Positions 1-64,000 of a stretch of DNA of 64,000 bases are shown in pieces. The stretch is taken from contig NZ_CP058990.1 in assembly GCF_019021925.1 (NCBI RefSeq), forward strand, positions 2,444,001-2,508,000. The letters are read 5' to 3'. Both the position numbers and the translations under genes were made by a program. The DNA is from Cellulophaga sp. HaHaR_3_176 (GTDB lineage: Bacteria > Bacteroidota > Bacteroidia > Flavobacteriales > Flavobacteriaceae). The notes beneath the pieces were generated by a model that saw only the letters and a program-made list of their open reading frames with translations, had not been told where the DNA came from and did no database searches. Positions within the stretch are counted from its first letter, which is position 1; every line of letters begins with the position of its first letter.

Positions 1-146
1 CAATAGGAAGTACATTAGGCTCTATACCTGTAAGATTTACTTATCCAAATTTAGAATCATCATTAAACGGAACTAATTATGATGCTGCGGTTTCAAGTCA
101 AGGTCCAGATGCATTAACAACCCCAGTTTGGTGGGATAACAATTAA
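1..146 (+). CDS. SusD/RagB-family outer-membrane lipoprotein, C-terminal end only
   Basis: Only the last 47 or so codons are present (reading frame begins at base 3, stop at 144-146). The peptide has the closing signature of the SusD/RagB-like 2 family: a YP-x-x-E segment, an N-x-x-NY-x-AAV segment and a terminal TTPVWWD. These proteins sit on the cell surface as glycan-binding lids over SusC TonB-dependent porins, so a susC-like gene is expected just upstream, outside the window. Two lipoprotein genes follow in the same direction, typical of a polysaccharide utilisation locus. Family assignment from a short tail is good but not certain. Confidence 0.7.
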   Translation, partial: IGSTLGSIPVRFTYPNLESSLNGTNYDAAVSSQGPDALTTPVWWDNN

Positions 147-157
147 AAAAAACAGAA

Positions 158-1066
158 ATGAAAAATATAAAATTTTTAACCTTAATTTTATTTCTAGCTT
201 GTTTCGTACAATCATGCGATAATGACTTAGAAAAAAATGAATCTATAGTTCCTGAAGCTGTTGGTGGTTTGTTAACTGTAAACAATCAGGCAATATCTTA
301 TGTTGCTGGCTCTGATGGGACTTACACTTCAACTGGAAGTGTTTATCAAGGTGATGTATCTACAACTAAGATTGATGTATATAAATCATTCAGTACAACT
401 GATGCTGTTAGTAATGAAGTATTGTTAACTTCATTAGATATTGAGCAAAACAGTGGCGCTACAGTGCCTTACAGCTTTAGTTTCACTTATGAAGATTTAG
501 CTAGTGATTTAACTCTTGAAGGTGCTCCGCTACCAGCAACAGATTCATCATTGAATATTGGAGATTTCTGGACACTTAAGTATGTTGCAACAACATCAGA
601 AGGCACTGTTCATGAAAATTCAGTAATAACTAAGGTTGCTGTTGGTACTAGATACGCAGGTGTTTATACCGTTGTTGAAAGTGCTTATTGGAATTCTGGA
701 AGTAGTCAAGGTGGATGGAATGGAGATGAAGTAATTATTGAATCTGTTGATGCTTCAATTTACAGACATGTAGGTTTAGGTGCCTTCCCTGAAAACGAAT
801 ACTATTTTACTGTTAATAATGAAACAGGCGTTATCACTATTTTACCAACAGACCCTGAAGGAAATGCTGTTTTACTTAATGATTCTCCAATAATGACATG
901 TGCTGGAGCTAATGCTTTCGAAAGTCTTATTTGTGATGATACTACTAACCTAGCAACACCTGATGATGTAAATGGTGAAGATCAATTACAATTTACGACA
1001 GGATACTTTAGAGGCGTAGGTGCTACAAGAGAATTTTACGAGAAATTGGTGAAAAAGGTTGACTAA
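158..1066 (+). CDS. Putative SusE-like surface lipoprotein of the polysaccharide-uptake locus
   Basis: A 302-aa protein with a lipoprotein signal peptide (hydrophobic LTLILFLACF then lipobox QSC at about residue 20), followed by an Asp/Asn/Glu-rich N-terminus that resembles a lipoprotein export signal of Bacteroidota. The rest is beta-rich with many Thr, Ser and Val residues and no recognised catalytic motif. It starts 11 bp after the SusD stop, so it is almost certainly co-transcribed with it. By position it may be an accessory glycan-binding lipoprotein like SusE/SusF; that role is inference from context only. Confidence 0.75.
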   Translation: MKNIKFLTLILFLACFVQSCDNDLEKNESIVPEAVGGLLTVNNQAISYVAGSDGTYTSTGSVYQGDVSTTKIDVYKSFSTTDAVSNEVLLTSLDIEQNSGATVPYSFSFTYEDLASDLTLEGAPLPATDSSLNIGDFWTLKYVATTSEGTVHENSVITKVAVGTRYAGVYTVVESAYWNSGSSQGGWNGDEVIIESVDASIYRHVGLGAFPENEYYFTVNNETGVITILPTDPEGNAVLLNDSPIMTCAGANAFESLICDDTTNLATPDDVNGEDQLQFTTGYFRGVGATREFYEKLVKKVD

Positions 1067-1088
1067 TTAATATCCAAAAAATACAAAA

Positions 1089-2360
1089 ATGAAAAATAAA
1101 TTTTTAAAATATACTTTGGGCTTGGCAATTACAGCTTTCACGTTAGTGAGTTGTGATGACGACCAAAATGTTGATCAAAGTACATTGGTTCCTACAGATC
1201 CAACAGTGAGCGTAGCGTTATCTTTCGAAAATTCTACTACATTAATAGAGCAAAATATAGACTATACTTTTACGGTTTCATTAAGTGAGCCTCAGATAGT
1301 CGATGTAAAAGTCTATTTAAGCCAAACAGGTGGAGATGCTACTCTTGGTGAAGATTACGACATGCCAGATAGTGTAATTATTCCAGCAAATTCAAATTCT
1401 ACTACAGGAGTAATTTCAATTTTAGAAGATGATGTAATTGAAGATTTAGAAACTGCAGTAATTACTATTGGTGCAGGAGTAAGAACAGCAAATGCAACTG
1501 TAAACTCTACAACTGTAACATTTAACATTGCCAATTTAACAACAGGTGATTTAATGGCTAACTTATCATGGGCTGCATCAGAAATTGCTACTAACAGCTT
1601 TGGTGAAGAAATAGAAGCTACTGATCTTGCAGATTTACGTCTTTTAGTTACAGATGCTCCTTACACTACTATCATCGAATCAGAAGATGGAGCAGGTTTT
1701 GAAACATTAACGTTAGGAGCTGATACTCCTGATGGTGAGTACTATGTTGTTGCTGATTTTTTCCAAGCTTCTGATATTGTACGTGATTTAGATTTAACTT
1801 TATCTATTGATCAAATTGGAGTTATTAATGGACAATCTTTCACATTCCCAGCTGCTTTAAATACTGGGTCTACTTGTTCTGCTGTTTACGCTATACTTGT
1901 AAAAGTTATTAAAAGCGGAAACACATATGAAATCGAAGAGGTAGGTCAGACAGTTACTGCTACTGATCTTAGTGCTTTTGTTGGCACTTGGTCTGGTACA
2001 GATTCGTTTGGATATGAAACGCAAGTGATAACTTCTTTAGATATTAATGGACAACTTCAAATCACAGGAATGGGACTTGGATGGATGTTAGATTATTGGG
2101 GAGAAATAGTAACTAATCAAGAAGTATTACCTGTTACAGTGAATGTTGAAACTGGTGAATTTACTATCGATGAGGCTTATTATTTAACTACAACTTATAA
2201 TGGTGCTATTCAAGACGATTACAACTTAAGTGCAACGGGTACATTAAACCCTTGTTCTGGAGGAATGTCTATTGTTTACGACTTTATTCAAGCTGGAATA
2301 TCGTATACTGAACAAGATTACGGACCAGGAGAGTTTTCTGAAAACATTACTGTTGATTAA
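1089..2360 (+). CDS. Lipoprotein with a Calx-beta-like domain
   Basis: A 423-aa protein with a lipoprotein signal (TAFTLVSCDDD, lipidated Cys near residue 22). Residues about 40-150 look like a Calx-beta domain: the strands FTVSLSEPQ and GGDATLGEDYDMP followed by VISILEDDVIED, which is the usual acidic end of that fold. The C-terminal half is beta-rich and unassigned. It lies 22 bp after the preceding lipoprotein gene and ends at a strong terminator, so it is the last gene of the SusD operon. A role in surface glycan binding or adhesion is inferred from the locus. Confidence 0.8.
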   Translation: MKNKFLKYTLGLAITAFTLVSCDDDQNVDQSTLVPTDPTVSVALSFENSTTLIEQNIDYTFTVSLSEPQIVDVKVYLSQTGGDATLGEDYDMPDSVIIPANSNSTTGVISILEDDVIEDLETAVITIGAGVRTANATVNSTTVTFNIANLTTGDLMANLSWAASEIATNSFGEEIEATDLADLRLLVTDAPYTTIIESEDGAGFETLTLGADTPDGEYYVVADFFQASDIVRDLDLTLSIDQIGVINGQSFTFPAALNTGSTCSAVYAILVKVIKSGNTYEIEEVGQTVTATDLSAFVGTWSGTDSFGYETQVITSLDINGQLQITGMGLGWMLDYWGEIVTNQEVLPVTVNVETGEFTIDEAYYLTTTYNGAIQDDYNLSATGTLNPCSGGMSIVYDFIQAGISYTEQDYGPGEFSENITVD

Positions 2361-2382
2361 AACAAATAGTATTAAATAAAAG

Positions 2383-2412
2383 AAAGGCTAGTTAATTAAC
2401 TAGCCTTTTTTT
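2383..2412 (+). terminator. Rho-independent terminator of the SusD/lipoprotein operon
   Basis: A perfect 13-bp inverted repeat (AAAGGCTAGTTAA and its complement, no loop bases left over) runs directly into a run of seven T residues. It lies 22 bp after the stop of the Calx-beta lipoprotein gene and just before rlmB. Confidence 0.9.
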
Positions 2413-2426
2413 ATACCTTTACCCCA

Positions 2427-3161
2427 ATGGAAAATACAACCCAAATTTACGGTATAAGAGCAATAATTGAAGCAATTAAAGCTGAGAAGCCAATTGATAA
2501 AGTTTTTATTCAAAAAGGCCTAAAAGGTGACTTATTCAAGGAACTAGAAACTGTTATTCGTAAAAATGGAATTAACTCTTCATATGTACCTATTGAAAAA
2601 TTAAATAAATTAACTAGGAATAATCACCAAGGTGTAATAGCCAACATTTCTCCAATTCGTTTTTATGAATTAGAAGAACTTGTTGAAGGTGTAATTGCTA
2701 AAAAAGAAACTCCTTTATTTTTACTTTTAGATCAATTATCTGATGTTAGAAACTTCGGTGCAATAATAAGAACAGCTGAATGTACTGGTGTTGATGGTAT
2801 TATTATACAAAAAAAAGGTACAGCTCCTGTTACCGGTGATACTATAAAAACTTCTGCAGGTGCTGCTTTCAAAGTTCCTATAGCAAAAGTTGACCACTTA
2901 AAAGATGCTGTGTATTTTTTACAATCTTCTGGAATAAAAATTATAGCTGCTACTGAAAAAACAGAATCTTCAATTTATGATGTTTCTTTCAAAGAAGGTT
3001 GCGCCATTATTATGGGTGCTGAAGATGTTGGTATCTCCCCTTCTATCCTTAAAGCTGTAGATGCCAAAGCAAAACTACCCTTGCTAGGTGAAATCGGATC
3101 TTTAAATGTTTCTGTTGCTTGTGGTGTATTTTTATACGAAACAGTAAGACAGAGAAGTTAA
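2427..3161 (+). CDS. rlmB: 23S rRNA (guanosine-2'-O-)-methyltransferase RlmB
   Basis: A 244-aa SpoU/TrmH-family methyltransferase, the normal length for RlmB, which methylates G2251 (E. coli numbering) of 23S rRNA. The N-terminal substrate-binding domain (residues 1-75) begins with the typical IYGIRAIIEAI. The trefoil-knot SPOUT domain carries all three motifs: DVRNFGAIIRTAE (motif 1), IIMGAEDVGI (motif 2) and SLNVSVACGVFLYE (motif 3). The start codon lies 5 bp after a TACCTTTA element that may be its -7 box, so the transcript may be nearly leaderless. Confidence 0.95.
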   Translation: MENTTQIYGIRAIIEAIKAEKPIDKVFIQKGLKGDLFKELETVIRKNGINSSYVPIEKLNKLTRNNHQGVIANISPIRFYELEELVEGVIAKKETPLFLLLDQLSDVRNFGAIIRTAECTGVDGIIIQKKGTAPVTGDTIKTSAGAAFKVPIAKVDHLKDAVYFLQSSGIKIIAATEKTESSIYDVSFKEGCAIIMGAEDVGISPSILKAVDAKAKLPLLGEIGSLNVSVACGVFLYETVRQRS

Positions 3162-3162
3162 T

Positions 3163-3906
3163 TTAATCTTTTTTATCTGTAGGTTTAATTTCTGGTTTAA
3201 AAACGTAATTATATAGAATCTCATCCTGGCTTTCAATTTCAGGCGATTTTTCTATAAAATTACCATCAGCGTCAAAATGCTGAAGAAACTCATCATCTTC
3301 TTCATTAAAATCATCTCTCTCCCAATCGTACTTTTTTTGTATTGGTAGCGACATTTTAAAAATTGAAGCAAACAACAAACCCGTCAAAAAACCAGCTAAA
3401 TGTCCTTCCCATGATATATTTTCTTCAATTGGGAAAATATACCAAATTAAGCTTCCATAGACAAAAACCACAATTAAAGACAGCGCTACCAATCTGTAAT
3501 ATTTTGTAAAAATCCCTTTAAAAAATATAAAGCTAGCAAGTACATAGATAACACCACTGGCTCCTATATGAAAAGATTCTCTACCGATACACCATGTTAA
3601 AAAACCAGAGAGTAAAACACCATAAATAAGCACTCTGAAAGCTATTTTTTTATAGAAATAAAATAGAGAGCTTGTAAGTACTGCTAATGGGACAGTGTTA
3701 TTAAACAAATGCTGCGCAGAACCGTGAATAAAAGGGCTAAATAAAATCCCTTTTAAACCAGATAATTTTCTCGGCATCACACCATACGAATTCAAATTTA
3801 TACCTAATCGAATTTCAATAAGAAAAACAATCCAAATAGAAAGCACAAAAAGTATTGGCACAAGGATTACCGTATTTGAAAATTTAAAAAACTTATCCTC
3901 TTGCAT
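3163..3906 (-). CDS. Rhomboid-family intramembrane serine protease
   Basis: A 247-aa polytopic membrane protein. The rhomboid signatures are present: FIHGSAQHLFNN (loop with His/Asn residues lining the active site, residues 60-70), the catalytic serine in HIGASG (Ser117) and the catalytic histidine in SWEGHLAGF (His169). The extra C-terminal acidic cytoplasmic tail (from about residue 190) has no recognised domain. It converges on rlmB with one base between the stop codons and diverges from rarA. Its substrate cannot be told from the sequence. Confidence 0.92.
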   Translation of the reverse strand: MQEDKFFKFSNTVILVPILFVLSIWIVFLIEIRLGINLNSYGVMPRKLSGLKGILFSPFIHGSAQHLFNNTVPLAVLTSSLFYFYKKIAFRVLIYGVLLSGFLTWCIGRESFHIGASGVIYVLASFIFFKGIFTKYYRLVALSLIVVFVYGSLIWYIFPIEENISWEGHLAGFLTGLLFASIFKMSLPIQKKYDWERDDFNEEDDEFLQHFDADGNFIEKSPEIESQDEILYNYVFKPEIKPTDKKD

Positions 3907-3964
3907 ATAACCAATTTATAAAATAGAATTCAAAAACACTACCAGAATTACAAAACATGATAAA

Positions 3965-3991
3965 TTGTCATTCATAGAATTAGTATTTTTG
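3965..3991 (+). promoter_or_regulatory. Bacteroidota-type promoter of rarA (TTG, 16 bp, TATTTTTG)
   Basis: A TTG at 3965-3967 is followed after 16 bp by TATTTTTG at 3984-3991, matching the Bacteroidota consensus TTTG...TAnnTTTG. Only four bases separate the -7 element from the rarA ATG, so transcription would begin at or next to the start codon. Confidence 0.65.
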
Positions 3992-3995
3992 TAAT

Positions 3996-5273
3996 ATGAA
4001 TGAACCACTTGCAGAAAGAGTACGTCCAAAAAATCTAGAAGATTATATTAGTCAGCTTCATTTGGTAGGTGATAACGGGTCTTTAACACATCAAATTAAA
4101 AAAGGTATAATTCCTTCTTTAATTTTATGGGGACCTCCTGGAACTGGTAAGACAACCTTAGCTAATATAATTGCTAAGGAAAGTAATAGACCTTTTTATA
4201 CACTTAGCGCCATTAATAGTGGCGTAAAAGATATTAGAGAAGTTATTGATAAAGCAAAACAAAGTGGAGGTTTATTTACCTCCAAAAACCCTATTCTGTT
4301 CATTGATGAGATTCATAGATTCAGTAAATCTCAGCAAGATTCTTTACTTGCTGCTGTTGAAAAAGGATGGGTTACTTTAATTGGAGCTACTACAGAAAAC
4401 CCAAGTTTTGAAGTCATACCCGCATTATTATCTCGTTGTCAAGTTTACGTATTAAACGATTTTGGAAAAGATGACCTTATTGCTCTTTTAAAAAGAGCCA
4501 TGAGTGAAGACTCTTACTTAAAATCTAAAAAAATTGAACTTAAAGAAACTGAAGCTTTACTTCGTTTATCTGGTGGAGATGGAAGGAAGTTATTGAACAT
4601 ATTTGAATTATTAGTCAATTCACAAAGCACGGATACCGTTATCATTACTGATGAATTGGTAATGCAAAAACTTCAAAAAAACACAGTTAGATATGATAAA
4701 ACTGGTGAACAGCATTATGATATTATTTCTGCCTTTATAAAGTCTATTCGAGGTAGTGACCCTAATGGTGCAGTGTATTGGTTAGCTAGAATGATTGAAG
4801 GTGGTGAAGATGTAAAATTCATAGCAAGAAGAATGCTAATTTCTGCATCTGAAGATATTGGATTAGCAAATCCGACTGCTTTAGTAATGGCTAATACAAC
4901 TTTTCAGGCTGTAACCACTATTGGTTACCCCGAAGCCAGAATAATACTTAGCCAGTGTGCTATATATTTAGCTACGTCACCGAAAAGCAATGGTAGTTAC
5001 ATGGCAATTAACAGAGCCTTAAAGACGGTTTCAGAAACTGGAGACCTATCTATACCATTAGCTCTAAGAAATGCTCCCACAAAGCTAATGAAAGACTTAG
5101 GTTACGGGGCAGAATATAAATACGCCCATGACTACCAAAATAATTTTGTAGAAGCCGAATTTTTACCTGAAGAAATATCAGGGAAATCATTTTATAAGCC
5201 TAATCAAAACCAACGTGAAAATGCTATAAAAGATTTTTTGAAAAATAGATGGAAAGATAAATATGATCTTTAA
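3996..5273 (+). CDS. rarA: Replication-associated recombination protein A (MgsA/RarA), AAA+ ATPase
   Basis: A 425-aa AAA+ ATPase of the RarA/WRNIP1 family, which acts at stalled replication forks. Walker [10 protein letters not shown] lies at residues 46-54 and Walker [17 protein letters not shown] follows at about 104-119, with the sensor-1 region [11 protein letters not shown]. The C-terminal half has the family tetramerisation domain ([19 protein letters not shown] and [10 protein letters not shown]). Length and domain order are complete. Its 3' end overlaps the convergent gene at 5270 by four bases. Confidence 0.95.
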
Positions 5274-6073
5274 AATTTAATGTTTAATGTTTTCAATAAA
5301 AGTTTTCCTTCTAAATAATATTCAAAATACCATTGATTATTTTTAGAATATAGCAAGCCTGATGCACCACTTTCCTCTTCTCCAATAAAAATATTTTGCT
5401 GAGAGGTTTTAAACATTTTCATTACTATTTTGGGAGTACTATCTACCAACTGATATCCATTTTCAATACTTTGAGCATAAAAAATATTTGAATCTGTGTT
5501 GGGAGTTGTAGTACTAGTTGCTATAGCAGGTGAAATTTTTTCTACTTCTTCAACTATAACTTCTTGAACATTTGAAGTTTGAGTGTTTTCTTCTAATTTC
5601 TTAACATCATTCTTATAAGATATTGTAATTGGTTCTGATGCTTTTTTATTATAAACATAGGCATAACTTGATATCGTTTCAAAAGATTTATTAATAGACT
5701 CTGCATACGATAAATCAAATTCTTTTTGCTTGCTTACTCCTTCTTTTAATATAAAAATCTCTTTTGAGTTACAATCTTTAAAAACAACACTTGTTTTTGT
5801 TGTAAACATGTTTGAATTATCTAATAGATTTGCCGTTAAACCCATGCATCTATTATTACTTAATTCTGCTGGTAACTGATCATCATAAATTACATTAAAC
5901 CCCTTTTCAGTAAGTAGATGCTTTACAAGCGTACTAGTTTTATACTGGTTTTGTTGCTTAAAAGCATCAAATTGTTTCGGAACAATAATATACTTGTAGT
6001 CGTTTAATTCTGTTTGTCCGTAAGTGTTAGATAGGAATCCTATTAAAAGTATTAGCAATATTTTCTTCATCAT
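5270..6073 (-). CDS. Secreted protein of unknown function
   Basis: A 267-aa protein with a clear signal peptide (MMKKILLILLIGFLSNTYGQ, cleavage after about residue 20). The N-terminal half (YKYIIVPKQFDAFKQQNQYKT) resembles a family of exported Flavobacteriaceae proteins without assigned function. The middle (residues 150-200) is Ser/Thr/Glu-rich and may be a linker before a small C-terminal beta domain. It follows the DUF5723 gene by 9 bp on the same strand, so the three genes 8070 to 5270 form one operon. I do not recognise an enzymatic motif. Confidence 0.8.
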   Translation of the reverse strand: MMKKILLILLIGFLSNTYGQTELNDYKYIIVPKQFDAFKQQNQYKTSTLVKHLLTEKGFNVIYDDQLPAELSNNRCMGLTANLLDNSNMFTTKTSVVFKDCNSKEIFILKEGVSKQKEFDLSYAESINKSFETISSYAYVYNKKASEPITISYKNDVKKLEENTQTSNVQEVIVEEVEKISPAIATSTTTPNTDSNIFYAQSIENGYQLVDSTPKIVMKMFKTSQQNIFIGEEESGASGLLYSKNNQWYFEYYLEGKLLLKTLNIKF

Positions 6074-6082
6074 TGTATAATA

Positions 6083-7531
6083 TTATTTCTTGCCCCAAGA
6101 TATAATATTTAATCCAAATTGTAATGACGAATAATGGCTATCTGTAATATTAGCGTAGCCTATTAAGTTATCTGCCATAATATACATATTTACTGGACCT
6201 GCTTGTATACTAGCTCCTAAACCAATATTTGTATATGAAAATTTATCAACAGTATAAGTTGTTTTTACACTCATTACATTACCAAATCTATGCTGATAAA
6301 AAGCTGTTAACGCTGTTTGTGGACCTCTAGGTCTATTAATAGCGTATAGGTGTCCTCCAACACTATTCTTATAAGCCTTTGTTATTTTGCTTCCACCTGG
6401 ACGCGTAGAACAATTACAATCTTGCCTAGAATCAATCTCATCACCAAAATCATGTCTAATTGAAGCATTCAATTTCGTTGGTCTGAATGTTAGATAATTT
6501 TCACTTGTAACTTCGTAAGGTACCATATCTCGTATATCATCAACAAGACTCTGCCATTGATCTTGCCCTACAACACCTAAATCTCTTGGCAAAATATATT
6601 CTAAGCCTTCAACACTTGCCGAACCTTTAAGGCTATATGTACGAACATCTTTATTATGGTATATAAAACCTATATCTAACAAACTACCTGTAATTTTTGT
6701 TTGTTCATTTAAGTGATACGTAAACCCAAGATCGAAACCAACACCTAAGTTACCACCCAAGAACGCTCTTTTAGATAAAATTTCAGAAATAGCCGGTCCG
6801 TTACTTATATTATCATCTTCAATAATATCTTTTAAATCGTAGACTCCTGAAGTTTGTAATTCAATATCAGCAACTATCGTATTTCGTATTAAATTATTAT
6901 CACCTTCTGTTGTTGTAAAATAACCTCTATTACTAGTTGATGTTACATTAAATAAACTAGAATATAATTTAGCTCTAACTCCGAGGGTTAAATCTCTTGA
7001 CACTTTTTTATTAACTCCGAAATGAAAGACATTTACTGCCTCACCTCTAAGTTTTATATCATTAAAATCAAATTTTTCATTTATCAAATTCGCATTACCC
7101 TCATATGCTAATGTTACAATGTCTTGCGGATAATAACCAATACCTTCTATTTCTGTATAAATACCAAAAGAATAATAGTTATCAGAATTTTTACCTCTAA
7201 AACCTCCATTCAATATTTCAACCTGAATATTACCACTCAGCTCATCTTTATTATCCATACCGTATACAACCTTCTCACGGAATTTTGTATCGTAAAGTAC
7301 GCCATCATCTAAAAATAAATCGGTTGGTGTAGCCCCTGTGTTTCCAACCTGAAATGAAAAACCACCTAAAAGTGGCACACTAGAATGCCATTTATAACTA
7401 GTTGTCATACCTGGGTTTAACAACAGAGATTGAGGTACCTCTTCAAAATCATATAATAATTGTTTGTTCTGTGCTGATAATGCAGTGTTAAACAAAAATA
7501 ATGATACTATTAAAATATAGAATATTCTCAT
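6083..7531 (-). CDS. DUF5723-family outer-membrane beta-barrel-like protein
   Basis: A 482-aa protein with a signal peptide (ending ALSAQ). It shows the pattern of DUF5723 proteins: an early LLLNPGMT segment, then alternating amphipathic strands with aromatic ends up to the terminal segment SLQFGLNIISWGKK, as in outer-membrane barrels. Its start overlaps the stop of the upstream lipoprotein gene by four bases (ATGA), so the two are translationally coupled. Function unknown; the family often occurs near type IX-secretion or envelope genes, but nothing here shows such a link. Confidence 0.75.
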   Translation of the reverse strand: MRIFYILIVSLFLFNTALSAQNKQLLYDFEEVPQSLLLNPGMTTSYKWHSSVPLLGGFSFQVGNTGATPTDLFLDDGVLYDTKFREKVVYGMDNKDELSGNIQVEILNGGFRGKNSDNYYSFGIYTEIEGIGYYPQDIVTLAYEGNANLINEKFDFNDIKLRGEAVNVFHFGVNKKVSRDLTLGVRAKLYSSLFNVTSTSNRGYFTTTEGDNNLIRNTIVADIELQTSGVYDLKDIIEDDNISNGPAISEILSKRAFLGGNLGVGFDLGFTYHLNEQTKITGSLLDIGFIYHNKDVRTYSLKGSASVEGLEYILPRDLGVVGQDQWQSLVDDIRDMVPYEVTSENYLTFRPTKLNASIRHDFGDEIDSRQDCNCSTRPGGSKITKAYKNSVGGHLYAINRPRGPQTALTAFYQHRFGNVMSVKTTYTVDKFSYTNIGLGASIQAGPVNMYIMADNLIGYANITDSHYSSLQFGLNIISWGKK

Positions 7532-8070
7532 TTTATTAATTGAATCTTAAACTCTCCTTTTGATTTTAAAATAACCTTTGGATCTGGATTACTAGATGTA
7601 CTTACATTCCCGCTATTGTTTGTAAAGGTCAAGCGTATTTGTGATAAATTTTTAATTATTTCTATACTTTCACCACCAGGACCGTATATAGCCTCTCTAA
7701 TCTCTGTTTCATTTTCTTCTAAATTAAAGGATTCATTTCCTAAAAAATTTCCATCTTCATCTAAAAATTCTATTAAAACATCTAATTCTTTGCTAGTGGT
7801 ATTTATCAACTCATAAGTAATTGTACCAGAAAGCACCCTCCCTGAGAAAAAATCAACTTCAAATGCATCAAAATTTACCGTTTGTGTATACGTATTAATT
7901 GTTGTTGCATTCAAAAGGTCTTCAGGGGTTTCTAAATAAAGAATACTGCCTGTAACTGTAGGTCTAAACACGCTACTTACGCTTTCATCTACCAACTCAT
8001 CTGCACAAGAAATAGCTAAGCTACATAGTATTATGGTTAATAACCCTATTATATATTTTCTCATTTTCAT
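7528..8070 (-). CDS. Putative lipoprotein, first gene of the DUF5723 operon
   Basis: A 180-aa protein with a lipoprotein signal (LTIILCSLAISCADE, Cys at about residue 22). The mature part is beta-rich with the segments GTITYELINTTSKELDVLIEF and LSQIRLTFTNNSGNV, suggestive of a small immunoglobulin-like fold. It is coupled by a four-base overlap to the DUF5723 gene, so the pair probably acts together at the outer membrane. No specific function can be assigned. Confidence 0.75.
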   Translation of the reverse strand: MKMRKYIIGLLTIILCSLAISCADELVDESVSSVFRPTVTGSILYLETPEDLLNATTINTYTQTVNFDAFEVDFFSGRVLSGTITYELINTTSKELDVLIEFLDEDGNFLGNESFNLEENETEIREAIYGPGGESIEIIKNLSQIRLTFTNNSGNVSTSSNPDPKVILKSKGEFKIQLIK

Positions 8071-8116
8071 ATCAAATTTTCATATATAATTACACAGATT
8101 CCAGCTGTGTAAACTT

Positions 8117-8806
8117 TTATAAATATTCTTTTATTTCATTTAAATCAATAATCATATTACAAATGTCATGCCTTTTTTCATTATGAGCATTAAAATGTAA
8201 AGCACTCATACCACAGGCCTTAGCTCCTAAAATATCAGCTTCAAAACTATCGCCAATCATTAAAGCATTTTCAGGCAAAACCCCAGCTTTATCAAGTGCC
8301 AACTTAAATATAACAGGATTTGGTTTTTTAACTCCTGCCATTTCTGAATCAATAACATGAACAAAGTAATCTGCAATATTAGAATTCTCAATTTTTTTAT
8401 TTTGCACTTCTTTAAAACCATTAGTTATAATATGTAATTTATAATTTGGTTTTAAATAATCTAAAATATCTATTGCGTTTGGGAACAAGTAATTAAATGA
8501 TGATAAATTATCAATATAATCTTCTGCTAATTTATTTATTACATCATCTTGAACCTGATAATTCAATGCATCAAACGTTGTTTTCAAACGTTGATACCTC
8601 AACTCAGATTTTGAAATTTTTTCTTCTCTAAACATTTTCCAAAACAATAAATTATTTGGAACATAAACTCTTAGAAAATCGGATAAGCTTATATCTATAG
8701 CATTTAGCTTTAAAATTTTATCGAAAGTAAGTTCTGAATTTTTTTCAAAGTCCCAAAGCGTATGATCTAAATCAAAAAAAATATCTGTTATATGTTCTTT
8801 ATACAT
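8117..8806 (-). CDS. yjjG: YjjG-family noncanonical pyrimidine nucleotidase (HAD superfamily)
   Basis: A 229-aa HAD phosphatase. Motif I is FFDLDHTLWDFEKNS with the nucleophile and acid/base Asp pair, motif II is HIITNGFKE, the conserved Lys lies in AGVKKPNP, and motif III/IV is MIGDSFEADILGAKACGM. The long helical cap after motif I and the WDFEKNS sequence place it with YjjG/YfnB nucleotidases that dephosphorylate noncanonical pyrimidine nucleotides (house-cleaning). It overlaps the upstream gene at 8799 by eight bases. Confidence 0.9.
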   Translation of the reverse strand: MYKEHITDIFFDLDHTLWDFEKNSELTFDKILKLNAIDISLSDFLRVYVPNNLLFWKMFREEKISKSELRYQRLKTTFDALNYQVQDDVINKLAEDYIDNLSSFNYLFPNAIDILDYLKPNYKLHIITNGFKEVQNKKIENSNIADYFVHVIDSEMAGVKKPNPVIFKLALDKAGVLPENALMIGDSFEADILGAKACGMSALHFNAHNEKRHDICNMIIDLNEIKEYL

Positions 8807-10094
8807 TATAATTTTTCAAAATATGTTGGTAAAGTTTTTTCCATGATATTTTAGATTTCTCTCCAAATAATTCATTAGAAAAAACAGTTACAAAACTACC
8901 ATTTACTTTTTTAACTTCGTTATATACCTTTGCTACTTTCTCTTCAATTTCTTGATTATTCTTTAATTTTAAAAAAGCGTAATCATGAATTGCAAATGGA
9001 TGTACCTTAACAGGTTGTTGCAATTCCAAATTTATATCATAAAAGTAATACGGCGTGCATGTACTCGCTCTAAAACCTATTTCATGGGTGTAACCCATTG
9101 TATAGTCGTCTGTAAATTCTGCTTCTACTAAATTTCGGTATGTTGAAGGGACATCTACTCTGTTATATCTTAATCTTGAAGAACTTACCGATCTATTAAT
9201 AACATTTGAAAGATTCTTTTTTTCTTTTTTCAAAATTGATATATCCTGAAAAGAACTATATGATGCGCATAAAGAAACAATACTGTAATCAGATACCGAC
9301 TTAATTAAGTATTTAAAGTTATTATTATAGATAGAAACATTTTTATCAAATGTTGAGTAATCTGCAAATTGAAAAAAGAACATACTCTTAATTTTAAATT
9401 TTTTATGATTTTCTATCAACCAACTAAAATTATTGTAAGGATCTTTTTCTGAATTAAACCAAACTTCTATTCTTTTAAATACTCTTTTAAGTTTTAATGA
9501 TGTTATATCTAACACTAAACCTGACAAACCCCTAACAATACCCCTATTTGCAAAGCAATGAGACGACGTCACATCTATCACTGATGTATAGTTGTAACTA
9601 TTCTTTTTTGATTCTAAATCAGGAAATTTTTCTTTAAGTTGTTCTAAGAGTTTGTGTGCCCAAATATCAACTAAAGGCTTCTCTAAAAAACCTTTTTTAT
9701 ATGCCAAACTTTCCATTGGCGGAAAACGACCATGTGTGTCTTTTACATGTGGCACATATTCTTCATACCTACTCAGCAAATAAAAGCTTGCCGAAAATAT
9801 ATCAAAAGGTATAGTACTTCTGTCACCTGCATTAAAAAAACATGGAACCCCTTCCCATTCGCTAATCTTTATCTCTATTTCATTTATACCCTGCTCAAAC
9901 AAAAGATCATTGCTTCGTATAAAAAACTCATTCTGTAACGGTAACTTGGTATATGTGATTTTTGCACCAGAATGCTTTATAAAGTCTTCAACTTTAGCCG
10001 TAAATTGAATTTCTAAACCCAAAATACGCTCAAAAATCTGTTTCATTACAAAACTAAATCTAGGCGTTATTTTATGGGTGTAAATTAATAGCAT
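8799..10094 (-). CDS. Polysaccharide-deacetylase-like protein with a DUF7033-type N-terminus
   Basis: A 431-aa protein beginning MLLIYTHKITPRFSF, an N-terminal signature of Flavobacteriaceae proteins annotated as polysaccharide deacetylase family with a DUF7033 N-terminal region. The C-terminal half has NodB-like pieces (VIDVTSSHCFANRG, FFFQFADYS, RVDVPSTYRNLVEAEFTDDYTMGY). The usual NodB metal motif is changed: the canonical TxDxD appears as DVTSSH, so catalysis is uncertain. No signal peptide, so probably cytoplasmic. It shares eight bases with yjjG and is followed upstream by radC on the same strand. Confidence 0.7.
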   Translation of the reverse strand: MLLIYTHKITPRFSFVMKQIFERILGLEIQFTAKVEDFIKHSGAKITYTKLPLQNEFFIRSNDLLFEQGINEIEIKISEWEGVPCFFNAGDRSTIPFDIFSASFYLLSRYEEYVPHVKDTHGRFPPMESLAYKKGFLEKPLVDIWAHKLLEQLKEKFPDLESKKNSYNYTSVIDVTSSHCFANRGIVRGLSGLVLDITSLKLKRVFKRIEVWFNSEKDPYNNFSWLIENHKKFKIKSMFFFQFADYSTFDKNVSIYNNNFKYLIKSVSDYSIVSLCASYSSFQDISILKKEKKNLSNVINRSVSSSRLRYNRVDVPSTYRNLVEAEFTDDYTMGYTHEIGFRASTCTPYYFYDINLELQQPVKVHPFAIHDYAFLKLKNNQEIEEKVAKVYNEVKKVNGSFVTVFSNELFGEKSKISWKKLYQHILKNYNV

Positions 10095-10102
10095 AATTAA
10101 AT

Positions 10103-10801
10103 TTAAAGAATATTTTCATCTGCAAAGCTAAAGTAATCTGACTGGGTAATAATCACATGATCTAAAACTTTTATATCTAACCCTTCAGCCGCCTTTTTTA
10201 TCTTCTGTGTTATTTGTTTATCAGCCTCACTTGGCTTTAATGTACCTGATGGGTGATTGTGAGATAAAATCATTGCAACGGCTCCACACTCCAAAGCTTC
10301 TTTCATTATTAAACGAACATCAACTAAAGTACCTGTTATAGAGCCTTTACTTTGTTGTGATTGTTGTAATACTTTATTTGAGTTATTCAAATATACAATC
10401 CAAAACTCTTCATGCGGTAACTCTCCCAATTTAGGTTGTAGTAAATCAAAAACACTTTTACTACTGGTTATCTTTGTAATTTTCTGAACATCTCCTCCTC
10501 TACGTCTTCTTCCTATTTCTAAAGCTGCTGCAATACTCACAGCCTTAGCTTCTCCAATACCTTTAAACTGCATTAGTTTTTTAATAGAAAGTGTGCCTAA
10601 ATCGTTTAGATTATTATTTACTGATGCTAATATTTTTTTAGATAAATCAACTGCACTTTCATTTCTACTCCCTGAACCAATTAATATAGCAATAAGCTCT
10701 GCATCTGATAAGGCTGATCTTCCTTTTATAATTAGCTTCTCTCTTGGCTTATCATCATCTGACCAATCTTTAATTGAAAAGGAGTTTGAATGTTCTTGCA
10801 T
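10103..10801 (-). CDS. radC: RadC-family protein (UPF0758, JAB/MPN domain)
   Basis: A 232-aa protein of normal RadC length. An N-terminal helix-hairpin-helix region (SDAELIAILIGSGSRNESAV and LMQFKGIGEAKAVSIAAALE) precedes a JAB domain with the complete JAMM metal site SHNHPSGTLKPSEAD. RadC was named for DNA repair, but its biochemical role is still unsettled. It lies 8 bp upstream of the deacetylase-like gene, so the three genes 10801 to 8117 probably form an operon. Confidence 0.93.
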   Translation of the reverse strand: MQEHSNSFSIKDWSDDDKPREKLIIKGRSALSDAELIAILIGSGSRNESAVDLSKKILASVNNNLNDLGTLSIKKLMQFKGIGEAKAVSIAAALEIGRRRRGGDVQKITKITSSKSVFDLLQPKLGELPHEEFWIVYLNNSNKVLQQSQQSKGSITGTLVDVRLIMKEALECGAVAMILSHNHPSGTLKPSEADKQITQKIKKAAEGLDIKVLDHVIITQSDYFSFADENIL

Positions 10802-10805
10802 TCTC

Positions 10806-10813
10806 TAAAGATA
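10806..10813 (-). promoter_or_regulatory. Candidate -7 element TATCTTTA of radC
   Basis: On the minus strand TATCTTTA ends five positions before the radC ATG (10801). This is a TAnnTTTR match; no clear TTTG lies at the expected distance upstream. Such close placement again implies a leaderless or nearly leaderless message. Confidence 0.45.
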
Positions 10814-10863
10814 AACATCTAATTTTTTTATTGTAATTTTCATGTATAATAAATCTGACTTTT

Positions 10864-11304
10864 ATGAAATCTATTTTTGATGAGACTACTAAACTTGAAT
10901 TAATTGACCGTATTAATTTATTAACAGAGGAGTCAGAAAGGCAATGGGGTAAAATGACCGTCGCGCAAATGGTATGGCACTGCCAATATCCTTTAAAAGT
11001 TGCTGTAGAAAATAAAAATGTAGGTAATGGAAACTTATTCGTTCGTTTATTTTTAAAAAAAGCAATGTATAATGATAAGGTTTGGAGACAAAATCTACCA
11101 ACTAGCCCCCAATTGAAAACCACTGAAAACAAAAATTTAAAAATTGAAGCTGAAATACTAAAACAGCTTACTATACAAACCCATAAATTAAAAATAAGAA
11201 ATAAATGGAATCCACATCCATTGTTTGGAAAACTTACAAAAGAAGAATGGGGTAAAATGGAATACAAACATTTAGACCATCATTTAACTCAATTTGGAGT
11301 ATAA
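10864..11304 (+). CDS. DUF1569-family protein
   Basis: A 146-aa protein with the DUF1569 pattern: WGKMTVAQMVWHCQYPLKVAVE near the N-terminus (metal-binding His as in DinB-like four-helix bundles), then HPLFGKLTKEEWGKMEYKHLDHHLTQFG at the end with further histidines. The family belongs to the DinB/YfiT-like superfamily; function unknown, possibly thiol-dependent or metal-dependent chemistry. It diverges from radC and ends at a shared bidirectional terminator with mpl. Confidence 0.85.
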   Translation: MKSIFDETTKLELIDRINLLTEESERQWGKMTVAQMVWHCQYPLKVAVENKNVGNGNLFVRLFLKKAMYNDKVWRQNLPTSPQLKTTENKNLKIEAEILKQLTIQTHKLKIRNKWNPHPLFGKLTKEEWGKMEYKHLDHHLTQFGV

Positions 11305-11342
11305 AAAAAAAGAGCTTTATAATATTATAAAGCTCTTTTTTT
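11303..11342. terminator. Bidirectional terminator between the DUF1569 gene and mpl
   Basis: A 12-bp perfect stem (AGAGCTTTATAA and its complement, 11311-11336) is flanked by nine A residues on the left and seven T residues on the right. It can therefore end transcription from both convergent genes. Confidence 0.9.
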
Positions 11343-11346
11343 GAAA

Positions 11347-12708
11347 CTAATATTCTTCAACGTGAGTTTTTAAATCTTCTAAATTTAGACCTCCATAATT
11401 ACCAGAACTCATTAATAGAACAACCGAATCAGTTAGGTTTTGATCATATAAATATGCTCTAAATGCTTCCGCATCTGTCATAATTTTTAAATCATCTCTT
11501 TTAAAAGCTTCTGCTATTTGGGGTGCTAAAACTGGAGCTAATTTTTTAATTTCTACTGATTCTGGTAAATAGAAAACAATTGGTGAATCTGCCGAATCTA
11601 AAGCTCCTTTATATTCTTTTAAAAACTCAGGGTTAAAACTACTATACGTGTGTAATTCTAAACAAGCTATTAATTTTCTGTCTGGAAATTGCTCTTTTAC
11701 AGCTTTTGTAGTTGCTGCAACCTTACTTGGTGAATGTGCAAAATCTTTATAAGCCACACATGTTTTTCCTTCTGCGATTTTCTCTAATCGTTTTGATGCT
11801 CCTTTAAATGTTCCAATTGCCTCATAAAAATCATCTTCATCAATACCCATATTTTGGCAGATCCATTTTGCACCAGATAAATTACTAAGGTTATGTTTTC
11901 CGAAAACCTCAATTGGCATTGGCCCTTCTGGAGTTTCTAAAAGTGTTTGACCGTTTTCAACACTATACTCTGGTGTTGTATATGGTAATTTTCGAATTGC
12001 ATTTTCAGATCCCTCAACAACATTTTTCACATTTTCATCTTCTTCATTATAGGTTATGCTACCACCCTTTACAATACTATCTACAAAAATCTGAAACTGG
12101 TCAACGTAATTATCAAAAGTTGGAAATACGTTTATATGATCCCAAGCGATACCACTTAACAAAGCAATATTAGGTTTGTAAAGATGAAACTTAGGTCTTC
12201 TATCTATCGGAGAAGACAAATATTCGTCGCCTTCTAAAATTATAAAATCGTTATCTTCTGTTAAATGCACCATTCGGTCAAAACCATCTAACTGAGCTCC
12301 TACCATATAATCCACATCTCTACCATGGTAATTAAGCACATGTAAAATCATAGATGTAATAGTAGTTTTACCATGGCTACCACCAATTACAACACGTGTT
12401 TTATTTTTTGATTGCTCGTATAAAAATTCTGGATATGAAAAAATATCTAATCCAAGTTCTTGTGCTTTTAATAACTCTGGGTTATTAGCCTTTGCATGCA
12501 TACCAAGTATAACCGCATCTAATTCAGCTGTTACTTTTTCTGGAAACCATCCAAAATCATCTGGTAATAATCCCTTTTCTGCTAGTCTTGTTTTAGACGG
12601 CTCAAAAATAACATCATCACTTCCTGTTATTTTGTATCCTTTATGGTTTAATGCCAAAGCTAGGTTGTGCATTGCGCTTCCGCCTATGGCAATAAAATGT
12701 ATATTCAT
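11347..12708 (-). CDS. mpl: UDP-N-acetylmuramate:L-alanyl-gamma-D-glutamyl-meso-diaminopimelate ligase
   Basis: A Mur-ligase that re-attaches recycled murein tripeptide to UDP-MurNAc. The N-terminus MNIHFIAIGGSAMHNLAL is the Rossmann motif typical of MurC/Mpl; the ATP-binding loop is GGSHGKTTITSMILH, and the central domain has ILEGDEYLSSP and the late YKDFAHSPSKVAAT, the Mpl version of the C-terminal domain start. I chose the ATG at 12708 (453 aa) instead of the in-frame ATG at 12747 because the TATCTTTA promoter element lies at 12727-12734, between the two, and because the protein family starts here. Single gene bounded by a terminator. Confidence 0.93.
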   Translation of the reverse strand: MNIHFIAIGGSAMHNLALALNHKGYKITGSDDVIFEPSKTRLAEKGLLPDDFGWFPEKVTAELDAVILGMHAKANNPELLKAQELGLDIFSYPEFLYEQSKNKTRVVIGGSHGKTTITSMILHVLNYHGRDVDYMVGAQLDGFDRMVHLTEDNDFIILEGDEYLSSPIDRRPKFHLYKPNIALLSGIAWDHINVFPTFDNYVDQFQIFVDSIVKGGSITYNEEDENVKNVVEGSENAIRKLPYTTPEYSVENGQTLLETPEGPMPIEVFGKHNLSNLSGAKWICQNMGIDEDDFYEAIGTFKGASKRLEKIAEGKTCVAYKDFAHSPSKVAATTKAVKEQFPDRKLIACLELHTYSSFNPEFLKEYKGALDSADSPIVFYLPESVEIKKLAPVLAPQIAEAFKRDDLKIMTDAEAFRAYLYDQNLTDSVVLLMSSGNYGGLNLEDLKTHVEEY

Positions 12709-12726
12709 GGAGCTTAAATTATGCTG

Positions 12727-12758
12727 TAAAGATAGGGATTGCTTCATCTATTTTCAAA
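12727..12758 (-). promoter_or_regulatory. Promoter of mpl (TTTG, 20 bp, TATCTTTA)
   Basis: On the minus strand TTTG (12755-12758) is followed after 20 bp by TATCTTTA (12727-12734), a good match to the Bacteroidota promoter. It lies 18 bp before the ATG at 12708 and downstream of the alternative ATG at 12747, so it decides the start. Confidence 0.7.
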
Positions 12759-13052
12759 ACTGATTACCATATTGCGTATAAAATAGGGTCTAAAATTATC
12801 AAACGCTCACAACTTAAAAACTCACTTTAATAGATTATTTACATTTTCATAACACAAACCCTTATTTTTCAGCCAATGACTTAACCAACTAATCATCAAA
12901 AATAATTGAATTACTGCAAATAAAATATAACGTATTGTAAAATACCCTACAGATGATTCTTGCTCAGAAGAAGAACATGGGCTTAACAGAAGGTGCGAAT
13001 TTATTATTGTAAAATGGAATTAACATTCCTCATTTCTAAAAATTTTAATCCA
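12759..13052. other. Intergenic stretch without a recognisable gene
   Basis: Between the divergent mpl and cupin promoters lie about 290 bp of AT-rich DNA. No open frame with coding character, hairpin or repeat was noticed. Confidence 0.6.
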
Positions 13053-13082
13053 TTGTTTATTTTTACCTTAGAGCTAAATTTT
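13053..13082 (+). promoter_or_regulatory. Candidate promoter of the cupin-SDR pair
   Basis: TTG at 13053-13055, 19 bp, then TAAATTTT at 13075-13082, eight bases before the cupin ATG. Spacing fits the Bacteroidota promoter; the -7 element lacks the final G, so this is a moderate match. Confidence 0.45.
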
Positions 13083-13089
13083 AACAGAA

Positions 13090-13407
13090 ATGGACATTAA
13101 ATTATCAGAAGTATCTACTAAAGAAATAATACCTGGTTACCACGGTAAGCTTATACACACTAAAAATATGAGTTTAGCTTTTTGGGAAGTTGAAGAAGGC
13201 GCTATTGTTCCTGAACATTCTCATGTAAATGAGCAAGTAATGCAAGTTTTAGAAGGTTCTTTTGAGTTTACTTTAAATAACAAAACCAAAATTTACAAAC
13301 CAGGTGAATTAGTAGTTATAGGTTCTTATATTCCACATAGTGGCAAAGCACTTACAGCTTGCAAATTAATGGATGTTTTTAGTCCAACTAGAGAAGAATA
13401 TAAATAA
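13090..13407 (+). CDS. Small cupin-domain protein
   Basis: A 105-aa single-domain cupin. Cupin motif 1 is seen in VPEHSHVNEQVMQVLEGSFEF (two His, one Glu) and motif 2 in PGELVVIGSYIPHSGKA (His). These residues would bind one divalent metal. The gene is 8 bp upstream of an SDR gene and probably co-transcribed with it, which suggests a small-molecule pathway, but no substrate can be named. Confidence 0.88.
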   Translation: MDIKLSEVSTKEIIPGYHGKLIHTKNMSLAFWEVEEGAIVPEHSHVNEQVMQVLEGSFEFTLNNKTKIYKPGELVVIGSYIPHSGKALTACKLMDVFSPTREEYK

Positions 13408-13415
13408 AACTACAC

Positions 13416-14201
13416 ATGAAAATTTTATTAAAAGATAAACGAGCTTTAGTTGGTGGCAGTAGCGATGGTATAGGTAAAGCAATTGCCATACAATTAGCAG
13501 AAAGCGGTGCTAGTGTTACCTTAGTTTCTAGATCAGAAAACAAACTAAAAAACATAATAGCAACATTACCTACTAATGCCAGTCAGAAACACAGTTATAT
13601 CGTTGTTGATTATTTAAACTTTGCAGACTATAAAACTAAAATAATAACATATTTTAACTCTAATACTATAGATATATTAGTAAATAACACACAAGGTCCA
13701 CAAGCAGGTACTGCATTAGAAAAAGGTCTTGATGATTATCAAAATGCATTTGATCTTCTGTTTAAAACCACTGTATTTACAACAGAACTTGCTTTAAAAA
13801 ATATGATTTCTAATAAATGGGGACGCGTTATTAATGTTGCTTCCGTTTCTGTAAAAGAGCCTCTACCTTATTTAGCACTTTCAAATACTATTAGGGCTGC
13901 TGTCGTTACGTGGGGAAAATCTTTAGCTTCTGATGTTGGAGAGCATAATATTACTATAAATAGTATTTTAACTGGATATTTTGACACAGAGCGCATTACA
14001 CAACTAAACGCTACAAAAGCAAAACAATTACAAATTTCTGAAGAAGAAGTACGCAACCAAATGGAAGAAAAAGTATCTCTAAAGCGTATTGGTAACCCTA
14101 TAGAGTATGGTTATTTGGTTGCCTTTTTAGCTTCTGACAACGCTGCTTATATTACCGGCACTGCCATACCTATTGATGGTGGATTATTAAAATCGCTATA
14201 A
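13416..14201 (+). CDS. SDR-family oxidoreductase with an altered catalytic YxxxK
   Basis: A 261-aa short-chain dehydrogenase/reductase. The cofactor loop is GGSSDGIGKA (residues 13-22), then NNTQG (90-94), and the catalytic Ser lies in NVASVS (Ser143). At the place of the YxxxK dyad the protein has Ser156 and Arg160 (LALSNTIRAAV). This substitution occurs in a subgroup of SDRs usually annotated 3-oxoacyl-ACP reductase-like; whether such enzymes reduce a standard substrate is unclear. The C-terminal IDGGLLKSL closing is normal. Eight bases separate it from the cupin gene. Confidence 0.88.
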   Translation: MKILLKDKRALVGGSSDGIGKAIAIQLAESGASVTLVSRSENKLKNIIATLPTNASQKHSYIVVDYLNFADYKTKIITYFNSNTIDILVNNTQGPQAGTALEKGLDDYQNAFDLLFKTTVFTTELALKNMISNKWGRVINVASVSVKEPLPYLALSNTIRAAVVTWGKSLASDVGEHNITINSILTGYFDTERITQLNATKAKQLQISEEEVRNQMEEKVSLKRIGNPIEYGYLVAFLASDNAAYITGTAIPIDGGLLKSL

Positions 14202-14339
14202 TAAATAAGCAATTTTAATAGCTCGGTATATTATTGGTTTACTTTTTAATACCCCTAACTCACTATAAACAGGGTTTCACTCAATTGTTATTGTACTTAA
14301 CTTTGCTAAGTCGCATATTTGTTATGTAATTTTATTCTT

Positions 14340-17300
14340 ATGAAAAAAGCAACACTTGTATTATCTCTAATCTTATTCTCTCAATTTATGAACGCTCAAG
14401 ATGATAAAGAAGTATATTCTGATTTATGGGCTCAAGTTCAAAAATTGGAAAATGAATCTCTTACAAAATCAGCTTTAAAAATAGTAAGCAGCATAGCCGA
14501 TAAGGCAAAAAAAGAAAACAATTCTCCTCAGATAGTAAAAGCACTGCTATATAGTTCTAAATATGCTTTAACGCTTGAAGAAAATGCACAACTCAAAATT
14601 ATTGAAGATTTTAAAGCTGAAATTAGCAAAGCTGAATTCCCTACTAAAAACGTTTTAGATAGCTATTTAGCAAATTTGTATTGGAAGTTTTTTCAACAAC
14701 ATAGCTATCAATTTTATAATAGAACAAAAACTGAAGAAAAAGTAGATGAAACAGATTTCAGAACTTGGGATTTAACCACAATATTTAATGAAATAAGTAT
14801 TCACTTTAATGCATCATTAGAAAATACTACAGAACTGCAGAAAGTAAAAATCTCTGATTTTGATGTTATTTTAAACCAGTATACAAACTCTGAAAAACAC
14901 CGCCCTACCCTTTTTGATGTATTAGCACATACTGCTTTATCATTTTATAAAACGAATGAAAATAGTATAACTAGACCTGCTGATAAATTTGAAATTAATA
15001 ATACTGAAATGCTATGTGAAGGGTACGAATTCACTAAACAAAATATAGATACTACTGATAAAACATCATTACAATCTAAAGCATTAGAAATTTACAAAGA
15101 GTTACTTAAATTTCATGCTAACGATGTTGATATTGAAGCGTATACTGTAATTGATATTGAGCGTTTAAATTTTATAAATGACAACGCTACATTTAGTAAT
15201 AAAGAAATTCATTTTGTTGAAATTCTAAAAAATTCTGCTGAACGAATTAAAAAAGATGAAAACGCTGCATTATATCTATATGAAATTGCACAAAAATACC
15301 AACACTGGGGAAATACATATGTACCTAAAACAAATGAAGAACATAGGTGGAAACATAAAGAAGCATTAGAAATATGTGAGTCTGTTTTTAATTTATACCC
15401 TAATAGTATTGGCGCTAAAAAGTGCATCAACCTTAAGGCTGGTATACTCGGGCAAAGAGTTACTATAACAAACGAAAAATACGTTCCGATTAATAAACCA
15501 TCGCGTTTATTGGTAAACTACAAAAATTTAGATAATCTAAATTTTTCCGTTTATAAAAGTTCTCCTAATGAACTTAAAAAGTTAGAAGATATTTATGATG
15601 ATGAAAAAGAGATTGAATTCATTAAAAAACTAAAAGTAGCTAAAACATGGAACGCTAATTTAAAAGATGAAAAGGACTATCAACTTCATACTATCGAAGT
15701 TTTGGTTCCTGAATTAGAAAATGGCTTTTATATTATTGTGGCCACTAGCTCTGAAGCCACAGAAAACTCATATGAATATAGTAGTTTTCAAGTTACAAAT
15801 ACGGTTTTAGTCGAAAGTCAAGATAGTGAAACACATACATTCCAAGCTATCGACAGAACTACCGGAAAGCCTTTAGCAGATGCAAAAATTCAACTTAAAT
15901 ATAAAATTAATTACGATAAAAAATTCTTTACAAAAACTTTTATCACTACTGAAAAAGGTTTTGTTGAAATAAAAAAAATAGACAAAAGCTGGACAGATGT
16001 TAGCGCTAAAATCGCATATAACGGAGATACTGCATTTTATGGTGATTATTATATAAATACTAATTATTCTAGAAACGAAAATAACTACACCAATTATTCT
16101 TCATTTTTATTTACAGATAGAAGTATTTACAGACCTGGCCAACCTTTATATTTTAAAGGTATTGCTATAGCTGAAAGCAATGAAGAAACTAGAGTTAAGG
16201 CACAAACAAATGTTACTGTTTCACTTTTAGATGCAAATTACCAAGTAGTTAAAAAACTAGATTTTAAAACTAATGAATACGGATCGTATACAGGTGAATT
16301 TATAATCCCCAATACTGGTTTAACAGGTGCATATCAATTACAAGTAAGTTCTAACGAAATAAATTTGAATGGTAGAACTTCTTTTTCTGTTGAAGAATAT
16401 AAGCGTCCTAAATTTGAAGCTTCTTTTACCCCTGTAACTGAGACTTACAAAGTAAACGACATAATTACTGTAGTCGGACAAGCTAAAGCTTATGCAGGCA
16501 GCTTAATTACAGATGCAAAAGTTACATATAAAGTAAGTAGAATTGTACATTACCCACGTTGGTACTATTGGTATAGACCTTATTTTAATTCTACACCACA
16601 AGAAATTACAAACGGAGAAACAGTTACTGATTCCTCTGGTAATTTTAAATTAGATTTTAAAGCAATCCCAGACACTAATACCTCACCAGAAAACCTACCA
16701 ACATTTAGTTATGAAGTTACTGCTGATATTACTGATGTTAATGGCGAAACACATAGTACATCTACTATTGTAAATGTAGGCTACCACTCATTAACAGCGT
16801 CAATTTCAATTCCTACAAAAATTGATAAATATGCTAATGATAATAAAATTTCAATCCACACTTCTAATTTAAATGGTCAGTTTGTTGCCTCAAAAGGAAC
16901 TTTAAAAATATATAAACTAAAAGCGCCTACTTCTGTATTGAGAAATAGACCTTGGGTTGCACCAGATTACGATAGCTTTGGAAAAGACAAATTCAAAGAA
17001 CTTTTCCCGAATGAAGCATATGCTAACGAAGATGATTCTAGTAAATGGGACAAAGGAAAACTTGCTTATGAAACAGCATTTGATACTGGTAAAGAAAAAG
17101 AATTTTCTTTACCTAACCTTAAAAAATGGCTTTCAGGAAATTACATCGTAGAAATTGAAACAAAAGATAAATTTGGACAAACCGTACAAGACAAAGCAGA
17201 AACAGCTTTATTTAGTGAAAAAGATAAATCATTAGCAGACAATCAATTGTTTGATGTTACAACAGATAAGTCTTCTTATAAAATTGGGGACGAAGCTAAA

Positions 17301-20300
17301 GTTAAATTTAGTTCTGCTGCAAAAGATTTAACTATCACAGTTTCAATAGAAAAAAATCATGAAATTATTGATACTAAAATTATTCATTTATCGAATAACT
17401 CTAAAACAATAACACTACCTGTACAAGAAAGTGATTTAGGGGGTTTTGTTTTAACGTATAGTTTCTCAGCCTACAACTCTTTCAATTATGGCTCTGTAGC
17501 AGTTTCTGTTCCTTACCCAACTACTGATTTGGAAATAGAAACTGTTACCTTTCGTGATAAATTACAACCAGGTACTGATGAAACTTGGACGTTTAAAATA
17601 AAAGGAGCCAAAGGAGAAAAAGTAGCTGCTGAACTTTTAGCAAGTATGTATGATGCTTCTCTTGACGCTTTTAAAGGTCACTCATGGTATTTCAATCCTC
17701 TCTATAAGCAATTGTATTATTCAAGTAGATATAGTAATGCTAATAACTGTTTTGGGACTACTAATTTTTCAAATTACTTGAGGTTTGACAGTACAACTGT
17801 TTCTGTTTATCAAAATTATGATTCATTCAATTGGTTCAATTTCAATTTTGATAATTATAGAGTGTCTAGAACTAGAAAAATGTATAAAAAAACTGGTGTC
17901 ATGTCTGTTGAATCTATGGAGATGGAAGACAGTGCAGAAGTAAGTATGGAACTAGAGGCACCAATGGCTTTAGCATCTAGTTCTTCTGAAATGAAGAAAG
18001 AAAAAGATTCATTAACAAACAAACCTGAAGAGAAATCTACAGAACCAAGTTTTGATACTATTACAATTCGTAAAAATCTTCAAGAAAATGCATTCTTTTT
18101 TCCACAATTACTTACCGATAAAGAAGGTAGCGTTTCATTTAATTTTACAACACCTGAGGCACTAACAAAATGGAAGCTACAATTATTAGCCCATACTAAA
18201 AACGCAGAAAGTGCGACTACCACTTTACAAACCGTTACTCAAAAAGAGTTAATGGTAACACCAAATGCACCTCGTTTTTTACGTGAAGGAGACAAAATCA
18301 TCATCAGTACTAAAATTGCGAATTTAACTGACAAGGTTTTAAAAGGGCAAGCAAAATTAGTATTAACAGATGCTGTTACAGGAATTGATATAACTAGCAA
18401 ATTAACGAATGTTATTCAGAAAGAATTTTCTGTTGACTCTGTTGGTAATACTCAGGTTTCATGGTCATTAACCATTCCTGAAAATTTGCAGGCTGTTCAA
18501 TATAAAGTTTTAGCAAAAGCTGGCGATTTTAGCGATGGAGAACAAAACGTATTACCTGTACTAACAAATAGAATGTTGGTTACAGAATCTTTACCAATGT
18601 GGGTTCGTAGCAATCAAACAAAAACTTTTAGTTTAGATAAACTAAAAAACAATAATTCGACCACACTCAGCAACCATAAATTAACTTTAGAGATTACATC
18701 TAACCCAGCTTGGTATGCCGTACAGGCATTACCTTACTTAATGGAATACCCTTACGAATGTAATGAACAAACATTCTCTAGGTATTATGCAAATGCATTA
18801 GCTAGCCATATTGCAACCAGCAACCCAAGAATACAAGAGGTTTTTGACCAATGGGCTAATTCTGATGCTCTACTAAGCAACTTAGAAAAAAACGAAGAAC
18901 TGAAATTACTTATAATTCAAGAGACCCCTTGGTTACGTGACGCACAATCAGAAACGGAACAAAAAAAGCGTATTGCTTTACTTTTCAACATGAATAAAAT
19001 GAAAAGTGAACAAGCAACTGCTTTACGTAAGTTAGAACAAAACCAAATGTCATCTGGTGCATGGTCTTGGTTTGCTGGCGGTAGAGAAAATCGATATATA
19101 ACGCAGCATATAGTTACAGGCTTGGGGCACCTAAACAAACTTACCTCATCATCTGAATCAGGATTAGAGTCTAGCCAAAAGAAAATGATTAATAATGCTA
19201 TTTCGTATTTAGACAATGCTTTTGTGGCGGAATATAATTACATGAAAAAGCATACAAAAAATATAAATAATGATCACTTGAGTTATACTCAAATTCACTA
19301 TTTATACATGCGTAGCTTTTATAAAGATGTAAAAACATCTAAAAAAGTAAATACAATAACTGACTATTATAAAGGGCAAATTCAAAAATACTGGAAGAGT
19401 CGAAACTTATATTCTAAAGGCATGTTAGCATTAATCATGAATAGAATGGATGATGCAAAAACTGCTGAAAAAATTATTCATGCTTTAGAAGAAAACAGTA
19501 TTACAAATGATGAATTAGGGATGTACTGGAAAGAGAACACAAACTCTTGGTACTGGTATCAAGCACCTATAGAAACACAATCTTTATTAATCGAGGCATT
19601 TTCTGAAATTCAAAATGATGTTGAAACTGTTGATAATTTAAAGATTTGGTTATTGAAAAATAAGCAAACTAACCAATGGAAAACGACAAAAGCAACTACA
19701 GAAGCCGTGTATGCTTTACTACTTCAAGGTAGTGATTGGCTTTCTCTTACCGATGCTGTGACTGTTTTAGTTGGCGGAGAAAAAATAGATTCTACTAAAT
19801 TAGAAGATGTTAGGGCTGAAGCCGGAACAGGATATTATAAAACATCTTGGGATACAAAAGAAATAACTCCTAAAATGGCAGATGTTCAAATTTCGAAAAA
19901 AGGAAATGGTATTGCCTGGGGTGCAATGTATTGGCAATATTTTGAAGATTTAGATAAAATAACATCTGCAGAAACTCCTTTAAAATTGAAGAAGAAACTA
20001 TTCTTAAAAAAGAATACAAATACAGGAGAAGAACTTGCTGAAATTACAGAAAAAACAGTTCTTAAAGTTGGTGACTTAGTGCGTGTTAGAATAGAACTAC
20101 GAGCTGATAGAGATATGGAATTTGTTCACATGAAAGATATGCGTGCTGCTGGTTTTGAACCTATAAATGTAATATCAAGCTACAAATGGCAAGATGGTTT
20201 AGGGTATTACGAAAGCACTAAAGATGCGAGTACAAACTTCTTTTTCGATTACTTATCTAAAGGTGTTTATGTATTTGAGTATGATTTACGTGTAAATAAT

Positions 20301-20396
20301 GCAGGAGATTTTAGTAATGGCATAACAACTATACAAAGTATGTATGCTCCTGAATTTAGTAGCCACAGTGAAGGAGTTCGTGTTACTATCGAATAA
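14340..20396 (+). CDS. Alpha-2-macroglobulin family protein with intact thioester motif
   Basis: A giant exported protein (2018 aa from the ATG at 14340). A signal peptide MKKATLVLSLILFSQFMNAQ is present without a lipobox Cys. MG domains occupy the middle (RSIYRPGQPLYFKGIAIAES is the MG2-type macroglobulin signature). A Ser/Met/Glu-rich bait-like region lies just before TEPSFDTITIRKNLQENAFF, and the thioester motif is CNEQ (Cys near residue 1474) in YPYECNEQTFSRY. Such proteins trap proteases covalently and are thought to guard the periplasm. The ATG at 14319 would place seven residues before the signal peptide, so 14340 is preferred. The usual pbpC partner is not adjacent. Confidence 0.92.
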   Translation: MKKATLVLSLILFSQFMNAQDDKEVYSDLWAQVQKLENESLTKSALKIVSSIADKAKKENNSPQIVKALLYSSKYALTLEENAQLKIIEDFKAEISKAEFPTKNVLDSYLANLYWKFFQQHSYQFYNRTKTEEKVDETDFRTWDLTTIFNEISIHFNASLENTTELQKVKISDFDVILNQYTNSEKHRPTLFDVLAHTALSFYKTNENSITRPADKFEINNTEMLCEGYEFTKQNIDTTDKTSLQSKALEIYKELLKFHANDVDIEAYTVIDIERLNFINDNATFSNKEIHFVEILKNSAERIKKDENAALYLYEIAQKYQHWGNTYVPKTNEEHRWKHKEALEICESVFNLYPNSIGAKKCINLKAGILGQRVTITNEKYVPINKPSRLLVNYKNLDNLNFSVYKSSPNELKKLEDIYDDEKEIEFIKKLKVAKTWNANLKDEKDYQLHTIEVLVPELENGFYIIVATSSEATENSYEYSSFQVTNTVLVESQDSETHTFQAIDRTTGKPLADAKIQLKYKINYDKKFFTKTFITTEKGFVEIKKIDKSWTDVSAKIAYNGDTAFYGDYYINTNYSRNENNYTNYSSFLFTDRSIYRPGQPLYFKGIAIAESNEETRVKAQTNVTVSLLDANYQVVKKLDFKTNEYGSYTGEFIIPNTGLTGAYQLQVSSNEINLNGRTSFSVEEYKRPKFEASFTPVTETYKVNDIITVVGQAKAYAGSLITDAKVTYKVSRIVHYPRWYYWYRPYFNSTPQEITNGETVTDSSGNFKLDFKAIPDTNTSPENLPTFSYEVTADITDVNGETHSTSTIVNVGYHSLTASISIPTKIDKYANDNKISIHTSNLNGQFVASKGTLKIYKLKAPTSVLRNRPWVAPDYDSFGKDKFKELFPNEAYANEDDSSKWDKGKLAYETAFDTGKEKEFSLPNLKKWLSGNYIVEIETKDKFGQTVQDKAETALFSEKDKSLADNQLFDVTTDKSSYKIGDEAKVKFSSAAKDLTITVSIEKNHEIIDTKIIHLSNNSKTITLPVQESDLGGFVLTYSFSAYNSFNYGSVAVSVPYPTTDLEIETVTFRDKLQPGTDETWTFKIKGAKGEKVAAELLASMYDASLDAFKGHSWYFNPLYKQLYYSSRYSNANNCFGTTNFSNYLRFDSTTVSVYQNYDSFNWFNFNFDNYRVSRTRKMYKKTGVMSVESMEMEDSAEVSMELEAPMALASSSSEMKKEKDSLTNKPEEKSTEPSFDTITIRKNLQENAFFFPQLLTDKEGSVSFNFTTPEALTKWKLQLLAHTKNAESATTTLQTVTQKELMVTPNAPRFLREGDKIIISTKIANLTDKVLKGQAKLVLTDAVTGIDITSKLTNVIQKEFSVDSVGNTQVSWSLTIPENLQAVQYKVLAKAGDFSDGEQNVLPVLTNRMLVTESLPMWVRSNQTKTFSLDKLKNNNSTTLSNHKLTLEITSNPAWYAVQALPYLMEYPYECNEQTFSRYYANALASHIATSNPRIQEVFDQWANSDALLSNLEKNEELKLLIIQETPWLRDAQSETEQKKRIALLFNMNKMKSEQATALRKLEQNQMSSGAWSWFAGGRENRYITQHIVTGLGHLNKLTSSSESGLESSQKKMINNAISYLDNAFVAEYNYMKKHTKNINNDHLSYTQIHYLYMRSFYKDVKTSKKVNTITDYYKGQIQKYWKSRNLYSKGMLALIMNRMDDAKTAEKIIHALEENSITNDELGMYWKENTNSWYWYQAPIETQSLLIEAFSEIQNDVETVDNLKIWLLKNKQTNQWKTTKATTEAVYALLLQGSDWLSLTDAVTVLVGGEKIDSTKLEDVRAEAGTGYYKTSWDTKEITPKMADVQISKKGNGIAWGAMYWQYFEDLDKITSAETPLKLKKKLFLKKNTNTGEELAEITEKTVLKVGDLVRVRIELRADRDMEFVHMKDMRAAGFEPINVISSYKWQDGLGYYESTKDASTNFFFDYLSKGVYVFEYDLRVNNAGDFSNGITTIQSMYAPEFSSHSEGVRVTIE

Positions 20397-20469
20397 TTTA
20401 TAAAAGACATACTTTTTAAACTAATTGAAAGTAACCGTTTACTCAACAAGTATTAGATTTAGCTAATTC

Positions 20470-20522
20470 GTGGTTTTTATTACCGCTCTATACACCTAGT
20501 TTAGAGGTATAATAAAAACCAC
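20470..20522. other. Long inverted repeat just before the start codon at 20528
   Basis: Arms 20470-20490 and 20502-20522 pair over 13 bp without error (GTGGTTTTTATTA and complement), then three mismatched positions, then five more pairs around an 11-nt loop. It ends 5 bp before the ATG of the next gene and 74 bp after the macroglobulin stop. There is no T-run on the 3' side, so it is a poor terminator; a structured leader or a protein-binding site are alternatives. Confidence 0.7.
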
Positions 20523-20527
20523 AAATT

Positions 20528-21256
20528 ATGAAAAACACAATAAAAATTTCAGTAAAAAAACCATGTTCAGAAAAATTTAGTAATTTTAGTAAAACTGAAA
20601 AAGGAGGCTTTTGCGCTTCTTGTGAAAAAGAAGTTGTCGATTTTACAAATATGCCTCAGACGGAAGTATTAAAACATTTATGTGAGAGTGAAAATGGAAT
20701 TTGCGGTAAATTCAACACATCACAGCTAGGCGAGTTTAAACACTATTCAACCCCATCAACTATGACAAACTATATATCTAAGGGAATTGGAGCCATGAGT
20801 TTTTCACTACTTTCTTTATGTGCCATGAATACAATGGAAGCTCAAGAAGCAAACGCAAACATTCATCTTCAAACTGATCTTGTAATGGGAAAATCTTCTT
20901 ATTCAAATACCATTAACCAAGATGCTACATACCAAGTAAAAGGTGTTGTTATCGACGAAACAAACTCACCTCTTCCTGGCGTATCTGTCGTTTTAAAAGG
21001 GACTACTGATGGTGTTGTTACCGATATAGATGGTAAATTTGAATTCATGAAACCTCTTAAAAAAGGAGATGAGTTAGTTTTTAGCTATATCGGATACCAG
21101 ACTATAAAACACACCGTAACAAATAACAAAGCAGATAATTTAAATATTGCTATTACTTTTAATGCTGAGCAAATAGAGCTTATGGGCGAAATTGCAATAG
21201 AAGGTGTTTATAAGCCAAAAAGAAACTTAGTTCAGAAAATAGGAGATATATTTTAA
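20528..21256 (+). CDS. Carboxypeptidase-regulatory-like domain protein with Cys-rich N-terminus
   Basis: A 242-aa protein. Residues 1-60 carry cysteine pairs (GFCASCEKE and CESENGICGKF), possibly a small metal-binding or redox knuckle. A hydrophobic stretch follows (GAMSFSLLSLCAM, about residues 88-105), which could be a membrane anchor. Residues 135-215 are a CarboxypepD_reg-like beta-sandwich (KGVVIDETNSPLPGVSVVLK, then DGKFEF and VFSYIGYQT), the domain also found at the N-terminus of SusC-type receptors. It is immediately upstream of the transglutaminase gene (3 bp). Confidence 0.8.
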   Translation: MKNTIKISVKKPCSEKFSNFSKTEKGGFCASCEKEVVDFTNMPQTEVLKHLCESENGICGKFNTSQLGEFKHYSTPSTMTNYISKGIGAMSFSLLSLCAMNTMEAQEANANIHLQTDLVMGKSSYSNTINQDATYQVKGVVIDETNSPLPGVSVVLKGTTDGVVTDIDGKFEFMKPLKKGDELVFSYIGYQTIKHTVTNNKADNLNIAITFNAEQIELMGEIAIEGVYKPKRNLVQKIGDIF

Positions 21257-21259
21257 CGG

Positions 21260-22270
21260 ATGAAATATGCCTTTATATTTTTACTAATCTTTATAAAAAT
21301 TGGTTATGCACAACAGTCAGATTTTAGCCATATTAATTTTCATAAAGCGGATAGTATTGCTCTAAATTTAAAAGGAGAAAGTTTAAAAAACTTACCCATA
21401 CTTAGTTATAAGTTAACTGCTGAGTTAACTACCGATACTGAAAAATTTAGAGCAATTTATTTGTGGGTTAGCACAAATATCGAAAATGATTACGAATCTT
21501 ATTTGAAGACAAAAAAGAAACGGAAAAAATTATCAAATGATAGAGTTGCTTTTTTAGAGTGGAATAATAATTTTACTCCAAAAGTTTTCGAAAGACTTGT
21601 AAATTATAAAAAAACAGCTTGCACTGGCTATGCTTATTTGGTACGTGAATTAGCTAATTTAGCTGATATTCATTGTCAAATAGTTGATGGTTTTGGAAGA
21701 ACAGCAACATTAAACCTAACAGAAAACAGTGAACCAAATCATTCTTGGAATGCTGTAAAACTAAATAACAAGTGGTATTTGTGCGATGCTACTTGGTCTG
21801 CTGGGTCTATTGTTTTAGAAGATAACCTTCCTAAATTTAAAAGTGATTATTTTGATGGCTATTTTTTAGCTGATCCTGATTTATTTTTAAAAAATCATTA
21901 TCCAATAAACACAAAGTGGGCATTAACAACTTTCACTCCTGAATTTAAAGATTTTATAGCAGGACCCGTAATTTATAAAGATGCTTTTAGTTTAAATATC
22001 ACACCTATTTCACCAAAAATGGAATTAGATATTTTTAGAGGAGAAACTATAGCTTTTAAATTAAATGCGCCTGACATAAAAGAAATTGATCACTTCAGCC
22101 TGCTATTAAATAATGGACATTCAAATAACAAAACTGAAGCAAAAATTACTGTAGATAACGATATTTATAATTTAGAATATTCTTTTTTAAGACCAGGGTT
22201 TTACAGTGTACATATATTATGGGAAGATAAAATTATAGCGACACATATCGTAAAAGTAAAAAGAAGATAA
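21260..22270 (+). CDS. Secreted transglutaminase-like (cysteine protease fold) protein
   Basis: A 336-aa protein with a signal peptide (MKYAFIFLLIFIKIGYAQ). The transglutaminase-core triad is visible: Cys in KTACTGYAYLVRELA, His in PNHSWNAVKL and Asp in WYLCDATWS. The C-terminal third is a beta-sandwich. In bacteria such domains act as peptidases or amidotransferases in the envelope. It is coupled to the carboxypeptidase-regulatory-domain gene; both follow the macroglobulin, so a shared envelope or protein-quality role is plausible but unproven. Confidence 0.85.
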   Translation: MKYAFIFLLIFIKIGYAQQSDFSHINFHKADSIALNLKGESLKNLPILSYKLTAELTTDTEKFRAIYLWVSTNIENDYESYLKTKKKRKKLSNDRVAFLEWNNNFTPKVFERLVNYKKTACTGYAYLVRELANLADIHCQIVDGFGRTATLNLTENSEPNHSWNAVKLNNKWYLCDATWSAGSIVLEDNLPKFKSDYFDGYFLADPDLFLKNHYPINTKWALTTFTPEFKDFIAGPVIYKDAFSLNITPISPKMELDIFRGETIAFKLNAPDIKEIDHFSLLLNNGHSNNKTEAKITVDNDIYNLEYSFLRPGFYSVHILWEDKIIATHIVKVKRR

Positions 22271-22326
22271 TTTATTCTTAGTTAGATATAAAAAATAAAG
22301 AGGCTACTTTTAAAAAATCTATACTT

Positions 22327-23460
22327 TCAATTCTTAATTATTGGTGTTAAATTAATCTCTGGTTTTGGAGGAATTCGCTTTGCTAAAAACAATATTTGCC
22401 CTAAATGGCTAGATTGGTGTTCCATAACATGAAACCAACAGTAATGGTTTGTCCAACCGTAACTTGGCTGAACTTCTTCAAACCATTTATCATCACGCTT
22501 TTTAAGCTCTTCAATTGTTTTTTCTCGCACCTCATTGTAAATATCAAGGTAATATTGCGCATCATGTCCCTTATACTTTTCTTGTGATGCTGTACTTAAA
22601 ATCAATGCCTTACCCCAAATTTTCTTTTCCTCTTCATTAAAATCTCTTCCTTCGAATGTAAATACTTGATAATATTTTTCAGCTGCAGCTAAATGCATTA
22701 TTAAAGCTCCTATTCTGTTTGCTTTTTCATCATGTAAATGATCTAATTCATAAATAGACATATCCTTAACTGTATACTCTACTCTATTTTTTAAATCCTC
22801 TAACATTGAAATCATTGCTCCGATTTGAGGAGATGCTCCTTCTACTCCACCAATAGTTTCAGGAACTGGAGGTTCAATACCAGCACCTACATACAGCAAT
22901 GACTTTTTACCATGGGCTGCATCTGTACTAGAACTAATTTCGTATTCTTTTATTTTCACTATATTCTCTTTTGATACCCCTTGACTCCATTTAGGAATAC
23001 CACTATAGCTTACAACATTTTCAAAACTTGAATTATTGATTTTAATTTGCTGCAAGACGCCATTATCATCTTCTATATACAGCTCAAATTTATCAAAGTA
23101 GAATTTACCATTACTAACACAAACACCTCCAAAATTTAATGTCTCTGAGTTTTCGTTAATTAATCCTTCTACTGTATATGACTTCCAGACATTAGACTTT
23201 ATAGGTCTATCTCCCATATTATCAAAAAAGCCCTGTTCTCCTCCCTCATCATCTACACGAGCCCAAACACCTGCCCAAGCATTATCGTCGCCCGTATCTA
23301 CTTTTACATGAGCTACGACTTTAAATTTCTTTTGTTTATTTGATGAAATTTCTAAAAACTGACTAAATGAAGTCCAATCTCCTGAAACTTCTTTAACATT
23401 TTGCGCATTTACAGAAAAACTAAAAAGCGTAACTAAAGCTATTACATACTTATATATCAT
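22327..23460 (-). CDS. Exported DinB-family protein with an N-terminal beta domain
   Basis: A 377-aa protein with a signal peptide (VTLFSFSVNAQ). Residues 25-160 look like a beta-sandwich (WAGVWARVDDEGG, YTVEGLINENSETLNFGG, FYFDKFELYIED) similar to carbohydrate-binding or galactose-binding folds. Residues about 215-365 are a DinB four-helix bundle with its metal histidines in LIMHLAAAEKYY and YCWFHVMEHQSSHLGQI. DinB proteins are normally cytosolic thiol or metal enzymes, so an exported form is unusual. It is the last gene of the kinase-regulator operon, 10 bp after the LytTR regulator. Confidence 0.82.
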   Translation of the reverse strand: MIYKYVIALVTLFSFSVNAQNVKEVSGDWTSFSQFLEISSNKQKKFKVVAHVKVDTGDDNAWAGVWARVDDEGGEQGFFDNMGDRPIKSNVWKSYTVEGLINENSETLNFGGVCVSNGKFYFDKFELYIEDDNGVLQQIKINNSSFENVVSYSGIPKWSQGVSKENIVKIKEYEISSSTDAAHGKKSLLYVGAGIEPPVPETIGGVEGASPQIGAMISMLEDLKNRVEYTVKDMSIYELDHLHDEKANRIGALIMHLAAAEKYYQVFTFEGRDFNEEEKKIWGKALILSTASQEKYKGHDAQYYLDIYNEVREKTIEELKKRDDKWFEEVQPSYGWTNHYCWFHVMEHQSSHLGQILFLAKRIPPKPEINLTPIIKN

Positions 23461-23470
23461 AATAATAAAT

Positions 23471-24202
23471 TTATAGACTCATTCTGTCTTTGAAAATGTA
23501 CGATTGTCGCCTTGAAACCTCTACCTCTTCACCATTATCCATCTTAAGTTTTAGCTTACCACTAAACCATGGAATAACATTTAAAATATGATTCATGTTA
23601 ATTATTTGTTGCCTGTTTACTCTAAAGAAATTTGCTTCAGGCAACTTTTCTTCGACCTGATTTAATGACTTATACAGCATAGGTTTTTGATCTTGAAAAT
23701 ACACACGAGAATAATTCCCAACAATTTCAATTAGTGAAATATCTCCTATTTTAACCAACCAACATTTTTCGCCATCTTTAATAAAAATTTGACTACTATC
23801 TACTAATCTTTCTATTGAAATTATAGTTTCTTCTGGCTTACTTTCTAGCTTTGTTTTAACTTTTTCAATGGCTTGACTAAACCGTTTATCATTTATTGGT
23901 TTTAATAAATAATCTAAGGCATTATACTCGAATGATTTTATAGCATACTCATCGAAAGCAGTTGTAAAAACAGTTATTGGTACTTCATCAAGCATTTCTA
24001 ACAACTCAAAACCATCCTTTTCGGGCATGTTTATATCTAACAATAATAAATCTGGTTTTGTTTTATTTATAAGTTCATAACCTTCATCAACGTTCTCAGC
24101 TTCTCCCACTAAATCAAGTTCTGGGTGCTGCTTTAGCAATTCTTTAATTTCGTTTCTAGCTAAACGAGAATCTTCAACAATAACTGTTTTTATTTTATTC
24201 AT
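23471..24202 (-). CDS. LytTR-family response regulator
   Basis: A 243-aa regulator with a receiver domain (acidic pair in VIVEDSRLARNE, phosphoacceptor Asp in LLLLDINMPEKDG, Thr/Ser in VFTTAFDEYA and Lys in YLLKPINDKRF) and a C-terminal LytTR DNA-binding domain (IVGNYSRVYF, FFRVNRQQIINMNHI, EVSRRQSYIFKDRM). LytTR proteins bind pairs of 9-bp direct repeats 12 bp apart; six such sites occur between 26530 and 32058, one of them upstream of this operon, so it most likely autoregulates and controls the ankyrin genes and the S9 peptidase. Its start overlaps the kinase gene by four bases. Confidence 0.95.
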   Translation of the reverse strand: MNKIKTVIVEDSRLARNEIKELLKQHPELDLVGEAENVDEGYELINKTKPDLLLLDINMPEKDGFELLEMLDEVPITVFTTAFDEYAIKSFEYNALDYLLKPINDKRFSQAIEKVKTKLESKPEETIISIERLVDSSQIFIKDGEKCWLVKIGDISLIEIVGNYSRVYFQDQKPMLYKSLNQVEEKLPEANFFRVNRQQIINMNHILNVIPWFSGKLKLKMDNGEEVEVSRRQSYIFKDRMSL

Positions 24203-25248
24203 GCTATGGGAATTTTAATACAAGCAACAACCTCTCCGCTTATTTCCTCTAAAGTAAATAATGCATTTTTACCGTACAATAAATACAACCGCTGCTCTAT
24301 ATTTTTTAGTCCTAATTTAGTTGACTCTTTATCAATACTCAAACTACCTGTATTAGATACTGTAATATTCAATTCTTTTTCTTCAACTTTTGTTATTAAT
24401 TTAATACTACCACCTTGTTTTAATTTTGATATTCCATGTTTTGCAGCATTTTCTACAAGCAATTGGACTACCATTGGAGGAATTTTTATGGTTTCTGATT
24501 CTGAATCAATCTTTTTGATATATGTAAGCCTATCCTCCATCTGAATTTTTGCCAACGCTATATAATTATCGACCATTTCAATTTCTTCACTTAAAGCAAT
24601 CGCATCAACTGTATTTTTAGATAATGCAAACTGTAACATTTCTGAAAGCTTAGTAATCATCTCTCTAGATTTAGTTACATCTTCTAACATTAAACCTCTA
24701 ATATTATTAAGGCTATTGAACATAAAATGTGGGTTTATTTGCCCTTTCAAAGTATTTAATTGTGCTTCTTTTAAAATAGAATTTAACTCTAATGTTTCTA
24801 ATCTATTTTTATTTGAGTTACTAATAAATTTTATCGAAAAATAAATTACTGACCACCCAAAAACTGTAAAAAAACTAGTTATACTTGCAACTATAAAAGA
24901 TCCATTTTCTTTTATTAAATTGATTTCTTCTTCTGTTTTATGGAAAAAAACATCATACAATTCATCTGAAGCTAAGCCTACTACAAAATAAGCTAAAGAA
25001 CAAATAATTAAGGCTATAAAAAGTTTATATATACTCTTATAATTAATAGCATCAATATTAAATTCTTTTTTTAAATATAACCTATAAATACTAGTTACTA
25101 TAATACCCAGTGCTGATGCTGTTATAAAAGAAAAAAATTTGAAAGTAATTGTTAAATTTGGGAGCATGAATAAGATAGAATTCATCATACTAAAGCCTAC
25201 AATCTGAAGCAGCCAAAATAATAACTCTCTATTTTTATTTAAATCCAT
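24199..25248 (-). CDS. LytS-type sensor histidine kinase (intact)
   Basis: A 349-aa kinase of the His_kinase (PF06580) type with about four N-terminal membrane helices. The phosphoacceptor box is QINPHFMFNSLNN, the N box is VENAAKHG and the G box is STKLGLKNIEQRL, all intact. I chose ATG 25248, two bases after the stop of the preceding gene; a GGAGGTGG sequence lies just before it and is an unusually good Shine-Dalgarno for this group. The in-frame ATG at 25296 lies inside the upstream gene. It pairs with the LytTR regulator that it overlaps by four bases. Confidence 0.92.
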   Translation of the reverse strand: MDLNKNRELLFWLLQIVGFSMMNSILFMLPNLTITFKFFSFITASALGIIVTSIYRLYLKKEFNIDAINYKSIYKLFIALIICSLAYFVVGLASDELYDVFFHKTEEEINLIKENGSFIVASITSFFTVFGWSVIYFSIKFISNSNKNRLETLELNSILKEAQLNTLKGQINPHFMFNSLNNIRGLMLEDVTKSREMITKLSEMLQFALSKNTVDAIALSEEIEMVDNYIALAKIQMEDRLTYIKKIDSESETIKIPPMVVQLLVENAAKHGISKLKQGGSIKLITKVEEKELNITVSNTGSLSIDKESTKLGLKNIEQRLYLLYGKNALFTLEEISGEVVACIKIPIA

Positions 25249-25250
25249 AT

Positions 25251-26333
25251 TTATTCCACCTCCGTTTTTAATGAATTTAATGGTAAAAGCACCCAAATTG
25301 TATTTTTATCAATTTCAAAATTACTCATATAAACAAACTCATTTACTCCAAATAACAATTTTAATCTTTGCTTTATTGTAGTTTCTAGAACTTGGCGGGG
25401 CTTACTAATTTCTGCTTTTCCATTATGGATTATACTGATTTTTAGACCATTTTCTCTTAACTCCGTTTGTAATTTTATTGTCCCATCTTGCTTTAAATTC
25501 AACACTCCAAAACGTGTTGCTAATTCTATTAAATTAGTAAGTAACATTGGCGGTATATTCAATTGCTCTGTTTCTTTTGCAATATCATAAGTAACTGTAA
25601 ATCTATTTTTACCTTCTATATTTAATATTAAAATATAGTTCTCCGCTATCTCTAAATCATCTTCTAGTTTAACTGAGTTTATATTATTCTTTGTTAAAGA
25701 ATATCTCAACATTTCTGATAAGGTTGTCAACATTGCTCGCGATTTAGTCACATCTTCTAACATTAACCCTTTAATATTATTTAAAGATGTAAATATAAAT
25801 TGTGGGTTAATATGACCTTTAAGTGTATTTAATTGTGCTTGTTTTACTTGATCTTTTAATTGCAAACGATCAATTCTCAATTTTAAAGATTTTTTTAATA
25901 ATTTAATGATATAAAAGAATACAGTCCACCCTCCAATAAGAATAAAATAAAAAACATACTTGCCATAACCACTTTTTGATGGTGAACTATTTTTAAAAGC
26001 ATCAATATCACCTATAAAATAACGAACTATTGAAGCTGTAAAATACCCAAAATAATAAGACAGCATTGGAATAATCGAAACAACAATTGCAATAGCCGCT
26101 AAAACTTTTAAAGCTGAATATATATTAAACTTTTCTAATGGAGCTATTTTATTGAGTACCCACCTTAATGCAGATGTAGATAGTATTCCAATAAACATGA
26201 TGGCCAGCTCAATTATTAAAACCTCAACAAGACTATCATCGGTACCGCCAACATAACCAATAAACATGGATAAGAAACCCCAGCCTATAAATTGTAAGAC
26301 CCAGAAAAGGTTTTTGCTTATTATTTTTTGCAT
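25251..26333 (-). CDS. Degenerate LytS-type sensor kinase (pseudokinase)
   Basis: A paralogue of the next kinase (QAQLNTLKG and SLNNIKGLMLEDVTKSR are shared), with about four membrane helices. All catalytic boxes are altered: the phosphoacceptor His is Gln (HINPQFIFTSLNN), the N box ENAAKHG reads ELATRFG and the G box Gly residues are lost (RQVLETTIKQRL). It should not autophosphorylate, but it could dimerise with the intact kinase as a ligand-sensing or regulatory subunit. The reading frame is otherwise undamaged, so this is a kept gene, not a relic. ATG 26333 is preferred because the membrane segment starts there; 26369 is an alternative. It heads the operon. Confidence 0.85.
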   Translation of the reverse strand: MQKIISKNLFWVLQFIGWGFLSMFIGYVGGTDDSLVEVLIIELAIMFIGILSTSALRWVLNKIAPLEKFNIYSALKVLAAIAIVVSIIPMLSYYFGYFTASIVRYFIGDIDAFKNSSPSKSGYGKYVFYFILIGGWTVFFYIIKLLKKSLKLRIDRLQLKDQVKQAQLNTLKGHINPQFIFTSLNNIKGLMLEDVTKSRAMLTTLSEMLRYSLTKNNINSVKLEDDLEIAENYILILNIEGKNRFTVTYDIAKETEQLNIPPMLLTNLIELATRFGVLNLKQDGTIKLQTELRENGLKISIIHNGKAEISKPRQVLETTIKQRLKLLFGVNEFVYMSNFEIDKNTIWVLLPLNSLKTEVE

Positions 26334-26488
26334 TAATAGATTATCTAATTTTAAAGTGTAATGCCCCAATTAATAGGTAGCTATATATTTATTTTTAAAG
26401 TAATATAACACTAATAATTGCCTCTATTAAAATTTTCACTAAAGATATCATATTGGTCGAATTTAAGCTGGTTGAATAATTTGTTATA

Positions 26489-26559
26489 TAAAAATACTTT
26501 TTGATGGCCTTTTTTAAAATGTATTTATGGCGAACGGTAAAATTGAATATGTGAACGGT
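26489..26559 (-). promoter_or_regulatory. LytTR operator and -7 element of the kinase-regulator operon
   Basis: On the minus strand two 9-mers, ACCGTTCAC and ACCGTTCGC, are separated by 12 bp (26530-26559). Both fit the published LytTR consensus [TA][AC][CA]GTTN[AG][TG] except at the last base. A TATTTTTA -7 element follows 33 bp further (26489-26496), the same distance as at the ankyrin and peptidase promoters. The leader to the start at 26333 would be about 150 nt. Confidence 0.75.
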
Positions 26560-26590
26560 AATATATAATTCATTTTACGTACTCTAAAAA

Positions 26591-26947
26591 TTAATGTGTT
26601 ATCTCCGATAGATATATACCAGCTTTCAAGCCAATTGAAACAGCAACTATTAAGAAGATAATTTTTCTTTTGACAAGAATGCTTTTTTCTTTTTTTGAAA
26701 TTAGATTACTTAAAACTTGAACTTTACCTGATTTATAAAATGTGAATGAATATCCATTCATTGCAGATAAATCAACCCCAGATATAACTTTATAATCCTC
26801 ATTTTCGATTTCAATATTGTGAACTGTCCCGAAAACCGAATACTTACTGGAAACCTTTTCACCTCCAACAATTATAGTCTCTTTTCCAAAAATTGAATTG
26901 TAAACTTCAATGCACGTGTTTTCTATTTTATAGTTTATATATTTCAT
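26591..26947 (-). CDS. Small membrane-anchored protein, paralogue of the gene at 32112
   Basis: A 118-aa protein: a beta-rich N-terminal domain (IENTCIEVYNSIFGKE, VGGEKVSSKYSVFG) and one C-terminal membrane helix (KIIFLIVAVSIGLKAGIYL). The 115-aa product of 32112-32459 has the same layout and matching key positions (IEDNKIEVFNSLMGKE, LNGAKVSEKFG). I do not recognise the family. It lies downstream of the last ankyrin copy and a DUF4177-like gene with no terminator between them, so it is probably part of that LytTR-controlled transcript. Confidence 0.75.
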   Translation of the reverse strand: MKYINYKIENTCIEVYNSIFGKETIIVGGEKVSSKYSVFGTVHNIEIENEDYKVISGVDLSAMNGYSFTFYKSGKVQVLSNLISKKEKSILVKRKIIFLIVAVSIGLKAGIYLSEITH

Positions 26948-26978
26948 AGCTTTTTAAAGTTTAGTTGTTTTCTATTAC

Positions 26979-27152
26979 TCATTTACAAAGCGTAACATAT
27001 GCTGTAGGCACGTACCATAAATTTGTACCAAATGATACCGTAACGATTTCGTACCCTTCAGCATTTTTTTCATTTATGAACTGTTCCACTTCTAAACGTA
27101 AAGTTTCACTAGACCAGCAATTACTTCTTTTTATAATCGTGTATTTTCTCAT
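26979..27152 (-). CDS. DUF4177-like small protein
   Basis: A 57-aa protein starting MRKYTIIKRSN at the ATG 27152. The arrangement of a short strand, a helix LRLEVEQFINEKNAEGYEIV and a final strand AYVTLCK matches DUF4177 proteins, which typically end in an aromatic-x-x-x-K strand. Function unknown. An overlapping plus-strand frame (26965-27195) has less natural composition. The gene lies 60 bp downstream of the first ankyrin copy on the same strand. Confidence 0.6.
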   Translation of the reverse strand: MRKYTIIKRSNCWSSETLRLEVEQFINEKNAEGYEIVTVSFGTNLWYVPTAYVTLCK

Positions 27153-27211
27153 ATTATTTACCTGTACTATTGAATTCATGTATTATAATAATTAAATAAG
27201 AAAAAGTATAC

Positions 27212-27604
27212 TTATATGTTTCTCAAAACTTTTACAGCTTCTTTAGCTCCAGATAATTCAGCATACTGTAAAGCTGTATATCCTATTTTAGATTTTACTT
27301 CTTCGTCTGCGCCATTTGCTATAAGTATGTTTATCAGCTCTACATTATTATAACGTGCAGCATACATTAAAGGCGTCATACCGTTTACTTTGGTCTTAAC
27401 TTCTACATCTGCGCCAAAAGCTATAAACTTCCTTACAATTGCTACATTATTCTGTGCAACCGCAATACTTAATGGTGCTACATCTTTAATTGATGTTGCA
27501 ACTATTTTCTTTGATTTTAAATCTGAATTGTTGTTGTTTGCATTTGCTGCAGTTGTCAATGTCATTCCAATAATAAGTCCGAAAGCGATGATTGATTTTT
27601 TCAT
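27212..27604 (-). CDS. Exported ankyrin-repeat protein, copy 1
   Basis: A 130-aa protein with a signal peptide (ending TTAANANNN) and about two and a half ankyrin repeats (PLSIAVAQNNVAIVRKFIAFG, MTPLMYAARYNNVELINIL, YTALQYAELSGAKEAVKVL). Copy 1 is identical to copies 2 and 3 except at the C-terminus (VKVLRNI), where the repeat unit ends. It has no terminator behind it, unlike the other copies, so transcription may continue into the two small genes downstream. Ankyrin repeats bind proteins; the export signal points to a periplasmic or outer-membrane partner. Confidence 0.88.
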   Translation of the reverse strand: MKKSIIAFGLIIGMTLTTAANANNNNSDLKSKKIVATSIKDVAPLSIAVAQNNVAIVRKFIAFGADVEVKTKVNGMTPLMYAARYNNVELINILIANGADEEVKSKIGYTALQYAELSGAKEAVKVLRNI

Positions 27605-27645
27605 AATATAAAGTTTTAAAATTATTGTTATTTTGTTTCTTATTG

Positions 27646-27716
27646 TAAATTTACATTGATTATCAAGTAATTAAACTTCTTTTATGACCAACGGTAAAAT
27701 TTAATCACTGAACGGA
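27646..27716 (-). promoter_or_regulatory. LytTR operator and -7 element of ankyrin copy 1
   Basis: Minus-strand 9-mers TCCGTTCAG and ACCGTTGGT, 12 bp apart (27687-27716), then 33 bp to TAAATTTA (27646-27653). The operator ends just upstream of the expected -33 region, as for an activator. Confidence 0.75.
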
Positions 27717-27764
27717 AAATCATATTTAAATACTTTTTTACATACTTCGTAAAAATTAAAAAAC

Positions 27765-27796
27765 AAAAAAGCGAACCCATTGGCTCGCTTTTTTTA
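27765..27796 (-). terminator. Terminator of ankyrin copy 2
   Basis: GCGAGCC and GGGTTCGC can pair (one wobble) around a short loop, with A-runs and T-runs on both sides. It lies 25 bp after the stop of copy 2. Confidence 0.8.
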
Positions 27797-27820
27797 TTGA
27801 TTGATGATGATTATATTTTA

Positions 27821-28210
27821 TTACTTTCTCAAAAGTTTTACAGCTTCTTTAGCTCCAGATAATTCAGCATATTGTAAAGCTGTATATCCTATTTTAGATT
27901 TTACTTCTTCGTCTGCGCCATTTGCTATAAGTATGTTTATCAGCTCTACATTATTATAACGTGCAGCATACATTAAAGGCGTCATACCGTTTACTTTGGT
28001 CTTAACTTCTACATCTGCGCCAAAAGCTATAAACTTCCTTACAATTGCTACATTATTCTGTGCAACCGCAATACTTAATGGTGCTACATCTTTAATTGAT
28101 GTTGCAACTATTTTCTTTGATTTTAAATCTGAATTGTTGTTGTTTGCATTTGCTGCAGTTGTCAATGTCATTCCAATAATAAGTCCGAAAGCGATGATTG
28201 ATTTTTTCAT
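27821..28210 (-). CDS. Exported ankyrin-repeat protein, copy 2
   Basis: A 129-aa product identical in sequence to copy 3 and to copy 1 up to the last residues (ends VKLLRK). Signal peptide and ankyrin repeats as in copy 1. It has its own LytTR operator, -7 element and terminator, so it forms a complete one-gene transcription unit. Confidence 0.88.
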   Translation of the reverse strand: MKKSIIAFGLIIGMTLTTAANANNNNSDLKSKKIVATSIKDVAPLSIAVAQNNVAIVRKFIAFGADVEVKTKVNGMTPLMYAARYNNVELINILIANGADEEVKSKIGYTALQYAELSGAKEAVKLLRK

Positions 28211-28251
28211 AATATAAAGTTTTAAAATTATTGTTATTTTGTTTCTTATTG

Positions 28252-28322
28252 TAAATTTACATTGATTATCAAGTAATTAAACTTCTTTTATGACCAACGG
28301 TAAAATTTAATCACTGAACGGA
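28252..28322 (-). promoter_or_regulatory. LytTR operator and -7 element of ankyrin copy 2
   Basis: Same sequence and spacing as copy 1, shifted by 606 bp: 9-mers at 28293-28322 and TAAATTTA at 28252-28259. Confidence 0.75.
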
Positions 28323-28370
28323 AAATCATATTTAAATACTTTTTTACATACTTCGTAAAAATTAAAAAAC

Positions 28371-28402
28371 AAAAAAGCGAACCCATTGGCTCGCTTTTTT
28401 TA
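28371..28402 (-). terminator. Terminator of ankyrin copy 3
   Basis: The same GCGAGCC/GGGTTCGC stem with flanking A and T runs as at 27765, one period further along, 25 bp after the stop of copy 3. Confidence 0.8.
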
Positions 28403-28426
28403 TTGATTGATGATGATTATATTTTA

Positions 28427-28816
28427 TTACTTTCTTAAAAGTTTTACAGCTTCTTTAGCTCCAGATAATTCAGCATATTGTAAAGCTGTATATCCTATTT
28501 TAGATTTTACTTCTTCGTCTGCGCCATTTGCTATAAGTATGTTTATCAGCTCTACATTATTATAACGTGCAGCATACATTAAAGGCGTCATACCGTTTAC
28601 TTTGGTCTTAACTTCTACGTCTGCGCCAAAAGCTATAAACTTCCTTACAATTGCTACATTATTCTGTGCAACCGCAATACTTAATGGTGCTACATCTTTA
28701 ATTGATGTTGCAACTATTTTCTTTGATTTTAAATCTGAATTGTTGTTGTTTGCATTTGCTGCAGTTGTCAATGTCATTCCAATAATAAGTCCGAAAGCGA
28801 TGATTGATTTTTTCAT
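28427..28816 (-). CDS. Exported ankyrin-repeat protein, copy 3
   Basis: A 129-aa product identical to copy 2; the DNA differs by isolated silent changes only (for example near 28618). Complete transcription unit with operator upstream and terminator downstream. Identity of copies 1-3 suggests either very recent duplication or gene conversion. Confidence 0.88.
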   Translation of the reverse strand: MKKSIIAFGLIIGMTLTTAANANNNNSDLKSKKIVATSIKDVAPLSIAVAQNNVAIVRKFIAFGADVEVKTKVNGMTPLMYAARYNNVELINILIANGADEEVKSKIGYTALQYAELSGAKEAVKLLRK

Positions 28817-28857
28817 AATATAAAGTTTTAAAATTATTGTTATTTTGTTTCTTATTG

Positions 28858-28928
28858 TAAATTTACATTGATTATCAAGTAATTAAACTTCTTTTATGAC
28901 CAACGGTAAAATTTAATCACTGAACGGA
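28858..28928 (-). promoter_or_regulatory. LytTR operator and -7 element of ankyrin copy 3
   Basis: 9-mers at 28899-28928 and TAAATTTA at 28858-28865, the same layout as the other copies. Confidence 0.75.
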
Positions 28929-28976
28929 AAATCATATTTAAATACTGTTTTACATACTTCGTAAAAATTAAAAAAC

Positions 28977-29008
28977 AAAAAAGCGACCCCATTGGCTCGC
29001 TTTTTTTA
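28977..29008 (-). terminator. Terminator of ankyrin copy 4
   Basis: The stem of the other copies with one base change on the left arm (GCGACCCC in place of GCGAACCC), 25 bp after the stop of copy 4. Confidence 0.75.
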
Positions 29009-29032
29009 TTGATTGATGATGATTATATTTTA

Positions 29033-29422
29033 TTACTTTCTTAAAAGTTTTACAGCTTCTTTAGCTCCAGATAATTCAGCATATTGTAAAGCTGTATATC
29101 CTATTTTAGATTTTACTTCTTCGTCTGCGCCATTTGCTATAAGTATGTTTATCAGCTCTACATTATTATAACGTGCAGCATACATTAAAGGCGTCATACC
29201 GTTTACTTTGGTCTTAACTTCTACATCTGCGCCAAAAGCTATAAACTTCTTTACAATTGCTACATTATTCCGTGCAACCGCAATACTTAATGGTGCTACA
29301 TCTTTAATTGATGTTGTAACTATTTTCTTTGATTTTAAATCTGAATTGTTGTTGTTTGCATTTGCTGCAGTTGTTAATGTCATTCCAATAATAAGTCCGA
29401 AAGCGATGATTGATTTTTTCAT
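29033..29422 (-). CDS. Exported ankyrin-repeat protein, copy 4
   Basis: A 129-aa product with three substitutions relative to copies 2 and 3: VATSIK to VTTSIK, AQNN to ARNN and VRKF to VKKF. It is the first copy in transcription order and the most divergent, so it may be the ancestral copy. Operator, -7 element and terminator are present. Confidence 0.88.
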   Translation of the reverse strand: MKKSIIAFGLIIGMTLTTAANANNNNSDLKSKKIVTTSIKDVAPLSIAVARNNVAIVKKFIAFGADVEVKTKVNGMTPLMYAARYNNVELINILIANGADEEVKSKIGYTALQYAELSGAKEAVKLLRK

Positions 29423-29463
29423 AATATAAAGTTTTAAAATTATTGTTATTTTGTTTCTTATTG

Positions 29464-29534
29464 TAAATTTACATTGATTATCAAGTAATTAAACTTCTTT
29501 TATGACCAACGGTAAAATTTAATCACTGAACGGA
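29464..29534 (-). promoter_or_regulatory. LytTR operator and -7 element of ankyrin copy 4
   Basis: 9-mers at 29505-29534 and TAAATTTA at 29464-29471, the same layout as the other copies. The repeat unit ends about 50 bp further upstream. Confidence 0.75.
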
Positions 29535-29582
29535 AAATCATATTTAAATACTTTTTTACATACTTCGTAAAAATTAAAAAAC

Positions 29583-29606
29583 AAAAAAGGGAGCCAATTG
29601 GCTCCC
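29583..29606 (-). terminator. Terminator of the S9 peptidase gene
   Basis: A perfect palindrome GGGAGCCAATTGGCTCCC (29589-29606) followed on the minus strand by six T residues. It lies 27 bp after the peptidase stop, exactly where the 606-bp repeat stops matching. Confidence 0.9.
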
Positions 29607-29632
29607 TACTTTTCTGAATCTTAAAATATGTT

Positions 29633-31954
29633 TTAATCTCTTAAAAGCATCACTTCAGATTTATTACCTAAATGCTTTGCATAAAAACCTAACATTGCTT
29701 CATACAACTCAATTATATTTTCTTCCTTAGAAAAACCGTGTCCTTCATCGTATTTTACCATGTATGGTACATCAACTCCTTTTTCTCTAAGAGCACTTAC
29801 AATTTGATCAGACTCGTCAATATTTACACGTGGGTCATTAGCACCTTGAACTACAAAAAGTGGTTTTTTAATTTTATCAATATGAAATACCGGTGATACT
29901 TCTTCCATAATCACTTTTTCCTCAGGAACATCCTCATCATACCAAACCTCTTTTATAATCTTTACATATGGTTTCCAATAAGGAGGCATTGTATTCATAA
30001 ACGTAAATATGTTAGATACTCCTACATAATCTACACCACAAGCATATAAATCTGGTGTTTTTGTCAAGCCTCTTAAAACAGCATAGCCACCGTGACTTCC
30101 ACCATAAATTGCTGCTTTATCTTTATCTACCCAACCTTGTTCTATAACATACTGTAAACCATCTTCCACATCGTCCATTGCTTTTCTACCAATTTGCTTG
30201 AATCCAGATTCTAAAAATTCTTTTCCGTAACCGCCAGAAATTCTAAAATTTACTTGCAATGTAGCATAACCTCTACTTGCAAAAAGTTGTGCTTCTGGAC
30301 CAAATCCCCAAGAATCTCTTATCCCTTGTGGTCCACCATGTGGATTTACAATTACAGGAACTTTTTCCCCATTTATTGCTGCTTTAGGTAAGGTTATGTA
30401 TCCATGAATAGTTAAGCCATCTCTACTTTTAAAGGTAATTGGTCGCATTTCGGCCATATCTTCTTCCTTTAGTTGAGGCATTAGGTTATATACCAATTTA
30501 AATTCGTCTTTCTTCACATCATATGAATAATAAACTCCATATAATTTATCGCTACTTACAACTAATAAATAGTTATTTTCATCATCGGTAGCATCCGTAA
30601 TTCCAAATTGCTTTCCTGCAAATTCTTTTTCAAATTTTTGATGTAATTTTTTATAATAAGCACTTACAGGCACAATAACAGACTTTTCTCCTTCATACTG
30701 AAAATAGTCTAATTCGTAATTACGCTTTCTAGATAATGCTAAGTTTGATACATCATAATCTTTATTCGAAAAAACTTTTTTCAGCTCTTTGTTCAATTTA
30801 AAATCATATAATATGATTTCAGATTTATCACTATTCAAATTAGAAACTACATAAGCGTCATTTGGGTTCTCTGTAGCATAATTAAAGCTTAAAATAGTAA
30901 AAGCATCTTTCCAACTTAGACTTTTTACCACTTCAAAAACGCCATCATTATTAGCATAATATAAATCTTGATCTACACCATCACGTAATTTAGTAAACGC
31001 TTTTAATTTTCCATCTTCATCAAAATTATAACCCATAATTGGGTTTGTAACATCTTCATTTGTATATAATTGCTCTAATTTTCCTGTTACTACATTCAAC
31101 TTATACGGATCAAAAATTTGAGGATTATTCTTATTTAAAGAGATAATAATATGATCTTTATCTTCCTTTAATAGCTTTAAAAAATCGGCTTGTACTTTTT
31201 CAAAAGGCGTTAAATCTTTCTGATTAGAACCATCTAAATCTGCAGCATATATATGATAGTTTTCATCACCACCTTTATCCATTAAATATACAAGGCGATT
31301 GTTGTTTACCCAACCATATCGACGAATTAATTCGTCTTTCTCTTCAATAGCTCTCGTAACATTTTCTGTAGCTATTTCTTTTACATACACATGGCGTTTT
31401 CCATTTTTATCTTTCTCCATGTATGATATGTATTTACCATTTGGAGAATAATTAAATGAAGAAGCGTTAGGCTTTGCAAAATAATCCGAAACGGAGTATT
31501 TAAAATCACCTCTATCTGCACTTGCCATTGCTTTCAATGCTTCATCAGAACTAGGTAATGCTGTATTTCCAGGAATCATTATAACTGTTTTTTCCAAAAC
31601 TAAAGGAAATTCCATTTCTCCTTGGTAAAAAGTACCAGAAATTTTATCATTTTCAATAGCACCTACATATTTTATACCTGCTTGTTTAAAAACAATTGTC
31701 AATTCCTTATCCACTAAAGTAGTTTCATCCATTGGGATACCTGTTGCACCCTGTGCCGGACTATCCATGGTAGTAGTTAATTCTCCATCAGTTTCCGTAA
31801 TATTAAAAATTAGCGGCATGTCATTTCCCTGAACAGTAAGTGTTCCTTTCCAAGATCCTGATACATCTTGGGCATTTGCAAATTGTGCACTCAAAGTTGT
31901 GACCGTGAATAGCACAAAAAAAATAAATCTAATTTTGTGGTTGTTTTTTTTCAT
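29633..31954 (-). CDS. Secreted S9-family peptidase (prolyl oligopeptidase/acylaminoacyl-peptidase type)
   Basis: A 773-aa exported serine peptidase with a signal peptide ending QFANAQ. Residues about 30-125 form a small beta domain (GSWKGTLTVQGNDMPL and following) often fused to Bacteroidota alpha/beta hydrolases. A beta-propeller covers about 150-500. The catalytic domain has the nucleophile in GGSHGGYA, the Asp in GANDPRVN and the His in DEGHGFS. Such enzymes remove short peptides in the periplasm. It lies just upstream of the ankyrin array and shares its LytTR operator architecture, so both probably respond to the same signal. Confidence 0.92.
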   Translation of the reverse strand: MKKNNHKIRFIFFVLFTVTTLSAQFANAQDVSGSWKGTLTVQGNDMPLIFNITETDGELTTTMDSPAQGATGIPMDETTLVDKELTIVFKQAGIKYVGAIENDKISGTFYQGEMEFPLVLEKTVIMIPGNTALPSSDEALKAMASADRGDFKYSVSDYFAKPNASSFNYSPNGKYISYMEKDKNGKRHVYVKEIATENVTRAIEEKDELIRRYGWVNNNRLVYLMDKGGDENYHIYAADLDGSNQKDLTPFEKVQADFLKLLKEDKDHIIISLNKNNPQIFDPYKLNVVTGKLEQLYTNEDVTNPIMGYNFDEDGKLKAFTKLRDGVDQDLYYANNDGVFEVVKSLSWKDAFTILSFNYATENPNDAYVVSNLNSDKSEIILYDFKLNKELKKVFSNKDYDVSNLALSRKRNYELDYFQYEGEKSVIVPVSAYYKKLHQKFEKEFAGKQFGITDATDDENNYLLVVSSDKLYGVYYSYDVKKDEFKLVYNLMPQLKEEDMAEMRPITFKSRDGLTIHGYITLPKAAINGEKVPVIVNPHGGPQGIRDSWGFGPEAQLFASRGYATLQVNFRISGGYGKEFLESGFKQIGRKAMDDVEDGLQYVIEQGWVDKDKAAIYGGSHGGYAVLRGLTKTPDLYACGVDYVGVSNIFTFMNTMPPYWKPYVKIIKEVWYDEDVPEEKVIMEEVSPVFHIDKIKKPLFVVQGANDPRVNIDESDQIVSALREKGVDVPYMVKYDEGHGFSKEENIIELYEAMLGFYAKHLGNKSEVMLLRD

Positions 31955-31987
31955 AATATATAGTTTTAAGGGTATTTATTTCTAGTG

Positions 31988-32058
31988 TAAAACTACAACG
32001 ACACTACTGGTTTACATATCAATATATGACTAGCGGTAAAATTTAGTGACTGAACGGA
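31988..32058 (-). promoter_or_regulatory. LytTR operator and -7 element of the S9 peptidase gene
   Basis: Minus-strand 9-mers TCCGTTCAG and ACCGCTAGT are 12 bp apart (32029-32058; the second deviates by one core base), followed after 33 bp by TAGTTTTA (31988-31995). Apart from the LytTR core the sequence around it differs from the ankyrin promoters, so the shared spacing is meaningful. Confidence 0.7.
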
Positions 32059-32111
32059 AACTTAAATAATGTAAATGTTTTAAATGCTTATTAGCAAACA
32101 CTTTAAACCTA

Positions 32112-32459
32112 TTACCAAATTACCTTATATAATTGCATACCTATAATAAAGCCTAACCAGAGTCCTAAAATTATAATTAAAATCAGTAAATTTCTAGAGC
32201 TTTTTGCCATATAGTTTTCTATATTTAATGGCATACTATTTTTATGAATTTTAAAAGATTTAAAATTGGGGAATACTAAATTTCTTTCAAAACGAACATC
32301 ATAATTGTTACCTCCAAAAGTAAAATAATGTTCCGAACGTAATAGCCCAAATTTCTCAGAAACTTTAGCTCCATTTAATAAAACCCGTTCTTTGCCCATT
32401 AAGGAATTAAAAACTTCAATTTTATTATCTTCTATATAGAACTCTGCTCGTTTTTTCAT
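32112..32459 (-). CDS. Small membrane-anchored protein, paralogue of the gene at 26591
   Basis: A 115-aa protein from ATG 32459: beta-rich N-terminal domain (FYIEDNKIEVFNSLMGKE, LNGAKVSEKFG) and a C-terminal membrane helix (LLILIIILGLWLGFIIGMQL). The start was chosen over 32546 because the paralogue at 26591 begins at the equivalent residue. Function unknown. With its paralogue it brackets the ankyrin-peptidase block. It lies directly upstream of the peptidase operator and has no LytTR box of its own that I can see. Confidence 0.72.
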   Translation of the reverse strand: MKKRAEFYIEDNKIEVFNSLMGKERVLLNGAKVSEKFGLLRSEHYFTFGGNNYDVRFERNLVFPNFKSFKIHKNSMPLNIENYMAKSSRNLLILIIILGLWLGFIIGMQLYKVIW

Positions 32460-32624
32460 TGAAATAGCCTGTGTCGTCTTCAAGAAAAGACAACTTAAAT
32501 TATAATTTTTTGTTTTATCGGGGAGGTTGGTAATATTTACGTTCAAAACGCAAATTTGGATTACAAAACTAAAAAATAAATTAAATAAAAAACTTAAAGT
32601 TGTGTTAACACTAAGGTTTGAACG

Positions 32625-33155
32625 TTAATGTCTTAGTTTATTCGGAGGATATTTTTCAAAAACTTTACTTACAATAGCTTGTAAGTTTTTCTCTCTTGCT
32701 TCTGGAGAACTTTTTTCATTAAAGCTACTTACCCCTGTTGCTTCCCAAAATAAAAATTCTTTTTGACTATCAACAAGATCAAATTGAATTTCTCTTTCTT
32801 GTTTAGCATTACCTAAAGGTAAACCTATAGATATTCCTCCACCAAGATTACGCCCTGAACCACCAAGACCAACACCAACATTATTATTTTGTGGCGCTTT
32901 GTAAGATGCGCTTTCTATATTAATAAAAAAATCAGGCTCTTCAGATAATTTAATACCCTTTGCTTGCATTGTAGAATCAACAAGTACTAAAATTCTTTTT
33001 GTATCTAAACCGCTTAATCCGGTTTCCATATTTGGATAATAATTATAAGTAGAATAACTAGAAAAGTCTGTTTCTTTATCATAGTCATAATTTACGTTAA
33101 CTGCAGCGCAAGAAACGAATAATAGAACTACTAAAAAGAAACCTATCTTTTTCAT
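32625..33155 (-). CDS. DUF4136-family lipoprotein
   Basis: A 176-aa protein with a lipoprotein signal (FLVVLLFVSCAAVNV) followed by the DUF4136 pattern: YDYDKETDFSSYSTYNYYP, then LVDSTMQAKGIKLSEEPDFFINI, a Gly-rich stretch (GVGLGGSGRNLGGGISIGL) and the terminal KVFEKYPP. Members are anchored in the outer membrane of Bacteroidota; function unknown. Single gene. Confidence 0.9.
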   Translation of the reverse strand: MKKIGFFLVVLLFVSCAAVNVNYDYDKETDFSSYSTYNYYPNMETGLSGLDTKRILVLVDSTMQAKGIKLSEEPDFFINIESASYKAPQNNNVGVGLGGSGRNLGGGISIGLPLGNAKQEREIQFDLVDSQKEFLFWEATGVSSFNEKSSPEAREKNLQAIVSKVFEKYPPNKLRH

Positions 33156-33214
33156 TTGTAAATATTTAATTTAAAAATAAGCAAAAAGCACCCTTACATC
33201 AAACAATTAACAAA

Positions 33215-34216
33215 TTAATCGTTTAACATTCTCCAAAGTTTATCTTTTAGCTCAATAAGTCCGGTTTGCACAACAGAAGAAATAAAATGATACGGCGTTC
33301 CTTCAAACTCTACATCAAGCTCTTTAGCCATTTCTTCTTTAAGCTCATCATCTAACATGTCACTTTTAGAAATAACTACTAAACGTTCTTTGTCTAACAT
33401 TTCTGGGTTATACCTACGTAATTCATCTAAAAGAATTTCGTATTCTTTTTTAATATCTTTACTATCTGCAGGTACCAAAAATAATAGCGTTGAGTTACGC
33501 TCTATATGTCTTAAAAAATAATATCCTAACCCTTTACCTTCTGCTGCTCCTTCTATAATTCCAGGAATATCAGCCATAACAAAACTCTGAAACTCACGAT
33601 ACTTTACAATTCCTAAATTAGGCTTCAGCGTCGTAAACTCGTAATCTGCTATTTTAGGTCTTGCTGTCGTTAAAACTGACAGTAAAGTAGATTTACCTGC
33701 ATTAGGGAAACCAACCAAACCAACATCTGCCAATAGCTTAAGCTCTAAAATTACGGCTAACTCTCCTCCTGGTATTCCAGGCTGAGCATATCTTGGTGTT
33801 TGATTAGTTGATGTTTTAAAGTGCCAGTTTCCTCGACCACCTAAACCACCTGGCAAAAGAACTTTCTCTTCTCCCGCTTCCGTAATTTCCATAATTACTT
33901 CTTCGGTATCTGCATCTTTAATTACAGTACCTAATGGCACATCTAAATACACATCTTCACCATCAGACCCTGTACTTCTACTTTTTGCACCATGTGCTCC
34001 ATGCCCTGCTCTAAAGCTACGCTTGAATTTAAAAGTTAACAGTGTCCATAAATCTTTACTACCACGAACTATAATATGACCTCCACGACCACCATCACCA
34101 CCATCAGGACCACCTTTAGTAATAAACTTTTCACGGTGCAAATGCACAGAACCTTTTCCTCCGTTACCAGATTCCAAATTTACTTTTACGTAATCTACAA
34201 AATTTCCCTCCGTCAT
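33215..34216 (-). CDS. obgE: GTPase ObgE/CgtA
   Basis: A 333-aa Obg-family GTPase with the Gly-rich Obg fold ([29 protein letters not shown]), then the G domain: G1 [10 protein letters not shown]3 [10 protein letters not shown]4 in SKSD, and G5 ISSV. It lacks the long C-terminal extension of E. coli Obg, as is common in this phylum. It takes part in late 50S ribosome assembly and stress control. It lies downstream of the hpt-adk gene on the same strand with a 46-bp gap. Confidence 0.95.
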
Positions 34217-34262
34217 TGCTATCTAAATGTGTTGTGTTCTATTGGTATTTCAGCTTTAAATA

Positions 34263-35372
34263 TTAAAGCTTGTCAATAACCGCTTTTAAGCGATTTGTAA
34301 TTTCTGCAATTTCACCAATACCATTTACGCTATAGAATTTATTTTTCCCTTCGTAATATGATTTTAATGGCGCTGTTTTCTCGTTATATTCTTCAAAACG
34401 ATTACGGATTTTAGCTTCGTCTTGATCATCTGATCTTCCGCTTACTTTACCTCTTTCTAGTAATCGTTGTATTAAAATTTCATCGTTAGCTTCTAAAGCA
34501 ACTGTTGCATTTACTTGCATATCTTTAGAATCTAAAAAAGCATCTAATGCTTCTGCTTGTGCGGTAGTTCTTGGAAAACCATCAAATATAAACCCACTTG
34601 CATCTGCATTCTTTTCAACCTCATCTTCCAACATTTTTATAGTAACCTCATCTGGTACTAAATCTCCTTTATCAATGTAAGATTTTGCTAAAATACCTAG
34701 TTCAGTCCCATTTTTTATATTGTATCGAAAAACATCACCTGTAGAAATATGTTTCAGATTATATTCTGACTTTAAAAACTCTGCCTGCGTGCCCTTGCCA
34801 GCACCTGGTTTTCCGAAAATCACAAGATTGATCATAGTATTTTGGTTTAGTTGATATACTTCTTTTAAATTTCTTCCTAGCTCATTATAATCAAGGCCAT
34901 ACCCTACAATAAATTTGTCTGGTATTTCCATTCCCACATAATCTATATTGTATTCTCCATTATAAACTGAAGGCTTATGAAATAATGTCGCAATTTTAAA
35001 TTCTCGTACATTGGTTTTTGAAAACAAATGCACCAGTTCTTTCAAAGTTCGCCCAGTATCAATAATATCTTCAATAATAATTACGCTTCTTCCTTTTATT
35101 GATTCGGAAGGAACCTCTAATAAAGTTTCAACAATACCTGTTGATGTTAACCCACTATACGAGCTTAATTTCACAAATGAAACCTCACAAGGGTGTTCGT
35201 AAGCTTTCAGTAAGTCAGAAACAAACATAAATGAACCATTTAAAACGCCAATAAATATTGGTGTTTCATCCTTATAGTCTGCTGCAATAGCATCTGCAAC
35301 TTTCTGTACAGCTACCTTAACTTCTTCTTGGCTAAGGAATGGTCTAAAATGCTTATCGTGTAGCTTTATCAC
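34263..35372 (-). CDS. Hypoxanthine phosphoribosyltransferase-adenylate kinase fusion
   Basis: One frame codes for two purine enzymes. Residues about 1-175 are a hypoxanthine/guanine phosphoribosyltransferase (PRPP loop VIIIEDIIDTGRTLKEL); from about residue 182 (MINLVIFGKPGAGKGTQ) a complete adenylate kinase follows (P-loop GKPGAGKGT, FDGFPRT, LLERGKVSGRSDD). I chose GTG 35372 (369 aa) since a TATATTTG promoter element lies at 35393-35400, which excludes the ATG at 35486. The Met at the domain junction could also be an internal start giving free adenylate kinase. Known in Flavobacteriaceae. Divergent from purK. Confidence 0.93.
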   Translation of the reverse strand: MIKLHDKHFRPFLSQEEVKVAVQKVADAIAADYKDETPIFIGVLNGSFMFVSDLLKAYEHPCEVSFVKLSSYSGLTSTGIVETLLEVPSESIKGRSVIIIEDIIDTGRTLKELVHLFSKTNVREFKIATLFHKPSVYNGEYNIDYVGMEIPDKFIVGYGLDYNELGRNLKEVYQLNQNTMINLVIFGKPGAGKGTQAEFLKSEYNLKHISTGDVFRYNIKNGTELGILAKSYIDKGDLVPDEVTIKMLEDEVEKNADASGFIFDGFPRTTAQAEALDAFLDSKDMQVNATVALEANDEILIQRLLERGKVSGRSDDQDEAKIRNRFEEYNEKTAPLKSYYEGKNKFYSVNGIGEIAEITNRLKAVIDKL

Positions 35373-35392
35373 GGTATTTTTTTTTGAGTTGA

Positions 35393-35461
35393 CAAATATA
35401 GCGTTTTGATTTCTCTTTTTACTTCTAACATGGCTGGTTTTAAGAATTCGGTGTATTTTTG
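35393..35461. promoter_or_regulatory. Divergent -7 elements for hpt-adk (minus) and purK (plus)
   Basis: TATATTTG on the minus strand (35393-35400) serves the GTG start at 35372; TATTTTTG on the plus strand (35454-35461) serves purK at 35489. Both match TAnnTTTG exactly; clear TTTG partners upstream were not found. Confidence 0.55.
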
Positions 35462-35488
35462 TAATCAACATAGAATTCTGTAACAATT

Positions 35489-36661
35489 ATGTCCAATCAA
35501 AACACAAAAAATTACTTTTCTTCAGATTTTAAACTCGGAATATTAGGCGGCGGACAATTAGGAAAAATGCTTTTATATGAAACTCGCAAGTTTGATATAC
35601 ATACTAAAGTATTAGAAAAAGCTAATGATGCCCCTAGTAAAATTGCTTGCGATGAATTTATCATTGGTGATTTAATGAATTTTGATGATGTTTATAATTT
35701 CGGAAAAAAGGTTGATGTTTTAACGATTGAAATAGAAAATGTAAACCTTGATGCTTTAGAAAAGTTAGAAACCGAAGGTTTAAAAGTATACCCTCCGACA
35801 AAAACATTAAGAACAATACAGAATAAAGCAAGGCAAAAATTGTTTTATGTTGATCATAATATTCCTACGGCCCCTTTTAACCGTTTTGCTTATACCAGCG
35901 AAATTAAAGACAGTATTGAAAACGGAGGCCTACAATTCCCTTTTGTTTGGAAAGCGGCACAATTTGGTTATGATGGCCAAGGTGTAAAAGTGGTACGTAC
36001 AATTGCAGATTTAGAGGGTTTACCTAATGGTGAATGTATTGCTGAAGAAATGATACCTTTTAAAAACGAATTGGCTGTTATTGTTGTACGCAACCCTAAT
36101 GGCGATGTAGTTACTTACCCTGTTGTTGAAATGGAGTTTCATCCTGAAGCAAACCAAGTAGAATATGTTATTTGCCCTGCGCGAATTGATGCCAAAGTAG
36201 CGCAAAAAGCAACAGAAATTGCGCTTCAAGTATCAAAAAAAATGAACCACATCGGTATTTTAGCGGTCGAGATGTTTCAAACTGAAGATGACCAAATTAT
36301 AATTAACGAAGTGGCACCAAGACCTCACAATAGCGGCCATTATAGTATAGAGGCGAGTTACACCAACCAGTTTGAGCAACACATCAGAGCCATTCTAAAC
36401 CTTCCATTAGGCAGTACCGAAAGTAAAGTTGCAGGTATTATGGTAAATCTTGTAGGTGCCGAAGGCTATACAGGTGATGTTGTGTATGAGAATATGGAAA
36501 ATATTTTAAAATTAGAAGGTGTTACACCGCATATATACGGCAAAAAACAAACCAGACCGTTTCGTAAAATGGGACACGTAACTATTGTAAATAAAGATAT
36601 TTCAGTTGCTCGTAGCATTGCACAGCAAGTAAAAGAAACCATTAAAGTTATTAGCAAGTAA
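35489..36661 (+). CDS. purK: 5-(carboxyamino)imidazole ribonucleotide synthase
   Basis: A 390-aa ATP-grasp enzyme that converts AIR to N5-CAIR in purine synthesis. N-terminal LGILGGGQLGKMLLYE is the PurK signature; FPFVWKAAQFGYDGQGVKVV is the ATP-binding region, and INEVAPRPHNSGHYSIEA is the metal/substrate motif. Full length. It is followed by a lipoprotein gene and then purE, so the two successive enzymes flank an unrelated gene. Confidence 0.96.
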   Translation: MSNQNTKNYFSSDFKLGILGGGQLGKMLLYETRKFDIHTKVLEKANDAPSKIACDEFIIGDLMNFDDVYNFGKKVDVLTIEIENVNLDALEKLETEGLKVYPPTKTLRTIQNKARQKLFYVDHNIPTAPFNRFAYTSEIKDSIENGGLQFPFVWKAAQFGYDGQGVKVVRTIADLEGLPNGECIAEEMIPFKNELAVIVVRNPNGDVVTYPVVEMEFHPEANQVEYVICPARIDAKVAQKATEIALQVSKKMNHIGILAVEMFQTEDDQIIINEVAPRPHNSGHYSIEASYTNQFEQHIRAILNLPLGSTESKVAGIMVNLVGAEGYTGDVVYENMENILKLEGVTPHIYGKKQTRPFRKMGHVTIVNKDISVARSIAQQVKETIKVISK

Positions 36662-36687
36662 TAACGCATTCGATTTTAAATTTTTAT

Positions 36688-37608
36688 ATGAAGTATAGCA
36701 TCATCATTTTATTGCTAATCACTATTTTTTCTTGCAAAACAGAAAAAGACAAACACCCTGAAATGTTGTTTTTTGAAGAAGCTTTAAAAAAAGACTTTAA
36801 TATTGAAAACCTAGGTAACAAGCCTAATTACTCCGCAGATACTGCCGAATATGTATTCTTTAAAACAGATAACTCTGCTCCTGAAAAAGAAATAGATATC
36901 TATGATAAAAAGAAAAAAGAAAAAATAATAAGCTTATCTATTGATCATCTTAAACTTGTTATCGATAACAGCGGTACAATTTTCGGTTTTGATAACGATT
37001 TAAAAACTGCTTTTAAATACGAAGCCCCCAATTTTAATAAAAAACAAATTGAAATTGTCTCGCTGGCACATCTTTCAGATAAAAATTTAAAAGAAACTTA
37101 TGCTTCTGAAATTGCACGAAAAAAGCTAGATGAAGCTAGCACTAATAAATTTATAAACGAAGTAAGAAACAAAACCATTCAAACAAAATTTGTAGATAGT
37201 TTAGATTGTGCTATTGAATTGTATGGCTCTTACGAATTGATTTTAAAATACCCATCAAAAGAAATTTATATAAACGATTGGTTACTTTTTAAAGGATCAT
37301 TTCTTAAATCGAAAAAGTACAACATGAAAGATTGTACTTTAGCAAATACCAATTTAGATGAAACCGACTATTTTGGTGCTAAACATTTAAAACTAGAAGA
37401 CGAAATTACGTTAGCTTATAATTTAGAAGGCAGCAACCATTTTGTAATGGGTGTATCGTCTAATAAATTGTACTATTACGAGTTTAAACTAAACGATAAA
37501 ATCACAAAATTTAAGTCTGCCTACCCTATTACAGAAATTGATAATTTTGAAAATCAAATCTTATTAGAGATGGGGTATGACAACTATAAAATCACCACAA
37601 AAAAATAA
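36688..37608 (+). CDS. Lipoprotein of unknown function between purK and purE
   Basis: A 306-aa protein with a lipoprotein signal (IILLLITIFSCKTEKDK). The rest is Lys/Asp/Glu-rich, beta-rich and without recognised motif; two segments (EIDIYDKKKKEKIISLSIDH and the late SNKLYYYEFKLND) suggest repeated beta strands. It starts 26 bp after purK and ends 5 bp before purE, so it is embedded in the purine operon. Its role there is unknown. Confidence 0.8.
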   Translation: MKYSIIILLLITIFSCKTEKDKHPEMLFFEEALKKDFNIENLGNKPNYSADTAEYVFFKTDNSAPEKEIDIYDKKKKEKIISLSIDHLKLVIDNSGTIFGFDNDLKTAFKYEAPNFNKKQIEIVSLAHLSDKNLKETYASEIARKKLDEASTNKFINEVRNKTIQTKFVDSLDCAIELYGSYELILKYPSKEIYINDWLLFKGSFLKSKKYNMKDCTLANTNLDETDYFGAKHLKLEDEITLAYNLEGSNHFVMGVSSNKLYYYEFKLNDKITKFKSAYPITEIDNFENQILLEMGYDNYKITTKK

Positions 37609-37613
37609 ACAAC

Positions 37614-38102
37614 ATGAGTAAAGTAGCCGTAGTAATGGGTAGCACAAGCGACATGCCTGTAATGCAAGAAGCCATAGATATTTTAAAAGGTTTTGATATT
37701 GAGGTTGATGTAGATATTGTATCTGCACACCGTACTCCTGAAAAATTATTTGATTTTAGTAAAAATGCACATCTTAATGGTTACTCAGTAGTTATTGCTG
37801 GTGCAGGTGGCGCAGCACATTTACCAGGTATGGTAGCTTCAATGTCGCCATTACCAGTAATTGGTGTACCTGTAAAAAGTAGCAACTCCATTGATGGTTG
37901 GGATTCTGTTCTTTCTATTCTACAAATGCCTGGTGGTGTTCCTGTAGCTACCGTTGCCTTAAACGGAGCTAAAAATGCAGGTATCTTGGCTGCTCAAATT
38001 ATTGGTGCTTCTGATAAGTGTGTTTTAGATAAAATAATACTTTATAAAGAAGGCTTAAAGGCTAAAGTTATTGAAGGTGCAAAATCTATCAATAAAAAAT
38101 AA
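37614..38102 (+). CDS. purE: N5-carboxyaminoimidazole ribonucleotide mutase
   Basis: A 162-aa class I PurE that moves the carboxyl group of N5-CAIR to give CAIR. The family motifs are complete: VVMGSTSDMPVM, the active-site SAHRTPEKL, AGAGGAAHLPGMVAS and QMPGGVPVATVA. It acts directly after PurK and is encoded one gene downstream. Confidence 0.97.
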   Translation: MSKVAVVMGSTSDMPVMQEAIDILKGFDIEVDVDIVSAHRTPEKLFDFSKNAHLNGYSVVIAGAGGAAHLPGMVASMSPLPVIGVPVKSSNSIDGWDSVLSILQMPGGVPVATVALNGAKNAGILAAQIIGASDKCVLDKIILYKEGLKAKVIEGAKSINKK

Positions 38103-38155
38103 TAGCTACACATCAGTTGTTTTAAATACTATTTAATTTTTTCAATACGTTACAA

Positions 38156-40171
38156 ATGAATCCACTTTTAACTTCTTTCGATACAGCACCTTTTTCTACC
38201 ATTAAAAACGAGCATTTTATGCCTGCTTTTACAAAAGCAATTGCAGATGCTAGAGCAGAAATTGATGCTATAGCAACTAGTATAGAGGCTCCTACTTTTA
38301 AAAATACAATTTCTGCATTAGATTATGCTGGCCAACATTTAGATAGAATTTCAAGTGTGTTTTTTAATTTAAATTCTGCCGAAACTAATGAAGAAATTCA
38401 GAAAATAGCACAAGAAATTTCTCCACTATTATCTGAGTTCGGTAACGATATTACATTAAATGAAGATTTATTTAAAAGAGTAAAAGCCGTTTATGATCAA
38501 AAAAATGATTTAGATTTAAGTACTGAAGAACATACACTTTTAGATAAAAAATATAAAGGTTTTAGCCGCAATGGTGCCAACCTTACTGAAAACAAAAAAA
38601 TACGCCTTAGAGAAATTGATGCTGCACTTTCTAAACTGAAACTAAAGTTTGGCGAAAATGTATTAGCTGAAACTAATAAATATCAACTGCATTTAACAAA
38701 CGAAGCCGATTTAGATGGTTTGCCTGATGGTGAAAAAGAAGCTGCTGCACAATTGGCAAAAGCTAAAGAGTTAGAAGGTTGGTTAATTACATTAGACTAC
38801 CCTAGCTATATTCCGTTTATGAAATATGCTACCAACAGAGCACTTCGTAAAGAGTTATCTATTGCTTTTGGTAGCAAAGGTTTTAATAATGATGCCTTAG
38901 ATAATCAAGAAAATGTACTGCAAATTGCAAATTTACGCCATGAGCGTGCTAACCTTTTAGGCTATGCTACTCATGCACATTTTGTTTTAGAAGAACGTAT
39001 GGCTGAAACGCCTGAAAAAGTACATGACTTTTTAAATGAATTGTTAGAGAAAGCAAAACCTGCTGCTCAAAAAGAATTTAGACAGTTAGAAGATTTTGCA
39101 AAAAAATTAGACGGAATCGATCAATTAGAAAAATGGGACAGTTCATTTTATTCTGAAAAGCTAAAGCAAAAACTTTTTGATTTAGATGATGAAAAGCTAA
39201 AGCCTTATTTTAAACTAGAAAATGTAATTGCAGGTGTTTTTAAAGTTGCTGAAAAATTATTCGGTTTACAGTTCGAAGAGGTTTTTGATATAGATACGTA
39301 CCATGATGATGTAAAAACATACCGTATTTATGATGATAACAAGGCATTAGTTTCTTTATTCTATGCCGATTTTCACCCTAGAGCAGGCAAACGTGGTGGC
39401 GCATGGATGACTTCGTATAAATCGCAATATGTAGAAAATGGTGTAAACGTACGCCCTCACGTATCAAACGTATGTAATTTTACTAAACCTACAGCCAGCA
39501 AACCTTCTTTACTTACTTTTAATGAGGTTACTACTTTATTTCATGAATTCGGACACGGATTGCACGGTATGCTAGCAGATACAATTTACCCTGGTTTATC
39601 GGGCACTTCTGTTTATTGGGATTTTGTAGAATTACCAAGTCAGGTGTTAGAAAACTGGTGTTACGAAAAAGAGGCTTTGGAACTTTTTGCTACCCATTAT
39701 GAAACTGGCGAATTGATACCGATGGAATTGGTACAAAAAATTAAAAACTCTGCTACTTTTCAAGAAGGCATGCAAACCCTACGCCAATTAAGTTTTGGTT
39801 TGTTAGACATGTCTTGGCATGGCGCAGACCCATCTAACATTACAAATGTAAAAGAGCAAGAAGAAAAAGCTTTTGAAGGTACCAACTTATACCCTGATAC
39901 ACCTGAAACTTGTATGAGCACCTCATTTTCACATATTTTTCAAGGTGGTTACTCATCTGGCTATTACAGCTATAAATGGGCAGAAGTTTTAGATGCTGAT
40001 GCATTTGCGTACTTTAAAGAAAAAGGTATTTTCAATAAAGAAGTAGCTGCAAAATTTAAAGACCATGTACTCTCAAAAGGTGGTACTGAAAACCCAATGG
40101 AATTATATAAAAAATTCAGAGGTTCTGAACCTAAAATCGAACCTTTATTAGAACGTGCAGGTCTATTATAA
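38156..40171 (+). CDS. M3-family zinc oligopeptidase (Dcp/oligopeptidase A type)
   Basis: A 671-aa cytosolic metallopeptidase of the thimet-oligopeptidase family. The zinc motif HEFGH is at about residues 463-467 in TLFHEFGHGLHGML, with the third ligand in the downstream ELPSQVLENW region and the substrate loop FSHIFQGGYSSGYYSYKW near the C-terminus. Length matches peptidyl-dipeptidase Dcp and oligopeptidase A; which of these it is cannot be fixed from sequence alone. It is the last housekeeping gene before the cassette-like array. Confidence 0.93.
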   Translation: MNPLLTSFDTAPFSTIKNEHFMPAFTKAIADARAEIDAIATSIEAPTFKNTISALDYAGQHLDRISSVFFNLNSAETNEEIQKIAQEISPLLSEFGNDITLNEDLFKRVKAVYDQKNDLDLSTEEHTLLDKKYKGFSRNGANLTENKKIRLREIDAALSKLKLKFGENVLAETNKYQLHLTNEADLDGLPDGEKEAAAQLAKAKELEGWLITLDYPSYIPFMKYATNRALRKELSIAFGSKGFNNDALDNQENVLQIANLRHERANLLGYATHAHFVLEERMAETPEKVHDFLNELLEKAKPAAQKEFRQLEDFAKKLDGIDQLEKWDSSFYSEKLKQKLFDLDDEKLKPYFKLENVIAGVFKVAEKLFGLQFEEVFDIDTYHDDVKTYRIYDDNKALVSLFYADFHPRAGKRGGAWMTSYKSQYVENGVNVRPHVSNVCNFTKPTASKPSLLTFNEVTTLFHEFGHGLHGMLADTIYPGLSGTSVYWDFVELPSQVLENWCYEKEALELFATHYETGELIPMELVQKIKNSATFQEGMQTLRQLSFGLLDMSWHGADPSNITNVKEQEEKAFEGTNLYPDTPETCMSTSFSHIFQGGYSSGYYSYKWAEVLDADAFAYFKEKGIFNKEVAAKFKDHVLSKGGTENPMELYKKFRGSEPKIEPLLERAGLL

Positions 40172-40193
40172 TTTTTTAACTTAGTACACATAA

Positions 40194-40236
40194 AACAGAA
40201 ATAACCGTAATTGTACGGTTATCCATACGTTATGCC
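40194..40236. repeat. Minimal attC-like site 0 at the start of the cassette array
   Basis: The order is AAC, 5-nt spacer, an 8-bp stem (TAACCGTA with TACGGTTA around loop ATTG), 7-nt spacer, then GTTATGCC. Spacer lengths 5 and 7 equal those of the three larger sites. The bases after GTT reappear as their complement (GGCATAAC) at 41952-41959, 1.7 kb downstream in site 1. It could be the array's entry site or a short cassette site. It begins 22 bp after the M3 peptidase stop. Confidence 0.6.
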
Positions 40237-40272
40237 ACATTATGAAAAACATCTAGCCTTCACAAAAACAAT

Positions 40273-40839
40273 ATGAACTTAGAAACATTTTTCTCATCTG
40301 AATTGATTCTTGAAAACGAGTCAATTTTAATACGCCCTTTATCAATTAATGATATTGACAAAATAGAATCTATAAGCTATAACAAGGAACTAGGAGAGTT
40401 TGGTGCAAGGGTAAAAAACAGAAATGACTTATTGGATTACTTTGACTTTTGTCTAAATTCAAAAAAAGACAAAGAAATATATCCGCTATTAATTACAAGT
40501 AAAGAAAATAATAATCCAATCGGAATCACAATGTTTGGAAATATTAGTTTCCCCAGTAAAAGATTAGAAATAGGCTGGACATGGATTGGTTATAAATTTC
40601 AAGGAACGGGCATTAATGCGGTTTGTAAAGGACTTTTATTAGATTATTGCTTTGACGTTTTAAAACTTAGAAGGGTTGAGTTTAAGATTGACATAAATAA
40701 TGTAAAATCTCAAAAGGCAATCGAAAAGATTGGAGCTTTCAAAGAGGGTCTATTGAGAAATTACAACATCCAATCATATGGAGATAGTAAAGGAACTTTT
40801 ATATATAGCATTCTTAAGGAAGAATGGAAAAAGCCATAA
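40273..40839 (+). CDS. GNAT-family N-acetyltransferase (RimJ/RimL type)
   Basis: A 188-aa Acetyltransf_3-type GNAT. The N-terminal ILIRPLSINDIDKIESI, the central IGITMFGNISF and RLEIGWTWIGYKFQGTGINA (acetyl-CoA binding region, with a weakened Q-x-x-G-x-G/A loop) and the final RVEFKIDINNVKSQKAIEKIGAFKEG are characteristic. Related enzymes acetylate ribosomal protein N-termini or antibiotics; the substrate here is unknown. It overlaps nothing upstream and is followed directly by the serine hydrolase; both lie in one cassette between sites 0 and 1. Confidence 0.9.
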   Translation: MNLETFFSSELILENESILIRPLSINDIDKIESISYNKELGEFGARVKNRNDLLDYFDFCLNSKKDKEIYPLLITSKENNNPIGITMFGNISFPSKRLEIGWTWIGYKFQGTGINAVCKGLLLDYCFDVLKLRRVEFKIDINNVKSQKAIEKIGAFKEGLLRNYNIQSYGDSKGTFIYSILKEEWKKP

Positions 40840-40856
40840 GCAAAAATATAAAAACG

Positions 40857-41936
40857 ATGAAATCCAAAATATCAATCCACACAGCGATAGCGCTTCTGCT
40901 ATTTCTAACTAATTCTTTTGGACAAACAAAAGAGATCGAAATCAATTTATTTTTGGACAACTTAAAGCCAAGCAATTTTTCAGGAACAATTTTGGTTGCA
41001 AATAATGATACGATAATTGAGAAGAGAGCTTTTGGTCTTGCCAGTATAGAATATGGAATCCCCAACAAAGTTGATACAAAGTTTAACATTGCCTCGATTA
41101 CCAAAATGATTACAGCAGTCGCAACCTTGCAACTTTACGAAAATGGCAAAGTCGAACTTAAAAGACCTATTGGAGAATATTTACCCAATTATCCAAACAA
41201 ACTTGTGAGGGATTCGGTAACAATCCATCAGCTACTGACGCACACATCGGGTAACAATAATTTTTATGTGGGCAACTTCTTGCAAGAGGAAAAATCGAAA
41301 TACAAGAATATATCGGATTTTGTTCCCTTGTTCGTTAATGACACTTTATTGTCCCGTCCAGGCACAAAATACGATTATAGTGCATCTGGTTTTGTGATTC
41401 TAGGTCTTATTATCGAGAAAGTAAGCGGACAAAATTATTATGATTATGTAAAGGAAAACATCTTTAGAACCGCAGGAATGATGAACACGACCGAATTGGA
41501 AATCGATTCGGTCGTACCAAACAAAGCTAGTGGATATACTACTTTTTTTGGAGGAAGCAACATTCCAAAAAGAAACGAATATTATCTTTCAAAAGCATCG
41601 CCCGCAGGATTCCATTATTCAACTGTTGAAGATTTGTTTAAATTCTCGAAAGCATTGAGAAACGGAATATTGCTAAAAAAATCAACTGCCGAATTAATGT
41701 TCGAGCCAAAAGTAAAAGGCTATAACACAAATTTGGGATATGGTATAGACATCGATTTACGTTATAACCAGACTATTCAGGGGCATAGCGGAGGTTGGTA
41801 TGGTGTTCGAGCGGAACTTATGGATTTTATGAAAGACAAGTATACCGTAGTTATTTTATCTAATATTGACGACAATGGAAAGACAGGTGCTTCTCATGTG
41901 GCTGATTTCTTTAAAGAATTGATAGCGGAAAAGTAG
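40857..41936 (+). CDS. Secreted serine hydrolase, beta-lactamase class C/PBP4* type
   Basis: A 359-aa protein from ATG 40857, with a signal peptide (HTAIALLLFLTNSFGQ). The SxxK nucleophile motif is SITK in FNIASITKMITAVATLQLYENG, the Tyr motif is YSASG and the third box is HSGG in GHSGGWYGVRAE. These match the class C beta-lactamase-like D-peptidase and esterase family. The in-frame ATG at 40824 is inside the acetyltransferase gene and would block the signal peptide, so 40857 is preferred. Substrate unknown. It ends 15 bp before site 1. Confidence 0.9.
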   Translation: MKSKISIHTAIALLLFLTNSFGQTKEIEINLFLDNLKPSNFSGTILVANNDTIIEKRAFGLASIEYGIPNKVDTKFNIASITKMITAVATLQLYENGKVELKRPIGEYLPNYPNKLVRDSVTIHQLLTHTSGNNNFYVGNFLQEEKSKYKNISDFVPLFVNDTLLSRPGTKYDYSASGFVILGLIIEKVSGQNYYDYVKENIFRTAGMMNTTELEIDSVVPNKASGYTTFFGGSNIPKRNEYYLSKASPAGFHYSTVEDLFKFSKALRNGILLKKSTAELMFEPKVKGYNTNLGYGIDIDLRYNQTIQGHSGGWYGVRAELMDFMKDKYTVVILSNIDDNGKTGASHVADFFKELIAEK

Positions 41937-41951
41937 ACTGAAAAATAACGG

Positions 41952-42150
41952 GGCATAACAACGGCTATAGCAAATAGGGCGGTAAGTGCTTAATTCAAAG
42001 GCTTGGGTATATTTGCGAGGTCGCCAAATCTTTTGATTTGGCTTTTAGAAAAATAAGATAAAACAAAATGCAAAAGATTTGGCTTAGTACAAAATCGAAA
42101 GTAAATGTCTGTAACCTGCCCTACTTGCCATAGCCCAACCGTTACCACAC
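41952..42150. repeat. attC-like site 1
   Basis: Layout: GGCATAAC core (41952-41959), 5-nt spacer, 16-bp left stem (41965-41980), 137-nt inner part, 16-bp right stem (42118-42133), 7-nt spacer, GTTACCACAC core (42141-42150). Stem positions 5 and 10 are A opposite C on the top strand, which is T opposite G on the bottom strand. The inner part holds a second perfect 13-bp inverted repeat (GCCAAATCTTTTG and its complement). The left core matches site 0, the right core matches site 2. Confidence 0.8.
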
Positions 42151-42196
42151 ATTTTGCAAAACCATCAAAATTTTATAAAAAGTAAAGATTATTGAG

Positions 42197-43213
42197 ATGT
42201 TTGAACTTTTAGATAGTGAAGAAAAAATTGGTGGATATGTACTGTCGGAAAAGTATTTTGTTTTCACAAAGTCTTCAAGTGATTCAAGATTTAAGATAAT
42301 CGTCAAAAATATAAGCGGCTCCACTATTTTTACTTCTAATGAAGAAAAAGTGAGCAGATTTCACTTAGTAGATGATTTTCTAATATACTGCTCAAGAAAT
42401 GAAGATTTCACAAGAATTGTGAACCTAAAAACATTTGAAGTAAAAAATATCAACCAAATACTTTATAACTTATTACCTAAGAGTATAAACATTTTTGAGA
42501 ATATTTATTATTCAACAAATGGCTCAAAAGACAATTTAGTTTATGATTTAAAAACTGGTAAAGTTATTTCCAAATTAGTTTTAGATGGGGACTTGCAATT
42601 AAATGAAAAGTCATTTTTACTAACAAAATCGAATAACAATTTAACCAAATATCTTAAGCCAACCTTTGAAAAATCATGGTCTATAGAGCTAGGTAACGAA
42701 ATCAATTATATCGATTTTGATAGAAAAGAAAAAGCAGGAGAAATTAAGAAAGTATATAACTGGGAAAATAAGATTATCGTTCTCACAAAATGTTATTTAA
42801 TATGTTTGGACTCAGACGGAAACATTCAGTATAAAATAAGATTCCCTGATTTATTGAGAGCACAAACTTTAGTAATTCATGAAAATAACGGATTTATATA
42901 TAATTATCATGATTACGTGATTATTGACCTGCAAAAAGGAGAACTCATATTCCATAAAGAAATTAAGTCTTTTAAATACGAAGGAAAGGAATTTAACAAT
43001 TTTGCGCAGGACTTAACGTTTCATGATGGCTTCTTACTTCATTCCGTAAATAGTCTTGGTTTTAGTTTCATACTTGCAATAAAACCTGGAACAGGAGAAA
43101 CAAAATGGATTAAGAGAATAACTAACAAACACATAAACTCTATTCGTTTTCACAAAGACAAAATGTACATTTTAGATGGAGATGGCACATTGTATATACA
43201 TGAAAAGAAATAA
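42197..43213 (+). CDS. Beta-propeller protein of unknown function (PQQ/WD-like)
   Basis: A 338-aa cytosolic protein without signal peptide. It consists of repeated four-strand blades of the quinoprotein/WD type (for example NIYYSTNGSKDNLVYDLKTG, ENKIIVLTKCYLICLDSDGN and IKPGTGETKWIKRIT). No catalytic site is seen. It is the only gene between attC-like sites 1 and 2, and its ends carry complementary 10-bp cores. Similar propellers occur next to WGR and immunity-like genes (see 52271), so a link to toxin immunity is possible but not shown. Confidence 0.75.
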   Translation: MFELLDSEEKIGGYVLSEKYFVFTKSSSDSRFKIIVKNISGSTIFTSNEEKVSRFHLVDDFLIYCSRNEDFTRIVNLKTFEVKNINQILYNLLPKSINIFENIYYSTNGSKDNLVYDLKTGKVISKLVLDGDLQLNEKSFLLTKSNNNLTKYLKPTFEKSWSIELGNEINYIDFDRKEKAGEIKKVYNWENKIIVLTKCYLICLDSDGNIQYKIRFPDLLRAQTLVIHENNGFIYNYHDYVIIDLQKGELIFHKEIKSFKYEGKEFNNFAQDLTFHDGFLLHSVNSLGFSFILAIKPGTGETKWIKRITNKHINSIRFHKDKMYILDGDGTLYIHEKK

Positions 43214-43263
43214 CTCATGCCTAATCATTATGCAGATGGAATTAGCACTCGAACGGAAAAAAC

Positions 43264-43463
43264 GTGTGGTAACAAAACCTATAAACAATACGGGCTTCGG
43301 GCTTAAACTCTAAGGTTTGCGTATTTTTATGAGGTCGCAAAATCTTTAGGATTTTGCTTTGGACAAAAAAAGATAAAACAAAACAAAAAGATTTCGCTAT
43401 GTGCGTGGCGGAAAGCAAACGCTAGTTTGCTCCCGTACTGTTCATAGCTCAACCGTTGTAGCC
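43264..43463. repeat. attC-like site 2
   Basis: GTGTGGTAAC core (43264-43273), 5-nt spacer, 16-bp left stem (43279-43294), 137-nt inner part, 16-bp right stem (43432-43447), 7-nt spacer, GTTGTAGCC core (43455-43463). The left core is a perfect 10-bp complement of the right core of site 1; the right core is a perfect 9-bp complement of the left core of site 3. Stem positions 5 and 10 deviate as in site 1. Confidence 0.8.
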
Positions 43464-43484
43464 AATGTTGACCCGTCCTGAAAT

Positions 43485-43880
43485 ATGTATACAAAACACT
43501 TCAAGTATATGTATAAAAATGATGGATATGTAAAACGCTATAGTGAGAGCTTTAAGCTCAAAGTCTTGGCAGAACTTACCAAAGGAAACCATTCCAAAAG
43601 ACAAATTGCATTAACTTACGGTATTCAATCCAGTACTATAAACGTATGGATCAAAAAGTATGATCGTAAAGATTTAATGAATACCCGTGTAACCGTGCAA
43701 ACAGACGATGAACTTTCCCGTATCAAAGCCCTTCAAAAAGAGCTCAATCAACTTAAGGACCTTCTCATTAAAAAGGACCTGGACAAACTGGTGACCGATA
43801 GCTATCTCGAGGTAGCGGCCGAGAACCTAGGCTATAGAGATGTTGAAGAATTAAAAAAAAACTTAAACATAAAGCCCTAA
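43485..43880 (+). CDS. IS3-family transposase OrfA (helix-turn-helix)
   Basis: A 131-aa protein with an HTH_8/IS3 OrfA-type DNA-binding domain (SFKLKVLAELTKGNHSKRQI and SSTINVWIKKYDRKD) and a C-terminal leucine-zipper-like helix (ELSRIKALQKELNQLKDLL). Near its end lies an A AAA AAC heptamer in the zero frame (about 43855-43862), and the -1 frame continues without a stop into OrfB, so a fused OrfAB transposase by programmed frameshifting is likely. Start uncertain by a few codons. Confidence 0.85.
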   Translation: MYTKHFKYMYKNDGYVKRYSESFKLKVLAELTKGNHSKRQIALTYGIQSSTINVWIKKYDRKDLMNTRVTVQTDDELSRIKALQKELNQLKDLLIKKDLDKLVTDSYLEVAAENLGYRDVEELKKNLNIKP

Positions 43881-44737
43881 TGAAAGTAGCACCGATAAAC
43901 CGTAATGAAAGGCTCTATTCAATTTGTACTATCTGTAATGCCTTTGATCTGAAAAGAGATGCCTATTACAAATTCCAAAAACGTTTTGTTATCAAAAAAC
44001 AGATAGAACAAGATGTAATCCAACTTGTTCGGGAAAGTAGAAGAACACTACCTCGAGAAGGTACCAGAAAACTCATGAGATCATTAAAAAATGAGTTTCA
44101 AAAGTACGACCTTAAAGTCGGTAGAGACCAGCTGTTCCGTATCCTAAGAGAAAATCGATTACTCGTTAGAAGAAAAAAATATTCTTCTAGAACCACAAAT
44201 TCATATCATAGGTTTTATAAGTATGGTAATATTATAAAAGACTTGAAAATCAATAGACCTAATCAAGTCTGGGCTTCCGATATAACCTACATCAGAACCA
44301 TTAAAGGATTCTGTTACCTAGCATTGATTACAGATATGTACTCACGTAAAATCGTTGGATATGACCTAAGTGATAGCCTAGAACTAAAAGGGTGTGTCAG
44401 AGCTTTAAATAAGGCTATTTACAATGCCAAGAATATTGACCAACTTATTCATCACTCGGACAGAGGTATTCAATATTGCAGTAATGTCTATACTCAAATA
44501 TTGAAAAGAAAGAAAATTAAAATCAGTATGACTGAAGAAAACCATTGCTATGAAAATGCCCTAGCAGAAAGGGTAAACGGTATTCTAAAAGATGAATTCT
44601 ATCTTGACCAAACCTTTACCAGCGTGATACATGCGAAAAAAGCAGCCAAAAATGCAATCAAATTATACAACTCTAAAAGATTGCATTTATCTTTAGATTA
44701 TAAAACACCTAATTACGTGCATCAATATGCCGCTTAA
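43880..44737 (+). CDS. IS3-family transposase OrfB (DDE integrase domain)
   Basis: A 285-aa rve-family transposase with an N-terminal HTH_21 region (SRRTLPREGTRKLMRSL) and a DDE catalytic core: Asp in VWASDITYI, Asp in IHHSDRGIQY and Glu in ENALAERVNG. It shares one base with the OrfA stop (TAATG) in the -1 frame. All parts look intact, so the element may be active. Confidence 0.9.
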   Translation: MKVAPINRNERLYSICTICNAFDLKRDAYYKFQKRFVIKKQIEQDVIQLVRESRRTLPREGTRKLMRSLKNEFQKYDLKVGRDQLFRILRENRLLVRRKKYSSRTTNSYHRFYKYGNIIKDLKINRPNQVWASDITYIRTIKGFCYLALITDMYSRKIVGYDLSDSLELKGCVRALNKAIYNAKNIDQLIHHSDRGIQYCSNVYTQILKRKKIKISMTEENHCYENALAERVNGILKDEFYLDQTFTSVIHAKKAAKNAIKLYNSKRLHLSLDYKTPNYVHQYAA

Positions 44738-44792
44738 AACTAATATTAATCTGTAGCCGTATTTTAGGACGTGACATGTAAAAACACGACAA

Positions 44793-44827
44793 TTCCCAAT
44801 TCTTTCCAACATCTTAAAGTAAATTTA
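44793..44827 (+). promoter_or_regulatory. TTCC-N7-TTCC operator and -7 element of the response-regulator gene
   Basis: Direct repeat TTCC at 44793-44796 and 44804-44807 (11-bp period, in TTCCCAATTCTTTCCA), 12 bp, then TAAATTTA at 44820-44827. The same motif and spacing recur at 46799 and 47815. An 11-bp direct repeat next to the -33 region is typical for OmpR/PhoB-type regulators. The GTG start follows four bases later. Confidence 0.6.
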
Positions 44828-44831
44828 TCGC

Positions 44832-45509
44832 GTGAAAATTTTAGTAATCGAAGACGAACCGCAGTTGCTCAGCAACATTAAAGAATCTCTTGAAAAAGAG
44901 AAATTTCTCGTAGAAACCGCTACAGATTATCATAGTGCCATAGACAAGGTTTTCATTTATGAGTACGACTGCATTTTACTTGACATTATGCTCCCTAATG
45001 GCAGTGGGCTAAATATTTTAGCAGAATTAAAAAAAGAAGGAAAGAGTGAAAATGTAATAATTATCTCTGCAAAAGATTCGTTAGATGACAAACTTAAAGG
45101 ACTTGAACTTGGAGCAGACGATTACCTTACCAAACCATTCCACTTAGCTGAGCTTAATGCTAGAGTAAAGGCGGTTTTGCGAAGGAATAAATTAGAAGGT
45201 AAAAACACCATTGAATTCACCAATATCATTTTAGATTTAACAGAGCGATCATTCCTTGTGAATAACCAAATAATTGCACTCAATAGAAAAGAGTTTGATA
45301 TTTTAAATTATTTTTTACTCAATAAAAACCGATTGGTTACAAAATCTGCATTAGCTGAACACGTTTGGGGTGACAACTCTGATGATGCTGACAATTTTGA
45401 CTTTGTATATTATCAAATTAAAAATTTGAGGAAAAAATTGCAATTATCTAATGCAGAGATAGAAATTGAATCCATTTATGGAATTGGATACAAACTTGTT
45501 GCAGTATGA
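44832..45509 (+). CDS. OmpR/PhoB-family response regulator
   Basis: A 225-aa regulator starting at GTG 44832. Receiver domain: acidic pocket VIEDEPQLL, phosphoacceptor Asp in LLDIMLPNGSG, Ser in IIISAKDS, Lys in YLTKPFHLAEL. The C-terminal winged helix (LNRKEFDILNYFLLNKNRLV, then YQIKNLRKKL and IYGIGYKLV) binds DNA. It overlaps its kinase by four bases. The three TTCC boxes in this cassette are its most likely targets, giving autoregulation plus control of the two downstream units. Confidence 0.94.
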   Translation: MKILVIEDEPQLLSNIKESLEKEKFLVETATDYHSAIDKVFIYEYDCILLDIMLPNGSGLNILAELKKEGKSENVIIISAKDSLDDKLKGLELGADDYLTKPFHLAELNARVKAVLRRNKLEGKNTIEFTNIILDLTERSFLVNNQIIALNRKEFDILNYFLLNKNRLVTKSALAEHVWGDNSDDADNFDFVYYQIKNLRKKLQLSNAEIEIESIYGIGYKLVAV

Positions 45510-46792
45510 AACTACTCAACCAATCCATAAAGTATATATCCGTTTCAATTTTAGCAATTGTTACAGTTTGGGCTACAGCATTTTACTTCAACATGCTCAA
45601 CGAAATAAAAAGTAGCATTGACGAAGGACTTGAAAATTATAAACGAATAATCATTCAGAATGCCCAGCAGGACTCAACCATACTAACCAAAAATTACTTT
45701 GACGAAAGTTTTTTCACCATTCGAAAAATTGACAAACAGCAGGCACTTTCAATAAAAGACAAATATCTTGACACCATTCTAAACATGCAAGATGCCGATG
45801 ACGAAGAACCTGAAGCTGAACCAGTAAGAATGCTCATTACTGCATTTGAACTAAACAAAAAATATTATGAACTGAAAGTTGCCAACTCAATGGTAGAAGA
45901 AGACGATTTAATCAAAGAACTTCTTTACGATATTATTTGGTTATACATAAGCTTGATAATTAGCATTGTTTTCATCAACAACCTTGTGTTAAAAAAGATT
46001 TGGAGACCTTTTTATGATTTTTTAAATCAATTAAAAGAATACCGTTTGGGAAAAAGCCCGATGCTACCCGAAGTAAAAACCAAAACAAAAGAATTTACCG
46101 ATTTGCAGAATGCGGTAAATACATTATTACTCCACACTATCGAAACCTACGAACAGCAAAAGCAATTCATAGGAAATGCTTCACACGAATTACAAACACC
46201 TTTAGCAATTGTTACCAACAAATTAGAACTACTTATTGAAGATGGAAACCTCCAAAAAAAACAAGCCGAAAATATTGCAGAAATAATGAGCATTATTGAG
46301 CGTTTGGTGCGTTTAAACAAATCATTGCTGCTATTAACCAAAATCGAAAACAAACAGTTTTTGGACAATCAACAAATTCTGCTAAATGATATAGTTCAAA
46401 AAAATGTTAGTGATTTAGAAGAAATAGCAACATTTAAGAAAGTAAAAATTAGGGTAAATGAAAATGCCAAACTATCCATTCAAATGGATTCCTCTCTTGC
46501 CAATGTAATTATTTCAAACGTACTGAAAAATGCAATTTTCAATAATGTTCCTGACGGAGATATATTTGTAGAGATTGCTGAAAATATCGTCAAAATAAGC
46601 AATACCAGCAATTCGGAAAAACTTGATGAAAACCTAATTTTCAATCGATTCTACAAACCCAATAATAACTCTAAAGGAACAGGGTTGGGATTAGCCATTG
46701 TAAAAGCTATTTCAGATTTATATGGTTTTCAGGTTTCTTATGCTTATAACAACAATGTTCATACTTTCGAAATTGCATTTCTTGCGACCTAA
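45506..46792 (+). CDS. Sensor histidine kinase
   Basis: A 428-aa membrane kinase: helix at about 12-30, a periplasmic domain to about 145 with an acidic run (DADDEEPEAEP), a second helix (LLYDIIWLYISLIISIVF), then HisKA with the phosphoacceptor in GNASHELQTPL, N box in NVIISNVLKNAIFNN, and G2 box GTGLGLAIV; the G1 box is weak. Partner of the overlapping OmpR-type regulator. The signal is unknown; nearby PepSY-like and DUF2490 genes suggest an envelope or metal/peptide cue. Confidence 0.92.
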   Translation: MKLLNQSIKYISVSILAIVTVWATAFYFNMLNEIKSSIDEGLENYKRIIIQNAQQDSTILTKNYFDESFFTIRKIDKQQALSIKDKYLDTILNMQDADDEEPEAEPVRMLITAFELNKKYYELKVANSMVEEDDLIKELLYDIIWLYISLIISIVFINNLVLKKIWRPFYDFLNQLKEYRLGKSPMLPEVKTKTKEFTDLQNAVNTLLLHTIETYEQQKQFIGNASHELQTPLAIVTNKLELLIEDGNLQKKQAENIAEIMSIIERLVRLNKSLLLLTKIENKQFLDNQQILLNDIVQKNVSDLEEIATFKKVKIRVNENAKLSIQMDSSLANVIISNVLKNAIFNNVPDGDIFVEIAENIVKISNTSNSEKLDENLIFNRFYKPNNNSKGTGLGLAIVKAISDLYGFQVSYAYNNNVHTFEIAFLAT

Positions 46793-46798
46793 AGCTCA

Positions 46799-46833
46799 TT
46801 CCCAAATCTTTCCAATTTTGTACTGTTCATTTG
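46799..46833 (+). promoter_or_regulatory. TTCC-N7-TTCC operator and -7 element of the SdiA-regulated-like gene
   Basis: TTCCCAAATCTTTCCA with TTCC at 46799-46802 and 46810-46813, 12 bp, then TTCATTTG at 46826-46833 (one base from TAnnTTTG). Same geometry as at 44793. Confidence 0.6.
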
Positions 46834-46858
46834 TTGCTTAACAATTTCAACGAGCGTT

Positions 46859-47800
46859 ATGAAAAGAATTTTCTCAACATCATTTTATATTTTCTATACA
46901 GTGTTCATTAGTTTGAGCTGTGCCAGTCCGGCTAGCAACGAACCGGTAGAAAACCTAGCAGTTGTTGCGGAAAACGAAAACAGTCACTTTTCATTTCAAT
47001 ATGATTTGACTTCACCCGAAATGGTGCACGAATTGCCCGCTATTCTTGATGAAATCTCTGGACTTACGGTAATTGACTCTGCTCATGTTGCTTGTTTACA
47101 AGACGAATTGGGGATTATTTTTATTTATGACTTCGTTAAAGACAGCATTGTTTTTACGCACCAATTCGATTCAAAAGGCGATTTTGAAGGCATCACTTTC
47201 ACAGGGAATTCGCTATATATATTACGAAGTGACGGTCGTTTGAGCATTTTTAAAAACTTTGATCCTTTTGCTGATAATGAACAAATTACACATAAACAAT
47301 TATCACTAGAAAGTAAAGACAATGAGGGTCTTTGTTTCGACACCAAAAACAACTGTTTATTAGTCTCAGCTAAGAGCAAACCTATAAACCACGATTATAA
47401 ATCTGAAAGATTTATTTATAAATACGATCTAATAAAAGAAGCTTTATCTAAATCTCCCGCTTACAAAATAAATATACACGAAGTTAAAAAAGCTTGTGAA
47501 AAATTCAACGTAGAAATCAATACTGAATTAAATAAAAAGGGTAAGGCTAAACCGTTTAATTTTCGACCTTCAGCCATAGCGATACATCCTAATAATGAAC
47601 TCATTTTCATTTTATCCGCCTCTGATAAATTATTCCTGGCAATGAACAGAGATAAAACTATTTTACACATAGAAAAATTAGATGAAAAGTTATTCCCAAA
47701 AGCAGAAGGTATTTCATTTTTAGAAAACGGAACTTTATTAATTTCCAACGAAGGAGATGGAAAAACACCCACAATTTTGGTGTTTCGGCAAAAAGAATAA
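46859..47800 (+). CDS. SdiA-regulated-family lipoprotein
   Basis: A 313-aa protein with a lipoprotein signal (FYTVFISLSCASPAS). The mature part matches the SdiA-regulated family, a beta-propeller-like fold: LPAILDEISGLTVIDSAHVA, GDFEGITFTGNSLYILRSDG, NEGLCFDTKNNCLLVSAKSK and RPSAIAIHPNNELIFILSA. Function is unknown; the family is outer-envelope associated. It has its own TTCC-box promoter, so it belongs to the regulon of the two-component pair encoded upstream. Confidence 0.88.
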   Translation: MKRIFSTSFYIFYTVFISLSCASPASNEPVENLAVVAENENSHFSFQYDLTSPEMVHELPAILDEISGLTVIDSAHVACLQDELGIIFIYDFVKDSIVFTHQFDSKGDFEGITFTGNSLYILRSDGRLSIFKNFDPFADNEQITHKQLSLESKDNEGLCFDTKNNCLLVSAKSKPINHDYKSERFIYKYDLIKEALSKSPAYKINIHEVKKACEKFNVEINTELNKKGKAKPFNFRPSAIAIHPNNELIFILSASDKLFLAMNRDKTILHIEKLDEKLFPKAEGISFLENGTLLISNEGDGKTPTILVFRQKE

Positions 47801-47814
47801 TCCGTCTAAATTCC

Positions 47815-47849
47815 TTCCCAGATCTTTCCATATTCGGGTCTTTACTTTG
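47815..47849 (+). promoter_or_regulatory. TTCC-N7-TTCC operator and -7 element of the PepSY-like gene
   Basis: TTCC at 47815-47818 and 47826-47829 (in TTCCCAGATCTTTCCA), 12 bp, then TTACTTTG at 47842-47849. The third example of the same architecture in the cassette. Confidence 0.6.
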
Positions 47850-47886
47850 TCTTGTAATTAATTATTTAATCTAAAAAATTTACAAG

Positions 47887-48333
47887 ATGAAAAAACAAAT
47901 TTTAATTTTTGGTGCCGTAATATCTATCGTTTCAACTCTGCAAGCACAAGATATTCCACAAAGTCAAGTTCCTTCGGTTATTCTAAACGAGTTTAACAAG
48001 CAGTTTCCAAAAGCTACAGATTTAGAATGGGAAATGGATGGAAATTTATACAATGCTGATTTCGAAATTAGTTGGAACATAGACCACGAAGTATGGTACA
48101 ATACTGAAGGAAAAATGGTGAAGCACAAGGAAGATATTTCTAAAAGTGAATTACCCAAAGCTGTGAACAACAGAATACAAGCAGATTTTAGTGATTATTC
48201 AATAGATGACTTAGAACGCATAACCGACAACGGAAAAGTAGTCTTCAAAATGGAGCTTAACGCACTAACTCAAACCGATTGGGATATTGTGATAGATTCA
48301 GAAGGTAAAGTAATAAGTAAAATAGTCGACTAA
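47887..48333 (+). CDS. Exported PepSY-like domain protein
   Basis: A 148-aa exported protein (signal peptide ending STLQAQ) with two PepSY-like repeats (VILNEFNKQFPKATDLEWEMD and AVNNRIQADFSDYSIDDLERI), each a helix and beta-meander as in PF11396. Such proteins occur widely in the periplasm of Bacteroidota, often next to two-component systems. Function unknown; inhibition or binding of peptides has been suggested for the fold. Followed by a DUF2490 gene after 14 bp. Confidence 0.88.
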   Translation: MKKQILIFGAVISIVSTLQAQDIPQSQVPSVILNEFNKQFPKATDLEWEMDGNLYNADFEISWNIDHEVWYNTEGKMVKHKEDISKSELPKAVNNRIQADFSDYSIDDLERITDNGKVVFKMELNALTQTDWDIVIDSEGKVISKIVD

Positions 48334-48347
48334 AGTTTCCACAAGAC

Positions 48348-49118
48348 ATGCTAAGAACTTTCTTTACTATCCTTTTGGGAATATTACTCAGTACAAAATG
48401 TCTTGCTCAAATCTCTCCACCAGGTTTGGGCAAGGCAAATACTGCTTTTTGGTTTGCCATTGGGTTAAACCAAAATATTAACAAAAAAGATAACATTTCA
48501 TCTACTACTTATTTCGGGTTAGGACGAATTAGCAGACCAGATAACTACAACCTATTCAACAAACAAGCCTTATATGTAATAAATGAAGAAATAGCACATA
48601 GATTTAAGAAAAATTGGAAATACTCATTCGCTCTAAGTTACCGTTGGCAAAACAAATACAAAGCTACTCCTCCTTATGAATTTGACGTACCGAAAGCACG
48701 ACAAGAACTAAGATTTTATAGTCGATTTTCATATCTCAATTCGTTTAGAAGATTAAACTATTCCTTCAGTTATCGACCAGAAATTCGTTTTTTTTACAAC
48801 CCCGATTTCAGCACTACGACAAAAAACACTCAATTTCGTTCTCGCTTACGTGGAAAAGTGTCATTTAATCTAAATTCATTAAATACGCATAAAATTATTA
48901 CGACAACAGAATTGTTGTTTTCTACTACTCATATGAGTCATTGGAGTAAGTTTGAATATCAAGAAGTTCGATTTTGTTTGTACTATTCAGTTTTATTCCC
49001 GAAACAAAAAATTGAACTTAATATCGGCTATATGAACGATTTGATAGGGAAATCATTTATAACCGATGTGAATTATCTTGCTTTCGACATAGTAATTAAA
49101 AACCCTTTCGAGAAATAA
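48348..49118 (+). CDS. DUF2490-family outer-membrane protein
   Basis: A 256-aa protein with a signal peptide (LLSTKCLAQ) and the DUF2490 barrel pattern: FWFAIGLNQNINKK, EEIAHRFKKNWKYSFALSYR, QELRFYSRFSYLN, YSFSYRPEIRFFYNP and the closing IELNIGYMNDLIG with ITDVNYLAFDIVI. It is probably a small outer-membrane barrel. Co-transcribed with the PepSY-like gene and last gene of the cassette. Confidence 0.85.
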   Translation: MLRTFFTILLGILLSTKCLAQISPPGLGKANTAFWFAIGLNQNINKKDNISSTTYFGLGRISRPDNYNLFNKQALYVINEEIAHRFKKNWKYSFALSYRWQNKYKATPPYEFDVPKARQELRFYSRFSYLNSFRRLNYSFSYRPEIRFFYNPDFSTTTKNTQFRSRLRGKVSFNLNSLNTHKIITTTELLFSTTHMSHWSKFEYQEVRFCLYYSVLFPKQKIELNIGYMNDLIGKSFITDVNYLAFDIVIKNPFEK

Positions 49119-49126
49119 AAAACACA

Positions 49127-49320
49127 GGCTACAACAATGGCTATACGTAATGCGGGGTGCAGAGTAAAATTAGACTTTGTAATTCGTATTACGCCAAAGC
49201 TAAGTTTAGTATTTTTAGAATCAAATTAAAACACAAAACTTAGCTTTGGCTTACATTGGTGCTAGACTGAATGTTTGCAGTTTCAAATCCCGCACTACAC
49301 ATAGCCGGGTCGTTCTATGC
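49127..49320. repeat. attC-like site 3
   Basis: GGCTACAAC core (49127-49135), 5-nt spacer AATGG, 16-bp left stem (49141-49156), 132-nt inner part, 16-bp right stem (49289-49304), 7-nt spacer, GTTCTATGC core (49312-49320). Stem positions 5, 6 and 10 deviate, all as bottom-strand wobbles. The inner part holds a perfect 15-bp inverted repeat (49193-49207 with 49236-49250) unlike the sequence in site 1 but in the same place, so pairing is conserved and sequence is not. Confidence 0.8.
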
Positions 49321-49326
49321 AATTCA

Positions 49327-49887
49327 ATGAAAAATCGAAAACAGAAATATAAGTTAGTTTTTACTATATTATTAATATGGTTTTTTGGGCATATAGCTTA
49401 TATCACAATTGACGGATTAACCAATAATAAAAAAAATGTAGATATTGCAGTAATCCTTGGCAATAAAGTAAATGAAGACGGAACACTTTCGGTAAGACTT
49501 GAAAAACGTTTAGAGTGCGGATTAAATTTGTATCAAAATGGACAAGTAAAAAAAATATTTGTTAGTGGTGGTTTGGGAAAAGAAGGTTTTTACGAAGGAG
49601 ACAAAATGAAAGAATATTTAATTAAAAAAAATGTCCCTGATTCCTTAATTATTGTTGACAATTATGGAAATAATACTCTTGCAACTGTTAATAACACAAT
49701 TAAAGTAAAAGACAGCCTAAATTTTAAAAGTATAATAGCTGTGTCACAATACTTTCATCTGACAAGAACAAAAATGTTGTTTAAAAAACAAGGTTTTAAG
49801 AATATTAGTAGTGCAAGTCCTAAGTATTTTGAACTTAGAGATTTCTATTCCTTATTTAGGGAATTTGTAGCTTATTATGTAGGATAA
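49327..49887 (+). CDS. YdcF/ElyC/SanA-family (DUF218) membrane protein
   Basis: A 186-aa protein from ATG 49327, with an N-terminal membrane helix (LVFTILLIWFFGHIAYITI) and a DUF218 domain: AVILGNKVNEDGTLSVRLEKR, IFVSGGLGKEGFYEGDKMKEY, DNYGNNTLATVNNT and VSQYFHLTRTKMLFKKQGF. Related proteins act in envelope or peptidoglycan precursor homeostasis. The in-frame ATG at 49246 lies inside attC-like site 3 and is rejected. The gene begins six bases after the GTTCTATGC core and is the sole gene of its cassette. Confidence 0.88.
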   Translation: MKNRKQKYKLVFTILLIWFFGHIAYITIDGLTNNKKNVDIAVILGNKVNEDGTLSVRLEKRLECGLNLYQNGQVKKIFVSGGLGKEGFYEGDKMKEYLIKKNVPDSLIIVDNYGNNTLATVNNTIKVKDSLNFKSIIAVSQYFHLTRTKMLFKKQGFKNISSASPKYFELRDFYSLFREFVAYYVG

Positions 49888-49893
49888 AAAAAT

Positions 49894-50034
49894 ACATTCA
49901 AAAATGGCTATAATTAATACGGGTTTCGGGCTTAGACGAAAGGTCTGTGTATATTTATATATGTCGCTAAATATTTGATCAAAAGTTCACTCCTTTTAAG
50001 TACAGTACTAATCTGTACCCGAGACGTTAGTTCC
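49894..50034. repeat. Decayed attC-like site 4
   Basis: Left spacer AATGG and stem CTATAATTAATACGGG (49903-49923) resemble site 3; the right part has a partly matching stem (50003-50018), a 7-nt spacer and GTTAGTTCC (50026-50034). Only 5 of 9 bases of the expected left core (complement of GTTCTATGC) remain, one stem base is extra and the inner part is only 79 nt. No partner for GTTAGTTCC was found downstream. Probably the degenerate right end of the array. Confidence 0.5.
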
Positions 50035-50058
50035 AATTTAAAAAACCGATTTATAAAA

Positions 50059-51024
50059 ATGAAAATTGAAGAATACGAGTTTGACCAAAAAACTTTTCTA
50101 TCTATAAGTGTAGATAATAAACTAACTCCTTCTAATTTAAATAAGATTGAAGATTTAGCATCGAATGATACTATCGGCTATATTTCATTAAATTCTCAGC
50201 AAACACTTAAAACTTGGCAAGAAATAAATAGAATTATAGTTACATATAGTCCGGCTATCAGAATTAGTTTAAGCCACCGCGATGATGAATTTGACGACCT
50301 ATCTTTTTTAGAGAATTTACCAGATATACAAGAACTTTATATATTTCTGTACAAATTAAAAGATTTGAGTCCTATTTCTCATTTAAAAAAACTTAAAGTA
50401 CTAAAGTTTTTTAATGCTTTTCAATCTGCAAAAGTTCGCTTAAAGCCTTTAACCAGCTTAAAACAGTTAGAAGAACTCAGTATATTTCACGTTAAAGACA
50501 TAGAGGAGATTACAAACTTTACTTCTTTAAAGAAGCTTGGTCTTAAAAGTCTAAAATCTGATCATCTTAATTTTTTAAAACCTTTAATAAACTTAGAAAA
50601 AATTGAATTAAGATCTAGTGATAGAATCACAGATTACTCTGGCTTGTACGATTTACCAAAATTATCAGAAGCTTTTATCGTAAAGAATTATAAAGACACT
50701 ACAGCAGAATTCGTTTCACATTTAAAACATTTAAAAAAACTTGACATAACGGACTTTAATTCTGTGTCAAAATTTCCATCATTAGAAAAACTAGATAAAC
50801 TAACTGATTTATCAATAACGAGTTGGAAAATATTAAATGATATCAGTGGTGTTGCCAAAGCAAAAAACCTGATAGAATTCTCTGCTTTCGTAGGTCCTGA
50901 ATTTAAACCGTCTGCTTTAACGGTTTTAAAAGGACACCCAACTTTAAAAAATATAAGAGCTGGGTTTAACACAAAAATAGAAGAAGCGGATTATGAGACA
51001 CTTAGAAAAGAAATTTTAGAATAA
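50059..51024 (+). CDS. Leucine-rich-repeat protein 1
   Basis: A 321-aa cytosolic protein from ATG 50059 (the longer frame starts inside site 4). From about residue 75 it is made of LRRs of 21-24 residues (IQELYIFLYKLKDLSPISHL, KQLEELSIFHVKDIEEITNF, INLEKIELRSSDRITDYSGL and others). No signal peptide. A second LRR gene of similar length and design lies at 54416. LRR proteins of this kind are common in immunity and toxin-associated gene clusters; binding partner unknown. Confidence 0.85.
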   Translation: MKIEEYEFDQKTFLSISVDNKLTPSNLNKIEDLASNDTIGYISLNSQQTLKTWQEINRIIVTYSPAIRISLSHRDDEFDDLSFLENLPDIQELYIFLYKLKDLSPISHLKKLKVLKFFNAFQSAKVRLKPLTSLKQLEELSIFHVKDIEEITNFTSLKKLGLKSLKSDHLNFLKPLINLEKIELRSSDRITDYSGLYDLPKLSEAFIVKNYKDTTAEFVSHLKHLKKLDITDFNSVSKFPSLEKLDKLTDLSITSWKILNDISGVAKAKNLIEFSAFVGPEFKPSALTVLKGHPTLKNIRAGFNTKIEEADYETLRKEILE

Positions 51025-51032
51025 AAACATAT

Positions 51033-51058
51033 GCTTACTTCTTAATTAAGTAGTAAGC
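51033..51058. terminator. Hairpin behind LRR gene 1
   Basis: A 13-bp stem with one mismatch and no loop (GCTTACTTCTTAA and TTAAGTAGTAAGC) nine bases after the LRR stop. There is no T-run, so a terminator role is uncertain. Confidence 0.4.
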
Positions 51059-51199
51059 CATAAACTCTAACAATCTGATTCTCTAAAACAATAAAATTTT
51101 CAATTTTCAAGTAGTTTAAAACTATTACTAAAAGATATTCGTTATTTAATTGAGTAAACTCTGTACTTAACAATTTCAACAACCAAAAACTTAGAGGAT

Positions 51200-51682
51200 A
51201 TGAAGCAATTTAAACTGCCATTTTTCAATAAAATAGTTATTGAAAACATTACGGAGGAGCAGGAATATATGAGTGTAGTTTTCCAAGACAGGAATATTAT
51301 TTTAATGTGGTTTGTAGAAAATGAAATTGACGATGCGTATTTTAAAAATGCTAATACTATTCTTAACGATTTAGATAAATTTGATGAACAGAGTCAACTG
51401 TTCCTTCAAACTGAGTTCTCCAACGCTCAAGATAAAACTGTTTTAGAATATTTAGAATTTCATTTAGATGAATTGAGTGAAGAGTTGCATGAGATCATTT
51501 GCAAAAGCACTGAGAAATCTGAAAAAACTCAAAAACTATTAAATGCATTGAAGCTAAAAAGTATTGCTTTCCATGATGATGACATTGTAGCAGATTATGT
51601 ACTAAATAATGAAGTATCTGACGAAATTTTAGCAATTTTCATCAATAAAAATGGCGAGAGAAATATTGCTTGGGAAAGCTAA
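51200..51682 (+). CDS. DUF2004-family protein (possible immunity protein)
   Basis: A 160-aa cytosolic protein. The segment NTILNDLDKFDEQSQLFLQT, then KTVLEYLEFHLDELSEEL and a C-terminal beta region EILAIFINKNGERNIAWES match the DUF2004 pattern. This family is found among immunity proteins of polymorphic toxin systems, acidic and without enzymatic motif. No cognate toxin is visible next to it. Confidence 0.7.
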   Translation: MKQFKLPFFNKIVIENITEEQEYMSVVFQDRNIILMWFVENEIDDAYFKNANTILNDLDKFDEQSQLFLQTEFSNAQDKTVLEYLEFHLDELSEELHEIICKSTEKSEKTQKLLNALKLKSIAFHDDDIVADYVLNNEVSDEILAIFINKNGERNIAWES

Positions 51683-51704
51683 TTCAGCATAAAAACCAAA
51701 TAAT

Positions 51705-52271
51705 TTGAAAAAAGAAATCGAAATTGGAGATTGGGTTAATTCTTATTCTAAAGGAATATTTAGAGTCGAAAAAATATTTGATAGGTTTTATGAAGAGAGC
51801 TCTCCTTTAATACCAAAAGGAAAGAAAATTGGAGATCCACAAAACAGAATTGTTCTTTCGAAAAGGTTTTTAAACTCTAAATTCAAAAAGTCTTTTAGCT
51901 ATGATAGATGTGATGAATCCTTAATTACACATCTAACAAAAAAGGATCTCAACGTATTAGATAAAGTCATTACCGAAAAACCTGAACTTATAGTTGAACT
52001 GGATACGTACGAAATACCACCGCTAACTTCTATTTATAATACAGACTTACAAATCGACAATGAAAATGATTTACAGTTAGTCAATGAATTGGTTGAATTT
52101 ATAAAAAAGGGAAGGTCCTTTCTAGAAATTGAAACAGAAATGAAAAGACTAGACATACTACGTTTAATACCTAAGTACTTTGGAAACTACAAGTTTCAAC
52201 TGTTTAATTTCGATGAAGAATCTATGGATAAACGCAAAGTATGGAGAGATGCTAAATTAAATACATACTAA
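51705..52271 (+). CDS. Hypothetical protein coupled to a WGR-like propeller protein
   Basis: A 188-aa protein beginning with TTG at 51705. Residues 1-70 (EIGDWVNSYSKGIFRVEKIF) look like a small beta-barrel of the type seen in immunity proteins that start with I-x-x-G-D-W-V. The C-terminal part is helical. It overlaps the next gene by one base (TAATG), so the products are probably made in fixed ratio and act together. No family name recognised. Confidence 0.75.
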   Translation: MKKEIEIGDWVNSYSKGIFRVEKIFDRFYEESSPLIPKGKKIGDPQNRIVLSKRFLNSKFKKSFSYDRCDESLITHLTKKDLNVLDKVITEKPELIVELDTYEIPPLTSIYNTDLQIDNENDLQLVNELVEFIKKGRSFLEIETEMKRLDILRLIPKYFGNYKFQLFNFDEESMDKRKVWRDAKLNTY

Positions 52272-53404
52272 TGATTAAAAAACACTCACTTCTAAATAAA
52301 GAATTAAATAAGATCTTTAATATTGAGTTAGTAGGCTTGAAGGTTGTTTATGAATCTGGTAAAATAGATAAGCCAAGAACTTATGAGAAAGAGTTTAAAT
52401 CTGACGAAGAAGCTTTAAAATTCTTTTATAAAAAAGAATGGGAAATGTTGAAAAAAGGATTTGTCTTAAACAATCCAGAAGCAACATTCGGTAATGCCAA
52501 ATTGCATTATTTTACGAGTAGTGGCTATTCTGGTTGTTTATCTTTCGCAAACACTCCTAATGATATTTTTGTCTATGAACAGGGCTCTTATGATGACCCT
52601 AAAGACCAATACGACTTTTTAATTAATATTGATAAAAGCGGAAACTTAAAAAGTAAAATAAAACTTCCCGATATTTTACCATGGGACATTCAGTATAACT
52701 CCAGCAACAATTCTTTACTAATTAAATTAGACCATCACATTTACACCTTCAATATCAATGATCAAAGTTTTCACAAAATAGCAGATAGGGAAAAAGGCAA
52801 CTGGGCAAGTTTCATTTCAATTGCCAAAAAAGCTTATGCATACGGTACAAACGAACAATTGACAGTTAAGGATTTTGACAATACTATCTTATTCAATCAA
52901 AATTATAAAGTGGAAATAATTAAAGGAAGTAATTGTTTTTCTGCCACGCTGTCCAAGACTAAAAATATCATTGCTCTTCATAACAAACTAGGCGAAGTTG
53001 AATTATTTGACTTTAAAACAAACAACTATTTAAAGACCATTAAAGGTGACTTTAAAGGTATTGATAAAATGGAATTTGTAGCATCTGACAGCATCCTAAT
53101 TTTAAAACAGCACTACCACCAACCATTACTATATATTAATGTCGAAAAAAATGAACAAGTATATTACCCTAGTTTAGAAATTCCGGAATATTTTAAAGGT
53201 GTAGTAGATTTTTGTTTGAATAAAGAAGCATCTAAATTAGTTCTGTCTCAAGGTAATAAAGCCCATGTTTACGACATGGAGAATAAAAAGCACCTTCATA
53301 GTTTTAAAATAGAGCATTCCGTAAAAACAGCAAATATAAAATTCATTGATAACGATTTAGGCGTAAGAACAGATTATGGGTGTTTTAGTTTGTACACAGT
53401 ATAA
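52271..53404 (+). CDS. WGR-like domain fused to a beta-propeller
   Basis: A 377-aa protein. Residues about 10-65 look like a WGR domain (NIELVGLKVVYESGKIDK, YEKEFKSDEEALKFF, MLKKGF), although the WGR triplet itself is not kept. The rest is a propeller with blades such as HHIYTFNINDQSFHKIADR, NIIALHNKLGEVELFDFKTN and SKLVLSQGNKAHVYDMENKK. It resembles the propeller protein at 42197 in design. Function unknown; no signal peptide. Confidence 0.72.
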   Translation: MIKKHSLLNKELNKIFNIELVGLKVVYESGKIDKPRTYEKEFKSDEEALKFFYKKEWEMLKKGFVLNNPEATFGNAKLHYFTSSGYSGCLSFANTPNDIFVYEQGSYDDPKDQYDFLINIDKSGNLKSKIKLPDILPWDIQYNSSNNSLLIKLDHHIYTFNINDQSFHKIADREKGNWASFISIAKKAYAYGTNEQLTVKDFDNTILFNQNYKVEIIKGSNCFSATLSKTKNIIALHNKLGEVELFDFKTNNYLKTIKGDFKGIDKMEFVASDSILILKQHYHQPLLYINVEKNEQVYYPSLEIPEYFKGVVDFCLNKEASKLVLSQGNKAHVYDMENKKHLHSFKIEHSVKTANIKFIDNDLGVRTDYGCFSLYTV

Positions 53405-53483
53405 AACACGGGACATAATACTATAAACGACAACTAAAGCGTTCTTGATAAACTAAAGCTCTTCCCACTTTATAAAATTATAT

Positions 53484-54287
53484 ATGACCCATAAACAGAT
53501 TTTAGATAAGATAGGCTTTATCGCTCTAACTCAAGCAATAGATGAAGACTTAGCCAGGTTGGTTACTAGAGGATTGGCATTTAAAAAAGGAGGAAGTATA
53601 ACAGACGTTTCTTCCTATGTTTTACCTAAGATTTTAATGCGGTGGAACTGTGTTCTTTTAGCAGATAGCGGTCTTGCTAAATTTTATAAAGAAAAAGTTG
53701 TTCTTACCCTAGCTATTCTATTACATAAATATGGCTTTTCTGATAATGAAATAACTAAAAAGGCAACAATCGCAATAGATACTCTAAATGATGGAGTGGT
53801 TTTAAGTGATGATTTTTACAGAAAATCTAGTCAAATAAAAGATTTTCTTTTAACCAAACCAAAAGAGCTAAAACGAAAACCTGCAAAACAGCAGAGCATT
53901 ACATTTTTCAGAGCAAAAGATGTTATTTTCATTAATGTTTCAGGTAAATTTTATATTGCATATATACATGAATTGACAGGAACAAATGAAAGTCCTGTAA
54001 TAGAATTGTATGATGTTACGTACGATAAAAAACCTACACTAGAGGATATTAAAATGCTTAAGGCAAAAGGAGTAATGTATAATGACGGAATTATAAGAAA
54101 GGCTCTTTTTGCAATTTATGGAATGAAATATCAACCAGATTTTGCAAATCAAATTCATTTATTAAAATCTTGCTCAGGTTCAGAAATGTTACCGGAAGAC
54201 AGCCATTTAGAAGAATCTGTAGGGGTTTATACCGTTAGTAATCTATTTGTCATGCAAGATAAAATCATAGACATGTTTGCAAGCTAA
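53484..54287 (+). CDS. Hypothetical protein
   Basis: A 267-aa cytosolic protein of unknown family. The N-terminal half is helical (ILDKIGFIALTQAIDEDLAR, VLTLAILLHKYGFSDNEITK); residues 130-190 form a beta region (ITFFRAKDVIFINVSGKFYI, IELYDVTYDKKPTLEDIKML) that recalls Imm26-like small domains. It stands alone with about 80-130 bp on each side. I cannot assign a function. Confidence 0.7.
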   Translation: MTHKQILDKIGFIALTQAIDEDLARLVTRGLAFKKGGSITDVSSYVLPKILMRWNCVLLADSGLAKFYKEKVVLTLAILLHKYGFSDNEITKKATIAIDTLNDGVVLSDDFYRKSSQIKDFLLTKPKELKRKPAKQQSITFFRAKDVIFINVSGKFYIAYIHELTGTNESPVIELYDVTYDKKPTLEDIKMLKAKGVMYNDGIIRKALFAIYGMKYQPDFANQIHLLKSCSGSEMLPEDSHLEESVGVYTVSNLFVMQDKIIDMFAS

Positions 54288-54415
54288 TTACCACCCTACA
54301 AAGCTGTGTATAAAACATAGCTAGTAACACCTAACTTAGAGGTTTACTTATCTGATTAACAAAAAGCTAAGTACATTTAATTCCCCAACTATAACAGAGA
54401 CGTAAAAAACAAAGC

Positions 54416-55420
54416 ATGAAATTAAAATGGATAACTAATCCGGTAAGTATAGACAAGTCTTTTATTGAAACGGAAGTTACGTCTGGCAATAATGTTATTG
54501 TTCAATGGGATAAAACTACGTACACTGACGAAATGCTTTCTGAGCTAAATACGCTAGCTGGTAAATTAGATAATAATTTGCAGATTAGATTTTACGGACA
54601 CAGTGATAAAACATTCGATTGTAAAACACTTTTAAAAGTCAGTAACGTTAAAAGTCTATCCATTAATTGTTTGAAAAAAATCAAAAACCTAAATCAGTTG
54701 TCTGAATTAAAAAATTTAGAGAAACTTATTATAGGTTTAGATGATTTTAAAGATGTCGAGCTATTAAAATCTGATAATTTAAAAAGTATTACAGAACTGC
54801 ATTTAGGTGATACTAAAAACATGAATCTAGAATATCTAAAAGATTATAACAAATTAAATAGTTTGGGTATCTCTGGGCAATTCAAGAATATAGATTCCAT
54901 AGGGGAAATAGAAAACCTAGAAACACTAACCCTAAGTTCAATTGGTCATAAAGAATCTTTAAGTTTTGTCAACCAATTAAAGAAACTAAAACACCTACAT
55001 ATTAGTTTAGGCAGTAGAGAAAATATCGATGAAATTAATGGGGAGCAGTTAGAGACATTAAAACTACTTTGGATTAAAAATCTACAATCACTTAATAACC
55101 TAAGTCGATTTAAAAACTTAAAATACCTGCAAGTTGAAAATCAAAGAAACATAACGACACTTGAGTTTAATTCTGAAATGAAATCATTATCAAGACTGGG
55201 AGTTATTAATTGCAAAGGATTAGAAAAATTAGAAGGATTAGAAAAACTAAAAGCTCTAAAAACTTTAGTAATTACTAGGTCATTAAAACTTGAATTCGAT
55301 AGTGTTATAAATCAAAAATTAGCGCCCACATTAGAGCATTTCAACTTTATCACAGAACGAAAAGCTATAGATAAAGGCATCAAAGAAAAAATACGAGAAT
55401 TAGGGTATAAAACAACTTAA
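54416..55420 (+). CDS. Leucine-rich-repeat protein 2
   Basis: A 334-aa cytosolic LRR protein with repeats such as LKNLEKLIIGLDDFKDVELL, NKLNSLGISGQFKNIDSI, ENLETLTLSSIGHKESLSFV and LKALKTLVITRSLKLEF. It resembles LRR protein 1 (50059) in size, repeat type and acidic/basic composition, so the two are probably paralogues. The SUKH gene starts directly after its stop codon, with no gap, so the pair is translationally linked. Confidence 0.85.
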   Translation: MKLKWITNPVSIDKSFIETEVTSGNNVIVQWDKTTYTDEMLSELNTLAGKLDNNLQIRFYGHSDKTFDCKTLLKVSNVKSLSINCLKKIKNLNQLSELKNLEKLIIGLDDFKDVELLKSDNLKSITELHLGDTKNMNLEYLKDYNKLNSLGISGQFKNIDSIGEIENLETLTLSSIGHKESLSFVNQLKKLKHLHISLGSRENIDEINGEQLETLKLLWIKNLQSLNNLSRFKNLKYLQVENQRNITTLEFNSEMKSLSRLGVINCKGLEKLEGLEKLKALKTLVITRSLKLEFDSVINQKLAPTLEHFNFITERKAIDKGIKEKIRELGYKTT

Positions 55421-55912
55421 ATGGAATTAGAATTATATAAAAAATTGACTACTGCAGGGTTTAATGTAGTACACGCTTTATCTAAAAATGAAATTTCTAA
55501 AAGCTTGTTGGAACGCTATGCAAACCTACCTTCAGATTATTTACAATTTCTTAAAAACTTTGAAAGCATTTCTAATTCAACCAATACTGCTTGGTTTAAC
55601 TTAAACAGTGACTTTAACGGTGAAACGGGCAGTGAGTTTAAATGGAATGAATTTGAGTTATTAAGTTTGGAATGGAGTGAAGATGACAAAGAGGAATTAA
55701 TGAATATTAAAGAATTTTGGAAATTCCACATCCCCATTGTTTTGTCTGTAAATGACGGATATCAATTTTTCGCAATTTGTTTGGAAGATGAAAAATATGG
55801 CAAGATAGTTCATGGGCAAGAACCCGTTTTTGAAGATGTATCTAAAATTTGCAACAGCTTTATAGAACTAATTGATTTATTGGAGAAAAAGCAAATACCA
55901 AACATCATTTAA
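55421..55912 (+). CDS. SMI1/KNR4 (SUKH-1) family protein
   Basis: A 163-aa SUKH-domain protein: LERYANLPSDYLQFLKNFES near the N-terminus (the LP-x-x-Y motif of the family), then WKFHIPIVLSVNDGYQFFAI and GKIVHGQEPVFEDVSKICNS. SUKH proteins are the largest class of immunity proteins against nuclease and other polymorphic toxins. It is coupled to the LRR gene in front of it. No toxin gene is adjacent. Confidence 0.85.
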   Translation: MELELYKKLTTAGFNVVHALSKNEISKSLLERYANLPSDYLQFLKNFESISNSTNTAWFNLNSDFNGETGSEFKWNEFELLSLEWSEDDKEELMNIKEFWKFHIPIVLSVNDGYQFFAICLEDEKYGKIVHGQEPVFEDVSKICNSFIELIDLLEKKQIPNII

Positions 55913-56025
55913 TTAAACGAAATAAAACTAAGTCTTACCCGTTCCAAACAGGTAGGTTCAGCAGTTTAGCAAGCTGCTGTTCCCAGTAAAATCTAGATTA
56001 TATAGCAATCATTAATTAAAGAAAA

Positions 56026-56754
56026 ATGAAATTATTCCCGACTATTGAAGAGGTTTTTAAAGAACCAAAAGAGCACTATAAGTATATATTCTTTCCATTA
56101 TTGACACTAGTTTTAGAAGAACATAACCTTGGTAAAGGATTGGTTCACTTTGTTTCTGTTTGGGGAAATGGAGATCCTGATAATGAATTAGACCCTGGTA
56201 ATTTTGAGTACAATTATATAAAATTTAATCGCGAAGGAAATAAATATGTTTTCAATGGCAAATTAGACGAAATCGATACTTTTAAAGATATAGAGAAATG
56301 GTATAACGAAGCAGATAAAGAATACCAAGAGAATAAAGGTGATTACTTAAAACAACGAGAGCGTAACGAAGTTAGTGAGAGTAATTTACAGAAAAATCTT
56401 GATAGAAGAGAAAAAGTTGGCTTTGACTACTACCACTACTCAAAAGGCATTTTCAACTATTGGATTACTCGTGACAAATATTTAGAAACCGGAAAATTTA
56501 TTCAGGGTGGTTTTTATTCAGATGCTGAAAGCGGACACGAACGAGAAATATTCGAACAAATTGGTGGCGAAATTGATTACGATGAATTCGAATATTTTAT
56601 TGAGTTGTTAGAACAACTTAATGAAAATAAAGAAGCGAAACAGTTTATAGGCTCTTTAACTGGCTATGACTATTTAAGTTTTGGGGAAGATAAAATTCAC
56701 CTATTTTTAGATAACAAAAAAAATGAAGTACTACTTTATTCTGATTGGAGTTAA
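56026..56754 (+). CDS. Hypothetical acidic protein
   Basis: A 242-aa acidic cytosolic protein. A central charged helix (KWYNEADKEYQENKGDYLKQ) separates two mixed regions; the C-terminus (TGYDYLSFGEDKIHLFLDNK) looks like a small beta domain. Acidity, size and neighbours (SUKH, Imm17-like) are those of immunity proteins, but no family was recognised. Confidence 0.72.
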   Translation: MKLFPTIEEVFKEPKEHYKYIFFPLLTLVLEEHNLGKGLVHFVSVWGNGDPDNELDPGNFEYNYIKFNREGNKYVFNGKLDEIDTFKDIEKWYNEADKEYQENKGDYLKQRERNEVSESNLQKNLDRREKVGFDYYHYSKGIFNYWITRDKYLETGKFIQGGFYSDAESGHEREIFEQIGGEIDYDEFEYFIELLEQLNENKEAKQFIGSLTGYDYLSFGEDKIHLFLDNKKNEVLLYSDWS

Positions 56755-56781
56755 ATAGCTTCTTTTTAAGCGCTTCGCATC

Positions 56782-56955
56782 ATGAACCCACTTTGGCTTT
56801 ACGCTAAAACAGCAGTTCATCCAACATTTATTGAAACGCTAAAACAATTACCAAATGACAAACAGTCAAAAATCATTGAAAATATAAAGCTGGTTAATAA
56901 AATAAAGTTTAAACAATTGCAGAAAGAAATAAACAACAATTTGCACAACATATAA
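56782..56955 (+). CDS. Possible small gene or fragment, 57 aa
   Basis: An open frame beginning MNPLWLYAKTAVHPTFIETL and ending QKEINNNLHNI, in the gap between 56754 and 56979. The sequence is helical and Lys/Asn-rich and uses codons like its neighbours, but there is no family match that I recognise. It could be a small protein or the remnant of a larger helical one. It ends 23 bp before the Imm17-like gene. Confidence 0.35.
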   Translation: MNPLWLYAKTAVHPTFIETLKQLPNDKQSKIIENIKLVNKIKFKQLQKEINNNLHNI

Positions 56956-56978
56956 ACCTAAAACATCAAACTAAAAAT

Positions 56979-57236
56979 ATGGAAGAAAAATTTCAACTAG
57001 TAGTCGACTTTTTCCAACAAAACCCAGGGTACGCTTATTTACTGTTGTCTGCTGTTTTTCTAGTATACGGAATCGGTAATTTAATAAACAAAGATTGGGC
57101 AATAGACCCTGCAAACAGTACCCAAAAGTTTAACTATGAAATATTTGGACATAATGCATTTAGGTTTGTGAAAGGCTTTTTGTTTATATTAGGAGCTATT
57201 GCAGGTATTGTCGGGTTCTTTTCAACTTTAGATTAA
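56979..57236 (+). CDS. Imm17-like membrane immunity protein
   Basis: An 85-aa protein with two membrane helices (YAYLLLSAVFLVYGIGNLI and GFLFILGAIAGIVGFFSTL) joined by a short loop (INKDWAIDPANSTQK). Size, topology and the GN-x-x-x-KDW position fit the Imm17 family of small membrane immunity proteins. The assignment is by pattern; a cognate toxin is not visible. Confidence 0.6.
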   Translation: MEEKFQLVVDFFQQNPGYAYLLLSAVFLVYGIGNLINKDWAIDPANSTQKFNYEIFGHNAFRFVKGFLFILGAIAGIVGFFSTLD

Positions 57237-57262
57237 TAAAATTTAACTTATCCTCTACCCTA

Positions 57263-57925
57263 ATGAAAATTAAATCTGTTATCATATTACTTTTAGTCTT
57301 AATAGGGCATTCTTGTAAAACAGCTGTAAAGAAGACGAACACAAATCGAAAAATAAAGATTGAGTGGACTGAAAATTTAGAAGGCGACTTTTCTTTCAAA
57401 GAAAATTGGAGTTATAAAGAATCTATATATAAAAACTCCCACGGGCAATTAAGTTGTGATGGAGATTGTCCTCCTGAAATTGATCAAATGAAAGATGAAT
57501 CAGGTAAAATTTATAAAGATTCATTACAAGCATTCTATACCATTATTGATACAACACATATAAATCACTCTTTACAATCTGAAAACAAAATGTATGAATA
57601 TTCTGGAACAGATTTTATTGAATTTCAAAAAGTGGAAAACGAAATTATAAAAGGGAAATCGGCAAATAATGTATCAACAAACAGCAGTTTAATAATAGAA
57701 ATCAAAAACGATTTTTGCTCTGTTTGGGTTGATTTTAATAGCATTAGAGATTTAGGTCAAAATATTTTTCCTCTTGAAAATGGAACAATTAAAATTGACC
57801 GCAAACTATTTAAAAAAGGAACTTTGAAAGCTGTATTTGATTTTAAATTCAAAAACACTTTAGAACCTAAAAAAGCTCTTTTTTGGAAAGGTAAAGTTTA
57901 TAGTGAAATAAAAAATAAAACATAA
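57263..57925 (+). CDS. Putative lipoprotein
   Basis: A 220-aa protein with a lipoprotein signal (IILLLVLIGHSCKTAVKK). The mature part has a short Cys-containing acidic segment (LSCDGDCPPEIDQMKD) that might bind a metal, then beta-rich sequence to KALFWKGKVYSEIK. It starts 26 bp after the Imm17-like gene. Function unknown; immunity to a periplasmic toxin is one possibility. Confidence 0.72.
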   Translation: MKIKSVIILLLVLIGHSCKTAVKKTNTNRKIKIEWTENLEGDFSFKENWSYKESIYKNSHGQLSCDGDCPPEIDQMKDESGKIYKDSLQAFYTIIDTTHINHSLQSENKMYEYSGTDFIEFQKVENEIIKGKSANNVSTNSSLIIEIKNDFCSVWVDFNSIRDLGQNIFPLENGTIKIDRKLFKKGTLKAVFDFKFKNTLEPKKALFWKGKVYSEIKNKT

Positions 57926-57944
57926 TTTAGTATTTAATCGAAGG

Positions 57945-58074
57945 TTGTTTGCATTAATATTGTCTTTACTTTTTACAAGTTGTACGAGTGATGTATATTT
58001 TGTAGGAACTATATGGATATAACCCTTCTTGTTCTGAAATACAAATTACTGGAAATGGTGGTTGCGAGAGGTAA
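57945..58074 (+). pseudogene. Possible remnant of a small lipoprotein gene
   Basis: Reading from 57945 gives LFALILSLLFTSCTSD, a lipoprotein signal and lipobox, then a stop at 58020-58022. In the next frame the sequence continues with SCSEIQITGNGGCER and a stop at 58074. No proper start codon precedes the signal. This looks like a frameshifted fragment, but it may be chance. Confidence 0.3.
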
Positions 58075-58138
58075 CTTTGCAATCAAATTTTAGAATTAAC
58101 CCAATTTTAAAATAGTTTAAAAAACGTTATTTATTTTA

Positions 58139-58567
58139 ATGTCAAGAAAAAAAGGATTGCTATTAATGGTTGGCTTTATGATAATCACAATTACGGTTAT
58201 CAATTTAATTGCAAATAAAAGTATTACTAATTCACGTAAAATCGAAGTTGAATATTTTAAAAATTTAGATTTGAAAGTAACAGGAGTAATTTGCGGAATT
58301 GAAAAACAGACTGATACTTATAAATTTCTTATCACTATAAAAAATATAAAATCGAATTATAAAGAGTATTCCAAACCCAGTACTTTAGGCCCGTATTTTT
58401 GTATTATAAAAAATGATATAGCCATTTTTGCTGACAGTAATGATGGTTATAAACTCGGAGACTCTATATACATAGGAGAAAATAATACTGATCTTATAAA
58501 ATGTGTTTCCAAAATGGCAATACTAAATTTACTAAAAAAAGAAAGGATGCTATGCTTTACAGCTTAG
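58139..58567 (+). CDS. Small membrane-anchored protein, unknown
   Basis: A 142-aa protein with one N-terminal helix (GLLLMVGFMIITITVINLIA) and an extracytoplasmic beta-rich domain (DLKVTGVICGIEKQTDTYKF, then GDSIYIGENNTDLIKC). Two Cys residues could form a disulfide. This type of short anchored protein is common near immunity genes of Bacteroidota. No family recognised. Confidence 0.7.
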   Translation: MSRKKGLLLMVGFMIITITVINLIANKSITNSRKIEVEYFKNLDLKVTGVICGIEKQTDTYKFLITIKNIKSNYKEYSKPSTLGPYFCIIKNDIAIFADSNDGYKLGDSIYIGENNTDLIKCVSKMAILNLLKKERMLCFTA

Positions 58568-58684
58568 GTATTCCGAATAAAAGAATGACAGAATTAATTA
58601 AAATTGGTTGTGAATAAAAATTCACCCCCACCAATACTTGTAAATAATGCTAGATTAGTTATTCGAGATAGCTGTATTGAAATT

Positions 58685-59080
58685 ATGAATAAAATACTAA
58701 AAAAAATAATCTGGCTACTATTATATTTAGCATTCAATATCTCACTATTTTTTATTGAAATCATTTTCATCTTTAAAAAAAATGACACAATTTACACAAG
58801 CAATACTGGGTTTAACTCTTTAGATGATTTAGTAACCATATCTAATTCTGCTTTTAATTTCTTAGGAGAATTAGCGCTAGTAAGTTTTTCATTTATAGCT
58901 ATGGGTTTAGCACTAATCGCTTTTTTACTTTTTATACCTGTTTATATTTATTTTATAAAACCAAAATACAAAAACCACAAGAAGAGGTTTTTATTTAGCC
59001 TGTTAGCTTCTTTTGTTGTAGTGATTGTGCTAAAATTAATCCTGTATACTTGGATGTTTATTGATCTGAATTATTTATAA
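58685..59080 (+). CDS. Integral membrane protein, unknown
   Basis: A 131-aa protein from ATG 58685 with about three membrane helices (IIWLLLYLAFNISLFFIEII, LVSFSFIAMGLALIAFLLFI and LLASFVVVIVLKLILYTWMF). An upstream TTG at 58604 would add 27 hydrophilic residues; the ATG is preferred. Function unknown; last gene of the accessory island. Confidence 0.68.
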   Translation: MNKILKKIIWLLLYLAFNISLFFIEIIFIFKKNDTIYTSNTGFNSLDDLVTISNSAFNFLGELALVSFSFIAMGLALIAFLLFIPVYIYFIKPKYKNHKKRFLFSLLASFVVVIVLKLILYTWMFIDLNYL

Positions 59081-59283
59081 GACAAATTAAAGATTAACAT
59101 CAATAAATTAAGAATAAAATTTGATGATGAAAAAACATATGCGCTTGTTTATTGTTGTGCATATTGAGAAAATTTGTTGCTAACAAAATATTAAAATCAC
59201 AAAATTTATAATTTTTAAACCTCTAGTTTTTTAGAAATAAATTATCTTGCTCAAATCATTATTAATTATAAAAAACAAAGAAA

Positions 59284-59655
59284 ATGGAACGATTAAGTAA
59301 AAAATACATCAGCACAAAAAAAATGGAGTGGGAAGTACTTGGTGGAGGTGTATCTAGACAATTTTTAGGTTACGATAACCAAATCATGATGGTAAAAGTA
59401 AAATTTGACAAAGGTGCATTAGGTGCTCCTCATCAACATTTTCATACACAAGCTACTTTTTGTGTTTCAGGTAAATTTGAATTTGAAATTGATGGTGAAA
59501 AGAAAATCGTAGAAGCAGGAGATGGTGTTTACATTGAGCCTAACTTATTACACAGTGCAGTTTGCTTAGAAGAAGGAATGCTAATTGATACATTTAGCCC
59601 TGTAAGAGAAGATTTCTTAAGTGGTGGTGGTGTGTCTTATTTCGGAGACAAATAG
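59284..59655 (+). CDS. Cupin-domain protein
   Basis: A 123-aa single-domain cupin with motif 1 PHQHFHTQATFCVSGKFEFE (three His, metal-binding) and motif 2 GDGVYIEPNLLHSAV (His). Not closely similar to the other cupin at 13090. It is a single gene with a terminator behind it and 200 bp of free DNA in front, so it is regulated by itself. Substrate unknown; sugar or small-acid metabolism is usual for such proteins. Confidence 0.88.
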   Translation: MERLSKKYISTKKMEWEVLGGGVSRQFLGYDNQIMMVKVKFDKGALGAPHQHFHTQATFCVSGKFEFEIDGEKKIVEAGDGVYIEPNLLHSAVCLEEGMLIDTFSPVREDFLSGGGVSYFGDK

Positions 59656-59680
59656 TCATAAATAAAAAATAATTTACTCT

Positions 59681-59719
59681 AAGCTCAAAGATTCAAAACT
59701 GATTCTTTGAGCTTTTTTT
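59681..59719 (+). terminator. Terminator of the cupin gene
   Basis: AAGCTCAAAGATTC pairs with GATTCTTTGAGCTT (one bulge) around a short loop, followed by seven T residues. Confidence 0.88.
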
Positions 59720-59977
59720 CATTACATCATTTTCCTCACTTTCTTAGGCAATATTAAATCAAACTCTTCTCTCACTTGCTTAAACTAAAATATTATTCAG
59801 ATAATCCATTTATATGATGATATCTGAGGATTATATTAGCAAAATTAATATCGAATTTTTTCTTAAGTTTATAAGCTATTAACTATACACGACTATATCG
59901 GCGTAAATGTGTAATACAAGAAAAACATAAATTACAAAAGAACCACAAAGTGAACTTTATTAACTTTAATAATTTTT
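59720..59977. other. Intergenic stretch without a recognisable gene
   Basis: About 260 bp of AT-rich DNA. Near the right end TAACTTTA (59961-59968), nine bases before the ATG of the next gene, may be its -7 element. Nothing else was noticed. Confidence 0.5.
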
Positions 59978-60298
59978 ATGAGCATATTTAATCTATTCAA
60001 ACAAAGAAAAAAAGATAAAACGGAATTTAAATTTAATGATGCTGAAAACAAAGCTGTTTTTACTTGCAACCACGTGACAGATGAAAAAAGCCCAATTTTA
60101 TACGCATCACACGATAGTGACGGAGATTGGCAATTCTTATGTGGACAAAATAATCACGCAGAAGAAACTGCGAAAATTATTTCTTTGAAAAACGCAGTAG
60201 AATTAGATAATACTTTAAATGAATTATTTGAAATGCCTATTGGAGTTGGAGCTGAACGGGATGGAATTGGAAAAAAATGGAAACCGTTTAGAATTTAA
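59978..60298 (+). CDS. Small conserved-looking protein, unknown
   Basis: A 106-aa cytosolic protein. The pattern VFTCNHVTDEKSPILYASHD followed by GDWQFLCG and EETAKIISLKNAVELD is typical of a widespread small family in Bacteroidota without known function; the two Cys and the first His might bind a metal. The terminal GKKWKPFRI is also characteristic. Single gene. Confidence 0.75.
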   Translation: MSIFNLFKQRKKDKTEFKFNDAENKAVFTCNHVTDEKSPILYASHDSDGDWQFLCGQNNHAEETAKIISLKNAVELDNTLNELFEMPIGVGAERDGIGKKWKPFRI

Positions 60299-60668
60299 TT
60301 GGAGTTGATAATTAAAAAAAATATAACACGACAACACAGCTTATAAAAATTTGTTATTTTTAACTTAAACAACATTAGTTATTCTGTTTACTACTTCTTA
60401 TTTTTATAAGGAAAATACTTTCGACAAAACACAACTATTCTTACATATAACCGTTATAAAGTAATAAATTATATTACGAAACATAGACTTGCAATTGAAA
60501 CTCAATTAAATTATTAAGTGAGTTACAAATTTCAATAGTACTAGAGTTACAGAAAATGTAAGAACATTTTACTCCTCTTGAATTGGAAAATAAAAGTAAT
60601 AATAAAAGAGTTTTAATTTTCGAATTAGATATTATTTAGGATCATCATACAGTAAAAATAATTTATAA
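60299..60668. other. Long upstream region of the sensor kinase gene
   Basis: 370 bp of very AT-rich DNA. No open frame, repeat or strong hairpin was seen, and no TAnnTTTG element close to the start at 60669. The length leaves room for regulator binding sites. Confidence 0.5.
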
Positions 60669-63600
60669 ATGCAACGCTTCTCCATTAGGATATTCTTAAC
60701 CTCTGTATTATACATCCTAACAATATTGGGGCTTAATGCGCAATCTAGCAATCAATTTTTAGAGAAAATTGAAATTAAAAATGGGCTTTCATCAAATTAT
60801 CCTACAAGTCTTATTGAAGACTCTAATGGATTTATTTGGATTGGCACCAATAATGGATTAAACCGATACGATGGTTATAAACCTAAAGTATTCAAGTATG
60901 ATCCAAAGGATAGCAACACAATCTCAGAAAATTGGATTACTAGTTTATTAGAAGATTCTAATGGCGATATATGGATTGGAACAGAAGGTGGCGGCCTAAA
61001 CCTGTACAATACAACTACAGGGGCTATAACTAGATTTATTCACAAAAAAAATGATTCCACTACTATTAGTAGCGACGTAGTAAACAGAATATACGAAGAT
61101 AGTAAGTCAAGAATTTGGATTAGCACAAAAAATGGATTGAATTTACTGGATCGTTCTAAGCAAACCTTTCAGCATTGGATACAACCTAAAGAATGTAAAA
61201 ATTGTGACTATTCCATAAAAGCGGTAGCTGAAGATGACAAAGGTAACCTTTGGGTAGGAGACGAGTTTCAGGGGCTTTACTACTTCATCCCCTCAAGTGG
61301 TAAATTCACCAAAACTACTTTAAGTGATTCCAATGAAAATGCACTTCCTTCAGAATTTATAAATGATTTGTATTATTCAAAAGGTATGTTGTGGGTTGGC
61401 ACAGACAATGGATTAGCGATATTAAATACACGTACTGAACCATTTAAAAAAGTATTATTAGATGAGAACGATAAAAATTCTATTGGCGAAATGTGCATAT
61501 GGAAGATTTATAACGACAATGATGGGAGCATATGGTTATCTACTAATGGTAGTGGCTTAATAAATTATAATTTAAAGACACACGATATAAAAATATATAA
61601 GTCTGATGGAATCTCTGCATATAAAATAGGAAGTAATTCTATAGAAGATGTAATCGTAGATAAATCCAAAAATATCTGGATGGCAACCACAGGAAACGGA
61701 TTAAACAAATTTGACTTAAAAAACTTAAACTTCAGTAGTTGGGAAAAAGACAATAATAATAGTAATTCGCTGGTTAATAATGGCGTGCGAGCAATGTTGC
61801 AAGATCTAGACGGTACCATATGGATAGGAACCAACAATGGTCTAAGCCGGTTCAATCCAAAGTCTAATCAATATAGAAATTATGTAAAGGATTTTAGTTA
61901 CAGAGGTGATGTTAAAATTTCGAGAATCCGTGCTATTCATCGTTCAAAAAATAATAAAATATGGATAGGTACGCAAAGTGGTGGACTTTATAGATATGAT
62001 CCAAAGCAAGATAAATTTATCTTAGAAGTAGGTTTTACAAATAACACATTAGCAAGTAGAATAGGTCATATACAAAGTATATATGAAACGGAAGATGACA
62101 TATTGTTGATTGGAACTATAGGAGCTGGTATGGTTACCTACAATACAATTACAAATGAAATTAAGAGTGTATACACAAAAGATAATCCTAATAAAATCTT
62201 AACAAGCTTAACTGCTTACTGTGTATTAAAATCTTCTAACTCAGAAATATGGATAGGTAGCGACAGAGGTTTAATTTTGCTTAACACTAATACTTTTGAA
62301 TTTAAATTATGGGAACATAAAGAGGCTTGCGAAAACTGTATTGTTGGAAATAAAGTTCGTTCCTTATATCGTGATAATAACAATAAAATATGGATTGGAA
62401 CTAGAAGCGGCTTAGCAATATTTGACCCAGAATCTGAAAAATTTGAGCAATATAGAATAGATGACGGCCTACCCAGTGATATCATATTTGGAATTCTACC
62501 TGGCAGTGATGGTAATATTTGGCTGACAACCCCCAATGGATTGTCACAAACAAACCCGCTCAATATGCAATTTAAAAATATTACTATACCCGGAAATAAT
62601 ATTCTGGATATGGGTGGTCATTCTCTAGGCTTAAACGGGAATTTGCTAGTAGGAGGCACATCTGGGTTTACAATTTTTAATCCAAAAGATATCAAAAGCA
62701 ATCCATACATACCTAACGTAGTTTTTACAGATGTTAAGGTTAATAATGCGCCTATAGAGTTTGATAAAAATATTTCAGAATTGAACTATATAAACTTACC
62801 CTATGATCAAAATAATTTAAACTTTGAATTTTCTGCTTTAGAATTTACAAATTCTCAAATCAATACATACAAATACAAATTAGAAGGGTTTAACGATAAT
62901 TGGGTTGAATATGGTAGTAAACATGACCTTACTTTTACAAATTTAGATCCAAAAACATACGTTTTAAAAATTAAAGGCTCCAATAATGAAGGTGTCTGGA
63001 ATGAACAAGAAACATCATTAACTATTATCATAAAACCACCTTTTTGGAAAACACTATGGTTTAGAATACTTAGTATTTTATTAATTATAGGAATACTTTT
63101 TACAATTTATTATTTACGTATTAAAAGATTGAAAAATACAGAAGTTATGCTTCAAAAAGAAGTGTCCAAACAAACAAAGGAACTGGTAGAAAACAACAAA
63201 AAACTAGAGGAACTACATAGAGAAAAGGACGGAATCATTGGTATTATTGCACATGACCTTAGAGGTCCTCTTAACAATATCCAAGGCCTTAGTCAACTAT
63301 TAGAAAGCAATGAGAATTTAGATGAAAAACAAAAAACATACCTTAGCTATATTAATAAATCTATTAAAAGTGGCAATAGCTTAATCACAGATTTGCTTAT
63401 CATGAGTAATGTAAATCACCCAGAAAAAACAATTGAATTAAAAGACATTGAGCTTTCTGATTTTATAGAAGAATGGGAAAAAAGTTATATAAAGAGATTA
63501 GAGAAAAAAGATCAAGAACTGAGAACGTTTATTGATAAAAAACCTCTTATACTTCATACAGATCAAAAATTGGTAACTCGTATTTTTGATAATTTAATGA

Positions 63601-63920
63601 CCAACGCTATTAAGTTTTCAAACAAAGGAAGTAAAATTGATTTATCAGTAAATTCTAATAACGATTCAATATTTATTTCTTTCAAAGATTACGGCCCTGG
63701 TATATCTGAAGCTGATAGAAAAAAGGCGTTTAAAATGTTTCAAAAACTCACTGCAAGACCCACTGATGGAGAAAGCTCCCATGGGTTAGGTTTAGCTATT
63801 GTTAAAACATTGGCTGAAAAACTAAAGGGATCAATTAAAATAAAAAGCGAACTTGGGCAAGGTACTGAGTTTATTATCAATTTGCCTAAAATATCAAAAT
63901 CTAGTCAATTAAGACCATAA
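60669..63920 (+). CDS. Reg_prop/Y_Y_Y sensor histidine kinase without receiver or AraC domain
   Basis: A 1083-aa sensor with a signal sequence (LGLNAQ), about 14 reg_prop propeller repeats (typical GFIWIGTNNGLNRYDG, DIWIGTEGGGLNLYN), a Y_Y_Y beta domain (NTYKYKLEGFNDNWVEYG), a membrane helix near residue 800, a coiled coil, a HisKA domain with the phosphoacceptor in IIAHDLRGPLNN (about residue 861), and an HATPase domain (NLMTNAIKFSNKG, DYGPGIS, GLGLAIV). Hybrid two-component systems of this phylum normally continue with a receiver and an AraC-type domain; here the protein ends after the kinase, so a separate regulator is needed. Ligand unknown, usually glycan fragments in relatives. Confidence 0.93.
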   Translation: MQRFSIRIFLTSVLYILTILGLNAQSSNQFLEKIEIKNGLSSNYPTSLIEDSNGFIWIGTNNGLNRYDGYKPKVFKYDPKDSNTISENWITSLLEDSNGDIWIGTEGGGLNLYNTTTGAITRFIHKKNDSTTISSDVVNRIYEDSKSRIWISTKNGLNLLDRSKQTFQHWIQPKECKNCDYSIKAVAEDDKGNLWVGDEFQGLYYFIPSSGKFTKTTLSDSNENALPSEFINDLYYSKGMLWVGTDNGLAILNTRTEPFKKVLLDENDKNSIGEMCIWKIYNDNDGSIWLSTNGSGLINYNLKTHDIKIYKSDGISAYKIGSNSIEDVIVDKSKNIWMATTGNGLNKFDLKNLNFSSWEKDNNNSNSLVNNGVRAMLQDLDGTIWIGTNNGLSRFNPKSNQYRNYVKDFSYRGDVKISRIRAIHRSKNNKIWIGTQSGGLYRYDPKQDKFILEVGFTNNTLASRIGHIQSIYETEDDILLIGTIGAGMVTYNTITNEIKSVYTKDNPNKILTSLTAYCVLKSSNSEIWIGSDRGLILLNTNTFEFKLWEHKEACENCIVGNKVRSLYRDNNNKIWIGTRSGLAIFDPESEKFEQYRIDDGLPSDIIFGILPGSDGNIWLTTPNGLSQTNPLNMQFKNITIPGNNILDMGGHSLGLNGNLLVGGTSGFTIFNPKDIKSNPYIPNVVFTDVKVNNAPIEFDKNISELNYINLPYDQNNLNFEFSALEFTNSQINTYKYKLEGFNDNWVEYGSKHDLTFTNLDPKTYVLKIKGSNNEGVWNEQETSLTIIIKPPFWKTLWFRILSILLIIGILFTIYYLRIKRLKNTEVMLQKEVSKQTKELVENNKKLEELHREKDGIIGIIAHDLRGPLNNIQGLSQLLESNENLDEKQKTYLSYINKSIKSGNSLITDLLIMSNVNHPEKTIELKDIELSDFIEEWEKSYIKRLEKKDQELRTFIDKKPLILHTDQKLVTRIFDNLMTNAIKFSNKGSKIDLSVNSNNDSIFISFKDYGPGISEADRKKAFKMFQKLTARPTDGESSHGLGLAIVKTLAEKLKGSIKIKSELGQGTEFIINLPKISKSSQLRP

Positions 63921-64000
63921 CATTTTCTCACAACCTTGGTTGTGCCGTTACATCTAAGATGTTTTAATCATACTGTTGACTACTTATATAAACGCAAAAA

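Follow-up and report, generated by a model that had tools for sequence, protein, structure and literature searches.

Organization of the gene array behind the peptidase gene

The window analysed here, a 64,000-nucleotide stretch of the genome of Cellulophaga sp. HaHaR_3_176, a member of the Flavobacteriaceae, carries four gene blocks in a row behind a gene that we take to encode an M3-type peptidase. An attI-like start site opens the row, three attC-like sites (S2–S4) follow and a decayed one (S5) closes it, as listed below in window coordinates.

38156..40171, + strand: left-flanking ORF, presumably the M3-type peptidase gene; conserved in the genus
40201..40231, + strand: attI-like start site; inverted repeat ATAACCGTA-ATTG-TACGGTTAT, then CCATAC and the core GTT (40229-40231)
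40230..42141, + strand: cassette 1; GNAT acetyltransferase (40273-40839, PF13302) and serine hydrolase of the beta-lactamase family (40824-41936, PF00144)
41947..42153, + strand: attC-like site S2; AAC 41957-41959, GTT 42141-42143; R1 182.8 bits, S2 being in the R1 seed
42142..43455, + strand: cassette 2; a single 338-aa protein of unknown function (42197-43213)
43261..43467, + strand: attC-like site S3; AAC 43271-43273, GTT 43455-43457; R1 225.4 bits, S3 being in the R1 seed
43456..49312, + strand: cassette 3 (large); an insertion sequence, a regulator pair and three further genes
43468..44776, + strand: insertion sequence inside cassette 3, presumably of the IS3 family; orfA 43485-43880, orfB 43880-44737
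44832-45509, + strand: response regulator of cassette 3, from sequence reading
45506-46792, + strand: histidine kinase of cassette 3, from sequence reading
46859-47800, + strand: SdiA-regulated-like protein of cassette 3
47887-48333, + strand: PepSY-like protein of cassette 3
48348-49118, + strand: DUF2490 protein of cassette 3
49123..49324, + strand: attC-like site S4; AAC 49133-49135, GTT 49312-49314; R1 142.1 bits, S4 being in the R1 seed
49313..50026, + strand: cassette 4; DUF218 protein (49327-49887)
49890..50038, + strand: decayed attC-like site S5; GTT kept (50026-50028), AAC box lost; R1 53.8 bits

The first core GTT lies 58 nt behind the stop codon of the peptidase gene, and the left end of the insertion sequence 13 nt behind the first GTT base of its cassette, the right end being placed by an end-like motif only. 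A sequence-only reading of this DNA had proposed a cassette array from six short boxes, all of which we located: GTTATGCC (40229) with GGCATAAC (41952), GTTACCACAC (42141) with GTGTGGTAAC (43264), and GTTGTAGCC (43455) with GGCTACAAC (49127). Its count of 8/8, 10/10 and 9/9 complementary bases is correct, and a fixed window of seven bases after GTT gives 6/7, 7/7 and 6/7 for the ends of cassettes 1, 2 and 3, respectively; the S4 core has no testable partner, because the AAC box of S5 is lost. The genes between the sites all run on the + strand, as that reading had it, with a few − strand ORFs (84-103 aa) overlapping them, and the absence of an integrase from the window likewise held up: none of the genome's Phage_integrase matches falls there, the nearest array-linked one lying ~619 kb off. 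The first site, by comparison, had been taken for a long hairpin and proved to be a short palindrome followed by GTT, that is, an attI-like start site. A search of Rfam with positions 38000-60000 gave no match above the curated scores. With one decayed site, one insertion sequence and one 5.9-kb cassette, the window's own array looks old.

Orthologues of the flanking peptidase gene (82-88% identity) are present in 16 of the 17 congeners searched, of which 15 were usable for a comparison of the 17 kb behind the gene, one contig being too short. The locus is hypervariable: any site at all lies behind the same gene in only 3 of the 15, rather than the shared gene order and boxes in distant species that had been named beforehand as speaking against a cassette mechanism. 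No clean empty site was found behind the gene in these 15 genomes, since the sequence beyond it cannot be followed in alignments much past the terminator.

Core pairing, cassette edges and predicted folds

Pairing was measured between the seven bases after each GTT and the seven before the AAC of the next site, with at least 6/7 counted as a match. The genome holds at least 61 attC-like sites, and 25 of its 33 neighbouring pairs match, 14 of them at 7/7, as against 2/44 within one site and 20/1056 among non-partner combinations; none of 20,000 permutations reached this level. The same holds in relatives, where 108/136 neighbouring pairs match, compared with 12/185 within one site and 636/18,360 among non-partners (0/5,000 permutations). 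The expectation that cores match across every cassette is thus borne out, well above chance, for most cassettes, and does not hold for 8/33 pairs in this genome and 28/136 in relatives, which undetected or decayed sites, or insertions, may explain. The sequence-only reading was also right to place the boxes outside the classical GTTRRRY: array-site cores fit it in only 9 of 186 cases in relatives and 4 of 49 in this genome, where chance alone would give 1 in 16.

Cassettes were found in differing positions, with their edges at the core. One 771-bp and one 494-bp cassette each occur twice in one array, 100% identical and at non-adjacent places, and in both cases identity is lost at CGTT; a further cassette, common to two genomes of different genera at 90% identity, has its edges at the same motif. 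Because CGTT is common to both partners, the sequence is equally compatible with a G|TT cut and with one 1-2 bases away. Median cassette length is 851 bp. Among 133 cassettes, the longest ORF is forward in 122 and reverse in 6, while 5 hold no ORF of 50 aa; forward ORFs of at least 60 aa number one in 88 cassettes, two in 24, three or four in 12 and none in 9. For the 108 circle sites reconstructed from pairs matching at 6/7 or better, the bottom strand is predicted to fold more stably than the top strand in 103, and it would be the recombination substrate, as three conserved top-strand A.C mismatches turn into G.T pairs there.

Along the chromosome, the 61 sites and the 15 start sites change strand just once, between 1.66 and 1.83 Mb. 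Evidence from rRNA, tRNA and sampled GC skew places the origin near 3.4-3.75 Mb, in which case replication would meet the cassettes head-on. This orientation is suggestive only: GC skew is mixed at 1.0-2.0 Mb, dnaA lies at 1.988 Mb, several tRNAs are oppositely oriented and, by hand reckoning, the strand pattern is statistically not strong once neighbouring arrays are merged.

The array-linked recombinase and the start sites

The start-site palindrome (24 nt within 40201-40231) recurs at G000:C1:1865119, behind the stop codon of a 375-aa tyrosine recombinase whose gene, at 1.864 Mb, heads one array and is the sole such gene in the genome. The palindrome occurs at 15 places in the genome, one of them beside the recombinase and each with a detected site at most 3.2 kb downstream, and the core pairs with that of the first detected downstream site in 10/15 and does not in 5/15. 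Across loci, a palindrome with GTT follows the recombinase stop codon in 39/51 (strict script), compared with 57/1500 random segments. An attI-type site adjoining the recombinase gene is therefore present, and it would be the point of insertion. The order recombinase, start site, array recurs in one orientation across many species.

Co-occurrence of a tyrosine recombinase with the sites, a check proposed with the sequence-only reading, was borne out, arrays beginning right behind the gene. Sites were detected at 34 of 40 orthologue loci in relatives (195 sites in 714 kb, arrays directly downstream), as opposed to 2 sites in 398 kb of control regions, and 40 further sites came from 7 of 11 recombinase loci in named records; all 190 script-checked sites (150 of the 195, plus these 40) lie downstream of the recombinase on the same strand. 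At 4 of the 6 site-less orthologue loci the sequence ends ~210 nt or less from the gene. At the loci L161 and L198, where over 9 kb of sequence follow the recombinase gene, no site was found in that stretch, the genome of the former (G240) carrying one ~19.5 kb downstream; nor was one found in the 1.7 kb at L155. Sites are present in 50/50 genomes with a recombinase orthologue and in 185/249 without one, these family genomes being mutually related, so that a p-value is a guide only. In the genomes lacking an orthologue, other enzymes would serve the sites or the arrays would be relics. Sites also occur outside the family, which the sequence-only reading had overlooked.

The recombinase scores 202 bits on TIGR02249, in two stretches (cut-off 265; IntI1, 499.8), and aligns to IntI1 and IntI4 without the IntI-specific insert and with an extra N-terminal domain of ~105 aa. 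Its best NCBIfam profile is the XerA-like NF040815 (227 bits, cut-off 220) and its best match among solved sequences is 4a8e (154 bits); it falls below the XerD (192 bits, cut-off 329.6) and XerC (184 bits, cut-off 335.15) cut-offs, whereas the genome's own XerD passes the former at 330 bits and a second Xer protein, at 284 bits, lies below the latter. An AlphaFold model was too weak to bear structural claims (pLDDT 72.7, pTM 0.44); Foldseek with this model put IntI4 and XerA chains on top, at TM-scores of merely 0.36-0.53.

Interpretation and relation to known systems

We consider it very probable that the window block is an integron-like cassette array, a start site and four cassettes between hairpin sites, whose circles would be inserted by a tyrosine recombinase, likely the one 619 kb away. 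In the mechanism that we propose from these sequence patterns, a cassette enters as a free circle in which its two ends, brought together, would form the folded site, and is carried in by the tyrosine recombinase, probably the 375-aa enzyme, whose predicted cut falls in the GTT core, likely as G|TT. The start-site palindrome may be the binding place of the same genome's recombinase, a single enzyme that would serve all start sites in trans, and the core would act as a pairing tag private to each cassette rather than as a consensus.

Much of this logic is common to a classical IntI integron array that lost its integrase (CALIN), with its GTT-core edges, one-way cassettes, folded sites and attI-like head; such an origin is nevertheless very unlikely in a system whose cores lie so consistently off GTTRRRY and whose recombinase falls short on the IntI profile and is without the IntI1/IntI4 insert. 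Mobilization by host XerC/XerD, the recombinases that move pdif modules, would make the neighbouring enzyme a bystander, and the genome does encode XerD and a second Xer protein; arrays in many genera begin right behind the other recombinase, however, and the arms of the start-site palindrome vary from genome to genome, which renders this reading highly improbable. If the sites were hairpins fixed between genes, or short non-coding repeats, their cassettes immobile and the recombinase and arrays on common genomic islands by chance, the conserved inner arms of the sites and the many arrays without a neighbouring recombinase would be accounted for. Yet the match joins the ends of one gene block instead of the halves of one site, exact cassette duplicates are edged at the core, and the order of recombinase, start site and array is strict, leaving this explanation barely tenable. 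Equally little speaks for transposons with terminal inverted repeats moved by a DDE or HUH enzyme: inverted repeats do stand at the block ends (GTT-N7-ATT ... AAC-N7-AAC), but they vary by block, matching mostly within one block, and adjacent blocks have one junction site in common.

The integron-like array is apparently of an undescribed kind, in which a conserved start sequence precedes rows of cassettes, most with matching ends. Searches of the open-access literature yielded no description of such a system. The proposal of a divergent, possibly undescribed cassette-recombination system gains support from core matching in a large set, the co-occurring recombinase and cassettes at differing positions. 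We further regard it as reasonably likely that Bacteroidota hold their own integron class, with XerA-like recombinases lacking the IntI domain, a private self-complementary core as cassette address, a palindromic attI fitted to the genome's enzyme and one enzyme loading in trans at at least 12 chromosomal start sites.

With sites in 212 of 249 good-quality genomes of one family, a large gene-capture system may have been overlooked, since both standard search criteria fail on it. For Bacteroidetes proper, a survey of 2022 that used the standard finder reports one complete integron (Salinibacter ruber), in addition to integrases without cassettes found earlier (PMC9024848). The system would show that cassette capture is possible without the IntI insert and without a GTTRRRY core, and whether integrons arose from Xer-like enzymes becomes testable with natural alternatives; one enzyme with many start sites would itself be an unusual layout.

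By the sequence patterns described above, the system is integron-like in its working, yet comes out negative in two tests that define IntI integrons. Like CALIN, which are attC clusters without an integrase, the window array stands with no recombinase nearby; unlike them, it opens with an attI-like site, its sites depart from the attC core consensus, and a recombinase stands elsewhere in the genome. XerA-like recombinases (NF040815; PDB 4a8e, 5hxy) provide the best profile and the best solved-sequence match, but XerA works on dif sites in chromosome resolution, whereas the gene described here stands at the head of cassette arrays. With IntI integrons (class 1 and Vibrio chromosomal) the system has in common the attI-like head, one-way arrays of mostly single-ORF cassettes, each closed at the 3' end by a site, attC-like sites that fold, cassette edges at the core GTT and a bottom strand predicted to fold better. 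In contrast to the attC core consensus, GTTRRRY / RYYYAAC, its cores are of free sequence and paired over seven bases, and A.C/G.T positions stand where attC sites have extrahelical bases. Its attI is palindromic, with many start sites per genome for one such recombinase. Finally, IntI integrases carry an IntI-specific additional domain (PMC9668308), whereas the recombinase here lacks that insert and has the extra N-terminal domain, and its orthologues run in the direction of the array.

Paired cores at the two ends of a cassette

Re-reading of the sequence confirmed in place each of the six boxes that the sequence-only reading had assigned to hairpin sites in the window, where one arm carries a box ending in AAC and the other a box starting with GTT. 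A covariance model built from nine such sites (R1), used to score 150 of the 3459 candidates from a first look, gave 62 matches at E up to 0.1 in the single-contig Cellulophaga genome; one of them, the mirror image of window site S2 on the opposite strand, was discarded. The remaining 61 sites, a few weak ones among which may be chance matches or decayed copies, fall into about 13 clusters and are a lower bound, since a local search gave at least one more (stretch L011 of this genome, 9045-9187). The locus running from 40172 in the window to about 50 kb beyond it (stretches L267 and L268) is hypervariable, conserved genes resuming about 50 kb downstream of 40172 here versus about 4-15 kb in several congeners (L255, L258, L259, L263).

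For neighboring R1 sites (E up to 1e-4, less than 8 kb apart, GTT and AAC both intact), we asked how many bases of the heptamer that follows GTT in one site match the reverse complement of the heptamer that precedes AAC in the next. In the Cellulophaga genome 25 of 33 such pairs match at 6 or 7 bases, 14 of them over the full heptamer, as against 2/44 for the two cores of a single site and 20/1056 for non-partner combinations; 20,000 permutations never gave as many as 25 matching pairs (mean 1.4, largest 8). The set from relatives comprised the best 150 of 195 sites from loci with orthologues of the recombinase described below plus all 40 from named records, with neighbors less than 2.5 kb apart; here 108 of 136 pairs match at 6/7 or better and 83 at all 7, as do 12/185 same-site cores and 636/18,360 non-partners, the observed count being reached by 0/5,000 permutations (mean 5.5, largest 16). 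The core complementarity proposed from a handful of window sites thus exceeds chance in both large sets. Base 8 is a conserved mismatch, with A behind GTT in 134/136 pairs and C opposite at the other end in 120/136, and bases 9-11 pair again in the relatives with 74-87% agreement; because N7 pairs, base 8 does not and bases 9-11 do so again, the cassette ends are GTT-N7-ATT and AAC-N7-AAC, in which N7 is free in sequence yet paired.

When 108 sites were rebuilt, from pairs of 6/7 or better, in the form that they would have in a predicted cassette circle and folded with DNA parameters, the bottom strand was predicted to fold better in 103 (mean -32.5 vs -28.8 kcal/mol for the top strand), because A.C mismatches of the top strand are G.T pairs on the bottom strand. 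These lie at core base 8 and at two inner-arm positions, the latter two present in 9/9 seed sites; in up to 100 random stretches the strand difference is 1.8 on average, with a mean of 0.5. Recombination of the bottom strand only is described for attC sites (PMC2727003).

Among 133 cassettes examined for duplicates, one of 771 bp (L184) and one of 494 bp (L165) each occur as two 100% identical copies at non-adjacent positions of one array, and in both cases identity ends at the core on either side, the cut being placed only somewhere within CGTT because both partners have these bases in common; the cassette reading does not depend on where exactly it falls. Locus L190 carries a block of two cassettes as a tandem repeat, and L192 a 408-bp cassette in several copies, 87-97% identical; L192 and L184, from genomes of different genera, have one cassette in common at 90%, and another, 82% identical, is interior in L152 and opens the array after the start site in L185. 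A separate element of IS3 type, one copy of which has its left end at window position 43468, seems to prefer the 5' ends of cassettes as insertion points: in 8/8 copies in the Cellulophaga stretches covered, the left end lies 13 nt downstream of where the cassette GTT (once ATT) begins; stretches L059-L089 hold no copy.

IS3-type left ends, all in cassette orientation
window 43468
Cellulophaga stretches L011, L012, L014, L015, L053, L054, L058

A recombinase and a start site at the head of arrays

Phage_integrase proteins of the Cellulophaga genome, four in all
XerD
second Xer protein, closest to XerC
protein at 3.19 Mb
1863972-1865099, 375-aa tyrosine recombinase, array directly behind

Orthologues of the 375-aa recombinase, at a threshold of 370 bits or more, are found in 50 of 299 family genomes, its own counted, with 53-77% identity to the query; one is partial and one has a stop codon, and below the threshold follow a broken second copy in genome G061 (319 bits) and a match of 280 bits. 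Sites at E up to 1e-6 occur in 50/50 genomes with an orthologue versus 185/249 others (Fisher p 2e-6, kinship ignored), and arrays start behind the gene, so that the tyrosine recombinase for which the sequence-only reading had suggested looking does co-occur with the sites. Genome G086 has an orthologue split in two pieces (C12:3074-4172) and no detectable site at that E value among up to eight candidates scored per genome.

Forty orthologue loci, two from some genomes, hold 195 sites in 714 kb, versus 2 weak matches in 398 kb of control sequence (20 stretches from the same genomes). A site is present in 34 of the 40; of the other six, four lie so close to a contig end that no more than about 210 nt follow the gene, and two, L161 and L198, lack a site in the more than 9 kb downstream of it. 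Seven of 11 loci from named records likewise have sites behind the gene, three of the remaining four ending within 300 nt of it and L155 having none in 1.7 kb; named carriers include Maribacter, Arenibacter, Aquimarina and one Fluviicola MAG. By script, 190/190 sites (150 of the 195 plus the 40 from named records) lie downstream on the recombinase strand, as do the other 45 by eye. Residues 1-105 of the recombinase (L015:5473-5790) form a conserved N-terminal alpha/beta domain, which in alignment is not in IntI1 or the Xer proteins of the same genome.

The attI-like start site is an inverted repeat with 8-12-bp arms, followed 4-7 nt further by GTT, and lies 39-107 nt behind the recombinase stop codon; a strict script detects it in 39/51 loci and in 57/1500 random 160-nt segments, and several loci missed by the script (e.g., L161, L169, L196) have a weaker form by eye. 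The arm sequence varies from genome to genome with pairing kept. In the Cellulophaga genome the arms ATAACCGTA/TACGGTTAT occur at 15 places with up to 2 mismatches, a further match with 3 mismatches being left out; at each of the 15 the arms run on into CC-N4-GTT and a detected site lies within 3.2 kb on the same strand, with which the GTT core pairs at 6/7 or better in 10. The first site of the window array (40201-40231), which had been read as a long hairpin site, is one of these 15 short palindromes with a GTT. Three other genomes with arms ATATAGATCA have them at 2-3 places each, in every case both at recombinases and heading another array. Since each genome keeps its own arm sequence, we favor a reading of the palindrome as two putative protein-binding arms rather than a hairpin.

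On the Cellulophaga chromosome (G000:C1), the 61 sites and 15 start sites change strand once, between 1.66 and 1.83 Mb. If the origin lies near 3.4-3.75 Mb, every cassette of this genome would be head-on to replication, making the bottom strand the lagging-strand template.

Spread of the arrays and relation to integrons

A broader model from 53 Cellulophaga sites (R2), with up to eight candidates scored per genome, finds matches at E up to 1e-6 in at least 235 of 299 family genomes; among the 249 of good quality the count is at least 212. With the threshold set at 1e-8, 37 of 296 phylum genomes match, 22 of them outside the family, and a large genus of the family has many members without a match in that search. 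In three orthologue-less genomes (loci L289, L290, L291), chosen because sites lay near, other tyrosine recombinases of 272-355 aa without the IntI insert stand at the array head in divergent orientation, which is the classical-integron layout; several recombinase types may therefore run such arrays. A protein adjoining the array sites of L291 (4548-5585) has a YADD motif, and we take it to be a likely reverse transcriptase. Persicobacter plasmid CP012862.1 (L293) encodes a 43% identical recombinase, and a single weak site match lies 5 kb downstream of it.

Searches confined to open-access papers turned up no title or abstract that describes such a system. Bacteroidota appear among phyla listed with integrons (PMC8618304), and for Bacteroidetes proper PMC9024848 reports a single complete integron, in Salinibacter ruber, besides integrases known earlier that had no cassettes.

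On NF040815 (cut-off 220), the model whose description supplies the name "site-specific tyrosine recombinase/integron integrase" that NCBI gives to orthologues, the recombinase reaches 227 bits. With TIGR02249, the model for integron integrases (cut-off 265), it reaches 202 bits, and IntI1 499.8. IntI4 has about 42 more residues, the alignment breaking between query 273 and 300, and IntI1 has a similar insert that is missing in the recombinase; work on archaeal integrons describes this additional domain as necessary and as specific to IntI (PMC9668308). The classical GTTRRRY core, which the boxes had been said not to fit, is found in 9/186 sites from relatives. As judged from sequence, the cassette system is integron-like in its working, but with a TIGR02249 score below cut-off, no insert and so rare a GTTRRRY core it is no IntI integron by the standard definition.
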